Shown one piece after another: positions 1 to 64,000 of a DNA stretch of 64,000 nucleotides. The notes under the pieces were generated by a model. The model worked only from the letters and a program-made list of their open reading frames with translations. It did not search any database and was not told where the DNA came from. The position numbers and the translations under genes are program-made. The first letter of the stretch is position 1. Every line of letters begins with the position of its first letter. The stretch lies in the NCBI GenBank assembly GCA_002104985.1, contig MCGO01000013.1, forward strand, positions 589,320 to 653,319, written 5' to 3'. This DNA comes from Rhizoclosmatium globosum (taxonomy: Eukaryota; Chytridiomycota; Chytridiomycetes; Chytridiales; Chytriomycetaceae).

Positions 1-201
1 TTAAAACAATTCAACTTCTTTCTGTATGCAGCATCGATTTCCGAAATTCCGAAACAATATCCACCAATAAATTCTTTCGACGCGGTCGATAACAGTTATG
101 GATTGTTCTTTCACCATTGTTATATAGCAAAACTCATTATTCCAGCCATGTAAGAGCGTAGCGAGGTACATAGTGGTCTAATTGTTCTGCACCGGACAAC
201 C

Positions 202-273
202 GCATACCTCGTATAACGGTCAGTACAGCTCGTTGTGGCCGAGCAAATCCAGGTTCGATTCCTGGGGTGTGCA
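202..273 (+). tRNA. tRNA-His (anticodon GTG)
   Basis: The sequence folds as a full cloverleaf. The acceptor stem pairs GCATACC with GGTGTGC, with A as the discriminator base. The D stem is GTAT/GTAC. The anticodon stem GCTCG/CGAGC encloses the loop TTGTGGC, whose central triplet is GTG. The T arm has stem CCAGG/CCTGG and the standard TTCGATT loop. There is no intron. Eukaryotic tRNA-His normally receives its G-1 after transcription, so its absence from the gene is expected. Confidence 0.93.
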
Positions 274-629
274 GCCTTTTTCTTTGAATTCTGGAATGGG
301 GGAATGGGTGTGTAAGATGAATCGATTATGGTGGGGCCAAAGTTGAAGGTGATGGGGAAACGATAAGAAAGGAAACCAATACGATTTTATCAATGAAGAA
401 TCTTCTGAACAGGCGTTTTAAACTGCTAGCCCCTGATTGTTCCTTCAGTCACCTCAAAAGACCATAGAACTACTATGTAAAGAAGACATGGATTTTCCAC
501 ATTTAGATATCCAATAAATACAAGTCTTCAATTGAGGTTCGGTAATGACTGCTCACATTCCTTACCCAAAAAGGTGGACGGGGGATATTGTGAAAGATCA
601 ATGATGATGTTCCTTTGAGCAGACCAAAA
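274..629. other. intergenic, nothing recognised
   Basis: Between tRNA-His and the first protein gene I see no convincing coding frame, repeat or RNA gene. The 3' part is presumably the promoter and leader of the gene that starts at 630. Confidence 0.5.
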
Positions 630-1176
630 ATGAGTGGCGAAAGTCAAACTGTCGGCAAACCTTCTCCCTTCGACAAAGTAATTGTCTCAGATCCAAACTC
701 AGTCTATGGAAGGTGAGTGAGAGAGTGTTGCTGATGTACTCGAAGCTCACTGGTTTGGCTGCAGGATCATTACTCGTCTACGTGGGTACTATCCAACCAA
801 ACCTGAAGTGGAAGCATTCGAATCGGCAGTGCGCACCATTGTGTATTCGACAGTGGGTACAATGACAGTGGCTGGGTTCATTGCAGACAGAGTTGAGTTG
901 TTGACATGACTTGACTGTAGTAGTATACCGCTTACCTAATCACTTCTTTAGTATGCGCGTTCTCGGCGATGGACCCGGATCCAGGGAGTAGTCACGGCCG
1001 CAGGTGGAAGCATGATTGGGTTCTGGGCCGGAGCGTCTGTGAGTAGTTCGTATGTTGCAAAGAAGGTTCTCGCCATGGACGATTCGTTTATTGCGCGAGT
1101 TGTGCGCGAAGAATCTGCACGGGGCAAGAATGGGCTTGCTATTGTGCTGGGTGAAGAGGGCAGTGGTGGTGCTGCT

Positions 1177-1275
1177 TGTCGTCGTGTTATACTTTTCATG
1201 CTTCCAGAACAACATAATAAACAATGGATATCCAAGGGACTCTCTAATGTATCGCTAAGTCCTATGGAGTCCACA
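1177..1275 (+). repeat. 5' LTR (99 bp)
   Basis: By eye it is identical to 5876-5974. It begins TGTCGTCGTG and ends GAGTCCACA. It is preceded by the CTGCT target duplication. A 99-bp LTR is very short for Ty3/Gypsy. Confidence 0.95.
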
Positions 1276-2046
1276 TTTTTTCCCTTGAGTTTCCACTATC
1301 TGATTAGTAACCCACATTTTACAATCAGATTATTTCGAACGTCACTATACTACAACAATCAATAAAGAACTATAACATCAAAACTTTAACGGCAGATGCA
1401 GAGCAGAGTGGTATAGCGGGATAGAGTACGACACAACGAAGCCCAACGAAGCTCCGTGCCCGATTGGTGCCCGATTGGTGTACATCGACTCCACGAGAAG
1501 GAATAGAACACGCTCAACGAAGCCCAACGAAGCTCCGTGCCCGATTGGTGCCCGATTGATGCAACAGCGAAGCCTAGTGCCCGACTGTGTTCGCCTGATC
1601 AATACTATAACTCGCCTCGCACGGTCAACCATAACCCACAGTAACCCAAATACAGACAAAGGAATAACTCAAATCACGTGACACATAAATCAAACAAAGG
1701 ACACAAAGGAGTAACTCACGCACATAAACGGACAATGGAATACAATTCACTCAGGATTACACCCAGCTACTCGGCACTGTGGAACAAAGAAAGATACAGG
1801 ATTGCCAACCCAACACACACAAAGACAAGACCGAAAACATGACATTTTACACAAAGACTCTTCCCCAAACAATCAAAGAAATGAGATAGAAAAAAAGTAG
1901 GAACTAGTAAAAAAAAAAAAAAAAAAGAACAAACAACTAACATGAAACAAAAAATCACTAACTGAGCCAAACAAAGGAGACCCATACCATAAAAAGCAGC
2001 CTAACTAACAATTGCAAAATAATAATTTGACACAGAAACAATAGTA
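1276..2046 (+). other. retroelement untranslated leader
   Basis: This is the long non-coding leader between the 5' LTR and gag. No clear primer-binding site complementary to a tRNA 3' end follows the LTR; the first bases are a T run. It holds a pair of 44-bp direct repeats and an A-rich tract near 1909-1926. Confidence 0.6.
1434..1558 (+). repeat. pair of 44-bp direct repeats in the element leader
   Basis: A 44-bp unit at 1434-1477 recurs at 1515-1558, 81 bp apart. Each unit contains CCCAACGAAGCTCCGTGCCC followed by GATTGGTGCCCGATTG. The motif GTGCCCGATTG is itself doubled within the unit, and a weaker fragment follows near 1566-1585. Confidence 0.85.
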
Positions 2047-3378
2047 ATGGCCCAAGACAAACCCCTAACCCTTGAAGAACTCGACGAAGCCATCACCACA
2101 CCAACTAAACGGCAAGCAATTGGCAATAAGCTCGGTTTCGACGACAATGTCACTCTTCAGTTCATTGACATGAGCAGATCGTACATCTTAGCCGAAAACG
2201 CGAAGAAAGCCCACTTAGAAGAAGAAAACGAAAGGAAGTTGCAAGACAAAGCATTGATGGCACATAAGACCCTATCAACACTACTGCTCAAGGCGCGTGT
2301 AGATTTTATGGATCTTGCAGATGAAGGTAGAGCACAAGAAGCAGCAGCCAAGAAGAAAGAAATTGATTCACTCCAAGAACGATTGTCAATGGCAGCAAAG
2401 TCCCTCCCACCTTCTCACAACACTACCAACGCAAAAGTTAAGGACCAAGACACGACTGAACCCAAAGGAAAACCAAAATTTCTTAAACTCCCAGCAAACG
2501 CTCCACAATACAAACGCGCTTCGGCTTCGGTGGTCGACATTCTCCGCCACGGAGACGAATGTAGCAAGATGCTCAAATTATTCAGCAATGAGAAAAGCCA
2601 CCAGCTTGCAGGATTGCTCGCTCAAACAATTGATAGTTCGACACACCGACGCATTGGTGACCATGATAATGCAGATAGTCTGACGTCAGCACTCTTAGAA
2701 GAATCAATTGGAAAGGATTTCAGGACAGAGATGAAACAAAGACTAAGTCCTCTCCTTTCTTTGCCCTCGAACGCGACGACAGAAGAAATCAAGGACCTAC
2801 ATAGCACTTTGGAACTCGCTGTCAATTATATGCCCGATCATCACTTCGAAGATCTTTATATTCAAGTCCTGCCAACCAGATTGCATCCAATGGCAATGAG
2901 CGAGAAAGGTAGCACTATGCATGTAAGGTTCAAAGCTGTCGAAGAATACCACCGTAAACTATCAGTGGCCCACTTAATGACTTCTCAACAGCCAAGAGCT
3001 TACGGGCAGCTTCAAGTACGAGAAACACCAAGAGTTTACATTCCAATCGCAGATCAATGCACTCTACACCCAACAGTACCTCACTCCAACCAGGACTGTA
3101 ATGCCCAAAAGAGAGCACGTGATGCAGCAACTCGAAGACAAACAGCTGAAAACCCCACAAGGCCAAAATGCGGTTACTGTCTAGAACTGCGTGCCAAAGG
3201 AGACGAAAGACCAAATCCAAACCACGACGAGGATGTTTGTTTCAGAAAACACCCTCATTTGCGTACCGAACGTCAAATAGCACTGAAAAACTGTAGCATT
3301 CACATTGAACTCGACGACGTAGAGAATGACGACAATGAAACAGACGATATCATTGACGGCTTCTTGAACGGAATCTAA
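2047..3378 (+). CDS. gag: Gag-like protein of the LTR retroelement
   Basis: This is an intact 443-residue frame directly upstream of the pol remnant. It is highly charged, with an N-terminal helical or coiled region rich in Glu, Lys and Ala (residues about 1-130) and a central region with the flavour of Ty3-type capsid. The C-terminal part (about 335-410) carries Cys/His clusters, CTLHP with HSNQDC and CGYC with CFRKHPH, that look like a degenerate zinc-binding nucleocapsid segment. An acidic tail follows. Position between leader and pol supports Gag. It ends at TAA, and about 200 nt separate it from the next pol-like frame, so any Gag-Pol fusion signal is lost or not visible. Confidence 0.75.
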   Translation: MAQDKPLTLEELDEAITTPTKRQAIGNKLGFDDNVTLQFIDMSRSYILAENAKKAHLEEENERKLQDKALMAHKTLSTLLLKARVDFMDLADEGRAQEAAAKKKEIDSLQERLSMAAKSLPPSHNTTNAKVKDQDTTEPKGKPKFLKLPANAPQYKRASASVVDILRHGDECSKMLKLFSNEKSHQLAGLLAQTIDSSTHRRIGDHDNADSLTSALLEESIGKDFRTEMKQRLSPLLSLPSNATTEEIKDLHSTLELAVNYMPDHHFEDLYIQVLPTRLHPMAMSEKGSTMHVRFKAVEEYHRKLSVAHLMTSQQPRAYGQLQVRETPRVYIPIADQCTLHPTVPHSNQDCNAQKRARDAATRRQTAENPTRPKCGYCLELRAKGDERPNPNHDEDVCFRKHPHLRTERQIALKNCSIHIELDDVENDDNETDDIIDGFLNGI

Positions 3379-3576
3379 TCAACAACTAAAATTCTCATCA
3401 ATATTTATTTCACAATATTAAATAAAAAGCAGTACAAAAGATTTGCAATTACCAACACAAGAGAGTTGCAAACAAGATGCGAATATCTTTGTACCTCGGC
3501 ACAAGAGATTTCCACTGAACCAGTATATAATGAGCATGCACAAAGAGTTGCCGCGGTATTATAGCATAAAAAGAAA

Positions 3577-5792
3577 ATGAAAGATCTCAATCCTGTTGGA
3601 GACACACCCAAGCCAGACGATTTCAAAACAAAGAGAGAAAGGATTGTAACCAGCCTCAATAACAATCTCTCTCCAGAGGATACAAAACGGGAACTATTCT
3701 TGAACAAAATCAAACCAGCTTTAGCAAGAGACGCTGCAGTACCAAAGGAAGCAAAAACTAACATTGTCGGCTCAGAAATAGCAATCGAGTTATACAACCA
3801 TGCAGAGCCGGCACGTCGAAGAGTTTATACAATCCCTCACGCAAGACACATCGTTATTGACGATCAAATTGAAAAATGGAAGAGAGAAGGAAGCGTCAGA
3901 ACAGTTAACGGTAAAAACGTATGGACAGATGAAGTAGAAGCATCTTTCCAAGTGTTAGGTCAAGCTGTAGCAAAAGCACCAATCTTATCATTACCAGACT
4001 GCAACCATGAATTTCGCATTCATGCGACGCGTCAAACTCCGGAGTCGGAGCGATGTTATACCAAGATATCAATGGAGAACAGAAGTTACTTCAATTCTGT
4101 TCAAAGACTTTTTCAGATCGCCAAACTCGCTGGTCAGCAACACACAGGGAATGCCTCGCAATTGCCTTCGCATTAAAGAAATTCCATCCTTTTGTCTACG
4201 GAACGCGCTTTGTCTTAGAAACAGATCACAAAGTACTTACATATTTATTTAGCCAAGAACACTTGAACGTAACATTGCAAGGGTGGATCTACAAATTCCT
4301 TTCATATGATTTCACAGTCACGCATATTCCAGGCCTTAAGGACCGCCTTCCCGATTACTTAAGCGGCATACTCACAAATTTCGAGACAGAAGTCCCAAGC
4401 GTCTTCTTAGGCACACACCAGCTCGCAGCTCGAAGTCAGAGGCAATACAGATCAAAGACCTTATGGAGTTCGACAAGACACTTGGAAATGAATTTCAAGA
4501 CGCAGACGTACAATTGAAAACCTGGGAACTTCAGCAACGATTACATAGGAAAATTCCGGCAGAATCGAAGCACAAAGCGTCGCTGGAAGGAGCACATGCC
4601 AGAGGCCACGGGTCACCAGAACCCATGGTACATTTATTATTTGAAGACGGTTGGATATGGCCAAATATGTTAAACGATGCAAAGGAACTAGCAAGCCATA
4701 GCCCCGAATGCCAAAAGTGGAACGTTGCAAAACGAGGCTTTCATCTCAGGCAATTGATAACTGCGAGTCTTCCGTTCGATCATGTAGCAATTGATTGCTT
4801 CTCCGTATCCACGTCGTCGTTGCAAGGCCACAACCACGTACTTTCACTGACAGACGTCGCAACAAAGTTCACGATATTGCGAGCACTAAAAACTAAAGAA
4901 ATGACAGAGATGACGAATAATGGCTCAGAATTTGTGAACAAGTTAGTTAAATCTCTTACGGAAACAGGAAAGGTAAATTTCAGACAAACGACACCGTACA
5001 ACCCACAAGCAAACGGATTAGTGGAAAGACACGTTGGAATGTCGCATGATTTATTCAAGAAAATGTTACGAGGCAATTATGAGCAATGGGAAAGTGTAAT
5101 TCCATGGTTGCAATATCTGAATAATCTAACTCGCACCCATAAATTGTGCCCATTCAGTTTGATGTTCAGCCCTTTAGCCAATCATTTGACGGACTACTCA
5201 TATAGCACAGCACTAGCAATGAGTTTAGAGGAACTGCTAGCGCGTAACAACAAAATGCAAGAATTAGTATTTCCAACAATTGAAGCATCCAGTAAATACT
5301 ACAACACATACACGAAAATCAAATACGACAAAAAATTCATTTAAGAAAGACCGATTCCCTATTGATTATTACGTAATGACAATTACGGGAAGACAAAACT
5401 CAAAAGACGAACGGTACAAAGGTCCATACAGAGTCGTCAAGCGTACCAAAGGTGGGACGTATTTCCTTTTAGATAGAGACGGGCACGTATTACACAGAGA
5501 CTACGCCCCACAGCAATTGAAGCTTATTTCCAGCGACTTATCCGACGACTGGTTTGCGACAGGAGAAGTGGCAGATATTTCAGAGCACCAAGAAATTGAC
5601 GGCGGGAAGGGATACTTAGTTCAATGGAAAAATCCTAAAGGTCAAACTTCTTGGGTGCCTTACGCTGATTTCCAGGATACCACTAGTCTTCAAGACTATC
5701 ACAAGCGAATCTTAAAACAGAAAAGAAAAGCAGTCGCAGTAGATGTGGATCGTGACGGAAGTACACGTAAAACTCGCAGCAAAACACAGTAA
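3577..5792 (+). pseudogene. pol: pol remnant: RT fragment, RNase H, integrase, chromodomain
   Basis: Coding similarity runs through at least four frames (3577-4176, 4053-4517, 4463-5344, 5280-5792). The first has the RT entry segment IDDQIEKWKREGSV, then jumps directly to the thumb/RNase H junction (WTDEVEASFQ, APILSLPD), so the catalytic palm is deleted. RNase H follows (FVLETDHKVLTYL). Integrase keeps HARGH and one Cys of the HHCC finger, a first catalytic Asp in HVAIDCF and a Glu in GLVERH. The usual DNG motif reads TNNGSEF, and the segment before it is short, so the second Asp is lost. The last frame ends in a chromodomain (GYLVQWKNPKGQTSWVPYAD). The reading is decayed, so no active enzyme is expected. 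Confidence 0.85.
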
Positions 5793-5863
5793 CCAAGACT
5801 TTTTTCTTTTATTTCTTCCAGCATTCCTCTCCTTTTCACTTTCGCCTTCATTACTTTCAGTCT

Positions 5864-5875
5864 AGGGGGGGGTGA
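5864..5875 (+). other. polypurine tract
   Basis: A purine run, an A followed by eight G and then TGA, abuts the 3' LTR at 5876. This is the expected place for the plus-strand primer of an LTR retroelement. Confidence 0.75.
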
Positions 5876-5974
5876 TGTCGTCGTGTTATACTTTTCATGC
5901 TTCCAGAACAACATAATAAACAATGGATATCCAAGGGACTCTCTAATGTATCGCTAAGTCCTATGGAGTCCACA
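5876..5974 (+). repeat. 3' LTR (99 bp)
   Basis: By eye it is identical to the 5' LTR at 1177-1275 over all 99 bases. It is followed by CTGCT, the second copy of the target duplication. Confidence 0.95.
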
Positions 5975-6383
5975 CTGCTGCTGGACAAGGTCAGGTGCGG
6001 AAAGCTCCTCTGCCTCCTTCAATTGGTCAAAGTGGAGACGCAGTGAAGGCATTTGAAGACTATGAAAAGGAATTGGATGGAGATATCGTTGAACGTGTTT
6101 CTGTAACGCGTGATCATGGAGGAATCAAGCAGCGAAAGTATAATCAGTATGGCGATGTTATTGAAGAGTAGTATGTAATTAACCCAATAAATATGAAACA
6201 AAATGACGGGTGATGTGATTGGTTATCCCCTTATATCGTGTCGAATAACCTTCTAGAAGTTCCCGTTTTTCTCCACCATCAGAGAGAACCTACTCCAACT
6301 CCACCCGTTCAGGAATCTCGCTAAACCATTTCGGAACCTTACACAAAACATACTACTATCCCTACATCAGCCTTTCGAAGCAA

Positions 6384-8916
6384 ATGGAAGCCACAGACTT
6401 TTCTATTCCCGCCCAACTTGATGTGGCAGAACAGCTTCAGCTTCCCTGGGACAATCTGACAGCCCAGCAACAGCAAGACCAAATGGCATTCCTCCAAGCT
6501 GTCCAGCAATACTCTCCAAATCAAGATTTCAATCCATTCTCAACATTCACTCAAGAGCTTGCTATGAGTGTTGCTAATTCAGGAAACATCCACTCCCAAA
6601 TTCCATCCATTTCACATTCATCCTCCGAACCATTCAAGCGATACAGCTACAGCTCCGCTCCATCCTCAAAAAGAACATCGGCTCCAAAGAAAACAACACC
6701 CAAAAAGGACACATCAACTCCAGGCCCAGAAAAGAAAACTCTCGTCAGTATCTCATTCAAGAATATCGCGAACAAAGGAATCCGAAACGGTGCATCTGCG
6801 AATACACCCGTGACACCCGTTCCATCTGCCGCGTCAAACAGCTTAAAAGCACGTCTTGCTGAAAAAATCAAAGCCAAAGTCCAAGACTTTTGTCAGAATC
6901 GGTTCGTGGAGAATCATGGAAAGCGGTACGAGCCTGTGGCTCCTCCAATGACGCAAGTATCTCAACACGTGCATCGCGGAGGCCAGCAGGATGATGGTTT
7001 GGATTGGGAGGCGGAACTGGCGGGGTTGGGAGTCGGTGTCAATAGTCAGACTCATATGCAAGATTTGAATGGATTGTATCGAGGAGAATCTAGTTCGTCA
7101 TTTACGGGGAGTTTTGTTGGTTTGAGTGGGAATAGTGTTCTGGAAAGTATTAGTGAGGTTTCACCTATGATGAGTGAGAAGGTGATTGGTTCGAAGAAAG
7201 GTGGAGCATCGAGGAATACTCCAAAGTTGAATGCAAAGGAAGTCAGAGACACTAAGGTATGGGCGACCCCCGAAATTACTTCTTCTTGTAACATTGCTAC
7301 AACAGAAACCTGCTCCGCGACAGACACCAAGACGCAAAGCAACTCAAGCACCAAGCCCAATCACACCCGTGCAATCAAATCAATCATCAACACCACAACC
7401 CACTTCAGCTCCCTCTTCCTCCATCATCCCTCACGCCTCATTACCCCCATGCATTGACACATCAACTCCATCCGACCACCTCCAGCACGAAACCCAAGAA
7501 TACACCCCATACAGCGCAACAAGCACATCATCAACTTTCCCAGTCGGCTACCAAATGCTCTACCTCCCCGTCCAAGTCCCTCTCTCCCCTACAGACGCGT
7601 TCCTCTCCCCTCCAACGACCGACGCGGCTTCCTCAACACCAACGAAAAAACGCCCGCGAAGAGGAGACTCTGGACAGACGTCGCCCGTGGTTCAAGGTGG
7701 AACGCCTGTAACTCCTGGACAGAAGGAAGCGGCGTCGACGACGCAGAGGCAGTTGAGTCTGGGGAGCTTGTTTCATCCGACGTTGCAGAGTCAATTGAGT
7801 AACGGGCAGTTGCTTGCGCAGTTGGGGCTTGGGACCCCGAGTCTTGGTGGGTTGTTTCCGTCCTCTGCGGCGTCGACTGGAGCTGGAGGGGTGTCGACGG
7901 AGGGTGGTGGTGGGGTTTCTGGGACGCCGATTGTCGGGGTTTGGGTTCCGCAGGGGGGTTGTAGGAAGGTTGAGAGTGATATTTTGGATGGATTGGATAA
8001 AGTCCAGAGTCCTGTTTGTGGGACTGTTGATGCTGGGGCTGGAGCTGGTGGAGGGGCGAGTCCGTTGCAGTGGGCTTTTTTGCAGCAGAAGGAGTTGCAG
8101 TTGATGGCGTTGCAACTTGCAAGTGCTGGTTCGAATTCAGGGGGAAGTGGAGAGGCGACGACAGCGTGTCCACCGTCTTTGCTGAGGAGTGGAAGTCTTT
8201 CATTCTTGTTTAATGTTGGAGGATCGATTCCACCTGCGATTCCAGAGGAGGATGAAGACGATATTCTAGCACCGAGTCACAATACACGTACGGCGAATAA
8301 GCGGAAGCGGTCAGGATCGATCAAGGGCAAAGAACGACTAGTTGACGATATCGTTGGCAATGGAAATACTCTTCCGACGGGAGCTCTTCAAGAACAGTTT
8401 CAGTTTATTCAGCTTCAGCCGGAACAATTAGAACAGTTGCAACAGCAACAAGAGCTACTCCAGAAACTTTATTACCAGCAAATCATGGAACAACAAAATC
8501 AGTCACAAGCAAGTTCTGGAACCAATGTACCTAAACAAGATTCTGTGACAACGAAAGGCATTTTCACGCCACTACTTGGATTCTCGTCGTCGGACTGGCT
8601 CAATTTCAGCAATCCAGGATCAATATCCGATTCTTCAGCTACTTCAAACGCAAAAGATGCACCTGCTCTTCAGTCACAAGGTCAAAATCAAATGTGGGGA
8701 TTTGGTTACGTTCCTGTCACAGAAGCAAGTGGTACAAGGTCGGCTTTCATTCCTTTCAAGGAAGGAGGTTCTCTGATGCTCGGACCTGGAATCAATATGC
8801 TTCCTTTGGGAGGGTCGGGTGAATACAGTCCAGGCATGGGTGTCCTGTTGGGGCTTCCTGGAATGCCCACCACAACATCGAGTGCGACAAAAAGCAACCA
8901 GCAATTCCAGCTTTGA
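6384..8916 (+). CDS. Gln/Ser/Thr-rich protein of unknown function, probably nuclear
   Basis: Two exons, 6384-7256 and either 7306-8916 or 7324-8916. Both acceptors keep frame, and the product is about 825 residues. Almost all of it is low complexity, rich in Gln, Ser, Pro and Gly, with no recognisable fold. Basic clusters TPTKKRPRRGD and ANKRKRSGSIKGKER look like nuclear localisation signals. A Gln-rich helical stretch (QLQPEQLEQLQQQQELLQ) lies near the C-terminus. The N-terminus has short acidic-hydrophobic patches of the kind seen in activation domains. A transcriptional co-regulator role is possible but is only inference. It lies head-to-tail with the importin-alpha-like gene 106 bp downstream. 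Confidence 0.7.
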
Positions 8917-9022
8917 ACATAACGATAATTGATAATATTGCATATAAACTTGTTCGTTCCCTTCTTCTTTCCCTCCCTCTGGACAATTTTCTAAGAACAG
9001 ACCCCAAAACACCACACGTCAA

Positions 9023-11541
9023 ATGTCCTTCGTGGCACCACTCAGCTCAACGTCGTCCGCTGCGACACTCGCAACTGGCGAATCCAATTTAGACCTTTTT
9101 CAGACATCTCCACTCAAAAACCAAGTTTATTCATTCCCCGCAAAACCAGTTCGAAGTGAAGAAAGCGATGACGACGAAGACAACGAAGAAATTGAAACAG
9201 CCGAGCGTTTAATTCAAAAGCTCAACTCGGAACGAAGTCACAGAGGTCCGATGGCAAAAGCAAAGTGAGTGGCTTAGTATTGAACTGTGGTGGGATAGCC
9301 AGAGTATACACCCACTCGTCTACATTCTTTCTGATATTTGTTAACATCTAACTCATTTTACGGTATAGGCCAAGAAAGAAGGGCATCGACGTGGATAACG
9401 AACTAGACACAATCAACAGAAAACTGCTCAATGTCGGAATCGACGAAAACGCGGTTGCAAACTCGATTCCCGAAGATTCTCTTTACCTACCAAACGACCC
9501 TAGTGCTATCAGATTCCTGGTTAGTCTTTTTTTTAGTTCAGAATGACGTCTGAGCTGAAAGCATCTCTGCTTCGGGCGGGATTCAGCTTCCAACCCACGC
9601 TCAACGAATCGTGTCGGCCTTGAATCATCATGTCCTGGATTACGTCTTGAATGCTATGAAGCAGATTAGAAGATATATGTGTGTTGGTGAGTTGCTGGCT
9701 TTTCGTTTTGGATGCAGTGGTGGAGGGGTTCTTGACATTGTCAACAGATGAAATCCCGGATAAGACTGAACGCGTGTTGGATCTCAATGTACTTCCTAGA
9801 ATTCGCGAGCTTTTGATTTCGTCTACTTCTCATATTCAGGTTTGGATTCCTCTCTTCATCTTTGTTTGACTTGAAGTTGATATAAAACACATGTAGTATG
9901 AAGCTTGCTGGATTCTCACAAACATCGCTGCTGGAAACTCTGGCCATACCTCTGCAGTCGTTAATTCAGATTTCATTCCACCTCTCATTGCGCTCCTCAC
10001 TTCTGAAACCGATCAAGTTCGTGTTCAGGCCGCTTGGGCTCTTGGAAACATTGCTGGGGACTGTAAAGAATACACGCAGTTACTTCTTGATCATGGAATC
10101 ATTCAGCCGCTCCTTGCTATTCCATACAGAATTTGCTATGACCGTAAAAAGGATATTCAAGCACGTCATGTAGTGTGTTGGGTTATCGCGAATCTCTGTC
10201 GATGGGACAATAAGGATTGGAAGCAGGTCTGTTGGTGTCGTTTTTCCATAACATGAAAATAACGTCTGAAAATAACAATAGGTCGAGCCGTGTTTTGAGG
10301 TCATTCAAGAGACTGTGTTGCGGTTTGACGATCAGGACGTCTTGTCGGAAGCTATTTGGGCCATGTCGAGAATCTTTCATGCAAAGAATTCTGGATGTGA
10401 GCAGTTGATTCAAGTTGATTTGATTCGCAAGTTGGTTCACGGAATGTGAGTTCACCGGCCGTTGTAATGCAAAGTCTAACCACTAATTGTATACTATGTT
10501 TTAGTAATAGCCCTCGTTTGTCGGTGCAGACGCCGGTACTTCGGTGCATGACGAACATCTCTGGAGACTTGGATCCATCGCACACACAGGTATGATATTG
10601 AGCCGTTCAACCAACGTTTCAGTCCGAGGCTAAATTCGACAATTAGGTTCTCATCGACGCCGGAATACTGGAATCTATCAAGAAAATTCTTTCAGTTGCT
10701 TACAACCACCAACCAGCCGTTATTGCTGAAGTCCTTCATTGTTTGTCGAATATTACCGCCGGAACAACGAGCCAAAAACAGGCTGTACATACTGTGGGAC
10801 TCTTTAGACACGTTCATGATTTGTTGGGGAGTAGAGATATGAAGGTCCGAAAAGAAGCGTGTCATGTATTGAGAAACGCGGTGGATCGTGATGCAACTCC
10901 TGAACATTTCCGGTATGATCTTATTTTGACTTGGGTGATGGAACTAAGCAGTTCTATGCAGAGACGTTGTCGGCTCCGAAGGAGAAATCTTCCTTCCTCT
11001 CACAACACTTTTAGCTGATTCACAGGGCGACCTTTCCAGCCAACTTCACGTCATTGAAACCCTGAACATTATCTTTAGCCGTGGAAACGAGCCCGAAATC
11101 CGAGCCTTATACCCCAACTTTGAAGCGGCTGTCACTGGCCAAAACGTGTACGTTACAGCCATGACGGAGATGTCGCCACAAAACTTTGCGAATATTTTCA
11201 AAGTCTACGAAGCCCTCTTCCTAAGTCCTGACGATGATCTCGCGCCGTTAATGGTTCAGTGTGTTGTTGCCGAACGTGAAGTGCAGAAACAGAATGGAGT
11301 TGAAGAGAAGAGAGTTGTGGATGCTGTTGTTGGACACTTTAAGCCTGGACTTTCGGGTGCTGATTTTGTGAAAGCCGAGAAATTGAGGAGGGCTGTTGCG
11401 AGAGATTTAGGGTTTATGATGGATCAGTATTTGCATGTTCAGAGGAAGAAGGTCGTAGATGATTTGATCGCGATGGATTTGATTTCTGGGGGTTTGGAAA
11501 GGCTTGTTGTTGCTGTTAGAGGGAGAGAAGCGCAGGAATAA
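9023..11541 (+). CDS. importin-alpha-like ARM-repeat protein
   Basis: I read nine exons: 9023-9264, 9369-9519, 9587-9686, 9748-9839, 9897-10226, 10282-10445, 10505-10589, 10647-10912 and 10962-11541. Phases join cleanly to about 669 residues. The middle shows ARM repeats of karyopherin alpha with the Trp/Asn ladder used to grip nuclear localisation signals (ACWILTNIAAGN, AAWALGNIAGD, VCWVIANLCRWD, CMTNISGD, CLSNITAG). The N-terminal 80 residues are acidic. Only a short basic patch (KPRKKG) is present where the Arg-rich importin-beta-binding domain should be. The C-terminal 130 residues match nothing I know. It is longer than the usual 520-550 residues, so it may be a divergent adaptor or a related ARM protein rather than the housekeeping importin alpha. 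Confidence 0.82.
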
Positions 11542-11689
11542 GGAGGAATTAATATTGAAAAGGGAATACTTGTTGATGGGTGGTAAATGTTTTAGTTTTC
11601 TTGATTAGAATCTTCATACATCAACTTTTTATCCAATCTCCAACTACGAAGCCACTTGCCTCCAAACCGACTGTCGCATTCCATAGAAC

Positions 11690-14600
11690 ATGGGAAATAA
11701 GGAATCTAAACGTAAGTATTGATTGAATGGATGTGGTTTCAAGGATGGGACATTCAACTACCAAACAGTGCAACCACCTCGAAAGCCTCCTGCCACTGTA
11801 ACAAATGCACCAAGAGTAAGCTTATACGTTGACAAGGATCGTCAAGGAGCGGATCCAGTCAGTTTCAGTGCGGACTTGACTGCAATCACAGTTGATCAAA
11901 CAGTTCCAATTAAAGGTATTGATCTCAGCCATGCCTCGTTTGTATAAATCTCTAAGTTGTGTTTAGCTCAGAATAAGGACCAGGTTGTCGTTCCTGTCCG
12001 CCCGTTTGAAATGGAAGACGAGGAACAGCCAATTGCCCTTTCTGAACCAACAATGGCCTGCCTGAAAGAAGAAGTAACCTTCAGTCTTGTATTCTTGCGT
12101 AACAGTCATGCTGAATACATCGCTAGATCATCAAAACGTTCGACTTCCCCACAGATGGAACGATGCGAATCTACTATACGATGCCTCCTTCACAGGTTTC
12201 CAACCGCAAATTGTTGTCCCCAAGGGCAGTACTTTCCAATATTCTCAAGAGAGTCAAGAATCCGGAAACGGATCTGGTCTTTGACTTCCATTCTTTTGCC
12301 ATTGTGTCAGTTACAAATGAACAGGCAAACACTATGCCAACTGTCCTGGAAATTTCGGAGTTTGATATTGATGCGCTTAAAACGGAGGTGTGGTTTATAT
12401 TTTCCGTGATATTAATCTCATAGATAGCCCTTTAGATTATGAAGCAGTTTCAACTCCCGAATCAGGGGTTTACTCTTCATTACATCGACAGCAAAACTCA
12501 GAGGAAAGTGGCAGTTGATAAATCCGAGGTGCTTGAACGTGCGATTCTATCGTCTTCAGTACTTGTTTATGAGCTTGCAACTGGCTTCACCCCATTGTCG
12601 GTATCAAGTGGGGCGATTTCGTTGCAGGACAGTTTCCAACAGGACGCAAAATCCCGTCAGCAGTATGATATCTTTATCTCATACAACTGGGGTACAAAGA
12701 GTGAGGTTACGGCTCTTGTTGAGCAATTGAAGCTTTCGATGCCATCTCTAAAAATTTGGATGGACCACAAACAAATGCAGGGGAATATCTATTCTGCCAT
12801 GTCCGGTGGGATCTCGTCAAGCAAACTTGTTCTTGCCTGTTTGTCGAAAGGATATTTGGTATGTTGAATGAAATGATTCCACACTTATACTTATCTGTTT
12901 CAGGAATCGGTAAACTGTAATATGGAAATCAACTTCTCAGCTGACTTGAAGAAACCTATCATTCCCGCTTATTTTTTCGACGAAGGCGAAGATGTCACTG
13001 GCTACAAGCAATCCTATGGAGTTCCTTTTATGATTACGGCCGGATCGTTGTACTCTGATTTCAAAAGATATGATATCAACTCTCCAAAGTGGCAATCTGC
13101 TTTCTCTGTCCTTTGCAACGAGATACGACACGTTTTACATCCCGAGCCTATCGTCGAAGAAGTTACTTCAGATTCTCTTAAATTATGGCTGAATCCAGTG
13201 GACTTTGTCGACGACATTCATGCATATGCTTCAGAATATGTGAAAGGAACGCGAATGTGGGTTGTTGATGCACTAAACGACTGGGTCGACACCGACGAAC
13301 GGGCCATGTGGATGAACGGAGGAGCAGGAACGGGAAAATCATTGATCGCTTATAGTCTGTTGGTCAACCTTCCGGATACATACAAAGTTGGATCGATATT
13401 CTTTTGTAGACACAATGATGAACGGAAACGTGATCCTATCGTTCTTGTCGCCACCATGATTTGGAATCTCTACAGTTCTGTTGAGTCGAAGGAGTTCAGA
13501 GATCATATTGAGACGGAGATGAAGGCTGATAATGTCCGTGTCAAGCAAGAGAACAAACAGAGCATTCTTAGAGACCCTGTGTCTGCGTTCGAGCGTATTA
13601 TTGTCGAAGGTCTCAAGAAAGTATCTCCTCAAGAGAGAAAACTGTTGATTGTTGTCGATGCCTTGGATGAGCTGGATATTCTGACACGTAAATCGGTGTT
13701 GACGATTTTGACATCCAAGACATCTGAACTTCCAAGTTTTGTCAAACTCTTGACGACGGGCCGCCCCGAAAGCGATATTTACCACAGCTTGCAATCCTTG
13801 AGTCCATTTATTCTTAGTCCCTCAGCTGAGAATAACAAGGCCGATCTTGACATCTACATTCGCAGTAAAGTAGAAGCGATGTGGACTAGATTCAGACCTG
13901 AGTCCGATGTGCTAATTGAAAAATGCTTCACGCTTCTGTCGGAGAAAGCGGATGGATTGTTTATTTATGCGCGTACCCTTTGCGAGTATCTTCGCCAACA
14001 GTTTCTATCTCCGTTTGACGCGCTTGAAGTGATTTCAACGTTCACAATCGGACCAGACGGTGTTTACACGGCAATTTTGGATCGCGCTTTCCAAGATGCT
14101 TCAGAGGGAAAACTTAATATGTTTCGTCGCGTATTCAGCGTTATTTTCGGTGTTCAGAAGCCGCTGGGACTTTTGAGTCTCGTAAATGTTGGTAACTTGG
14201 CTGAAGGTGAGGCTGAAACTATAGTCGCTGAAGTGAGTCTATTGCGTTTATTTGTTTTGATGAACTCACACATGAATATAGTTACGCTCGGTTCTTAAAA
14301 TCGAGAATGGGGTTATCTCAGTCATCCACAAGAGTTTCAAAGACTATTTGACCGATACTACACGATGTAATCCATTGCATCACATCAAATCCATTGATTT
14401 TAGCCTCTCGAATCGTTGTCTCGAAATTCTCTGCTCAAACCTTCATCAAGATATGGGCCAAGCGAACAATGTTCAAGAATACTCAAAAGCAAAAGGCAGA
14501 GAGTCACCTTACTTTGCCGAAGATGTACAATATGCCCTCGAATATTGGTCAACTCACTTTGCGCTTGCTTTTCAAGATTCAACCATGTCACAAGCTCAAA

Positions 14601-16579
14601 TCGACGTTGCCCTTAACAGTCTCCACAAATTCTGTACATCGTCATTGCCTTACTACCTTGAATCTCTCCTCCTCCTTAACTCTCTGAACTCAGTATTCAG
14701 AGTTGTTAAAACTGTCACACCCTTCCTCCCCAGCAGCTCAACCTCTCTCAACCTCCTAACTGACCTCCAATTCATAGCAACAAATTTTAGATCGCAATTA
14801 TTGTCTAGCCCGCATCAAGTATACAGACATGCGCTGATAGCCGTGCCAACAGAAACGGAGTACTACAAATTATACTCACACCTTGCACCTGCGCGCTTGA
14901 TTCTCGGTGCTGAAGCCAACTGGGGTCCTAAAACATTTATGGGACATACAGGAACTGTACTGGCTGTCTTGATTGGACCGCACGGGGATGTGTTCTCTGG
15001 GTCACAGGACGGAACTGTTCGGTTATGGGACTTTGAGAGTGGGGAATGCTATCGAACATTTATGGGTCATTCTAAAGGTGTTACTTCAATTGCGTATATG
15101 CCTGATGGGTTTTTGGTCACTGGGTCGTTGGATGGAAGTGTAAAAGTTTGGAATATTGAAACGGGAGTTTGTGAGCATTCGTTAGTGGCGTCACTGGAAG
15201 AGGATGTTGAAGTTATGTCTGTTTGTGTGTCTGGAGATAGAGTTGTTTCAGGACACAAGGATGGTCATATTCGAGTCTGGGATTTAGAAACGCGAGTGGC
15301 TAGAACGTTGGAGGGACATTCGCAAATCAAAATTTGGCGCACCGTGAGAACTCTTGCTGCGTCGAAGTCTCTTGTTGTTTCAGGTGGCCACGATTCGTTA
15401 GTTAAAGTGTGGGACTTGGAGAGTGGCAGTTGTATCAGAACGTTTGATGGACATTCACAGCTGATTCGATGTGTCGTAATTGGTGATGACGGCGACACTA
15501 TTATATCATCGTCCGACGATAAGACGATCAAGATGTGGTCTCTACAATCAGGTCTATGCCTAAAAACACTTGAAGCTGACAGCGAAGTATATTCAGTGGC
15601 GTTATCGCACGATGGTTCCAGAATCGCAGCTGGCTGCGCGTCTCAGAACAAAATCTTTATTTGGTCAGCAGTCATAGGCGAAAAGCTTACAATACTCGAA
15701 GGTCACTCGTTGGAAGTTCGTGCACTTGCGTTCTCATCAAATGATAAGATTCTAGTTTCAGGTTCGCGTGATGACTCTGTGCGCGTTTGGAATCTTGACG
15801 CTGCTGAGTCCTGTCAACCTGTTACACCTAACGAATGGAAAAACATCGACCAAGCTGCAATTACCTGTCTCGCTGCATCATCGAAAGCTAAAATTGTTGT
15901 TTCTGGCTCATATGATGGACAAATTGACATTTGGTCAACGGAAACTGGGAAACTCTTGAAAACATTGAAACAGAACTGGGGATTCAAGAATGTTATCAGG
16001 GCGTTAGTTATATCGCCTGACGCTAAGCTGATTGCAACAGTAAACTATGAATGTGAAGTGTGTGTATGGGACTGGGAGAATGGGAAAAAGGTGTCATCAT
16101 GGAGACACAAGGGATACGTTCAAAGTGTCGGAGTTTCTGCTGATGGATTGACAATCGCATCAGCCGGTATTGATAAAGTAGTCAAAGCTCGAGTATTAAC
16201 AAAACAACCAAAATCTGCCGATGACGAATCGTCTTCGGAGGACGAAACGGCGAGTGAAAACAATCAGTTGATGAAGGATATAGCGCTTTCGGCAAAGGAG
16301 TTTATCGAGCAAGAAGAATATGTCGCAGTCGATTTCAAAACGATTCCCTTTGAAGGCGAATACAATCCGGTGTTTAGCAAACTAGGTATCGTGATACCTC
16401 CTGGATCAGAACGTCTGATGTTTGATCCCGAAGAATGGATTCTATTGAAAGACGGGAATCACCATGACCGACTATTTGATTCGCGAATGGAACGTACCGA
16501 TGCATCTGGAGACTTAATTTGCTGGACGCATCTTGACGACTACAAGATTTACGCTTTGGAATTAGTTTCAAATGAGTAA
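11690..16579 (+). CDS. TIR-NACHT-WD40 NLR-like protein with an N-myristoylation signal
   Basis: Seven exons: 11690-11711, 11769-11915, 11967-12088, 12127-12387, 12436-12858, 12904-14232 and 14282-16579. Phases agree throughout, giving about 1533 residues. It starts MGNKESK, fitting the Met-Gly-x3-Ser-Lys myristoylation pattern. Residues about 170-237 resemble a PB1/ubiquitin-like fold. A TIR domain follows at about 260-390 (YDIFISYNWG, LKIWMDHKQMQGN, KPIIPAYF), with Glu333 at the position of the TIR NADase glutamate. NACHT has Walker A GGAGTGKS at 464-471 and Walker B LLIVVDALDELD at 572-583. The winged-helix end reads VIHKSFKDYL. Nine or ten WD40 blades occupy about 985-1408 (VRLWDF, VKVWNI, IRVWDL and others). 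The last 120 residues are acidic, then unassigned. STAND proteins of this layout sense ligands through the repeats and signal through the N-terminus; a membrane-tethered immune or cell-death receptor is inferred. Confidence 0.92.
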
Positions 16580-16946
16580 CTTTAATAAATCACCTGTATT
16601 TACAATGTAAATTTTATAACTTCTTGATATATTCGCCATCCTGCTACAAGCTGAACATATAATACGCATAAATCTTTGTACTGTGTCCTAGATGTCCTAG
16701 ATACGTTGTGCAGCTAAGTGAGTTGGTTGTTGTGTGGGTGAAGATCATAGTATTCTGGACTTTCCATATTCCATTCTTGACTGCAAAGGACCAAGGGATA
16801 GACAATTAACGCGTATATGGTAAAGGAAACCTTTTCTAAAACTGTGTCATACAGCTGAAAGCCCATGTGGTTGGTTTGTTGATGACAACCCAACCCACCT
16901 CCATCACACCTCCATCAACCTTCCCCATCACCTCCAATAAAACAAG
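16580..16946. other. intergenic, nothing recognised
   Basis: This is the 3' flank of the NLR-like gene and the downstream side of tRNA-Leu. No supported gene or repeat is visible. Confidence 0.5.
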
Positions 16947-17028
16947 TGAGCAGAGTGGGATTCGAACCCACGCCTACGAATAGATCACGGCCTTAACGTG
17001 ACGCCTTAGACCGCTCGGCCATCTGCCC
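16947..17028 (-). tRNA. tRNA-Leu (anticodon AAG)
   Basis: Read on the minus strand, the acceptor stem GGGCAGA pairs with TCTGCTC (one G-T pair), with A as discriminator. The anticodon stem TCACG/CGTGA encloses TTAAGGC, giving AAG. A long variable arm of the class II type and a T arm GTGGG-TTCGAAT-CCCAC complete an 82-nt tRNA. No intron is present. Confidence 0.95.
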
Positions 17029-17544
17029 GTTACAGCTTTTTTCGTTGTGTAGTGTAATTTATAGCATATTTTAACAGGAAAATCTGCGGACATTTTCTAT
17101 CATTCTTATACTGTTTCAAATTTTGGTGGAGGGGTTAACTGTTTCAGGTGCGCGTATTCTAGACGGCGTTTCAGATTTTTGGAAAGGAACTTTGTCAACC
17201 TCAAGAAAAACTGAAGGACTAAAACTATCCATTCTACGATAAAGGAGCGGATTCATATTCTTTCGATTCGCTAGTTGATGGGACTCAAGCAGGGAAGTCA
17301 GTGATGCACCCAGAATTCTTTTCCATTGACATCAAAAACAAACAATTACAGTGCGGAGACAAATTCACAATTTGCGTGATATATTCCAATGGAGTCGAAG
17401 TTGTTATATCTCTTTACTCTCTCCCGTCGCCGTCTCTGTATCTCTGGCGACTTCCTGTCGATAAGACATCCCCCAAATTAAGTTTCTTTGCGAATGGCTA
17501 GGCTCATTCTTTAATCTGACCACGTTACAAACCGAACCCTCTTT
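17029..17544. other. intergenic, nothing firm
   Basis: This is the upstream flank of tRNA-Leu and the 3' flank of the minus-strand LRR gene. Short frames exist but have no recognisable content. Confidence 0.45.
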
Positions 17545-18156
17545 CTATCGAGGCCTCTCGTATTCCACTGGTTTACTCTTCGTATTGTTGTCTTTTATTA
17601 GCACTGTTAATGAAACCCCTGAGATCTCAATAGATAATGAATTCGCATCTCTGGCATTTTCTCGCACACGTCGAGGAATAATATAATCCATACCAGGATT
17701 CGGAAACAGATTGAGTTTCGCGAGATTCTCGAGTTCAGCAATTTCATCTGGCAGAGAACCCGATAACCAATTCCTTTCTAACGTCAATTTCACGAGTTGC
17801 CGTAAGTGACCAATATCTGGGTGTATTTGTCCTGTGAGTCTGTTGTCACCGAGATACAAAGACCGAAGACTTGTGAGACGGTATAGAGCAAGTGGAATTG
17901 GGCCCGTGAGTAAATTAATATTCGCAATTAGGACTTCCAGGTTGCGCAAGTTCCCGATAGATTCAGGAATGAAACCAGAGAACTGGTTTCTGTCAATGAA
18001 GAGGAGGCTGAGGTGTGGGAAGGAACCAATCCAGTGTATGTGACCACTGAATTGGTTTTGAGACAGGTTGAGTATTTCGAGGTGTTTGAGTTGTGAGATG
18101 GATTCTGGAATGCGGCATTCATGAAGCTCGTCTTCCAGATCGTCTTCCATCTCCAT
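17545..18156 (-). pseudogene. C-terminal half of a split plant-type LRR protein
   Basis: About 203 codons with five or six leucine-rich repeats of the plant-type consensus LxxNxLxGxIPxxIGxLxxL, for example NQFSGFIPESIGNLRNLEVL and NRLTGQIHPDIGHLRQL. A short tail without an obvious membrane anchor follows. The repeats continue the register of the upstream frame at 18435-19262, so both are probably parts of one gene broken by the 18157-18434 insertion. The first residues come from a tandem GGAGATGGAAGACGA repeat, so the apparent ATG is probably not a real start. It could be a separate exon if the intervening DNA is spliced, but I see no convincing intron signals. Confidence 0.6.
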
Positions 18157-18434
18157 CCATTATCTCTTCTCGTCTTCCATCTCCATTGTAACTTATTCTG
18201 AGTAAAACTTCTTATTGATTTCAACTCTGGATTCGAACTACGGATGTTCACATCTGTTGGAGTACTCCCTTCTGGATAGACTACGGAACTGGTTGAGAGC
18301 ATAGAAGTTACAATTAACTAATAAGGTATTAAGAGTACACATATTAACAAAGCCCAACATCACAACCATTGTCCAAAAGGGGGGGGTTCGAGGGGGGTTT
18401 TTAGGGGGGAAGGAAGGGGGGGGCTCGTCCCCCC
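18157..18434. repeat. G-rich insertion splitting the LRR gene
   Basis: The segment lies between copies of CTTCCATCTCCA (18145-18156, 18175-18186 and 18454-18465). It contains a 10-bp inverted repeat ATTGTAACTT/AAGTTACAAT (18185-18194 and 18305-18314), then four G runs of 8, 6, 6 and 8 (18379-18423) and a C run (18429-18435). The inverted repeat could mark a small MITE-like or solo-LTR-like element, but no target duplication fits cleanly. Confidence 0.5.
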
Positions 18435-19262
18435 CTAATAATAGTGGCGCCCCCTTCCATCTCCACTTTGAATGGAGATCTTCTGGAATATCTTCCGGAA
18501 AATATAGGGTAGAATGGGTCCGTTGAAGCTGTTTTGGTGTAGGCGTAGCTCAGTCAAGGTTGTCAGTTTGCCGATTTCGGAGGGGACTGGACCTGAAAGG
18601 CGATTGTTGTTTAGATTGAGCAGAGTAAGCTGCTTCAAGGCAAACAGGTCAACTGGAATGGATCCAACGAAGTTGCAGTCTTCAAGCTTCAACTGAGTCA
18701 AGTGTTCCAACGAGCCAATTATGGATGGTATAGTTCCTGCATTCGGAACAATACCCGGAATCATGAGGCCAGTCAGTGATTGGAAACCCAGAGTGATTGT
18801 TTCGAGGGGTCCCTTTGGCGTTGTTCCAAACAGGCCTTTAAGGTCAACTGAAGCTACATTCGACAGGAACAAGTGAGCATATTCGGCTTGATAGTTCCCT
18901 GGCCACTTCAGGCAAGCAATGTTGTATTCAGCCCTTGGATCAGCAGCCAAAGTATCTGGTGACTGGTCGATTCGAGTTGAAGTGGTGTCGAGTGAGTGAT
19001 CGTAGCCAAAGAAAGCTTCCAAGTTCACAGCGACAAAGTGCCGATCGCTCAAGCAAATGTTGATCCAGCGACAAAGGCGACGGTGGCGCTGGGCCTGGTT
19101 TGGCGGCAGTAGCGAAAAGATGGTTTGGACAATCTCGGCTGGAAGACGTGTTTGGAGCGGACTTGTTGAACTGGGTGCTGGCAGTGGGTGCATGGCAAGA
19201 TGCGGTAGTGTTGGTAGTGATGCTGGCGGGAGAGACTGCCAAAGCTCACGGAGTTGGTCCAT
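18435..19262 (-). CDS. F-box-like/LRR protein, N-terminal part (truncated)
   Basis: A 275-codon frame starts at 19262. Residues about 38-75 (LPAEIVQTIFSLLPP, then RLCRWINICLSDRHFVAVNLEAFF) resemble an F-box-like segment. Residues about 165-260 carry plant-type LRRs (IPSIIGSLEHLTQLKLED, NNNRLSGPVPSEIGKLTTL). After NSFNGPILPYIF the LRR register ends, and the frame runs into a tandem repeat and a low-complexity G-rich stretch, stopping at 18435. The missing repeats are found in the downstream minus-strand frame at 17545-18156. Proteins of this kind may serve as recognition or ubiquitin-ligase adaptor proteins; the substrate is unknown. Confidence 0.65.
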   Translation of the reverse strand: MDQLRELWQSLPPASLPTLPHLAMHPLPAPSSTSPLQTRLPAEIVQTIFSLLPPNQAQRHRRLCRWINICLSDRHFVAVNLEAFFGYDHSLDTTSTRIDQSPDTLAADPRAEYNIACLKWPGNYQAEYAHLFLSNVASVDLKGLFGTTPKGPLETITLGFQSLTGLMIPGIVPNAGTIPSIIGSLEHLTQLKLEDCNFVGSIPVDLFALKQLTLLNLNNNRLSGPVPSEIGKLTTLTELRLHQNSFNGPILPYIFRKIFQKISIQSGDGRGRHYY

Positions 19263-19542
19263 GCCACAATCTTAGCTTCGGATTTGATTTGAAACCAATC
19301 AGATAAATGACCCGATCCGCAGCATATAATATTGAAATAAAAAAAGAGCTATTGGAAACAGAAAAGGCACGGTTGAATGAGTATCGGAGTTTCTATAAAA
19401 ATGTCTGAAGTTGACAATCTTCTTGCATCTTGATCGAATATTAATCAAGAATTTCCATTTTGATTTACTCGTTTATTTCTCTCCATGCAAAAGCGCCACG
19501 TTATTGGTGAATCTCGTTACAGTTTTTCCGCTTTCGCAAAAA

Positions 19543-20369
19543 ATGATCCGCTACATTGGACTCACAGCACCTCATCTGTTGCTCCTTGCAGCTCCTCTTG
19601 CCGCCTCGTCTCCTCTCAAGTCCGTCGGTTTATTGGTAGCGACGAAATGTCTTCCAATTGCTGTTCTCGCTCAAGGTTCGACACAGTCACAACCCAATTA
19701 CTTTCTTATACACTCGTTTATTTAGAAACGTATGCTAAGAACAAAACTCTTGCGGTTGGTTTGGGACTTTCTATGGTTGGGGACTTGTTCCTCGGGTTGG
19801 GGTGAGCCTTGTTTCTTGATAATCGACATCCACTTGACACCCTTGTTACAGCCATGAGCATTACTTTATGCATGGACTGGTCTCGTTCCTTGCTGCCCAC
19901 GTTGCGTACATCAAAGGTGCTCAGGAATATAAGCCTCCCCTCGCGCCATGGACTTTGGCGGGTATTGGTGCGACTGCCGCGGCTATTTTCGGAGGAGTGA
20001 TCTTGCCTGATGGTATAGAAGCTTTGTTGTCATCGAGAGTATGCGTGTTATTAATTGTGTGTAGTTCCTGGCGATCTCAAGGTTCCTGTTGTCGTTTACC
20101 TCAGTGCGTTAGTTGGAATGGCATGGAGATTTGGTGCTCGCTACCAACAAACTCGTGCACTTGTGGGTAACAAGGAGCGCAGCATGGTCCCAAAGAGTGT
20201 TCTCGTTCAACATGAAAAGGCCAAGTGGGGTGCTGCTGGATCGATTCTGTTCCTTGTTTCTGATGGGTTGTTGGCTTACAACAAGTTTGTTGCTCCAATT
20301 CCAGGAGACAACTTGTTGATTATGGTTACGTACTATGGTGCTCAGATTGCAATCGCCAAGAGTGCTTAA
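19543..20369 (+). CDS. TMEM86/YhhN-family membrane protein (lysoplasmalogenase-like)
   Basis: Four exons: 19543-19675, 19726-19801, 19852-20012 and 20065-20369, phases consistent, 224 residues. It is predicted to have about seven or eight membrane helices. Family-typical positions are visible: a Lys after the second helix (ATKCLPIAVL), GDLFLGLG, FMHGLVSFLAAHVAYI with conserved histidines, and LFLVSDGLLAYNKF near the end. Characterised animal TMEM86 proteins hydrolyse the vinyl-ether bond of lysoplasmalogens in the ER. Whether this fungal member has that substrate is unknown. The length matches the family. The acetyltransferase start codon lies only 12 nt beyond this stop codon. Confidence 0.78.
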
Positions 20370-20381
20370 ATAGGAAATAAA

Positions 20382-21308
20382 ATGCTTACCAAATCAGAAA
20401 TTGATCAGTATATTGGACGACTCCACCTGGCAGCAGAGACGGACCTCTCACCTTCTCTTTCGTTACTTCGGAAAATCCAAGAATCTCATTTGACTCGCAT
20501 TCCATTCGAAAACCTGTCTGTCCACATACCAATCAATTCAACCTTGGATGAATCAACCCCAATCCCTCTCCGCAAAGGACCCAAGCCAAGTCTTGATCCA
20601 AAAGTCCTGTTCAACAAAATCATCCTTGGAACCCGGGGAGGATTCTGTTTTGAGCTTAATGGTCTCTTGTGGTACTTGCTAAAGGCACTTGGCTTCAATT
20701 CTACAATGTCACCTGCTTTCACGAGTACGGATCCTGGAGAGTTCACAAAGTTTGTATCACATGCTGTTGTGTTGGTACATGTTGAGGGAAGCTGGTGGAT
20801 GGTTGATGTTGGGTATGGTGGTGGTGGGTGTTCTGCTCCGATGAAGCTTGAGCACAACTATCGAGGATCTGGGTTTGGTGGAGAACTGTTTCGCATTCGG
20901 GAGGTAGACGATGACAGGGTTGTTGAGTGTGGAGAATGGGTTCTTGAAAGGATTGATGGTGAGACTGCGGAATGGGACGAAGCATCACGGTTTGGTGTGC
21001 ATTGTGAGCTTGGGAGTTTGGAGGAGACTTGTTTTCTTGCGAGTTCAAGTGTGGAACGGGGACAGCCGAGGGGTATTGGAATGTTTTTGGCGGATGGGGA
21101 AGGGGGGAGAAAGACGTTTGGTGCACATGGGAAGGATCCGGTTGATGGATCCTTTGTGGAGAATGAAACGGTTGTTGGTTACTTTAATCGGTGGAAGCGG
21201 GATTTTAGTAGTCAGGCTTTCAAATGCTTCAGAGAAGAGCGCGTGGAAATTGCTTCATTGATGAATGCGAAAATTGTTTGGGAAAGGGAGTTTGGTGTGA
21301 TTCTGTAG
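20382..21308 (+). CDS. arylamine N-acetyltransferase
   Basis: A single-exon gene of 308 residues. All three members of the catalytic triad are in place: Cys in RGGFCFELN (about residue 90), His in FVSHAVVLVHVEG and Asp in MVDVGYGGGG. The N-terminal segment RIPFENLSVHI is also typical. NATs transfer acetyl or other acyl groups from CoA to arylamines, hydrazines or arylhydroxylamines through a cysteine intermediate in the cytosol. In some fungi they detoxify plant benzoxazolinone derivatives. Length fits the fungal family. It is unusually close to the upstream TMEM86-like gene on the same strand (12 nt), so its promoter must lie inside that gene or the two share a transcript. Confidence 0.92.
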   Translation: MLTKSEIDQYIGRLHLAAETDLSPSLSLLRKIQESHLTRIPFENLSVHIPINSTLDESTPIPLRKGPKPSLDPKVLFNKIILGTRGGFCFELNGLLWYLLKALGFNSTMSPAFTSTDPGEFTKFVSHAVVLVHVEGSWWMVDVGYGGGGCSAPMKLEHNYRGSGFGGELFRIREVDDDRVVECGEWVLERIDGETAEWDEASRFGVHCELGSLEETCFLASSSVERGQPRGIGMFLADGEGGRKTFGAHGKDPVDGSFVENETVVGYFNRWKRDFSSQAFKCFREERVEIASLMNAKIVWEREFGVIL

Positions 21309-21432
21309 AATGATAAGTATTGTTCGCGGAGCCTTCATTATTATTGGAAGTTCAACATTGTAACAATGCCTTTTTGTCTTTTAGTTGCCTTGCTTACCTA
21401 TTGTTCTAAACATTTCTTTCACAAAACCAACA

Positions 21433-23667
21433 ATGCTAGTCAAGACTCTCTTCATTGCCTCGTATCTCGCGTCTATCGTGTCTGCATTTGCTACAACTGA
21501 TTGTGTGACGCCAAATACAGTGTTCTGTTCCCAACAGTGTGGAAACTCTTTGATTATATGTCTTGGAACCGTGAGTTTCTTGAGTGTACTAAGTGTTCTC
21601 TGATAAAATATAAAGGGAATCGGAGCTACAATCGCCGTATCCGCAGGAACTGTTTGCAATAATGGTAAACTAGATTGGCCTTCAAATTGCGTCCCAAATC
21701 CGAGTGCCAGTGGTTCGTCAACCTCGGTCGCCTCTGTTCCAGTGACTTCAACAAGTGGGGCTTCACTGGCAGTTACAACAATGCCACCATACTGGCCCTC
21801 ATCTATCGCGTATTCCGCATGTCAAGCAGCTAACCAGTTTCTCTGCAACCAACAATGTGGATCAACTATCTATCAGTGTATTGCTCCTGGGCAAGCCTAC
21901 GTGCTGCCTGTATTGCCGGCCGGGACAGTATGTAACAATGGGTTCATTGATTGGGCTTCCAATTGTAAAGTTTCTTCTGCTACTAGTAGTTCAATTGTGA
22001 ACCCTGCATCATCCGCTACTCTCACGACTGTTGCATCTTCTGCTCCATCACTCACATCCTCTTCTTCTTCTGTGACAAGCCAGGTCACAACTGGCTCCAG
22101 CATTCCAGGTCAACCTGCAGGAGCGTTCCTCTATGCTCCATGTCAAACAGTCAACCAGCTTATCTGTCCGGTTCAATGTGGAACCTCCATTTATCAATGT
22201 ACTGGATCTGGATATGCAGTTTCATTCACTACCGCAAGTGGAACCGTTTGTAATAACGGAAAACTCGACTGGCCTTCAAGTTGTAGCGCATCTGGAACTG
22301 TTGTGTCAACAGCTTCTGTGTCTTATATTCCAGGTCAACCAGCTGGCGCGTTTGTATATGCGGCATGTCAAGCTGCGAACCAGTTCTTGTGTCCTGTCTC
22401 TTGTGGAAACACAATTTATCAGTGTACTGGTGCGGGATACGCTGTTTCGTTGATTACTGCGCCAGGAACTGTATGTAATAATGGGAAACTTGATTGGCCG
22501 TATAACTGTTTGGCAACTGGTACAACAGTAAGTCCTGTGCCTGTGGTGACTACTCCAAGTGCCTTCAAGACTCCGATATATACCCCAACTGCTGTAGCCA
22601 CACCTGTCACTCCAGTCACGCCTCTTTATACACCTACCGTTGTTGCGACTCCTGCGACTCCGATTACACTAGTTTTTACTCCAACTGCTGTAGCTACTCC
22701 CATGGCTCGCGTAACTCCAATTTTCACTCCTAGTGCTGTGACTCCAACAACTCCTGTTTCGACTGCTGCGACTCTCGCACCAGTTCTCCAACCAGCGGGC
22801 GCGTTTCCCTTCTCCGCATGTCAAAAAGCCGGTCCATTCCTCTGCCCAGTCCAATGTGGAACCCAAATCTATCAATGCACGGGTGCAGGGTACGCTGTCG
22901 CGTCGACCACAGCAGCCGGAACAGTGTGTAACAACGGAATGGCAGACTTCGCGTACAACTGCGTCGTAGGACCTGGTGGAGTTGCAGTTGGTGGACAACC
23001 TGCTGGAGCGTTTGTGTACGCGGGATGTAAAGCTGCTAACGTGTTTGTATGTCCTATGCAGTGTGGTGGATTGATTTATCAGTGTACTGGAGTTGGGTAT
23101 GCGGTTTCTATGAGTTTTTCTGCGGGGACTGTGTGTAATAATGGGGTTTTGGATTGGGCGGCGAATTGTTCGGGTGGGAGCGGGTCTGTTGTTGCTCCAA
23201 GTTTGACTGCATCTGTGCCTTCGGTGGCTACAACGATTGGTTTAGGAGGACAGCCGGCTGGATCGTTTGGATACGCGGCTTGTACGGGTGCTAATCAGTT
23301 CTTGTGTCCTGTTCAGTGTGGTGGATTAATTTATATGTGTACTGGAGCTGGATACGCGGTTGCGTTGGCGACAGCACAAGGAACCGTGTGTAATAAGGGC
23401 GTATTGGATTGGCCTGCGAGTTGTCTTGGAAGTAGCTCAGCTATTCCTGCAGTTCCTTCTGGGGTTGTTGGTCCAACTTCTGGTATCGCGGCAGTGAATA
23501 CAACATGTACATCATTCGGGTTGTTTAGCTGTGGAGTGAGGGATAACAACAACGGATGGGATACTCTGGTTGCCTGTGATGCTTCCTTGAAGTGGGCTTA
23601 TTTGGACAAATGTGGAAGCGGGTCCAAGACCTGTCAGTGGATTGGAGGAAACCCATACTGTGTTTAA
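21433..23667 (+). CDS. secreted protein with seven six-cysteine modules
   Basis: Exons 21433-21570 and 21616-23667, phase 0, 729 residues. It begins with a signal peptide (MLVKTLFIASYLASIVSAFA). Seven modules of about 50 residues follow, each with six Cys: C-x6-8-C-x3-C-G-x3-Y-x-C, then a GYAV stretch, GTVCNNG, an LDWP-like motif and a final C. From module two on, they are preceded by a QPAGAF-like lead. A Thr/Pro linker of about 80 residues sits between modules four and five. The last 55 residues form a different Cys-rich domain (SCGVRDNNNGW to GNPYC) with six Cys. The pattern suggests an extracellular carbohydrate-binding protein, perhaps chitin-directed, but I cannot match a named CBM family. 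Confidence 0.85.
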
Positions 23668-23748
23668 TCTCCTACCTTCATTTTTATTTAATTTGGTTTT
23701 GTGAAATGTCAGTAAAGGTGATTAGTTTATTTGGAAAAAAAGAAAGAA

Positions 23749-24670
23749 ATGTTCCAACTTCTGACCCTCGAAGATACAGTCCGTGTGCTTCCCGCCGACC
23801 AGCGAAAGCCTTTGCCTGTTGCCGTCACTGATGAACTGAACAAAAAGTATGCAAATAAGGTAAGAACCAACTGCAGCCTTCTCTGTCTGGTTTAACCATA
23901 ACCCACCTCAATCCTCCTTTCAAAAAGATCAAACCAAAGTCTGGTCTTTGCATCCGAGTACTCGATATCCTCACAATCGGCGATGGCATTGTTCATGCGT
24001 GTTTGGATGGAAGTGGAATGTTCAAAACATCGTTCCGCCTTATTGTCTTCCGTCCATTCGTGGGTCAGATTCTGACAGGCAAAGTCGTGCATATGTCACC
24101 CGAAGGATTAAGAGGTGGGTGCTATCTCTGTGGGATTAAGTGGGAACTGGGATGAACTCACAGTCTAAACTTTCTTTTGACAGTCTCACTCGAGTTCTTT
24201 GACGATATCTTGATTCCAGAATACTTATTGAAACCGAATAGCTCATAGTACGTATTTACAGCTATCCAATTTGCGGACCACTCGAATACTCAACTATTCT
24301 CTTCCAGCAACAAAACAATGTCTCAATGGGTATGGCAGTATCAAGACGACGAGTCTGGTGAAGTGCAGAACATGGATATTGAACGGGAAGAAGTGATTCG
24401 GTTTCGGGTGGAAGCAGAGCATTTTAATGATGTGCGGCCGCCTGCTGCGAATATAAACCCGAATGCGTTAGACCCGAAGAGAGCGGCTGCTGCGAACTTG
24501 TCACCTGTTTTGGCGCCTGTTGGAGCTGGCGGTGCTGGAAAGGAGATTCGCAGTGCGGCTTACTGGTTGGAGGTAATGTGTTTTTGGATTTGGCAAGAAA
24601 GTTCCTAAACGTTAGGAAATAGTGCTCTATTATTGACGATGGATTGGGATTACTCTCGTGGTGGTCGTAA
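23749..24670 (+). CDS. RPC8: RNA polymerase III subunit RPC8 (Rpc25/POLR3H)
   Basis: Five exons: 23749-23859, 23928-24114, 24184-24247, 24308-24572 and 24623-24670. They join in phase to 224 residues, the normal length. The N-terminal Rpb7-like domain is clear (MFQLLTLEDTVRVLP, then NKKYANK, GLCIRVLDILTIGDG, FRLIVFRPFVGQILTGKV), followed by the S1-type OB fold (SPEGLRVSLEFFDDILIP, WVWQYQDDESG, VIRFRVEAEHFNDV). The C-terminus ends IIDDGLGLLSWWS, as in the family. With RPC9 it forms the Pol III stalk used in initiation of tRNA and 5S genes. The last intron must use the second AG (24621-24622) to keep frame. The gap to the upstream stop codon is 81 nt. Confidence 0.95.
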
Positions 24671-24785
24671 ACATCACAGAATCCTATCTTTGTTTAGGAT
24701 ACCGTCGAATAAATTATATCTGAATACCGTAACGTGAATGTATTTTTCAGTCTATACTAAGATCAGATGTGTTTAACTCTGTCAC

Positions 24786-25678
24786 TCAAAATGGGCAGGT
24801 GAGGTGAGTCTTCTGTTTACGATCCACATAATCAACTTGGTTGTTGTCAAACCCATAGTTGCCCGAATTCATCAAACTAGTCCAAGCGTCGATTCTGTAG
24901 TTTGTCGCAACATAGGCAGGACCCCACTTCTTGTACAAGGCCTTACGTTTGGCGTTATACGTTTTCAACCAAGCCTTTTCGTTGTCGCCTCCTCCTGCAG
25001 TTCCTCCAACTTGTCTTGCCAAGAGCAAGGCAGTGTCTGTTCCAAGTTGAACTCCAGCATCGAAAAGCATCGCCTTCCCAAGAGCGCTTCGCACATCGTA
25101 CTGAATCCACAGCGCCGTAAAAACGAAGCTGTTGAACACGATATCTTGCTGAGCTTGTAACAACCATCCGTCATCTCGAGCCGCGCTGGTCCAGTCTTGG
25201 CAGAAAGTGGAAAGGCCTGAGGGCGTGATTCTCTTGCTGCTTGTTCCACAGTAATTCGCGTTCTTGCATTGAGCAAGTGCGGCGGAGTCCTTGTACTTGT
25301 CGAGAGACCAGTACCAATGGTTTGCGTTGTTGAGGTACTCTGCAACGATCTCTTGGATGCCACCGCCGCAGGTTGTGAAGGAAATGAAGCCGGCTGAGAT
25401 TCCTTGGGCGTCTGGAGTTGCTTCGCAGTATTGGTAGTTGCTATTGTTTGTGGGTTTGGGAAGTCAGTTTCATGATGTGGGATATGTATTACAAGATGAA
25501 GGTTTTACAAGACAGGGGACCCGGTTTCAAATTGGCTAGTGATTTGAAGCATGAGATTGTATTGGCACTTGGACATGCCGATGGCGTTCAAGAGGTTGTC
25601 GTTGGGGCCATAGTAGTTTTCAGCAGAGGCGAATACAGTTATGAGAGGCAGCGCTATGACTGCAAGAGGAATCATCAT
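24786..25678 (-). CDS. secreted chitosanase (GH46-like)
   Basis: Two exons on the minus strand, 25678-25509 and 25440-24786, joining in phase to 274 residues. The N-terminus MMIPLAVIALPLITVFASAE is a signal peptide. The protein shows the GH46-like chitosanase pattern: ITSQFETGSP with the likely acid Glu, YQYCEATPDAQGISAGFISF, then SALGKAMLFDAGVQLG and the C-terminal RIDAWTSLMNSGNYGF. Family members hydrolyse beta-1,4 glucosamine links in chitosan. In a fungus this could remodel its own wall or attack other fungi. The gene is convergent with RPC8, 115 bp away. Confidence 0.82.
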
Positions 25679-26142
25679 TTGTTAGTTGGAAACACGTTTC
25701 CACGCATACGTGATTCCTAATATATATGGTTCGGTAAGGCCACGTGAACCTTCACATGATTTTGAGGGAATCTAGACATTCAAAATTACGCCTCTCGTTC
25801 ATTTGAGGAGTAAATCGAAACAGTTTCGGTTGTTGGTTTAAAACATAATAGACGCTTTGCAGCCTTGTCTTTTGGTCGTTCTATTTGGCTCTGGAGGGGC
25901 CTGTATGATGCAAATTGGGTCGAAATCCAAATAAATTCGGCTTTCCCATGTCGGAGCTTCCGATTCGTAGCACAAATTTACAAGAATGTGACTTATTGAG
26001 GCTTAAAGAAAGATTTACTCTTATATTCATTATCATTCCTGGTATAAGTCAATGGGAGGTGCGAAGGCCAGATAACAAGTCTTTCTAACGCCAACGTTCC
26101 CATTCAAAATACAGTTGTAAAAAAATCTCTATTTCTGAAAAA
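25679..26142. other. intergenic, chitosanase promoter side
   Basis: This region lies upstream of the minus-strand chitosanase and before a transposase remnant. I see no gene or notable repeat. Confidence 0.45.
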
Positions 26143-26478
26143 AATGTATACCGAATTTGAAAAACAACGCATTCTCGATCAAAGTATCTTGGAATGTCAT
26201 AGCTGAGAAATTGGGAAGGAAACCTGGTGCACTTCGACAATGGTTCTGCGAATACGAGAAGAATAAGGACCTTCCACCGAAACCGTCACTCCGCAAACGC
26301 ATCACAGATGGAAGAACCGGGCTGCAACTTAAAAACATTATCAAAGATAACCCTGCGATGTCTATTAGACGTGAAAGTAGAACTTGCTGCGCGCCTTGGA
26401 CCAGGAGTTGTTGTCCCGTCAAAGTCAACTATCCACCGTTTTGAACTGCAAAACAGCCTCTCACACAGCAAACGCTAA
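26143..26478 (+). mobile_element. decayed Tc1/mariner-like transposase fragment
   Basis: Pieces of an N-terminal helix-turn-helix region are spread over three frames: a first piece YTEFEKQRILDQ, then SWNVIAEKLGRKPGALRQW with PPKPSLRKRITDGRTG and IIKDNPAMSIRR, then LAARLGPGVVVPSKSTIHR. In order they match the two DNA-binding helical units of Tc1/mariner or pogo-type transposases. No DDE catalytic region follows, and no terminal inverted repeats were recognised. It is a fossil. Confidence 0.6.
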
Positions 26479-26623
26479 TGTCGGAAGAGAATGTGACTTA
26501 AGAGTGAAGGATGTGCCAATAGAGAATTAAGTTTGGGAAATAAAGATGCACGTAAATAAGCTATGAAGTTCCCTTATTTTATTTGCTCATTACAAATACA
26601 AATCCGAGCAATAAGTCTTCCAA

Positions 26624-29401
26624 ATGAGCAGCACTCTTGTCCGACCCGAGTTGGCTGACGCAGCGCGGCCATCCAAGATGCGGATCCAAGTTGAATCCGT
26701 TGAAGGAGCTTTGAGCGAACGAATCGAAGTTCGGGTAAAGCTGCGATCTGCGACAAAAGATGTTTTCGTTGGTGAAAGCGCAGACTTTGTTGTGACATTC
26801 CACACGCATTTGTTTGATGTGATTAAGGTTGGTTGCATTACACTTAGACTGCGGGGGTGCATTACACATCACTCACTGCGAACGTAGGTGGATGTGTTCA
26901 GGGCGACCAGTCCCATTACAAAGAAGCACCTTGGCCGGGGTCGTCTCGACTTTTCGCAAATGCCCGATTGGCACTTTGGAAAATACAAAGTTGAAGTCGA
27001 TTTGGGCGGAAGGAAAAAGGGGCGGCGGAAGAACACTTTGATGAAGGACAATAACCACCACCAACAACAACAACAAATGTCCGTTCTGCTTTCAATCGCA
27101 TTCGAACCTTTGGTCAGTGAAAGTGAACTGCTTTCGCTTCAGATGGATCCAAGTGTGTTGGAGGGGGAGGCTGGGCTTACGGAGGCGGAGCTGCAGAACT
27201 TGTTTCTGCAACGGGCAAATTTGGAGACTGCTCTTTCCGATGAGTATGATGAAGAAGAAGGTATGGTTAAATTCTTACATTATATGGTATCACATTACTC
27301 TAGCTTGTCCATGTGCTGAGGCCTCCTTTTATATTCCCTTACATCAGTCAACTAATACCACCTTTGTTGCAGATATCGAGAGTGATTCCGTTGACACTCA
27401 CTCTGATTCTCGGTCTCGCGAACATTATACTCAGCAGAACCCTCCACTGCATATCCCACGATCCATCTCACCTGAAAAAGTCACAGACCTCACGGACATT
27501 CACGGATCTCCAGCTGTGACTATTCAAACTCTACCGTCTACTCGTTCCCATTTCATCCAACCAGCCAATTTCCATCAAGTTTACAATAGCGTCATGTCGC
27601 CATCTTCTTCTGCTTCATGGGAAGGTGGGCTTGCTACCAGTCCATATCGGCAGGGGTCTGTGGAGACAGCCACGTCACCAACAAGAACGTTCGTCCTTTG
27701 AGTTTTCTTGTGCTCCTGAACTGATGATTCCCCTTAAAAACATTAGAAATACAGCACCTTTGGAATCTGGTGGAAATATTGCAAAGCGGTCTTCTATTCT
27801 GGATATGCTGAGAATTTCTTCATTTCCCATTTTGCGAAAGAGTTCTGAACGTAAGTGCTTGTAGTTTCCAAACTGCTCGCTAATCAAAAACAACGGTTTC
27901 AGACGTCGGAAGCAGTACTGTAACGTCCCCAACTCCTCAAGATGCTATTTTACCACAAACCCAAGCTTTTAGCACTTCCCCAACCCCAACCACTTCAATC
28001 CCTTCAACCCCAACACCATCAACTCCACTCCCAGGAACAACACAAACCCTCCCCAAATCAAAATCTCTCACGCTCCCAAAACTCCGCAACCCATTAATCA
28101 AACCTGAAACCCACCTAAACCTCGAAGAAGTCAAGTCCCTCACAAAATCCTTCTTCAAAACCAATTTCGACATGCCCCTTCCACGTCTCCTCAAAACCCT
28201 CTCCTTTCTCTACAAATTCGAAAACGGCGAGCCTATCCCTCGCACAGGCGAGTTCGTGAAGGACGTGGAGGTGTTGAAGGGAGCTCGTCGGTTTATGGAT
28301 TATTCGCTTGTTGCCTATGGCGCAGTTATGAGTAGCTTTTGCACGCCTGAGGCTATCTCGCCTATGAAAGGACTGCGGCCCCGCGCGGATGAACGGACAG
28401 CCGCGGAGTACCTAGGCATTCCTGACGATGCGATTCTGTACTGGGACCATTCGAAGCGGTCACTGAGTTCCACGCGGTACTTTATCGCGTGGGATGCGGG
28501 GTTGAAGGCTGTTGTTGTGAGTGTGCAGGGGACGATGAGTGGGAGTCAGGTTGTGACTGACTTGAATGCGGAGTATTTCCCGTTTGGGGAGGGGGCTGCA
28601 CATGTGGGGATGTTGAGGGCTGCGCAAGGGATTGTGGATTTGCATTTTGGGGAAGTGAAGGGGTGGATTGAAGGGTTTGGAGCTGGGGCTGTTTATTGTA
28701 CGGGGCATTCGCTTGGGGCTGGGGTTGCGGTTCTTGTGGCTATGTTGTTGGAGGAGCGGAAGGAGGAGTTGTTTGAGGGAAGGGAGGGAGTTGTTAAGGC
28801 GAGTGTTTTTGCTTGTCCTGGGGTTGTCACGAGGCCGCTTGCTGAGAGGTGTGTTGGATTCGTGGATACTTGTAAGTGCTTTGCTATTGCGCCGTTGTTG
28901 GACGTAACTTATTCGGTATTAGACATTATGGAAAATGATATCGTCCCACGTATTTCATACGGAACAATGTACGCGTTCAAGGAGATGTTACTCGAAGCAG
29001 CCGACATTATGGACGAGAAAATGGACGAAGACGAAGCGTTTACAATCCTGGAAACCAAGCGAGCAGAAATTCTTGTGAAACACTCTGATAAACTTGGAAT
29101 GTGTCCTGGAACCATCTACCACATTTACAAAACAGTTCGCAAGATCCCTCGTCGGCATTACACTCGACACGGAATCGAAAAGCAGCCGTTGTTCCAAGAA
29201 GCTTTTCAGACGATGCCTTTACCTGCATCGGAAAAACCTGAGGTACCGCACTATGTGCTGGAGAAAGGAAAGGCAGAACACTTCCAATACCTTGCGCCAA
29301 GGCGGCATTTATTGAATCATCATATGCCGTGGCAATATTTGAAGTGTGTGCGTGGAGCGTTAGAATGGTTGGAGAAGGAGGGCGAAAACGGAGCGGAGTG
29401 A
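26624..29401 (+). CDS. C2-domain class 3 lipase, diacylglycerol-lipase-like
   Basis: Five exons: 26624-26827, 26888-27260, 27373-27688, 27747-27850 and 27903-29401, phases consistent, 831 residues. Residues about 5-150 look like a C2 domain (MRIQVESVEGALSERIEV, then TKKHLGRGRLDF, WHFGKYKVEVDLG). The middle is Ser/Thr/Pro-rich and probably disordered. The last 420 residues form a class 3 alpha/beta hydrolase with the nucleophile elbow YCTGHSLGAGVAV. FIAWDAGLKAVVVSVQGTMS leads into the core, and a catalytic Asp is expected near IMENDIVPR. The architecture fits sn-1-specific diacylglycerol lipases or related membrane-recruited lipases, although no four-helix membrane domain is present. Substrate is not shown by sequence. 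Confidence 0.85.
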
Positions 29402-29979
29402 CGGACAGTTTCATTAGAATAGAATTGCATTTTTTGTAAGAAGGATGTTACGCGTTTATATGGCAAGAACGGAAGCTTTAAAGACAATTTGTGATGTTAA
29501 ATTTTTTGGGGCTGCTCCGCCTCATTTGGTGTTCTGCTCCACCTCTGCAACGCCACGACCAACCTCAGAACAGCATACACGTGATCCATATGTCATGGAA
29601 GGTTTCAATGAAAGGTAGTCACTCTTTGTGTTGTTTGATGAACATTTAAGTGAACAGGGATTGATGACTTTTGGAGATCGGCAATTCTGCGAAAATTTCA
29701 ACTGTTGGAGATCGGTTTTCTGAATTGGATTCTCCTTATGAACAGACGTAACTTTCAATTGAGCTTGTTCAGATATTTCCTTTCTGTTCTCCTTTTCTCT
29801 TTCTATCTGTTTGAGCACCGAGAAAGGATGGCGATCGGCTATTCCGTGAAAAATTTGAGTTTTTGCTAATTTGGTCTTTGTCTCCACCTCATAATTATTA
29901 GAAATGCGCAAAACAATCTATTCGTAAGGTAAAACATTTAAAAGTCGTGTAAAGATACGCATCAAACGCGAAAAGAGAA
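29402..29979. other. intergenic, no supported gene
   Basis: This is the convergent gap between the lipase and the minus-strand CAP gene. A 129-codon minus-strand frame at 29522-29911 exists, but it is Lys/Glu/Gln-rich, without a motif and without a matching context. Confidence 0.45.
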
Positions 29980-31513
29980 TTAGAAAACGAGACCGAGAAC
30001 AGCAAGTAGGATTGCAGAGATAGCAAAACCAGTAGCACTGGATCTAGTAGACGCCGTTACAGAAGTTGGTTGGACAATTGCACCTGCGACTGCAGATGTT
30101 GCCTGGATGGACGACTTTTCCATAAATGTTGGCACCGCCCCAGACGTGGTTACTGATGTCGAACCTGTTGATACAGTTGATGAAATTGATACTGGCGCAA
30201 CAATGATGGTTCCGTTAGAATCCATTGCAATGATTCCAGACTCTGTAGACGTAACTGAAAAGCTAATTCCCAAGTTTTTACCCAACAAGGTCCCACACCC
30301 GCTTGTAGCTAGTTTCAAAAGAGATGTGGTTGCAATGAAATCTTGTTTTGATTTCGGGTTGACGGAAGGGCTGCATTGTGTATTAACGCATGTGCATAGT
30401 GTGATTAAGCTCGTGTTTATGGTTGTGCAGATTCCGGTGATGAATTCTTGCGTGATTGTGGTCGTGAGGGAAGGGAATTGGGTAAGACATTGTTTGGCGC
30501 ACTGAGGAGCTGCGTCGAGGGCGGAGCGGATTTGTGCGGAGAAGTCGGAGTTTGGTGGTGTCATGGAGATCGGTGAGATCGGTGTTGTTCCAGGTGTGGA
30601 TTCAGGGGCGGCAGTGGTTGATTGTTGTAAGATGATGTTGTTTGCGGGCTTAGAGAATTGCGTAATGGCAGCAGGTGGAATTGCTGTGGCGGAAGTGGTT
30701 GGGGCTGGTAATTGAACTGGAGCATTGTTTTCCGGAACAGGAGCGGGGTTTTCAGCAGAAGTCGTTGATGGCGCTGGTTGAGGAACTGGAATAGGAGCTG
30801 GGGCTGGATCTTGCTTGACGGGCTGTTGGACTGGGGTTGGGGTTGGTTCTGTTGGTTTTGGGGCAGGATCTTGGGTGGTAATCTGAGGAACCGGAGCCGG
30901 AGGAGATGGGGGAGGTGGAGGAACAGTAGTCGTGGTAGTGGTTGTAGTTGTAGTGGTCGTAGTGGTCGTAGTGGTGGTGGAAACTGAGGACGAGGTTGAG
31001 GCAGAAAACTGCCACCAAGTCTGGCCTTCAATGTTTCCTGATGGATTGTAATCGCAAACGAGCATTTTGCAACTGTCTCCTCTAACAGCAAGAGCGCATC
31101 CTACGGCGGTAGTGTATCCCCAGAGCATCTGAGTCGCGTGATTGTATGTTCCTTTCGGCCCAACCGGATCCATTGGAATGTTCTCGTTGACCCAAGCTGC
31201 ATTCAGAATTCAATCATTCAGTCAATGCAAGATAACATATTGATTAATGGTTGTTTGACTCACCTTGAACCAGATCCTGTGTTGTGTATCCAAGTGTTGA
31301 CCAGGCCAAGTTCTGCCCGTAATCGCCAAAGTCTCCATGATGGCTAGCGGGATCGGCACAACCGTCAAAAGAAGCACTGTGCTGGGCCCAATTGACAGCG
31401 AAAGTCGCAATCGAATCATCCCAAACCAACGGGCCTTGTCCATGCGTCGATCGGAATGTGTTGTGTAGGCTGAGGATCGTTGAGATGTCGGAAGCAGAGA
31501 GACCGATGGACAT
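29980..31513 (-). CDS. CAP/SCP (PR-1-like) domain protein with a GPI-type tail
   Basis: Two exons on the minus strand, 31513-31264 and 31196-29980, joining in phase to 488 residues. The CAP domain (about 10-140) has LHNTFRSTHGQGPLVWDDSI, a GQNLAW box, HATQMLWGYTTAVGCA and MLVCDYNPSGN, with the usual His/Glu-pocket positions. A long Ser/Thr run and a Pro/Thr/Gln-rich stalk follow. A seven-Cys segment (CAKQC to SGC) comes next, and the C-terminus is a Ser-rich stretch plus a hydrophobic tail (AISAILLAVLGLVF), as in GPI-anchored proteins. No signal peptide is present at the start chosen, so a first exon may be missing. A cell-surface role is likely. Confidence 0.82.
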
Positions 31514-32173
31514 TCTTGCTCTTTTTTGGGGGAAAGTGTTTGTGTGTTTTGCACGGATTTAAGGGGGGCCGTTAAATACTTCCGCAATAACCCTAATTGT
31601 GTCAGGACCATCAGAGTTGAACACACACTGCCACACCTGCCATCCAGCCCCACCACAGACTTTCTCTCGCAACCGTACACTGCGAAACGCGAGAATACGC
31701 GTGGTTCTTGACGGGCGGAGTTTGCAAGTCACTCCAAATCGGATTTTGGGATGTCCATCTCCACGACACGTGATGAGTGTTATTTATTGGACCTCGCTTT
31801 CCGCCCTTAAATTCTTTAAACCTTGTCAACATCTCTTGCTTTTACACTAATTGAGTAGCTTTCAAACAAGAAGCCCAGCCCGTGCTTGGCATGGAGTGCA
31901 ATATCTGATTTGGAGTCATCTCCAACTGACGCCTCCCTTATATTTTTTGATATTTGATATACCTTTGGTGAATCTTTCAATGTTTTAACGGAGAAATACA
32001 TGTACGTTTGACGGGTGGAGCTCTTCTCTCATACAGCTCTCTTGGTGTTCTTCCGCCGAACATTAGCCGAACCAGTTCCGACTCATAATAAGGGAAAAAT
32101 TATACATTTTGCAATACGACTTTGCAGAAGAAACTGAATTTATTCATTTTTGATAATAATGAAGTAACCAAAT
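31514..32173. other. intergenic, nothing recognised
   Basis: No gene, RNA or clear repeat is seen. A missing signal-peptide exon of the CAP gene could lie at the left edge. Confidence 0.4.
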
Positions 32174-32667
32174 TCATTCGTAATGAATCGCGTATTTATC
32201 TGCGGCCAATACAACTCTTGGCTTCTTTCCCAATAATTGATGTAATTGATCATGGAACTATTCTTCTTTGTCACTTATAAAATTAATAAACTTTCTTTGA
32301 TAGTCTTCCAAACTGTGGTTGTCAATATAATGTCCACGTCCTGATTTGAAAGAGAGGAGAATAATTTTTACGAAATTAGTGGTGTCCTCCTGAGTGGAAT
32401 AGTTCTGGTTTGGCCCTTCTGGCTTCACTTGACACTTGAATGAATTTGCAGAAGCGTTTGAGTAAGCCCACTCAATAGACCGGTTCTTCTCTTGAACACG
32501 AGATACTGTGTGACGGTGTTTAACTTTGCGCCCATGGATTCTTTCAGGGCGGCGAGACCAGCGACTGTATCTATGCCATACGAGAGGGTCGCGGATTCAA
32601 TATGGGATGGGGCAGTTTTGATGAACTCTTCCGTTGCTGCTGTGAGCTTGTTGGCGTTTGTTTTCAT
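32174..32667 (-). pseudogene. decayed tandem copy of an unknown gene
   Basis: This is a second copy of the gene at 32813-33331. It starts MKTNANKLTAATEEF and shares VAGLAALKES, NRSIEWAYSNA, KIILLSFKSGRGH and LLGKKPRVVLAA with its neighbour. The frame changes near 32497, and a stop falls inside the second half. The last conserved block (LGKKPRV to IHYE) is in yet another frame. The upstream sequence GCAAAAGTCTGGTAATGG is also shared with the neighbour, so the duplication includes promoter DNA. Confidence 0.65.
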
Positions 32668-32812
32668 GAAGTGGTGGGAAAAAAGGGCAAAAGTCTGGTA
32701 ATGGTATTTTTTAAGGTCTGGAAAGGATGGAACAGGAGAACTATGGGGTTTCGAAGGTATAGGAAAAAAGAGAGAGGGTATACTCCCAGAAAGAAAGCAT
32801 ATTTTATATGAT

Positions 32813-33331
32813 TTAGTCGTAATGAATAGTGTAGTTTTCTTCCTCAAGAGCGACTCGAGGTTTCTTTCCCAACAACTCATGGATTTGGTTGATTAAAGCA
32901 TTACGGAATTCTTCTTCACCGTCACTCGAAGAGGTTTGGTTCCCGTCTGCATTGTACTGCTGTTTATACCTTGTCACACTTTTGCCGGCGATAGGATGTC
33001 CACGTCCTGCTTTAAAGGAGAGGAGAATTCGCTTTACATAAGAAGTACTTTCTTCTTGAACAGGCAGGTAAGGGTCTCTGTTACGCCAATAACTGAACGC
33101 ATTGATTGCAGCGTTCGTGCAAGCCCATTCAATAGACCTGTTCTTTTCTTGATCGGATATTTGGATTTTGAGGACCATGAGGTGTTGGGTAATGGTGTTG
33201 ATGGAATCTTTTAAGGCGGCGACGTTGCCAACAGTTTCAGCTCCATTTGAGATGATTTTATAGTCCACATTGAATACAATAGAGGGGATTATACCTTCAT
33301 ATGTAGTTTTTGAGCTTGCGTTGGTTGTCAT
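32813..33331 (-). CDS. unknown protein, intact member of a tandem pair
   Basis: An intronless 172-residue frame. I do not recognise the family. Visible features are VGNVAALKDSINTITQHL (possible helix), SIEWACTNAAINAFSYW, VKRILLSFKAGRGHPIAG and a C-terminal block INQIHELLGKKPRVALEEE. No signal peptide or membrane segment is seen. A decayed copy lies directly downstream on the same strand. Conservation of the separate blocks between the two copies supports the frame being a real protein. Confidence 0.6.
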   Translation of the reverse strand: MTTNASSKTTYEGIIPSIVFNVDYKIISNGAETVGNVAALKDSINTITQHLMVLKIQISDQEKNRSIEWACTNAAINAFSYWRNRDPYLPVQEESTSYVKRILLSFKAGRGHPIAGKSVTRYKQQYNADGNQTSSSDGEEEFRNALINQIHELLGKKPRVALEEENYTIHYD

Positions 33332-33752
33332 TGGTGGAAAAAGAGCAAAAGTCTGGTAATGGTTATTTTCATTTAGTAAACAGGTCTAGAGGACTAGGAC
33401 AGCGTGGCCGTAAGGACGTATGAGAAGAGATAGGATGGCTTACTGTGATTAGTTGGGGTGCTTTATGCCTTTGTTTGAGGGAAAGACAAAGGTGTGTTTG
33501 AATTTACTTGAAAGAAAAGGAAGGAATCAGGATTTTGTCATCAATGAACATTTTAGAATTATTTGGAGCCTGTTATGATACGTTCCAGTATGTGAATTGT
33601 AATGTTGTATTGCCAGAGAATACAAAGAGACTGAGTATTGGTACAATGCGAACACAGGCCCGAGGCTTTCCACTTATTTATTTGCAGATAAGTGATTAAT
33701 CCACGATCAGGTCACGTATGATTAGTTCATTCTCCTATTTATTCAATTTTGA
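33332..33752. other. intergenic between divergent genes
   Basis: This is the shared upstream region of the minus-strand unknown gene and of SCC3/STAG. No other feature is recognised. Confidence 0.45.
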
Positions 33753-36700
33753 ATGATGCTTGGACCAGCAACAATGACAACAGCCCCACCACGGTAAACC
33801 GGCCCAATTCTCGGACACCCCATCGCACGCACCAACGCACCTTTTCAAACAGGGCTCGAAGCACACGAGCCGCCGCGCAAGTCGCCTTAAGCAAGACCAA
33901 GTTTCGCCAAGTTGAAGACGACGAAGACTCGAGCGACTTTGGTGCGTTCCCTCTCTCTTCTTCTCTGAACCAACTCTCTTAACACTTTAACCCTAATCAG
34001 ACAACGACAACGACAACGACAACGACGAATTCGCCGAGTCTTCAACGACAAAGACGCCGTCAAAGTCGAAGCGGAAGAAGTTGGCGAACGACTCGGACTC
34101 GGACGACTCAATTGACAGTGACACCGAAACAACACCAACGCAAAAGAAACCTTCGAATTCAGCACAGAAAAAGAACAATCAAATATTAAATGTTGTTTCT
34201 TCGACACGTGGCTCAGTTGCAACTTGTGTGAATGAGTGGTTTGACTTGTTTGACGACGACAAGGAAGCCGCCTTGGTTGATCTCGTTAACTTTGTTCTGC
34301 TGGTGCGTTGGCCGTCTCTCTCTTTCTCTTTTCTTTAGTTATCTAACTAGCTATCCAAAGGCGTGTGGTTGCACTAGTGGTATCGATGCTGATTCGCTGC
34401 ATGATGAGGATTTGATCAAGTCTACTCTGGAGGAGCTGCAGTTGACTCTTGAGGTACTGCCGTGTCTGCTTGTTTGTTTTGTTTTGGTTGTTGGTGTCTG
34501 GGAAAGGGGTAGCGAACATTGATGGACAAAGTCGAATGAATCGTCGACGGAGTCAAAAGAATGGATCGACGGAGTCGGTATTTTATGTGAGCGCAGCGAA
34601 CATCAAAAGACAAAGGCGGCACGCAGTTAGTGAGCGTAGCGAACATCAATCGACGGATTCGACAACGTCCGACGTCGTAGTCGAAAGTATAGCCGACAAC
34701 GTCGGCATCTATAGCAACCGATACATGGCTTTATAGCTCTGCCATTTGCACCTGCTAACTCTGAAAAAATACTAGAGCACGGAATCATACCCACTCATTG
34801 CAAAAAGATCTTCTACTTCTTCCACACGCGGTGCAGGAGGAGGAGGAGGCAGGGGAACAGCAACAACTACACCTGCGAAATTCAAACAGAATCTATCCGA
34901 TTTCTGGTCAAAGTGGTTCCTCAAACTGAAAAATATGCCCAAAGACTCGCCTGTCTTTGCGTCCGTTTCTTATGAAGAGGATCCGTTGAATGCTTTTGAG
35001 TTGGTAAAGACTTGGTTGACGCTCATGAGTAGTAGTACTTTCAGGGCATTTAGACATACCAGTACTATTTGTGTTCTTGTTCTTATGGATCGATTGGTTG
35101 AGGTAAGCACGTCAGCCTTTTTTGTTGGATGCATTCGGGTAGATGCATTCGGTTGGATGTAGTCGGTTGGATGTATTCGGGTAGATGCATTCGGTTGGAT
35201 GCATTCGGTTGGATTCGTCGTTGTCAATGACGTTATTTCTTGAATTACCTTCATTGAATCTTATTAATTAAATTAGGCGGCTGCTGAAGTGACGGAAGAG
35301 TTGACTGTGTTGACACGTCAGATGGAAAGTGCTGGTGGCGAAACTAAAAAGAGTCGACAAAAGAGTAAACGCGCCGAGCTAGAGTTGGAATCCACAAAAT
35401 TGGAGGAAAAGAAAAATGCACTCGAAAAGCACTTGTCCGATTTCTTTGACAGGTAAACCCCTAACTACACCCTGCATCCAACTTACTGAACACCCAAACC
35501 ATCCCCCAGCGTCTTTGTCCACCGATACAGAGACACTGTCCCCGACATCCGTATCGCAACCCTCCACTCCCTAGGCCACTGGCTCCGCACCCACCCAACC
35601 CACTACCTCGACGCATCCTACCTCAGATACCCAGGCTGGATGCTCTCAGACACACACGCAACCGTCCGCCTCGAATCCATATCCTCCCTCCTCTCCCTCT
35701 ACGAAACCCCATCCCTCACGCCCCTCCTGCGTCCCTTCACGGAACGCTTCAAAGCGCGGTTCATCGACCTTGCTGTGCGCGATGTGGACGCTGGGGTGCG
35801 CGACGCGGCTGTGAAGGTTGTTGTGAAGGGGGTTGAGGTGGGGCTTTTGGCGGATGGGGATCGGGATTGTGTTCTTCCGTTGGTGTTTTCGGGGGAGAAG
35901 AGGGCGCGGGAGGTTGTTGGGAGGTTTTTTGCGCGGGTTTTTGAGGAGGATGTTTTTGGGGGTGCGGTGGAGGATGCGGAGGCTGCTGTTGGTGGGGAGG
36001 TTGGTGGTGGTAAGGAGGGGAGGAGGGGGTGAGGGAGGGGTGGGTTCGGTGGAAGGCTTTTGTGGAGTTTCTTGGGGGAGTTGCGAAAGTTATGGAGAGG
36101 AATGTTGTTAAGAGAAGAGGAGGTGAGTTGGGTGAGGAGGAGGAGGAGGATGAGGAGGAGGATGGAGGGGATGCACAGGAGTTGGATGAGTTGGATGATG
36201 AAGTCAAGGATGGGTTGGTGAATAATTTGAGGGTGTTGGGAGAGTTGAGGGATTGGTGTGCTGGGGAAGGGGAATTTGTGGATAAAGAAGAAATCGGTAC
36301 GGGTTTGGAAATGGTTTCTATTGGTGCTGGGAATATGAAGGCAGCTATTGCTAGTATGTGGGGTTACTTGGACTGTTTGAAGGTTTGTTTTCGTTGATGA
36401 AGTTTTGAAGTTGCTGATCTGTATCTAACCAGGATTGGGAATCTATGCTCGAGTATCTTTCAACTGATTTGACAGTCGGGACCAATTCGGATGATCCACG
36501 CGAATTGACGCTCGCGAATATTCATAAATTGACTTTGGACCAAGAATACCTTCTCATCATTGTTCTCAACGCATCTCTTACACACGCTTTGGAATTGGCT
36601 GCCTTGGCTGCCGAAGAACACAAGACAAAGAAGCCTGTGGTCGAGGAAGAGCAAACTGCGGTGAAAATCGGGCGTTTGTTGATCAAATATCTTCCAAAAC

Positions 36701-39407
36701 TACTAAAGAAGTACGGATCGGAGTATGGAGCAGGATCTAAAATTCTTGCTGAGGTTGTGCGAATGGTGCGTAGTTTGGACGTGATTGTGTACCTCGAGTT
36801 GCGGCTTTTGAAGGCGTATGATGGGTTGTTGGACGACCTTGTGTCTGTGTTTTTGAGGCAGAGTAATGGCGAAGTCTTGCGAGAATTCGCTGCTACGTTT
36901 GCGTTCTTGTGTGGCGAGAAGTCTGAACAACAAGAGCAGCAGCAGCAAGGAAAGAAGGGGAAGCGCGTTTCTGCTATGGATGTTGATAATTCTGCTAGCT
37001 CTGCGGGGTTGCATCAGTCTGCTATTGAGAAGCTTGAGGACGTTGCTGAGGAGGGTGTGTTGACGAAGCAGGTTGTTGTGCTTGTGAATCGTATCAAGGC
37101 TGTTACGGATAAGAGTTCTGACCGTGTACCTGAAGAAGCTTTGACTGGTTTGCGAAATGCGCTGAAACGCTTGGAGGTTTGTTCGCGCGTGGTGGATTTG
37201 TCCAAAGTTGGCGTCAAGTTTGGCGGGAAGAAGGAAGTTCAAAGTGTTTCTGAGTTGTTGGTGCACATTGCAGAGCTTCTCGCGACTGTGAACGCGACTG
37301 GAGCTCAAAGACTTGAATTGTTGGATGAGAGGGATGGGAATGGGTTCGCTGTTGAGATTCAGTCATCGAGGATTGTGGCTGATACCTTAAGCACTGTGCT
37401 TTCTCTGCTTACGCAAGATTCTTTGTTGTCGTTGCTTCAATTTACAGAAGTGCCAAATGCCAAGACTGTGGAAGATGTTCCTCAAGAGCTCGCAGCAAAG
37501 CTGAATGCCCATGTTTCCTTATTGGATACTATTCTGACGCCTGAAGCTTCTATGGATGACTCTTCGACGTTTGCAATGGGCGTCAAGATTTCAGCGTGTC
37601 GTTCTTTGATGGACTTGCGATTTGCTTTACACTCTTTGGAGCCTTCGCATCCAGCTCTTTCTCCTTTCATTACTCCCTTGTCGCAAGAGCTCCAAGAAGC
37701 GCTTTTGGATACGATTGTGACGGCTCTTGAATCAGTTGGACTCCCAGACCCATCCATCTCAGTTAAACTTGCCAAACAAATTGTTGCATCCGATCCAATT
37801 CTACGAAACTCAAAGACACCTTTGATTACGTCGCCCGAGTATTCTGAATCGACCATGATGAATTTGCTTCACTTGACTGCTTCCATGTGCAATCTTGTAT
37901 GTGTTGGTGGAGCAGTTTCTGTATCCTCTGCGGCTTTGTTGTTGCAGTTTGCCGGAATCAAGGAGGCAGTGACTGGGAATGAGGTGTTTGTCGAAACTGC
38001 GTCGTCTCATGAAACCACTAAGAAAGTTATCCCAAATCGCATTTTCAAAAATCCACGAGTGTTTGGGGTTGGTTACGACGAGGCGATGGATATCTTGTTG
38101 AGTCGGATTGTGGATGACCGTGTATCGCAATATCTTGAAGCATTCACTGCCGAGCAAGAAGACTGTAGCGCTGAGGAACGTGACTCGCAGCGTGAAGATG
38201 TCCGAACTGTGATTGAAGAAGCGTGTGAACTGGTTCAAGGCGGGTTAGTCAAATCGTTTGAGTTGTATGTTTCTGGAAAAGTTGATTCCTTGGAGCACAC
38301 GGAGCATCTGTCAAAGAATGTTATACAGAATGTGAAGGGGTGGATGCAGTTGCTTGCGGGTGATGATGAGGATATGGTTTATTTGCAGGCTGTTGCGACA
38401 CGGGCTTTGTTGATTGTTTTGCGGCGTGTTGTGGATTCCATGGTTGATACGTTGTATCAGTTACGGTCTTCCAGAGGACGAGATGGAGAACGTACCATGG
38501 ATCAGGTTAATTCGGCTTGGACTGTATGGGGTTCCGTTGGTGGTTTGATTGCACAGGTTGTTGGGTCGTTTGGTGTTCAATATGAACCTCGACCAGAAGA
38601 TGAAGGTATTTGTGGGATTGATGATGTGTAAGTTTTTGTGAATTGGTTTGGGGTTTTACTGACTAGTGGCATAGGTTGGAGTACACGAAGAACAAGCTGG
38701 CCGCCAGAGATATCAAGCCAACTGAGTCTGATGAAGTGTGGGCGACTTATTGGGTGTTTGTTGAGGCGTTAGAGAAGGCTGATTCGAAAATCAAGAGAAA
38801 GGGTGGACGCGGTGGCAAAGGGCGAAAGAAGGGCGGTTCAAAGAAAGGTAGGGTGTAGTTCGGAAATCTTTTGAGGCTTACATATTTTACAGGCGACTTG
38901 AGCTCTGTGAAGAAAACGAAAGCTTCGATCTCAACCACAAAGGCACGCAAGCCTACCACCTCTGAGGCGAAAGAAACCTTCAAGTCTGCATCGCAGGTTC
39001 TAGATTCTGATGAAGAGGAAGAGGAGGAGGAGGAAGTCCCGTTGGTTCGTCGTCCGAGAAAACCTGCTGCTGCTGCGAAACCACCAACTCCGAAAGAAGA
39101 GAGTGAAGAGGAGGATGAAGATGGGGAAGAAAATGAGTCTGAAAAGTCTGCAAAGCGCGTCAGTCAAGTTTCTGGAGTCAATTCTCAGAGTTCATCAACT
39201 GTTCTTGGAAAACGAACGAGTCGTTCTGGAGGATCTGTTCGATCAAACAGAAGTGTGACTCAAGAAAAGAGCAGTGATGAAGTAGCAGGTGAAGAGGAAG
39301 AGGAGGAAGAAGAGGAAGACGAGGAGGAAGAAGAGAGTGAGGAGGATTTGCCAGCTAGTCCCGATTCGCAAATGCCCCGCCGTGTAGTGAAGCGTGTCCG
39401 TTTGTGA
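33753..39407 (+). CDS. SCC3: cohesin subunit SCC3/STAG
   Basis: About eleven exons: 33753-33793, 33853-33941, 34001-34302, 34361-34453, 34776-35102, 35277-35452, 35510 to near 36000, then to 36382, 36433-38627, 38675-38847 and 38893-39407. The start is my choice: the frame from 33749 has no ATG, whereas ATG at 33753 splices in phase. The N-terminus is basic and acidic low complexity. The STAG region follows (FWSKWFLKLKN, AFRHTSTICVLVLMDRL), then the stromalin conservative domain (SVFVHRYRDTVPDIRI, LGHWLRTHPTHYLD, YLRYPGWMLSD) and HEAT-like helices. The C-terminus is Lys/Glu-rich. SCC3 binds the kleisin and loads cohesin on DNA. Near 36000-36030 the frame changes within a G-rich run, so a small intron or a base error must be assumed. 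Confidence 0.9.
34454..34775 (+). other. unusually long SCC3 intron with repeats
   Basis: At 322 nt this is several times longer than other introns in the window. It holds repeated words (AGCGAACATCAA and TCGACGGAGTC, each at least twice), suggesting an inserted repeat or small element. Confidence 0.5.
35125..35216 (+). repeat. minisatellite in an SCC3 intron
   Basis: About six and a half tandem units of 13-15 bp, with consensus TTGGATGCATTCGG and variants TAGATGCATTCGG and TTGGATGTAGTCGG. It lies wholly inside intron 35103-35276. Confidence 0.85.
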
Positions 39408-39504
39408 AGAAGGAGGAACTTCTGTGTTAATTTATTCTAATTGCTCTTTTATTGTGTTTCTTATTCAGTTTAACAAAATCTGTTTGTAAATCCTCTGAGT
39501 TCCA

Positions 39505-40580
39505 ATGGCAGACGGCAGTGACGTGTTCCAGACGTACGAGAAGGAATACTCTGCGCTCCACGATGCAATCACGTTGAAGATTAACTCTGAAATAGCGACG
39601 GCTCCAACGCCTGGTGAGTACCTTGCGTGCTTTTAAGTGGTGTGTCTTGTGGGACTAACCTTCTCATGCCTATCTGAAACCCTCCTTCATCAAATCTTTG
39701 CTACTCAGACCAAAAGAAGAGGCTTATCAACCAGACAAACAGAGAACTCGAAGAAGCGGATGAAATCGTATGGGCCACCCGTCAATACAAGTACCCTCCT
39801 TCAAGACTAATATCTCTTTTAATCCAGATTAGTCAAATGGAAATGGAGCTTTCGTCTCTTCCTGCACCAGTCAAATCGAAGCTACAACCACGAGTCAAAT
39901 CCTTCAAAGATGAAATCAAAAAGGCCAAGAAGGATCTGGTTCGTCTCTAAACACTCCTGAACACGAAATCTGATTGACACTTTTATTGCAAACAAAGGGG
40001 AAACACAACAATCTCTCTGACCGAGACCAGTTGTTGGGTGGCATTGGAGGCTCATCAAACTCGCATCTTGTCGAAATGGATCACCGTGGAAACGACCAAC
40101 GATCAAAAATGTTGCAAGGAACTGAACGGTTGCAGGAGGGGTCTCGGCGGTTGGAGGAGGCGAAGCGGTTGGCTATGGAGACTGGTATAGGCTTGTTTTT
40201 GATTCAGTACTGGAATGGGGTACTTACCGGCGATTCGTTTCTTATTAGAAAACACGGGGATTGAGACTCTTGGGCATTTGAATCAGCAGAGGGAACAGAT
40301 TTTGAGGACGAGAGATCGGGTATGTTTGTTTTGGAGTTTAATGGGGAGACGGGTTCTGACTATGTGTGTGTCGTAGCTCACGGTTGCCGATTCGTTTATT
40401 ACAAAGAGTCAAGGCGTTTTGAAGGGGATGCATGATACGTACGTATTTTTTTATGTGGTTGATAATCGGTGATTAACCTTGCTTCACAGAATGATGGCCA
40501 ACAAATGGCTGACATATGGAATTATTGGAGCTCTTATTCTTTTGATTTTGATTGTCGTTTACTTCAAATGGCTGGCTTGA
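39505..40580 (+). CDS. VTI1: Vti1-type Qb-SNARE
   Basis: Seven exons: 39505-39613, 39709-39767, 39828-39938, 39998-40184, 40249-40319, 40377-40438 and 40490-40580. They join in phase to 229 residues, the usual length. An N-terminal three-helix region (FQTYEKEYSALHDAI, then INQTNRELEEADEI) leads to the SNARE motif (MLQGTERLQEGSRRLEEAKR, GHLNQQREQILRTRDRL with the zero-layer Gln, VADSFITKSQGVL). A single C-terminal anchor follows (WLTYGIIGALILLILIVVYF). Vti1 proteins act in Golgi-to-endosome and vacuole fusion. Start ATG is directly preceded by TTCCA, with no upstream in-frame ATG in the visible leader. Confidence 0.93.
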
Positions 40581-40870
40581 ACGGAGGTCACTCGTTGTTG
40601 GTTTTTCGTTTTGTTCCCTTGTTATATCGCATTCTGTTGTTTTGAGAGGCCTTTCTCTTCCATTGTTTTGTAATCATAGACCGTTAATATTTGTTGATGT
40701 CAGTCGTAATGTTCTTTCAAGTTTCGCAGAAAGCTTTCAAACTGATGGAGGCTAGAAACTGTCTAGAATGTCGAGAACGATCTCCAAGATATTCTTTTGT
40801 CTTGTTAGCGAATAATTAAGTCCAATTTGAACTTGAGGCTTGTCGATCAAAGTTTGTTTGAAATCATCCA

Positions 40871-41550
40871 ATGATCCTACCAGTTGTTCTCTTTGCTGCC
40901 GTTGCTGTCCATGCCCAATTCCCGGCACCAACGACCCATGAGTACATTGCCTGGTTGATCAGCGGCGACTCAGCGCTCGCCGGAGCACCTCAAAGCTGCA
41001 TCAACGCCCTCCAAACCTACTCAAACACAGTCCTCAGTTGCTGGGACAGACCCGACACCCAAACCTGCTTTTGTGCCCTTGACACGAATGCAATCACAAG
41101 TGCGACAAGCGTCAACTGGTGAGTAGCATCGCTTACGACTCGGTGTTTGAAATCATTGGTTTCTGATCATGCATGGGTACTAGTGCTGGAGGAAGTGTGT
41201 TCCCGTGGATGCAGAACACGTACAACTTGAGAGCACAGTGTAGTGCTGCACCGCAACCAGTTGTCGTTGACCCGACGCCTGTTGTGCTGCCTCCACCACC
41301 TCCACCAGTACCACAGACTACTGAGGTCGTTGTGCCGGAGCCTGTTGTTGTAGTTCCTGAACCTACAACTACTTCGTCTACTACAACTACGACCACTACA
41401 GTTGAAGCGACTACTGCAGTTGCAACATCGGTATCGTCAAAAGCAAATGCGTCGTCAGTGAATGCAACGGTTGCGACCTCTAGCAAAAGCTCTGCTGCCT
41501 CATATATCCTTAACATTTCACTTGGTCTTGTTCTTCTTGCTGGATTGTAA
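40871..41550 (+). CDS. small secreted protein with a GPI-type tail
   Basis: Exons 40871-41118 and 41184-41550, in phase, 204 residues. It has a signal peptide (MILPVVLFAAVAVHAQF). A compact N-terminal domain follows with Cys in SCINAL, LSCWDRP and CFCALD, plus one formed across the intron and one in RAQC. Then come a Pro/Val/Thr-rich stalk with a long Thr run and a hydrophobic C-terminus (ILNISLGLVLLAGL) fitting a GPI anchor. It is probably a cell-wall or membrane-surface protein. I recognise no catalytic family. Confidence 0.78.
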
Positions 41551-42047
41551 ATAGCGTTGTGTTCAGTGAATAGTGAATATATTGAAATTAGAATATATGC
41601 ACCTCATATTAAATCAATTAGGATGCGTAGGCTTGAAGTTAACGTTCATTTGAATGGTTGAAATATTTGAAGATGTTTTGGAAATTGATTCCTTATCGCA
41701 ACCTGTCAAGTTAAGCAACCCCGAAAAACAGGGCTCGATTGGAGCGAAACAATCAAAACACGTGGCTCCAGAAGCGCCATCTGAGTGGCTGCTCTTTGTG
41801 AGGCGCGTGCCCATTCTCTTTGACAATCCGCGAAAAGAGATACAACAAAACCGCCTCCCATCCAAATAGATAACCTCTGAGCTCCACCGTCTCAAGTCTT
41901 CCTCTTTACACGACGCTCTTTCTGTTTCCTACCACTCTCTTTCTCAAACACTCTTTTTGGTTTGCGGAAAGAACTGGAAGGGGAACTGAAGACATCTGGA
42001 TCCATTCATTTCAAAAATACTGCAACCAACTACCAGCCACTGTTTTT
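41551..42047. other. intergenic, nothing recognised
   Basis: This is the 3' flank of the GPI-type gene and the leader of the zinc-finger gene. No supported feature was found. Confidence 0.45.
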
Positions 42048-43241
42048 ATGAATATTTCCGACCTTATCGAGGTCCGCGTTGAAGGGTCTACGGCAAAGGA
42101 AGGAGAAGCAAAGAAAGACGAGGCAGAAAAGGAAGGGGAGGTTGAAGAGGAGGGGGAATCGCGCTTGAAGGGGCCGGACCAACAACAAAGCCGAGTGCAG
42201 TTACCGTCACTGACTAAGGCCGTTTCTCTTCAACTTAATCAACAACCACTACCACCTGGTCAGACTATCGGTGGATATCAGGTTGTGCTGGTGCCATGGT
42301 TTGTGGGAGTACCTCAAAGTGGGAATCAGACACAGAAACATCCGGTTGTTCAACAAAATGGAGCTATTGTTGTTCCAGGTAGCATAAGAACTGGATTGAA
42401 TGTGCAGGGATTGTACGGGATGACACGGCCGGCTCACTTCCCTTCGCCAATCTCGCTGCAACCGAGTCCTATGGGATTACAACCTGTAGAGGGTGGAACT
42501 ACTTCTGTAAGGCCAACGAGCGCGGATCGAATTCAGTTCCGTGTTGGGAATACTAGGAATTCTGGAGATGGGCGACAGTGGAGTGTTGGATCGCTTGGTT
42601 ATATTGGGGAAGGACAAGAATCACAGTTTCGGCTTGGCCCCAGTGTCATTCCTCAACCTCCTCCTCAACCACAACAACAGCCAACAAAAATAATAACGCG
42701 CGGAGAAGGAAGCAGTTTGAATGTGTTGGCGGATGTAATGCTCAAAGACGGATCTAGCTTGAGCAACCCCTCCACACCGGATTTGGAAGCTGGTCAGAGT
42801 CCACCTCCACCACCTAATATCTACAACCACGTATTGACTGTTCCTCCAGTACGTCAAGGTGGGGATATTGGACGTGGGAGTAGAGCAAAAGCACACTTGG
42901 AAGTAGACGCTCCAGGCCGCCCCCATCACTGTATTTACCACGGCCTCTCCCGTGAAGAAGCTTTAGATATACATGGAGTTGTTATCAAAGAAGTCTGTTA
43001 CGCGCGGTTTCGTCGACGCCAAGAAATGCTGCGACACGTGCGGAGTGTTCATGGAGGAGCGGGGGATAAAGTCTGGGTGTGTCCTGGCGGGGAACGTGGT
43101 CTTTGTAATCGACGATTTGCGAGGGCGGATGCGCTTCGACGGCATTTGGAAAGTATTCGGTGTCGCGAGGAGAAGGATGGATGTTCGTATGGAATGTCGG
43201 ATGAAGAAATTGGGAGGCTTGTTAGAGCTGCGAAAGAGTAA
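42048..43241 (+). CDS. C2H2-type zinc-finger protein, likely regulator
   Basis: An intronless frame of 397 residues. Residues 1-45 are Glu/Lys-rich and charged. The middle is Gln/Pro/Gly low complexity. The C-terminal 110 residues hold the Zn-binding part: HHCIYHGLSREEALDIHG, then CYARFRRRQEMLRHVRSVHG (C2H2-like, first Cys pair atypical), then CPGGERGLCNRRFARADALRRHL with a final Cys. The F-R-x-D/E-x-L-R-H pattern matches fungal zinc fingers. A role as a DNA-binding regulator is inferred. No target is known. Confidence 0.7.
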   Translation: MNISDLIEVRVEGSTAKEGEAKKDEAEKEGEVEEEGESRLKGPDQQQSRVQLPSLTKAVSLQLNQQPLPPGQTIGGYQVVLVPWFVGVPQSGNQTQKHPVVQQNGAIVVPGSIRTGLNVQGLYGMTRPAHFPSPISLQPSPMGLQPVEGGTTSVRPTSADRIQFRVGNTRNSGDGRQWSVGSLGYIGEGQESQFRLGPSVIPQPPPQPQQQPTKIITRGEGSSLNVLADVMLKDGSSLSNPSTPDLEAGQSPPPPPNIYNHVLTVPPVRQGGDIGRGSRAKAHLEVDAPGRPHHCIYHGLSREEALDIHGVVIKEVCYARFRRRQEMLRHVRSVHGGAGDKVWVCPGGERGLCNRRFARADALRRHLESIRCREEKDGCSYGMSDEEIGRLVRAAKE

Positions 43242-43408
43242 GGTACTTGATTGGCTTTGGCTTCGGTACATGACATAGATTGATTTTGTTCTTAATTGCT
43301 AATCTTATTAATATATTCACCTCTGTTTGATTTTAATGTTTAACGAAAAGCGTTCATTCAAATTAAATAAGTACGATGCGAAAAAAGGCATAATAGCCTT
43401 GTTGAACA

Positions 43409-44565
43409 ATGGAGTCCCGGCTGACGTTGATCATCACATGCAGTGCTATACCATCGCACCCAAATCCAGTCGTCCTTCAAACCGTCCTTTCATCGCTGTT
43501 CCAGTATACTCCAGCCCTCCTCCAATGCCATCTAATAATCGTGTTTGATGGATGGAAAGTTGTCCCTGAAGGAAAAGAAGCCTCGAAACAAGCCGCAATC
43601 ACAGAGTCTCAGCGCCAAAACTACTCTCAGTTTGTCGATGGAACAATATCATTTTTGGGACTGAATTGGGGAAAGAAAGAATGGACGGGCGATTGGATGA
43701 AGGAGAAGTGGGCTGTTCTTGACATGATTGGTCCTGATTCACCACCTCCTCTTGTCTCGATGCTTCATGGAGACGATGCAAAGCAAGAGTTTCCTGATGA
43801 TGATGCCAGAGTCACCACAGCAACTTGGTTCCCAATCACTATCCCCCCAACTTCAAAAACAATCGACAATTCAATGGATGTATTTGAAACACAGCGATCG
43901 GATTCGGGTCCTGTTATATTGACGTGCTTGAAAGTTACTGGTCCAAGGCTGGGGCAGGCTTTAGCTGTCCGGGAAGCTATGCAATACGTCAAAACTGATT
44001 ATGTATTTGCGATGCAACACGACTGGCGGATGAATGAAGCGATCGATATCAGGTTTCTTGCATTCTTTCCGTACTGTCTGTGTGAATCTAAAAACTGCCA
44101 TTCAGTGCATTCTTGGATCTTATGGACACACACACAGACATAAACTATCTCGGCTTCATATCCCGTCGAACGCAGGGATACGCTTCTGCAATCTCTGGAC
44201 GCGTTGGTCTTCCATCTGCAGTCATCGATCCTCCAATACACCCAACCATCCCGCTTTGTCGCTCTTTCTTCTGGTTCGACAAAAATCATATTGCGAGAAC
44301 ACAGTTTTACAAGGAACACGTCTTTTCTGGGGAATACAAATTCAAACGTGGGGATTTTATTGAGGATACAATGGGACATGTGCTGTTGAAAGAAGTGAAG
44401 GAGGGTGGGTTGGAGGCTTGGAGGAGGTGGGGATGTTATCTGTATTATCCTGAGGAAGGGAAGAGGAATGGGTTGGTTCATGTCAATGGACGGCAGTATT
44501 TGTCGAATGAAGATAAGATTGAATTGGAGGAGTCGGGGAGGAGTGGAAGCATATCAATAGTGTGA
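43409..44565 (+). CDS. glycosyltransferase-like protein
   Basis: Exons 43409-44052 and 44106-44565, in phase, 367 residues. It starts MESRLTLIITCSAIPSHPNP and continues VVLQTVLSSL and LIIVFDG, the layout of a nucleotide-diphospho-sugar transferase of GT-A type. Later YVFAMQHDWRM resembles the metal-binding acidic motif region, and INYLGF then FKRGDFIEDTMG follow near the end. No membrane anchor is visible. The donor sugar and acceptor cannot be told. The fold assignment rests on pattern only. Confidence 0.55.
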
Positions 44566-44720
44566 GAATAAATTCTAGTTGTGATATGGTTGTGGATTGA
44601 GTGTGTTTTCTTGAGTATGACTCGTAGACAGAGAAGTATTGTAGAATGACTGACAGTTTTGAGATTACTTTTGGCTTTTTCGGTGGTTATCGTTGAAAAA
44701 AGTTACACTCAAACGGTGAA

Positions 44721-46736
44721 ATGTACGCTGATGGATCGATACGATCCAAAGTCAAACGCTGTGAAGAATGTCGGAAACATAAAAAGGGCTGCTCCCAGGA
44801 AAGGACTGGATGCATCAACTGCCGAGCAAAAGGCGTTTCGTGTGTTTACAGAAACGAGCCGAGACTGTGAGTGAAGCCTGAATGCCGATCACAATCTTCA
44901 TTTGCGCATCATTTAACCAGATTACGCTGTAGTGTACTGGATAATCTTGCCGAAGGCTCTAAGGACGTAATCGGTAGCATATCATTTATACAAGACAACC
45001 CATTCCACTCCCATGCAAATTTCGCAACAATGAATAGCATTGTGACTCCAGTTTTGAATCGTTTGATGGACGCTCTTCACATACCTCTGTCGGACATTTC
45101 AGACACGGAACTCATTGACCCAGATCTTATTCCCACATTTGATGATTGGCTGCTCGTCTTTAACTTCTTTACAGAAAATGGGACTAAATTGCCACAAGCA
45201 GAGATGGTGGATGCGGAAACTTTCTTGCGTGACTTCTTTCAAGTACCTGCTGTGCTTCGATTCAGTCTCTGTTGCCATATTCTGAGTAGAATGGATGATG
45301 CCGATGGAACTCTTGAACGAACAAAGATGAGCTACTTTCGAAGAGCGAGGAAGGCCTTTTATTTCACGGATATCGTTACGCCATCAAGGTACTTGGTTTT
45401 TGCGTATAATCTCTTGCACATCCATGCTCGAAGTATGTGTATTGTTTTGGAGAGAGTCTATTTAATCGTTCTTCATTACAGATGCTGGGGATATGATATT
45501 AAGCGAGAAGTGCTTAAAGATTGCTCTGAATATGATGATGGATTTGGGAATGAACCTCGACCCAAATAATTCACCAACGCTTTCGAATCTAAATTTTCGC
45601 CAACATGAAGAATGCAGAAGAATCTTTTGGAAATTATACCTGCAGTATACCTGTATTTACCCAATCCTTTTCGATTTGCAGGACTTGATGGAGACAATGT
45701 CAAGCCACGTTCTCAAGTTTTTGATCCATATCCTGTATTTATCCATGAACATCCTGATGTTCCTCCATTTCATAAGTCCCAAGCTGGATTTTGCAATCTT
45801 ATCGGGACAATTCGACAACTGTTTTCTGCACCTCCAACGACCATAGACACGTTTTTGGAATCCGTCAGCCATTCGTCACCCATATATTCTCGAATTCAAA
45901 CGGTTCTCGCATCTGTTCAGTCCAATTACTACTTCATTTTCAACGATTCCGCGGATATCACCACCCTCTCCACATCCGACAAAGCGAGATTCGTAGCTCA
46001 GGCCGCAACAACATGTCCCGACATTGACGTATTTGAACTTAATTTCACGATACAATCCACCATCTCGGTGCTTTACCGTCCAGTCGTCTTCCTTACAAAC
46101 TCAAAATCGTTTCGACCGCAGTTTTTGAGTTCACATCATCAAAGAATTGTGATGGACGCTATTCATGAATGCACATCTGCAGCTTGGAGGGTCGTGCATC
46201 TAGCTAGTTTGACCGCACTTCTAAAAGCAAATACAAGTCTCTTGCCACTCTCGCAAACCGAAAATATTCGTAAACCACCGCTTTTGAGTGTCTTCGAATC
46301 TTTTATTGCGTTGTGGTTTGTTGCGTGTCGCATGGATGTGATGTGGCTTCAATTGGTGGAAATGGACAGCCTTGTGTATTTAGTGAAAGTGAGGGATGCT
46401 TTGCAAATGGTTATGAAGGAAGTGCGAATGAGGAGGTTGAGTACACCGATTATTCCCTTGGTGAATGCTATGGAGGCGATGTTTGCAGAGGTTGAGGATG
46501 TTGTAATGTTTGGGCGAAGCCTGGATAACGTAATGGTGAGAAGAGATGAGGCGTCCATTGTTTTGGAAGTTGAGTTGGGAATGGAGACAATGCGATTGGG
46601 TAATGGGCACAAGGAAATGATTGATCCTTGGTGTTATATGGGGTTTCTTGGTCTTGAGATGGGAGTTCGGAAGGATATGAGGTGGAAAGGGAGGATGGAA
46701 GAATCGTGGCGGTTGTTTTGGAAGCTGTATTCATGA
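44721..46736 (+). CDS. Zn2Cys6 transcription factor
   Basis: The N-terminus has a complete binuclear zinc cluster (KRCEECRKHKKGCS and TGCINCRAKGVSC): six Cys with spacing 2-6-7-2-6. The first exon is 44721-44866. The second, from 44921, runs to about 45432 (DNLAEGSKDVIG, PTFDDWLLVF). The next starts near 45482 with the fungal TF middle-homology part (EKCLKIALNMMMDLGMNLDP, ECRRIFWKLYL). The frame changes near 45640 and then remains open to 46736. I could not place an intron there that avoids a stop codon, so a base error or a real frameshift is possible. Such factors bind CGG-type half sites in promoters. Confidence 0.8.
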
Positions 46737-46843
46737 TTTATTATGTTAATTGGAAGTTTGCTACAGTCTTGGCTTTTTTTTGATGATAACTTGCTTTGAT
46801 TGTTGGCGTCATTCCACGTCTCTGTCAACTTCATCGTTATTCC

Positions 46844-47179
46844 ATGCGATTTCTAACGCTTCTCGCTATTGTAGCTGTATTCGCAAGGCCTATTATGTCC
46901 GAACAGGTGAGCTCAACTTCTGTCAACTTATAGAATTATTTGATGATGCTCATTGGCTGTCAACAGGATTCATCCGACTCAACAAATGAAGGACCCTTGA
47001 TTGACGTTATTTATCCAGCTATTCCCGCCGACAACTACCCAGCGGAAGGACCAGTTTATGACAGGCCTCAAGATCCACTGGATCCTGGATTCTTTCCTTT
47101 CGACAACACTCCTCCAAATGATGACTCGTGGCAGGAAGAGCCTCAAGAACCATACATTGATTCAGAACAAATTATGTGA
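46844..47179 (+). CDS. small secreted acidic protein
   Basis: Exons 46844-46906 and 46967-47179, in phase, 91 residues. The first exon encodes a signal peptide (MRFLTLLAIVAVFARPIMS). The mature part is acidic and Pro-rich (DPLDPGFFPFDNTPPNDD), without cysteines or a known fold. The signal-peptide exon followed by one intron matches the design of the next two CAP genes, so it may be part of the same secreted-gene cluster. Confidence 0.6.
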
Positions 47180-47445
47180 GACGAATTGTGGTGTTGGTGG
47201 CGTTGTTGTAAAAAAATGAAACTGGGGAATACATAGTTTCAGATAGTCTTTGACAGAATAAACCATCCAGAATTTATCTTTAATGTGTGAAGACGAAAGA
47301 AAAAGACACCGCCCTACTGAAATCGGGGAAGAAATGCGGAATTAACTTCTGTCAATCAATACATTGAAAACCAATTTGGAGATCAGGATGATGTGCTTCA
47401 TTGGCCAACAATTTTTCTCACGACCCCCCCAAAAACAAGACTTTG

Positions 47446-49014
47446 ATGCAACTCTTCAAAGTCTTTGCGACCGTTGCTGCTGTCGCTGCCTCGGCTGTTG
47501 TTGCTCAGGTACGAGTAGATTCAGATGAATTTGGATTGGAAAGGAGCAAGAAGGAGCACGAAGGCTGAAGTTGTTGGGAGACACCGTGGCTTGCTGTTGC
47601 GGGTGGTCAGTGATCCTTTCTATTGGATGGCTGGACGGTACCTACGAAATACAAGAATTGAGAGGAGGAAGGAGGAGGAAGGAGGATGGTGGACAGCGAA
47701 TGAGACGGAAGAGGGAGGGAACGGACTAGACACTGCACGCACTCATCAATAACCCTAATTTCTTCTAACCGAATCTTACGTGCCAAATAGATCACTGGCT
47801 CTACCGCAGACCAATGTGCTCACTACGCAGGATCAGTCTTTGATGGAACCTACTGTTGGTTCCTGGATTCAAACAACCAATACTGGTACTTGAGCGGAAC
47901 TACCTGGACGCCGTACAACGACGGTTCTCAAGGCTCCTCCCAAGTCTCTACCTCAGATGCTTCTTCTCAGCAATCGCAAGATGCTAACCCTCGTCAGGAC
48001 AGCACCGGTACCTGGATCTACTACGACCAGTTCAACCAGCCAGCTTACACTTGGGATGGAAGCAACTGGCAGCACATTGACCAAGGCTCTTCCCAACAAG
48101 TCCAACAGCAAACTCAACAACAAGCTCAGCAGAACCCTCGTCAAGATGCTACTGGCACTTGGATTTACTATGGCGACGATGGCCAACCAATTTACACTTG
48201 GGATGGAAGTAACTGGCAGCCAATTAATGCCCAGCAACAACAACAACAACAACAAGCTCAGCAGAACCCTCGTCAGGATGATTCTGGTACTTGGATTTAC
48301 TATGGCGACGATGGCCAACCACTTTATGTTTGGGATGGTGCCGCATGGCAAACTTACCAAGCCGGTCCAGCTCCAGCTCCACAAAGCGAAAACGTTATCC
48401 AAGGAAGCAACTTTGCCGCTGCCGACCAAGTCGTCGTCGGTGTCTCGCCATGTTCAAAGTCAAACCTCGCTGCATGCCAGAATTTGGCCTATGGCGATTT
48501 CCAGAACGCCGACGATGCCAGAGCCTTCGCTGTTGCTAATGGAGGAACCGACTTTGCCAGCGAGTGCCAGGTCTTGCACACCCACGCAAGACAGTACTAC
48601 TCTGGCCTTGGTCCATTGAAGTGGAACTCCAAGTTGGCTGCGTGGGCTCAAGTCTCTGCTGCTTATGCCGACGCTACTGGCTACTGGGAGGCCCACAGTT
48701 ACTCTGCTGACATTGGTCTCTTCTTGGGTCAGAATTTGTACGTCGGTAAGGCCACCTGTGCTGAAGCTTACTACGGATGGGTCACTGAGGAGGCTCTCGG
48801 TACCGGTCCTTCCGGAAACGGTCACTTTTTGAACCAGGCTGGTTTGGTCTTTGGTGGTCTTGGTGACTACTCCAGTGTTGGTTGTGGTGCTTATGGAAAC
48901 ACTATTGTCTGCAACCTTGGTTTGGACGACGCTCTTGTAAATGCGTCCCTCGATGGTTTGAAGGATATTAACGTTGCCTTTGCTGAGGCTTTGAAAGGAG
49001 AGTACAACCCATGA
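47446..49014 (+). CDS. secreted CAP/SCP protein with three Trp-rich repeats
   Basis: Exons 47446-47508 and 47791-49014, in phase, 428 residues. It has a signal peptide MQLFKVFATVAAVAASAVVA. Following an N-terminal hairpin (DSNNQYWYLSGTTWTP) come three tandem repeats of about 37 residues of the form RQD-x-T/S-GTWIYY-x2-x-x-QP-x-Y-x-WDG, separated by Gln-rich linkers. The C-terminal CAP domain (about 245-428) shows LHTHARQYYSGLGPLKWNSK, HSYSADIGLFLGQNLYVG, YGWVTEEA, GHFLNQAGLVFGGLGDYSSVGCG and NTIVCNLGL. CAP domains bind sterols or lipids or act extracellularly. The aromatic repeats could bind polysaccharide; that is inference. The end of the coding region is partly duplicated after the stop codon. 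Confidence 0.85.
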
Positions 49015-49467
49015 GGTAGACACCCTGAGGCATTGAAAGGAGAATACAATCCAAAAAGGAGATATTCTTTGTATACGTTCGAGTTTATTGTTACAGTTAT
49101 AGACGAAATAAAGGGGCTAAAAGTACATACCATTAAATATTATGTCCCCGAGATAATGAAGATTAAAAAAGGATGAATTCAAATCTACTGCTTGTAACGT
49201 CTTAATTTGGCTGAGGACATTGCTTTGAACTGAATAAATGCTCTTTGTGTAATTGTGCCAAGCTTTTTTGGGCTGAGGATCAGTAATGTTGCCAAGACAT
49301 TGCGATTGTCGCAAGGAGAGCCATACTCTGAGCTTAGAGTCTAACAACATGCACACGCAAGCTTGTTTTAAACCCACTTCTTAAGTGGGTGTCTGCTTGT
49401 GCACGAACAGAACGAAAATTGGCAAAACTAATTAACAAATTAAACCACAAAGGGCAGCCACATTCAT
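49015..49467 (+). other. intergenic between CAP paralogs
   Basis: The stretch 49027-49053 repeats the last coding bases (48985-49011) with small changes. A hairpin ACCCACTT-CTT-AAGTGGGT lies at 49372-49390. I see no gene. Confidence 0.55.
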
Positions 49468-50805
49468 ATGAAGTTGTTCAACCTCGTCGCCGCCTTTGCC
49501 CTCTCAGCGGCTATGACTGTAGTTGCACAGCAGGTATTCGTGCATATCTGAAACACTGTCCTTTCAAGTTGATACTGATGCCAAGACACCCTTTGCGGTG
49601 ATATCACAGATCGATGCCACAGTTTCCAACGCTTACGTCGATTCGAACGGAATCTATTGGGTCGTTGACCAGAATGGCAACTACCTCTGGTCCTCTGACG
49701 GTTCCAACTGGACTGTGTATGAAGATGCAGCCACCGCTCAACCACTCGATGCCCAATCTGATGATTCGGGACCAGCACCAGCGCCACAGGCCGAGATCGG
49801 TGATGCTTCTGCAGTAGCTGAGGACCAATCCCAACAAGACCAGTCCCAGCAAGACCAGTCCAAACAACAACATCTCAGTCTCAGTCCAGTCTCAGTCTCC
49901 AACTGTTGTTCTCGATTCCCAAGGTAACTCGTGGTACGTTGACGCTAACGGACAATGGTACGAATGGGACGGTGCTCAATGGCAGCCTCAAGGCCAAGCC
50001 CCAGACACGGCCCAAACCCAACAGTCTCAGTCTCAGTCTCAGTCTCAGTCTCCACAAGTCGTTCTTGACTCCCAAGGAAACTCGTGGTACGTTGACGCTA
50101 ACGGACAATGGTACGAATGGGACGGTGCTCAATGGCAGCCTCAAGGCCAAGCCCCAGACACGACTGGAGATGTCCTTCAAGGGGGAAACTTTGCTGCCTC
50201 GGACCCCGCACCAGCACCCCAACAAGAAACCGCGGCTACTTGCTCCAAATACAACTTGGATGTTTGTGCTCAATTGGCTGTTAACGATTTCCAGGACGCT
50301 GCTGCTGCACAGGCGTACACAGACTCTATTGGGGCTTACGACTTTGCTGGACAGTGTTTGGCCTTGCATAATTATGCTAGAGCTTATTACGGAAACCAGG
50401 ATGGCCCGTTGAAGTGGAACGACCAGCTTGCGGCTTGGGCTACTGTCAGTGCTGCATATGCTAACACTCTTGGCGTCTGGGACGCTCACAGTTACTCTGC
50501 TGATATGGGTTTGTACTGGGGCCAGAATTTGTACGTTGGGGAGACTAGCTGCCCAGGTGCTTATTTCGGTTGGGTTACCCAAGAAGCTTTGGGACAAGGA
50601 CAGGATGGAAACGGTCACTTTTTGAATCAAGCTGGCTTGGTTTTCGGTAACGCCGGGGACTATAATAGTGTTGGTTGTGGGCTTATGGAAACACATTGTT
50701 TGTAACCTTGGATTGGCGGACGACCTTGTCACTGTTTCTCTTGCCAGCTTGCCAGATGTGAACACGGCCATGGCGAATGCGCTTAACGGAGTTTACAGTC
50801 TGTAG
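49468..50805 (+). CDS. second secreted CAP protein, with apparent frameshifts
   Basis: Exon 49468-49533 encodes a signal peptide (MKLFNLVAAFALSAAMTVVA). The second exon starts at 49610. It has an N-terminal hairpin (NGIYWVVDQNGNYLWSSDG), Gln/Ser-rich linkers, two identical DSQGNSWYVDANGQWYEWDG units and a CAP domain (LHNYARAYYGNQDGPLKWND, HSYSADMGLYWGQNLYVG, GHFLNQAGLVFGNAGDYNSV). It is paralogous to 47446-49014. Relative to that gene, single bases are missing in a CAGTCT repeat near 49893 and at two places near 50680-50695. After the latter, NLGLADDL to GVYSL continues in another frame to TAG at 50805. It is either a young pseudogene or the consensus has indel errors. Confidence 0.65.
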
Positions 50806-50935
50806 AGGCATGCGCTTTTTCCTTCCTTCGTTTCGTACTTTTTTAGATGCAACTGTGGTTTGTAAAAGTTGCCTTACAGAAATACATTTATTATTAGATT
50901 TCTTTCTTCAATCTGACAATTTATAAGTTCCCGAC

Positions 50936-51964
50936 ATGCTGAATCCAACACAGGATGCCATCCACCCACATATGATCATAGAGGCATTGAGTGAGCAAAC
51001 ACTCTATATTCCACCATACACTCCACGGCGCGGAAGTGAAGCTGCAGATAACCTGAAGCTGACGATCGCGGATTTTCTCCCACCTCAACCCCCACGTCCA
51101 AATAAAGTACCTCTCCCCGATTGGTCGTTCTGGGTCGTCAAAGTTCTTTGTACTCCGGTAGGAGGAGCTTTTGCTGATGCAATCGACGCGGCGTTTCAAG
51201 GACAAGACGGGAATAGTAGTCGAGCAGAGGGAATCACATGTGGTATTATGCTTTCTTTTCTCGTCTTTGCACTTGTTCTTCAATTCCGTTTGTCAACTTA
51301 TGTCCCAGTGAGTTTCTTTGTTGTGGGTTTGGTGACTCGGAGGACTAAACTCATTCTCTACCAGATGGTTTATTGGATTGTCGTCATACTTATGTCGATT
51401 GTTGGAACGCTTATTACGGATAGTTTGGTGAATATCCTTGATGTTATGAAGTGGCAAACGACTGTTGGATTTGGACTTGCACTTATCATTGTCTTCATTG
51501 CATGGTATGCAACTGAAAAGACATTATCTATCCAAGCCATAAATACGACGATACGTGAAGCATTTTATTGGTTGGCTGTATTGTTTACGTTTGCATTGGG
51601 GACGACTATCGGGAATGAAATGACGGTAGATTTGTTGCAAAACACGTATTGGGAGAGCGTTCTCGTCTGTTCAGGGATTATTGGAGTTGTTGTTGGATGT
51701 TTTTATGGGTTGAAAGGGGCAGTGGATCTTGGCGTTCCGATATTTTGGGTTGTATTCGTGATGACGAGTCCATTAGGAACGTCATTTGGGGACTTGTTAG
51801 CACGAGACACAAGTGAAGGAGGCGCTGGCTTTGGTATTGTTTCGACAAGCGTTTTGTTCGTGGGAGTGATTTCTGTTTTGATTGCCTTTATGCACTATGA
51901 GGAAAGTAAGAAGGCGCTCTCTCTAGCAAAAGAACAAAACTTGGCAGATAATTCACAGATATAG
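50936..51964 (+). CDS. bacterial-type multi-span membrane protein (COG4705-like)
   Basis: An intronless frame of 342 residues. After a soluble 65-residue N-terminus there are about nine hydrophobic segments in a duplicated layout. Motifs match the prokaryotic COG4705 membrane-protein family: FWVVKVLCTPVGGAFADAI, VGTLITDSL, WYATEKTLSIQAINTTIREA, FYWLAVLFTFALGTTIGNE and TSPLGTSFGDLLARD with GGAGFG. Function is not established in any organism; Asp/Glu in transmembrane segments hint at transport. The absence of introns in a window where most genes have several, together with the bacterial family, suggests horizontal acquisition. Its N-terminal extension is not typical of the family and may have been gained after transfer. 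Confidence 0.82.
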   Translation: MLNPTQDAIHPHMIIEALSEQTLYIPPYTPRRGSEAADNLKLTIADFLPPQPPRPNKVPLPDWSFWVVKVLCTPVGGAFADAIDAAFQGQDGNSSRAEGITCGIMLSFLVFALVLQFRLSTYVPVSFFVVGLVTRRTKLILYQMVYWIVVILMSIVGTLITDSLVNILDVMKWQTTVGFGLALIIVFIAWYATEKTLSIQAINTTIREAFYWLAVLFTFALGTTIGNEMTVDLLQNTYWESVLVCSGIIGVVVGCFYGLKGAVDLGVPIFWVVFVMTSPLGTSFGDLLARDTSEGGAGFGIVSTSVLFVGVISVLIAFMHYEESKKALSLAKEQNLADNSQI

Positions 51965-52276
51965 AGAAATAAATAGAATTCTTGCTTTTATTTGGGTTTC
52001 TCGACTCCGATCTGTCGGTACCGAATCGTGGAGACATGAATCACAGTGACGCAATGAAGGCAAAGATCAGATTACTGACGTCAACCAATTTTGAGGGACC
52101 AGATTTGGTATATTCGAATTTGGTGGAGCGAAGGAGAAACTCAGTACAGATTGACCTGTCTTGCAGCTATGTGCATCCACTGGAACAAACTTTGGGATCT
52201 TTGCTCACTCAAAAGAGTTACTTGCATTAGAAATCCGCACACCATTGGTCAGAAAATTTATCGGAGGCGCACATTG
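51965..52276. other. region upstream of the bZIP gene
   Basis: It probably belongs to the 3' flank of the membrane protein and the promoter or long leader of the bZIP gene. A 64-codon frame (52036-52230) is present without recognisable content. Confidence 0.4.
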
Positions 52277-52333
52277 ATGGAAAAAGTGAGTCATAATGAA
52301 CTCGACTTGCTTGATCAGCAGAAATGGCGCTGA
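52277..52333 (+). promoter_or_regulatory. upstream ORF 1 in the bZIP leader
   Basis: An 18-codon frame from ATG to TGA, encoding MEKVSHNELDLLDQQKWR. It would be scanned before the main start if the transcript begins upstream of it. Confidence 0.45.
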
Positions 52334-52440
52334 AATTTGAGCTATAAGAACCCTGTCCGTGCGCAAAGGGAGTCATTTAGCATTCACTGTGTCCGTTCAT
52401 CCCACAGATTTTCAAGGGCCACAGCTATCGTAACCCCAGA

Positions 52441-52497
52441 ATGTGCTATGTCAAAGGTGGGAGACTCTCCTTCCGCTGTGCCAATTTTCATTGCTGA
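52441..52497 (+). promoter_or_regulatory. upstream ORF 2 in the bZIP leader
   Basis: An 18-codon frame (starts MCYVKGG, ends CANFHC) that overlaps uORF 3 in another frame and ends 18 nt before the main start at 52516. Confidence 0.5.
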
Positions 52498-52519
52498 AAT
52501 CGAATGTGCTTTGTCATGA
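52448..52519 (+). promoter_or_regulatory. upstream ORF 3 ending in ATGA at the bZIP start
   Basis: A 23-codon frame (starts MSKVGDS, ends ECALS) whose TGA stop (52517-52519) overlaps the ATG at 52516-52518 as ATGA. A ribosome ending here could restart directly on the bZIP frame. GCN4/CPC1-type genes are known to be controlled by uORFs under amino-acid limitation. Confidence 0.55.
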
Positions 52520-53205
52520 CAGTGAAGCAAGCAGCAAATGCACCAGTTCTAGAGGCAACTGCGAACCCTACTGGTCAGCAGAGGTCCAGGGATACCAGAC
52601 ATCGAGAGGTTATGAAGGAGGATCCGATGTTCGAGTCGATGCTCATTCCCTCGAGCGACTGGCTCTCTCTGCTTCCGCCACTCAACTTTGAGACTTCTGA
52701 GGCACTAGCTCCGAATCCAAATCCGAATTCAGATTGGATGGCCTGGCTCGACGGAATGTCCTCGTTCACCCAGGATTCTGTTTCGCCACCTGCATTTGTC
52801 TGTCCAACCTTTGCCAACACCGTCTCTCCAGCCCTGACTTCTTCTTCAACTCTGATTCCTGAATCGCCAGCTACGTTGAACTCACCCTTCACGAACAAGA
52901 ACAAACGGGTTCGTTCAGAAACGCCCGACTTTGAGGATCTCGATGATGCCGCAAAGAAACGCGCGAGGAACACAGAGGCAGCTAGAAAGTCGCGTGCAAG
53001 AAAGGCGGCTAGAGTCGACTCGCTTGAGGCTCAGGTGGATGCGCTTGAAGGTGACAAGGCTCGTTTGAGTACAAGATTGGCTGTCTTGGAATCAGATGCA
53101 TCCAGTTTTGCTCAGAGAGAGTACGAACTGAAAAGGCGCGTGGCTTTGTTGGAGAGTCAGCTATTGGAATCACACCGTGCACTGTTGGCGAAGCAGGGTC
53201 TTTAG
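52516..53205 (+). CDS. GCN4/CPC1-type bZIP transcription factor
   Basis: An intronless frame of about 229 residues from ATG 52516; another in-frame ATG lies at 52504. The N-terminal half is acidic and hydrophobic (DWLSLLPPLNFETSEALAP, DWMAWLDGM), typical of activation domains. The C-terminus carries the basic region KKRARNTEAARKSRARKAAR, which matches the GCN4 class signature, followed by a leucine zipper (VDSLEAQVDALEGDKARL, then LAVLESD and VALLESQLLESHRALL). GCN4-type factors activate amino-acid biosynthetic genes. Three upstream ORFs precede it. The 52504 start overlaps uORF 3, and I favour 52516 because it coincides with the uORF stop. Confidence 0.9.
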   Translation: MTVKQAANAPVLEATANPTGQQRSRDTRHREVMKEDPMFESMLIPSSDWLSLLPPLNFETSEALAPNPNPNSDWMAWLDGMSSFTQDSVSPPAFVCPTFANTVSPALTSSSTLIPESPATLNSPFTNKNKRVRSETPDFEDLDDAAKKRARNTEAARKSRARKAARVDSLEAQVDALEGDKARLSTRLAVLESDASSFAQREYELKRRVALLESQLLESHRALLAKQGL

Positions 53206-53419
53206 TTTGTCTGTTGCGAAGTTAAGCGAAACTCTTCCCTCCTCATGTGTATATCTACCCTTATTTCCCTTTTCTTTTCATGCTTATATTGCAGTAATAC
53301 ATTAAAATCCATGGTTTATTAAAGAACATCACAGATACTTTATTTGTTCCAAAAAATGAAGGTATAGTTGAAACATATGTATATTCGAAGAGATAAATTG
53401 ATTAACGATAAATCTATGT

Positions 53420-54416
53420 TTACAAAGCAGCCACTTTTGTTTTGTGCACTTTCCAAATATGTTGTTTTCGAGCTTCCTCTGATTTGTACAGTTTACAGCA
53501 TTCAGGACAAGGCAACTTCTTGACATTCTCACGCCTTAGTTTCTTCTTCTCCTTGTTCGGTAAGTGTTTGTTTTCATGACTTGATAGGCCACCGTTGATG
53601 CGTAACTGCATCCTGGATATTCACACTTGAATGGCTTCTCACCAGTATGGCCTCGTGAATGGACCTTCTGACGCTTTTTGGTGGTGAATGTCTTGTCACA
53701 CTGATCGCATGAGTATGGTCTTTTGCCATTGTGTGTCAGCTTGTGTGTTGCGAGATGGAGAATTTGGAGAAGGACCTTTCACATCCAGGATAGTCACATT
53801 TCTTGTTACGTGCGTGCACACGGCTGGAGACTGATTCGGAAGTTCCTGAACTCTGTGGGGCCAGTCGGTCAGCGCCTGGGACATTTGGCAGATTCGTAAA
53901 CGGCTTCGTATCGTTGAAGGCACCGCTGGTGGTCGAGGTTTCGATCGGAACATCAAGTGGCATGTAGGATTCAACTGGATTGTCACGGAAAACGTTCATT
54001 GCTGCGTGGGCCATATCGGAAGTTGCAGCAGATCCTTGTTGAAGGTCGAGGTTATACTTGAAGAAAAGGTCACAAGCAGTAATAACCGGCAACAAAGCGG
54101 TTGAAGGCAATGGAACAGTTTGGGAAGAGAAGTTGGTCATCATCAACTGATTGGATGGTATGCCATTTTGGAGGCATAAGACATCTGGGTAGGAAAACAT
54201 ATGGGCTGCGAAGGTTGGTCTAAATGACAAGTTAAATGGATTCGCGATACATGGGACCGCATTATCTTGTTCTAAAGAAAGAGGGGAGAGGAAAAGGTAG
54301 TAAAACAATGCTGGCGGTATGTCCATATGTTGTTGTATGACAGTTTCCACAGCTTCTTGATGGACTTGTGTGCTCTCATGACTCCGACTGCGTAACGGGC
54401 GCTTTGATGCTGCCAT
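53420..54416 (-). CDS. C2H2 zinc-finger transcription factor with apparent frameshifts
   Basis: From the start at 54416 the frame encodes a 200-residue N-terminus without known domains, then the first finger CDYPGCERSFSK. The frame then shifts near 53765. The continuation in the next frame gives the correct finger spacing (LHLATHKLTH), a second finger CDQCDKTFTTKKRQKVHSRGH with TGEKPF, and the start of a third (CEYPGCSYAS). A second shift near 53595 leads to the end of the third finger (SSHENKH) and a fourth (CPECCKLYKSEEARKQH), ending at 53420. One base missing from an A run explains the first shift. It is either a decayed gene or a consensus error. Confidence 0.7.
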
Positions 54417-54800
54417 GGTAGTTGCTCCGCGTTAGGGTAGACGGACTTGCTTTTTTTTGGACCACTGAAGACAGGGGAAGCTTTTCAATTTGAAGGTAAA
54501 AATTTGTTAAGGGTTACACATTCCAACGTAAGTTAAATTTCCAGGTCATACTGTCTCCAATAACATGTATCGAGCCAATTTTTACTTCCGCAAGTTAATA
54601 ACTAGGGGCAGCTCAGTTCTTGAGGGATTCATCTCATTGGGGCAAAATTCCCCTTCCCAAGCCAAAAATAAATAAAGACACCCTTTAAGTGAGCTACAAA
54701 TTGGTTCTTATTCGACTATCAATAATTTGAAAGATTGGAATGTAGAAAAGACTCGCTTGGCCACTCAACCAGCTTAATTATGCTCTTTGAGAAACGTATG
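54417..54800. other. intergenic, nothing recognised
   Basis: This is the promoter side of the minus-strand zinc-finger gene and the 3' flank of the HAD gene. No feature is seen. Confidence 0.4.
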
Positions 54801-55661
54801 TTAAAAGAGTCCTTGTTCCAACATAGCCTCTAATTCGATAGCCACACCATCCTCATCGTTTGTAAACTGAGAGACACGATTGGCGACTTGTTTCAACGCA
54901 TCGACACCGTTTTTCATTGCAATACCAAGACCTGCAGTCTGAAGAAATTCGAGGTCATTTGTGCCATCACCAAATGCAACAGTTTCTTCAAGAGAGATAT
55001 TCAGTGACTCGCACAATGTAGTGAGTCCAATGCCTTTGTGGATGCCTTTGGGAACGCAATCGAGAAAGTATCGTTCTTCATAAACGTTGACGGAGGGACA
55101 GAGTGCACGGACTTTGAGGATATCCGTGGATGGATTGCTTGTAAGCAGGAACATTTTGGGGACATTTCGAGTTGGCAGTGTTTGAGATTGCAAGTTCACG
55201 AAGGGAGTTGTACTCTCTTCAAAGAAGCGATCAATCAAGGGTGTGTCCTTGACCTCTGATGTGATCTGAATGTTTTCATGGGGCAGTTCGTACAGACAGC
55301 AAGTAAGGCCGAGAGTGCGAGCGGCTTCATCGATTTGGGATACTTGAACACTTGACATTTCGTGTGCAAACAGAACCTGTTTTGTGTTTGCGACGAGTCC
55401 AACTGCGCCGTTGAATCCGACAATGTGTGGTGAAAAGCCAAGTGGCTCTTCGATCATGTGCGTGTGGAACGAGGGCCGGCCTGTCACTAGGGCGATTGCG
55501 ATGCCTTGGCTGTGGAGCCGCCTGAGCACGGTCGCTACTCGGCCTGTCACTTTCTGATCAGATGTGATTAGGGTTCCGTCCACGTCAATAGCGATCAGCT
55601 TGAAGGTGCGTGTCATCTGATTTGTTGATAGGGAAAACGTTTTCTTATCCGCTTTTTTCAT
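54801..55661 (-). CDS. Cof-type HAD-superfamily phosphatase
   Basis: An intronless frame of 286 residues. All HAD motifs are present: motif I AIDVDGTL (nucleophile Asp and acid/base Asp), motif II LVTGRP, the Lys of motif III in VPKGIHKG and motif IV AFGDGTNDLEFL. The long insert between motifs II and III is the C2B cap of the Cof/YbiV/sucrose-phosphatase-like group, which dephosphorylate small sugar or nucleotide phosphates. An inner ATG gives MTRTFKLIAI, closer to the usual N-terminus; either start is possible. The family is mostly bacterial, and absence of introns would fit transfer, though small fungal genes can also be intronless. Confidence 0.88.
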   Translation of the reverse strand: MKKADKKTFSLSTNQMTRTFKLIAIDVDGTLITSDQKVTGRVATVLRRLHSQGIAIALVTGRPSFHTHMIEEPLGFSPHIVGFNGAVGLVANTKQVLFAHEMSSVQVSQIDEAARTLGLTCCLYELPHENIQITSEVKDTPLIDRFFEESTTPFVNLQSQTLPTRNVPKMFLLTSNPSTDILKVRALCPSVNVYEERYFLDCVPKGIHKGIGLTTLCESLNISLEETVAFGDGTNDLEFLQTAGLGIAMKNGVDALKQVANRVSQFTNDEDGVAIELEAMLEQGLF

Positions 55662-56247
55662 ATCCGCCGTATCGCTATTATAAAAAAGGCTTTCGATAAA
55701 GTAGTAATATTGTAAGAGTGTCTACACACTTGCTGCCGCTTCCAATGGCGTTCCCACCTCAAGACTTGTTGAAGCTGGTCATAATTATCCCCGAGAATAA
55801 CGATTCTAAACACTTTAATTGATAATATAGGTACATAAGATCAATTGTTCTTTAATCAAACGTATACTGCTGGCAGCGTATCAGCTATTTATTTGAGGAG
55901 GGCGCTGCATGTAAATTGGATAGCCCATGTTACTTCCAAAGATTATACCAAATAAACAGAGCATCAAGTTTCAATTGTGTATTTATCCAAGCACCGTTCA
56001 TTCTTGGACCATTCATTCTTGAACCATTTTCATTCTTGAACCATTCTTGAACCAATTTGAATGTCGTTCAACTTCTGTCTGAACAGCAACAAATCAAGTC
56101 AGGGAAGGATCCCAGTCGTATTTGTTTCACGTTCAACTTTACGCCGAAGATTAACTTAAGCAGAACATTAAATCCTTGGCAGCGCATCAACAACAGGCGA
56201 AAAAAAGACGAACCCTCCCAAAATTTCTTTGAACCCAGCATTCCACG
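55662..56247. other. intergenic between divergent genes
   Basis: A shared upstream region of the HAD and C2H2 genes. The words TCATTCTTG and GAACCATT recur several times near 55985-56052, a short imperfect direct repeat. No gene is recognised. Confidence 0.45.
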
Positions 56248-58045
56248 ATGCTTTCAGCACCACCATCTTCGCAGTATAGCCACAGCCACAACAACGAGCA
56301 CAAGAAGCAGACGCCTGAGGAGTACCTCGAAGAGACTGGACAGATGCTCGACCGGAGCACTGCCGCTCACCAATCAATCCCTAACATCAACATCCAAATG
56401 TACGAGCCTGACACGCCGGTGCTTCCAACGCCATTCACACCGTACATGCACACACCGTTCCATCCAATTAACAGACACCTTGGACTGCACCCAGACATGG
56501 ACCTGCTTCTGATGTCGCCCTCGATGAAAATGAACCCGCACTCAACCCACTCAATCCACTCAAACAACTCAACGCACCTGACTCCAACCCTCTCTGCCAC
56601 TCACTTTATGCACTCGCCACTGCCAATCACATTTGGACAGGGACACCACCACGCACCATCGCCCATGATCAACGTCGCATATGCTGATGAATCCAACGTG
56701 TATTTAGGGACCTCTTCCGTGTACTCATCTACCTTCAACTCCACCGACATTCTCGCATCGCCGCCTGCCGACTCGGAAAACCACTTTCTCGATTCGTTTC
56801 TCATGGGCGGTGCTCTGGACCTGACAAATAGTCCAATGCCGCTTTCGTCTTCGGCTGTCGATCCACTGGGAAACACGGAATCGCCAACTACAGCTGCTCT
56901 TGGTCTGCCCCTGTTCCACCACCAACAAAAGAAGCAGAATCTGTCAAACTTGTGGATCAACACATCAATCGCCTCACCACAGCCACAGTTACAGTCGCCT
57001 TCTCAACACATGTCGTACCATCACAATAACCAAGGACAGTCCCCTATGCTTCAAATGCCCCTTAGCTTGCACCAGCAACAAGCAACCTTCCTCGGAGACC
57101 TACAGAACACTTCTTTGTCGATGAATTCAGTTACACCAAATACCTTCCTCACAGTCGCTGGAACTGGAGTCGAGTTTGACTCCATGAGCAACTACTCCCA
57201 ATCAGCGTACGGTGGCGACGACGACGATTTATACCTTTCTCTTGGCAGACTCAGTACCCCTATTCCTCCCTCCAGTATCAACAGCCATCTATCTCCATAC
57301 CCTCAATGGACGCAACATGACAGCCACAGTACCACCATTGGGAACTTTCATAGTCCTCTCATACCTCTCCCACATCCATACCCTTCTTCTTCTGCCTCTC
57401 CAAATCCAAAGAAACGGAAAGCTTCCGATCAAGATGATTCCCCAAACAAATCTACTAGTTTGGTTAGGAAGCCTCATGCATGTGCATATGAAGGTTGTAC
57501 AATGTCTTTTGATAAACAGGCGAATTTACGTCAGGTGAGTTTTTTAGTGATGTAGTCATTGAGCGAGGTCGGAGTGAAACGTATGTTGAATAAACGGGGG
57601 ATGAGTGAAGCCCGTGCCGAGCGAAGCGAGAATGAACGCGATTGGGAACTTTGGCATCTTCCATAAAAACCCTAACCCCTAACTAACCTTCCTGTCGCAG
57701 CACATCCTAAAACACACTGGCGAACTTCCCTACGCATGTACACAAGACGGTTGCACAAAACGATACTCTACGCGAAACCGTCTGAACGTTCACATGTCCA
57801 CACACACCGGTATTCTCCCACACATATGTCCCACTTGCAACAAGGGACACGCGCAAATGTGTTCGCTGCGTACACATATGGTGAGCCATATGACTCCTGA
57901 AGAAAAGCGCGCGTATTATGAGAGTCAGAAGAAGACTGTTGCGTGTGGACATTGTGGCAAAGGGTTTAAGAATGTCAAAAGTATGGATCAACATAGTTGG
58001 AAGGAACATAAAGTGGCTGGCGTCGTCGGGGAGTTGAAGGAATAA
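56248..58045 (+). CDS. C2H2 zinc-finger transcription factor A
   Basis: Exons 56248-57534 and 57701-58045, phase 0, 543 residues. A long Ser/Thr/Pro/His/Gln-rich N-terminus is followed by four or five fingers: CAYEGCTMSFDKQANLRQH split by the intron, CTQDGCTKRYSTRNRLNVH, CPTCNKGHAQMCSLRTHM and CGHCGKGFKNVKSMDQHSWKEH. Between the last two is HMTPEEKRAYYESQKK. The same finger series, linker and intron neighbourhood occur in 58910-60142, so the two are tandem paralogs. The 166-nt intron contains a word series (GAGCGAGG, GAGCGAAGCGAG) reminiscent of the SCC3 intron. Function is inferred as transcription control. Confidence 0.85.
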
Positions 58046-58909
58046 TAGACTCGGGCTTGTTTTGATGTTTTCTTCGAAGTGTTTCTTTTGGGGCATGCCC
58101 TCAGGTATAATTTATAATGTTGTTGAGTTTTTGTTAGAATAAATGGATTTAACGCTTATTTCGGATGATAATACACGGCTACGAAATCAGTACACCAAAT
58201 CTTACAAGACATTTGACACTGTTCTTGCTTGAAGGCAGCTTTTTCAGAATCGGAACACAGTTATAAGTATTGGTAGCCATCTACATCAACTATGTTACTT
58301 TCTTTTATTTATCAACCGGTTGTTTTTCTTGGACGAAGCTACAAAGCAAATGAGCACCACTTATAAGATATCGAGGGAGAGACGCAAAAATGGCTATATC
58401 GTTCAATCGGTGCATGTGAAAATGGTTTCAAGGTTGTTCTTTGTGCTCAGTGTTGGCAAAGGTTTCTTTGGAGTTGGTTTCGACCATATCACATCAGCAA
58501 AGTGAAATATCGGCGTGTCTCCGACATATGTTCGGCTTGGGTTTTGGTATTTATCTCCCTTGACCAGCTTTTCATGAATGCCACATTCTGCAACTTGTTA
58601 AACATATCCCGTTTGTTTCTCTCAATAAAATTTAACCGTGTTAGGTAATATTTTTTCTTGCATGCGAATTCAAGGTTCTGATGTCGGAGTCGTTCCGCAA
58701 GCTGTGTTACATCCGCCCAACAACGGCTCCGCAATGTAATGTACTGATGCGTGCATTATCTGAGTAAATATAATATATTTTTAATGGGGTTGTTACTTCG
58801 ATCTCCATCAAGTCAGGATGTAACCTTTGCGGCGGAGGTCACCATTTGTTCGGCCTGAAAAAAAGGTGCACAACACTAGCAACAACAATTGTCTCTAAAA
58901 CTGAAACAG
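58046..58909. other. intergenic between C2H2 paralogs
   Basis: About 860 nt between the two paralogous regulators. Short frames are present on both strands but none has recognisable content, and no repeat stands out. Confidence 0.45.
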
Positions 58910-60142
58910 ATGCGCCATCATAGAGAAGGAATATGGGTTGGCCAAGTTGATACTGCCGAGCTTCATGCGGACGAGGATATCACTCTTCATCAACTCTGCC
59001 ATTATGGGAAGGCGAACCCCCAACAAACTGATCTAAACCATAGTTTGCGTATTCATACACTGCTTCAGAACTATCACCCAATGACTGTCATTGAACCACT
59101 CATGCTCAGTGACTTTCCAATGTTGGTTGCCCCAAGTCCAACCCTGAACTCACCTGTTGCCACAACCCCTCCTCTACTCGCTCCTGGCTTCGACTTATAC
59201 CAATGCTGCGGTGGTTTAGGTTTCGAACAGTTTATGATGCCAGAAACAATCTCATTATCTTGCGGGGCTCCGCAATTAAATATACAACAGCCCTGGGACA
59301 TTTCGGCCATTTCATCTTTCTCTACCATGCCCTTGCACTCGGTTGAGACTCTTTGCCTGATTCCCACAACCATATTATATCATGACCGATCTCCTCCACT
59401 TTCTACATCTCCCCAAACGGTTAAGGCTACTTCTTCGGCTCAAATGGGAACCCAAAATACTGCCTTCTTATTGGACCAACCTTTATTAGACACCTGTCCA
59501 AAAACGTTGCAGCCAATTCCTAGTCCCACAATAATCTCTGACAAAATCGTGGTTCAAGCCAGCAACAATCAATCATCAAACAAAGCAGGAACCAAAGAAG
59601 GTAAACATTTTTGTCCCAAATTTTGGCAAGCATTAAAAACAACCAACACTGCAGAATCAAGAACTTCTCACGAATGCCCTGTATCAGGATGTTCAGGTTC
59701 TTTCTCCAAACGAGCGAATCTTAAACAGCATATGCTGAAACACACTGGCGAGCTTCCATTTGCCTGTGAATATGAAAACTGCGATAAACGATACAATACT
59801 CGAAACAGATTGAAAGTGCACATGCGTCAACATACAGGAGTAATGTAAGATTATACATTACGTTGTGGCTTCTCACATACATTTCTCAGGCCATATGTAT
59901 GTAAACTCTGTGGCAAGGGACATCCCCAAAAATGCAGTCTCAACACTCACATGATTACTCACCTCAATCCGAAGGAGAAGCGAGAATATTATAACGCGCA
60001 GAAACGGAAGCTTACTTGCAGTATCTGTGACATGAAGTACAAAAATGAGAAGAGTTTGGATCAGCATTCGTGGAGAGCACATAAAATAAGTGCAGTGGAT
60101 GCACGAGTGACAGTTGAGAGGGGGGCAGGCGGCAATAATTGA
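58910..60142 (+). CDS. C2H2 zinc-finger transcription factor B (paralog of A)
   Basis: Exons 58910-59844 and 59890-60142, in phase, 395 residues. The start is the first ATG in frame. Fingers are CPVSGCSGSFSKRANLKQH, CEYENCDKRYNTRNRLKVH, CKLCGKGHPQKCSLNTHM and CSICDMKYKNEKSLDQHSWRAH, with HLNPKEKREYYNAQKRK before the last. The zinc-finger block aligns with factor A through its whole length, while the N-terminal halves do not, so the DNA-binding part is under constraint. The intron sits one finger later than in A, so intron gain, loss or sliding occurred after duplication. Confidence 0.85.
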
Positions 60143-61471
60143 AGTTGCGGTTATTATATGAAAACAGATGTGTTTCCTTTTCAGTTATCAAAATATTACA
60201 GTTAGCTTGAAGTTAGGGTTTCTTGTCCAATAAATTACCAAACCTTTCATGAAATTCCAGTTGGCGTCCTGGTTGGAGTCACTGTCACCCATAGCAACAT
60301 TTCTCCGGCTATTTCGATCAGATGGAATCACAAGAATTGCGGTGAGTGAATGATTTTAAACCACCTGCGAAGTATCTTAGGGATTGAAAAGGTCGCACGA
60401 GGGTGGCATATTTCTTTTTGATTACAAGATCCAATTATTCATTCTAGTCAAAAGAGGCCTTCTTAAAGAATTAATTTAAAGAATTACTAACGTGCTTGAG
60501 TTTCCTGAACAGTTGCTAGGTATGTATTTATTGAACCACTGCCACCACAGCAAATCGATATAATGAATGACCACTGCAGGTTGAGTTCAGGTGCTTTCGT
60601 CAATGATGTCATTCGACTTTCGTTGTTTGACAGCTGGTGGATTGTTGGGTTGTTTGTTACTAAACGAATAATTATTAATAATGCGCTCTTAATTGTTCGT
60701 GTTTGTCAAGTATTTACAGTTTTAAATTTGTATCTGTTGGCGGTTGAAGTTGGGTCGTCGCGGCCAATCGCCTTTCTTCAAATCGAAAATGATGTTTGAA
60801 ATGATGGAAATTACTCGAAATTCAACGAAAGCAATTGTTCAGGAACTCTTAACAAACTGTCTCAACTCTTCAGCAATCGTTCCAGCTAAATTAGAACGCG
60901 ATAAACTTAATTCTTGAGGATTGGAGATATTACTGAGCTTTGCCAGAGTGTAAGGACATAATTTGACTGTTGTACTTCTTTGTTGAATTGAGCAAAGATT
61001 GTAATTCTTTCATAGATCCGTGATACTTTGCCTTCAGTGACTCATACAATGATTGGAGCGATTTGCAGCTTCTGATGAGCCTGAGAGTAAAAAGGATTTA
61101 CGGAAAGGAATTCAGCAAGTGTAATTTTTCGTCAAGACATCAGTGCACTAATATTTCACCATTTTTGGACGCACTGCTCGTATGACTTTTGGGTCCCCGT
61201 TGCATTTTTATCCAAGTCAAATTATTGGCGTTGAGATACAAGCATGTTTCACGTCAGTGTTTCCGTTACTGAGGGCTGTTGGCCGGTTTAAGAAATGACA
61301 ACGACAATGGGGACCGTGAAATTGGAAGTAGATGGTTCATCTAAGCTTATGAACATATTTCTCATTACTGTTTATCTTGTTCGTATATCACCGCGGTAAA
61401 ACCCTAAGTCCACTGAATAAGTTCGCCCACCAATCTCCTCTAGCATTTCCCTAAAATCTCACTCAATCATC
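60143..61471. other. 1.3-kb intergenic stretch, nothing firm
   Basis: The longest gene-free stretch of the window. A 78-codon frame (60563-60799) has no recognisable content. No tRNA, transposon or repeat was recognised. Confidence 0.45.
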
Positions 61472-63568
61472 ATGGTTGGGTTGCTTGCTCTTCTTGCAGT
61501 TTCCAACAGCGTCTGCGCATCTTTTTGGAACTCTGACGGGACCAATGGTAAGTGCTGGCACTGACAACACAAGATGGTGCACCAAACATTCAATTTAAAC
61601 TCGAACCAGCCGCAAAGATTGTTGCAGCTCCAGAGGCGCCGGCTCCTGTTCAAGCATGTCAGTTATATGAGTAATGTTTGCTGTTAGTCTAAATCATAAC
61701 TTAACAGTGAAGGAACCCATTTTTGATGTACCAATCAATCCTACTGTGGCATCAGTCAATGCCGGCGGCCCTCTGCCTTGGGATGTGTTTTTACAGAAGC
61801 CAAAGAGCTCCGGAAGAATGCCTCAGACTGGTAATTCTATCAACCTCTCCTCACCTGATTGACTGAAATTCAGAAGGCGGTGCCAACTCGAACACACTGT
61901 TGGCACCAGAACCAAAAGTTTCTAATGACAGCAAACCTGCTTTCGCAGAAGCCGCTGCATCATCGTCAACAAGTAAAGTCGCGAATTAATAACATATTAA
62001 CTTTAATATATTATGTACATGGCTTAGATATGGGATGCTATCCTGTCTACAATAATGGATACACTTACATCTATAACACGTATGCAAGTATAACAGGATC
62101 CAATGAAAACATTTGGCTGGCCTCGTCAGGGGTTTGGGAAGCAGACTCTATTTGCGATTCCTCCCTCGCGCCAAAGTGTTATTTTGATGCTTATGACAGT
62201 TCAAAAACTTCTGGGATTGATGGCACTCAAGTCAACTATGTTGGACATAACTTTATACTTTTCAAAGGAGTTTGGCAAGATCTTGGCGTTTGCACAGTTT
62301 ACACAAGTTAGTAACTCTGGTTTTCTTAAATGGATGCTTATTCTCCATAAATAGACAGTGCAATGTATCAAAATGATAACTTTGTTGGGATTGCCCCCGA
62401 TTTTACACTTTGGAAAAGGGAGTCCTTGTATAACGGTGATATTTGGCAACCATTTCCAAGCTCAGTTCGTGCACTTGATATGGTGCAGCTTCCAGACCTT
62501 TCATTTGTTGTGATTGGCACAGACTATCAACTGTATGCATGTCCCGGACTTTCAATGTGGTTTCAATGTACACTTGTGCCAAACTCTGGCTCGGTGAAAA
62601 GCATTGATGCCTCTCCAGATGGCACAAAATTCATTGGAGTTGGTTTAGATAATTTAGTCTATTTGCGATTGTCACTGTATGGATCGTGGTCAAGAATCCA
62701 AACTGCAGGCTCAGTTGTTGACATTACACTCTTACTTGATGGAAGTGCACTAGGTACTGCACCTGATGGAACTTTATGGACAATTAAGTCACCAACTGCA
62801 CCATGGATTAAAGTGCCAAATGGCTGTTGCGTTATCAGTACGAGTCTCACTAGAACGGGAACCATTATTGGAGTTGGGCCTGACAAGAAGTTGTACCAAA
62901 AAGTCACTGTTCAAGCTCCTTGGGTCCTTGTCCCTGACTCTGGCTCTGTCATAAGTGTTTCCTCTATCAAATCTCTCCCACAAGTGAATATCCTGTTGGG
63001 AATTGCTGCTGACAACTCTCTCTGGGGCAAGCGTGCTGAATCTTTAACTGGGCCATGGCAACAAATACCTTCAACTGTGAAAGCCATTGACATCATTGAA
63101 TATAAAAATCTATTCATAATTGTGGCACCTGATTACACTTTAATGGTGTGCAATACACTCTATGACATACACGGGTGTCAGCAGCTACCAAACTCTGGAT
63201 CTGTCAAAAGTTTTGGCTATGACGAGACCACTGACACGGCATTAGGTGTTGGTTTGGACAACCAACTGTATAAGTATGGTCAAAAGTGGTCACTTGTGCC
63301 AAACTCTGGATATGTGATTGATATTGAAATTCATTCAGGTACAATTTATGGGATTGGGACGGATTACAATGTGTACGCAAAGGCTGGCCTCACAGCTCCT
63401 TGGAAGCTTATTCCTAATTATTGCTGTATATCCCGTCTTGCTATTCTTCCTAATGGTCATGCTGGGGGTGTTGGATTGGATAATGCCATTTATGATGCAA
63501 ACGGAAAGTGGAACCTCATCGCGAATTCTAAGAGTGTTGTTAACTTTGCAAATGTCACGGTCTTTTAG
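61472..63568 (+). CDS. secreted tectonin-type beta-propeller protein
   Basis: Six exons: 61472-61547, 61610-61657, 61708-61830, 61874-61972, 62028-62306 and 62355-63568. Phases are all 1, and the product is 612 residues. It starts with a signal peptide (MVGLLALLAVSNSVCASF). A Pro/Ala linker region of about 100 residues is followed by a Cys/Tyr-rich segment (GCYPVYNNGYTYIYN), then about nine propeller strands units with GVGxDxxLYxK and LVPNSGSV motifs (for example IGTDYQLYA, GVGLDNLVYL, GVGPDKKLYQK, GVGLDNQLYKY). Tectonins are lectins that bind lipopolysaccharide or methylated glycans and act in defence or aggregation. This one would be extracellular. Very regular phase-1 introns join the linker exons. 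Confidence 0.85.
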
Positions 63569-63870
63569 TTTTAGACTGTTCTTTTTTTTTGAACCATTTT
63601 TCTTCTCTGATCTCATACTTTTATCCAAATAAACAGCTTTCTCATCAATTTGAAATCAAACATATTGGCAAGCACAAACATTCAGTTTGATAATCTTAAG
63701 AAGACGTTCGTCCTATTTGTCAGTACATTCTCAACAACAGCAACACCATTAAGCAGTGCTGTAGAACAAGACGTGTCAAATTAGATCCTGTGAATGTCAA
63801 CGACAAAAGAGATTATTTAATGGTCTCCAATCTTTTCTTCTATACTCTTGGGTTAGTTGGGTTAGACCCC
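63569..63870. other. 3' flank, nothing recognised
   Basis: The sequence after the tectonin gene contains GGGTTAGTTGGGTTAG near 63850-63865, which resembles telomere repeats but is only two degenerate units. No gene is recognised. Confidence 0.4.
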
Positions 63871-63974
63871 ATGCTACCATGCTACCATGCTACCATGCTA
63901 CCAATTCATGCTACCATGCTACCAATTCATGCTACCATGCTACCATGCTACCATGCTACCAATTCATGCTACCA
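63871..63974 (+). repeat. 8-bp minisatellite (ATGCTACC) with AATTC spacers
   Basis: Eleven copies of ATGCTACC are arranged 4-2-4-1, with AATTC between blocks. A poly-C stretch and GTTTGAAC follow at the window edge. The array may be part of a larger repeat outside the window. Confidence 0.9.
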
Positions 63975-64000
63975 AAAGCCCCCCCCTTTGGGGTTTGAAC

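Follow-up and report, generated by a model that had tools for sequence, protein, structure and literature searches.

A TIR-NACHT-WD40 gene of the chytrid Rhizoclosmatium globosum with a predicted tandem ubiquitin-fold pair belongs to an expanded paralogous family

Does a single chytrid gene join a TIR effector to a NACHT ATPase and a WD40 sensor, and what might such a protein do in a fungus? An earlier note on a 64,000-nucleotide stretch of the R. globosum genome (the window, meaning this whole stretch) interpreted one region as a membrane-tethered receptor of this kind, and our analysis supports that interpretation. As the note had proposed, the region yields a single gene of seven exons that join in phase; the spliced model has no internal stop and encodes 1528 amino acids (Table 1). 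Spliced alignment of residues 1-780 back onto the window recovered the identical six introns. Moreover, the deposited R. globosum protein P0001 (1424 amino acids) equals residues 105-1528 of our model letter for letter, showing that TIR, NACHT and WD40 form one gene in the public annotation too; judged from the sequence, its deposited start is placed too late. An RNA family scan returned nothing beyond two tRNAs.

Table 1. Features of the TIR-NACHT-WD40 gene (positions in the window, residues of the spliced model)
Feature	Position	Strand	Remarks
Whole coding region	11690..16579	+	1528 aa; myristoylation-type start, tandem ubiquitin-fold pair, TIR, NACHT, WD40
Exon 1	11690-11711	+	Encodes MGNKESK, N-myristoylation-type start
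Exon 2	11769-11915	+	
Exon 3	11967-12073	+	
Exon 4	12127-12387	+	
Exon 5	12436-12858	+	
Exon 6	12904-14232	+	
Exon 7	14282-16579	+	
Ubiquitin-fold domain 1 (predicted)	11984..12306	+	Residues about 63-152, introns inside; boundaries approximate
Ubiquitin-fold domain 2 (predicted)	12307..12594	+	Residues about 153-232, intron inside; boundaries approximate
TIR domain	12658..13143	+	Residues 254-400, intron 12859-12903 inside
Glu328	12925..12927	+	In NCNME; aligned by HMMER with the glutamate of RPS4 (CVREL) and Cat1 (CWDEL)
NACHT (NPHP3_N) ATPase region	13246..14302	+	Residues 435-770
Walker A	13318-13341	+	GGAGTGKS, residues 459-466
Walker B	13642-13671	+	LLIVVDALDE, residues 567-576
WD40 propeller	14948..16192	+	Residues about 986-1400; nine WD40 stretches

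The domain searches proposed in the earlier note were largely, though not entirely, borne out. Pfam recognizes TIR_2 at residues 258-345 (E 2.7e-13, 50.9 bits against a cut-off of 28) and the NACHT-class family NPHP3_N at residues 435-607 (E 1.8e-22, 80.7 bits against 24.8), but NACHT itself (PF05729) reaches 23.0 bits, below its cut-off of 26.7. The structure prediction contains the expected TIR fold, both Walker motifs are intact as claimed, and of the nine or ten WD40 blades announced nine were found. With an NPHP3_N-type P-loop and Walker B, an N-terminal TIR_2 effector and a C-terminal WD40 sensor in one spliced frame, the protein has the make-up of a NACHT-class NLR (STAND) receptor.

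Comparison with known systems shows both shared and distinct features. The plant TNL proteins RPS4 and RPP1 have the same order of TIR, STAND ATPase and repeat sensor; however, they carry NB-ARC and LRR where the window gene has NPHP3_N/NACHT and WD40, and they lack an ubiquitin-fold pair ahead of the TIR, so that the gene is not a TNL. The RPP1 resistosome (7dfv) matches over the TIR and the nucleotide-binding region (model residues 454-786, 255 residues), with an rmsd of 18 A indicating that the order of the domains matches and not their arrangement. SARM1 and TIR-1 differ in having the order ARM-SAM-TIR without NACHT. Podospora HNWD proteins share the order of effector, NACHT and WD40, but their effector is HET; HET (PF06985) is not one of the six Pfam families reported at E <=1 for residues 1-978, and the gene falls outside HNWD. 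The same domain joins are named in the available part of PMC2575513 for amphioxus TIR-NACHT and TIR-NB-ARC-WD40 proteins, a likeness by description rather than by sequence; these are animal proteins, for which that description gives no ubiquitin-fold domain.

Absent from the earlier sequence reading is the front of the protein, where residues of about 63-232 are predicted to form a tandem ubiquitin-fold pair: the beta-grasp (ubiquitin) fold occurs twice in the structure prediction, and a second structure model with residue ranges supports the pair. Among the candidate families (ubiquitin, ISG15, PB1, RA and FERM-F1), ubiquitin, PB1 and FERM-type matches tie, and we therefore describe the pair broadly as ubiquitin-fold. 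PB1 domains are among the tied matches to the second domain in particular; in p62 such domains form polymers. Linear di-ubiquitin, ISG15, OASL and talin F0-F1 reach TM-scores of only 0.31-0.55 to the target, meaning that the angle between the domains differs from that in known tandem proteins or is poorly predicted; unlike all of these, the chytrid pair precedes a TIR. The window's own front sequence shows no Pfam kinship above cut-off for the pair (family cut-offs being known for this sequence). At E <=1, 11 family members matched 17 families, which include the ubiquitin-fold families DWNN (four members, best E 3.9e-4), PB1 (two), Ubiquitin_IARS1 (two), UN_NPL4 (one) and Crinkler (one), and outside this fold GRHL1_C (three), RecQ_Zn_bind, SUB1_ProdP9 and others. 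Against PDB sequences, the front-end profile scored highest with RecA fusions (E 2.3e-4), which we take as spurious, followed by the U11/U12 25 kDa protein (E 0.015).

The earlier note asked whether the gene belongs to an expanded set, and a copy survey of the assembly shows that it does: the family comprises 40 loci, 26 of them distinct at 93% nucleotide identity. These were retained from 59 aligned loci, of which 44 scored >200; left out of the 44 were the NACHT-only loci C57:633747 and C260, together with two loci (C201) that carry tandem TIRs and no NACHT. A family TIR lies 97-416 nt upstream of 34 of 60 NPHP3_N loci. Introns recur at the same positions, always in phase 0: after residue 92 (26 of 36 spanning loci), 179 (32 of 40), 320 (34 of 40) and 763 (21 of 23), which makes the TIR-NACHT-WD40 model more than chance. 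The sensors are WD40, ankyrin or Sel1-SAM repeats (one rear of each kind identified with Pfam, the rest judged by eye), and for C57:153974 and C135, the two checked, the rear joins the NACHT exon in frame. Further TIR genes exist as well. A plant-like F-box/LRR gene lies at 17545-19271, and a similar gene adjoins the C135 paralog; a functional link was rejected, since this family gave at least 250 matches (best 150 of 964 candidates scored) and adjacency accordingly means little. A search for the LSDAT channel matched nowhere at all and hence carries no weight either way.

Outside R. globosum, the same domain order is present in proteins of R. hyalinum, Rhizoclosmatium sp. JEL0117 and Physocladia obscura. 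Residues 90-500 retrieved nine proteins at E <=0.001 among 6248 candidates, eight from Rhizoclosmatium or Physocladia and the ninth a JGI protein (P0009) with TIR_2 and NB-ARC (26% identical over 35%). The front-end profile retrieved 16 at E <=1e-10 among the best 7993 candidates scored: ten from Rhizoclosmatium or Physocladia, five ENA proteins of 525-609 amino acids and one from Pseudogymnoascus, whose listed domains include the NACHT class and no TIR. The combined ubiquitin-fold and TIR alignment found none at E <=1e-5 among 5568 candidate proteins of about 200-640 amino acids.

Three copies (the window gene on C35, and those on C403 and C28) each keep 1528 codons without stop and all six introns, three of which differ in length by one or two bases. 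Whole-gene dN/dS between them is 0.18, 0.13 and 0.11: the whole gene, TIR and NACHT alike, is under purifying selection, which is tightest on the ubiquitin-fold pair. For the WD40 part the values are 0.61, 0.14 and 0.21, and among these three copies the sensor shows no excess of replacement changes and no sign of positive selection or an arms race.

The myristoylation pattern that the earlier note saw in MGNKESK is indeed present in exon 1, and such starts recur in paralogs. An MGxxx[ST] start lies upstream of 17 of the 40 loci, or 17 of the 23 that have 690 nt or more of upstream DNA; from mononucleotide shuffles one would expect about 1.5 in the whole set of 40. Relatives keep the MG start and the small residue at position 6 (MGNKQSR in P0002, MGNKESK in R. 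hyalinum P0012), as in N-myristoylated proteins. Six of the 23 loci lack an MG start, including C26, which is 99.8% identical to C57:153974 with its weak start MGTQLTQ, and C1, which is 97% identical to C188 with MGGNQSK. Between the copies the first 60 residues are loosely kept (0-1 silent and 2-4 replacement changes). Among ankyrin rears with visible ends (those of C57:240k and C224:94k were not found), two distinct paralogs end in a CaaX box, C57:153974 (with its sister C26) and C2, and C35:23k ends without one; the CaaX sequences are CVLM and CVVM. The likeliest reading of these signals is a receptor that would be anchored in the membrane by a lipid.

What would such a receptor do? We consider it rather probable, from sequence and structure models, that the protein is an inducible, membrane-sited intracellular NLR (STAND) immune receptor whose clustered TIRs would cleave NAD+. 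The WD40 propeller would hold the NACHT in its ADP state until a ligand binds, which may come from a parasite or be one of the cell's own proteins in damaged form; exchange of ADP for ATP would then cluster several receptors at the membrane, where the TIRs may pack and cleave NAD+, and loss of NAD+ or an ADP-ribose-type product could kill or arrest the cell. The ubiquitin-fold pair probably docks partners, helps clustering or restrains the TIR. One front end combined with exchanged sensors fits a receptor repertoire feeding one output.

The TIR carries the glutamate known from NADase TIRs. The earlier note numbered it 333; the residue is present and aligns with those of RPS4 and Cat1, which are catalytic, but in our model it is residue 328. 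It lies on helix alpha-C of the predicted fold (model residue 530, within helix 527-536), is invariant in a six-member TIR alignment (members 36-46% identical to the window), and occurs at 37 of the 39 loci in which this column could be read. C24 does not extend to it; the exceptions are C102, at a contig end, with P, and C26:57k with R, whose 98.6%-identical sister carries E. Nonetheless, some TIRs with the same glutamate use other chemistry and others can be scaffolds only.

It might be argued that the TIR is a non-enzymatic assembly module with a structural glutamate, and that clustering via the NACHT brings in a second TIR or a protein that binds the ubiquitin-fold pair. The TIR of MyD88, a non-enzymatic adaptor, is among the closest profile matches, TLR TIRs rank first for the Physocladia model, whose annotated TIR is without the glutamate stretch, and the further TIR genes could supply partners. 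However, the near-constancy of the glutamate, the Q of MyD88 itself in this column and the best single-sequence match, RPS4, whose TIR is an NADase, make this alternative unlikely, if worth keeping in mind. We give still less weight to a TIR that makes another nucleotide signal, through 2',3'-cNMP or nucleic-acid cleavage rather than NAD+ depletion, for a dedicated receptor: the fold matches plant TIRs and such activities are described in the available part of PMC10197012 and its reference list, but no receptor or partner gene was identified.

Somewhat more doubtful again is self/non-self recognition, with TIR replacing HET in the Podospora order. Fusion of hyphae is not known from chytrids of this type, the repeats of the window gene appear diverged on visual inspection, and the WD40 part is without excess replacement change. 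In its favour, HET is a remote TIR relative (PMC4986451, in part), and by eye the WD40 repeats of paralogs C369:3821 and P0010 are nearly identical, as reported in the available part of PMC12881547 for the HNWD family. Finally, it is hardly credible that a TIR gene and a NACHT-WD40 gene were fused by an error of assembly or reading: the model comes from DNA alone and P0001 begins only at residue 105, but the recurring introns, the three intact copies under purifying selection and the relatives with the same order speak against such a chimera, and also rule out bacterial contamination and two neighbouring genes, one for the TIR and one for the NACHT.

TIR-NLRs of Chytridiomycota and TIRs of R. 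globosum are already briefly in print, and such receptors are barely known in fungi. One sentence in the available part of PMC9815663 (whose references include the 2020 chapter by Daskalov, Dyrka and Saupe) reports TIR in NLRs of Chytridiomycota, and the window gene is of this kind. In the portion available of a 2026 preprint on TIRs across eukaryotes (PMC13142454), the main source holds almost no fungal TIRs, and those found all come from R. globosum, named only in the methods. Within the literature covered, mostly outside subscription papers, we found no paper that describes for these chytrid TIR-NLRs a tandem ubiquitin-fold pair or lipid anchors, how many copies there are, or an exchange of sensors.

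Returning to the proposed NAD+-cleaving receptor, we tentatively suggest, well short of a firm claim, that Chytriomycetaceae may have evolved their own plant-like arsenal of TIR receptors, in which a tandem ubiquitin-fold module separates a lipid anchor from an NADase TIR. This module might be a built-in look-alike of poly-ubiquitin or ISG15, or a PB1-type polymeriser, and might serve as a bait, as a switch or as an aid to clustering. The membrane might be reached by two separate routes, N-myristoylation, chiefly among WD40 members, and CaaX prenylation, in some of the ankyrin members. The family shows what at least part of the R. globosum TIRs are: an expanded receptor set in which a common front end is combined with interchangeable sensors. 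With it, a single saprotroph offers a way to test three things: if true TIR NADases act in the immunity of fungi, what the relation is between HET and TIR domains that occupy one receptor slot, and against what chytrids need defence.

The spliced model joins seven exons into one gene of 1528 residues, in a window that forms the terminal part of contig C35 (653,319 bases) of the 56.9-Mb R. globosum assembly. Spliced alignment with the first 780 residues of the model as query returned the same six introns, and the deposited protein (P0001) is letter-identical to the model from residue 105 onward, which bears out an earlier note that had placed TIR, NACHT and WD40 in one seven-exon gene. The deposited start is too late: exons 1-3 and part of predicted ubiquitin-fold domain 1 are absent (window 11690-12164). 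An R. hyalinum protein (P0012, 98% identical) also carries MGNKESK; its annotation fuses it to a gene that is also found, by eye, upstream in the window. The neighbouring LRR gene is plant-like and by eye starts like an F-box protein; its family has at least 250 matches in the assembly.

The earlier note had also aligned a TIR glutamate (here Glu328) with that of NADase TIRs, and at the sequence level this alignment holds. In a single-sequence search the window's TIR matches the plant receptor RPS4 at E 1.8e-4 with Glu328 on the E of CVREL, and the family profile picks up the CRISPR-associated TIR Cat1 (E 7.6e-9), whose CWDEL has its E in the same column; we take both aligned glutamates to be the catalytic ones. 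MyD88 has Q in this column of the family-profile alignment. In the predicted structure Glu328 lies within helix 527-536 (model numbering). The deposited Physocladia obscura protein P0014 skips the stretch with this glutamate, probably through a gene-model error.

Within the R. globosum assembly the gene belongs to an expanded set, a possibility raised earlier. TIR matches occur at 83 places, representing 47 loci. The same front end is found in 40 of 59 aligned loci; these form 26 groups at 93% nucleotide identity, and 37 of the 39 that reach the glutamate column have Glu. NPHP3_N matches at 60 loci, with a family TIR 97-416 nt upstream in 34. Among loci spanning each position, the introns after residues 92, 179, 320 and 763 are found again in 26/36, 32/40, 34/40 and 21/23, respectively. 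Physocladia and other Rhizoclosmatium sequences are interspersed among those of R. globosum in a tree of 29 rows, so the family appears to predate these genera. The same assembly also holds TIR_2 matches outside the NLR family (L042-L045, L047-L049, L052-L053, L064, L067-L068; several in repeated or paired loci) and HET domain matches at 17 places.

The window's gene is present in three copies (C35, C403 and C28), which may be either alleles or duplicates. Each keeps 1528 codons without a stop and all six introns, three of which vary by one or two bases in length. By the Nei-Gojobori method, dN/dS comes to 0.18, 0.13 and 0.11 over the whole gene, with values of 0.13, 0.11 and 0.02 for the TIR, 0.13, 0.10 and 0.08 for the NACHT and 0.61, 0.14 and 0.21 for the WD40 part. 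The ubiquitin-fold region (61-230) shows 16, 6 and 15 silent against 1, 0 and 1 replacement changes; residues 1-60 are loosely kept (0-1 silent against 2-4 replacement). Each copy is accompanied by a second, distant TIR match on the opposite strand; on C35 this match lies some 3.2 kb to the left of where the window starts.

Behind the shared front end the sensors differ (see table); in C135, TIR-NACHT runs in frame into the sensor. By eye, C369:3821 and P0010 carry near-identical WD40 repeats, unlike the window's gene. The myristoylation pattern MGNKESK, remarked on earlier, recurs as a sequence pattern: Met-Gly starts with Ser/Thr at residue 6 lie upstream of 17 of the 40 loci, against 1.5 predicted by shuffles, and in 17 of the 23 having at least 690 nt upstream, many loci being sisters. 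The pattern is kept though starts vary by group (MGNKESK/MGNKQSR; MGNYASR/MGNYISR/MGNYIST; MGGNQSK/MGGEQSK; MGQKQSI). Two distinct ankyrin paralogs, C57:153974 and C2, with otherwise dissimilar tails, end in the CaaX boxes CVLM and CVVM, which suggests prenylation; like the Met-Gly starts, these ends are sequence patterns only.

Coordinates of features and types of sensor (three assigned with Pfam, the others by eye)
Feature	Coordinates	Sensor	CaaX end
Window's gene	window 11690-16579 (+)	WD40	
P0010 (paralog)		WD40	
C188		WD40	
C369:3821 (L090)	C369:1500-3900	WD40	
C13:623671		WD40	
P0013 (relative)		ankyrin	
C57:153974 (L092)	C57:158100-160500	ankyrin	KKCVLM
Sister of C57:153974 at C26 (L099)	C26:68900-70100	ankyrin	KKCVLM
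C57:145479		ankyrin	
C2 (L095)	C2:572600-574400	ankyrin	CCVVM
C35:23k		ankyrin	no CaaX box at its end
C224:94k		ankyrin	
C135 (L093)	C135:91400-93800	Sel1 + SAM	
Second TIR match, C35	C35:585980-586156		
Second TIR match, C28	C28:65788-65964		
Second TIR match, C403	C403:114811-114996		
Two TIR matches, no NACHT match nearby	C201:155624-156370		
Two TIR matches, no NACHT match nearby	C201:163163-163861		
HET domain match (example)	C20:93259-93672		
LRR gene	window 17545-19271 (-)		

A 2014 survey of fungal NLRs gives none in chytrids (PMC4986451); TIR is reported in NLRs of Chytridiomycota, and TIR-like effectors are described in Pezizomycotina (PMC9815663). A small group of fungal TIR-NLRs is mentioned (PMC10197012), TIRs are said to occur in fungi (PMC7075850), and they are elsewhere called nearly absent, those found being all from R. 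globosum (PMC13142454). HET domains are treated as distant TIRs (PMC12881547), TIR-NACHT and TIR-NB-ARC-WD40 are named in amphioxus (PMC2575513), and R. globosum JEL800 is named for gene transfer in a paper whose text lacks the word TIR (PMC11291939). Chytrid TIR-NLRs are thus already reported; since we found no description of the ubiquitin-fold pair, the lipid anchors or the sensor exchange in the literature searched (subscription papers mostly outside it), what appears new in the R. globosum family is this pair, the putative anchors and the exchange.

Judged from sequence, the parts of the window's gene are those of an NLR with TIR as output. On the usual logic of such receptors we lean, with some reserve, towards a membrane-anchored NLR whose clustered TIRs cleave NAD+: the WD40 propeller would be the sensing part, the NACHT would switch and then oligomerise, and the TIRs, once packed together, would cleave NAD+. 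The ubiquitin-fold pair may serve in docking, as bait, in clustering or as a brake, and the putative lipid anchor would place NAD+ cleavage at a membrane.
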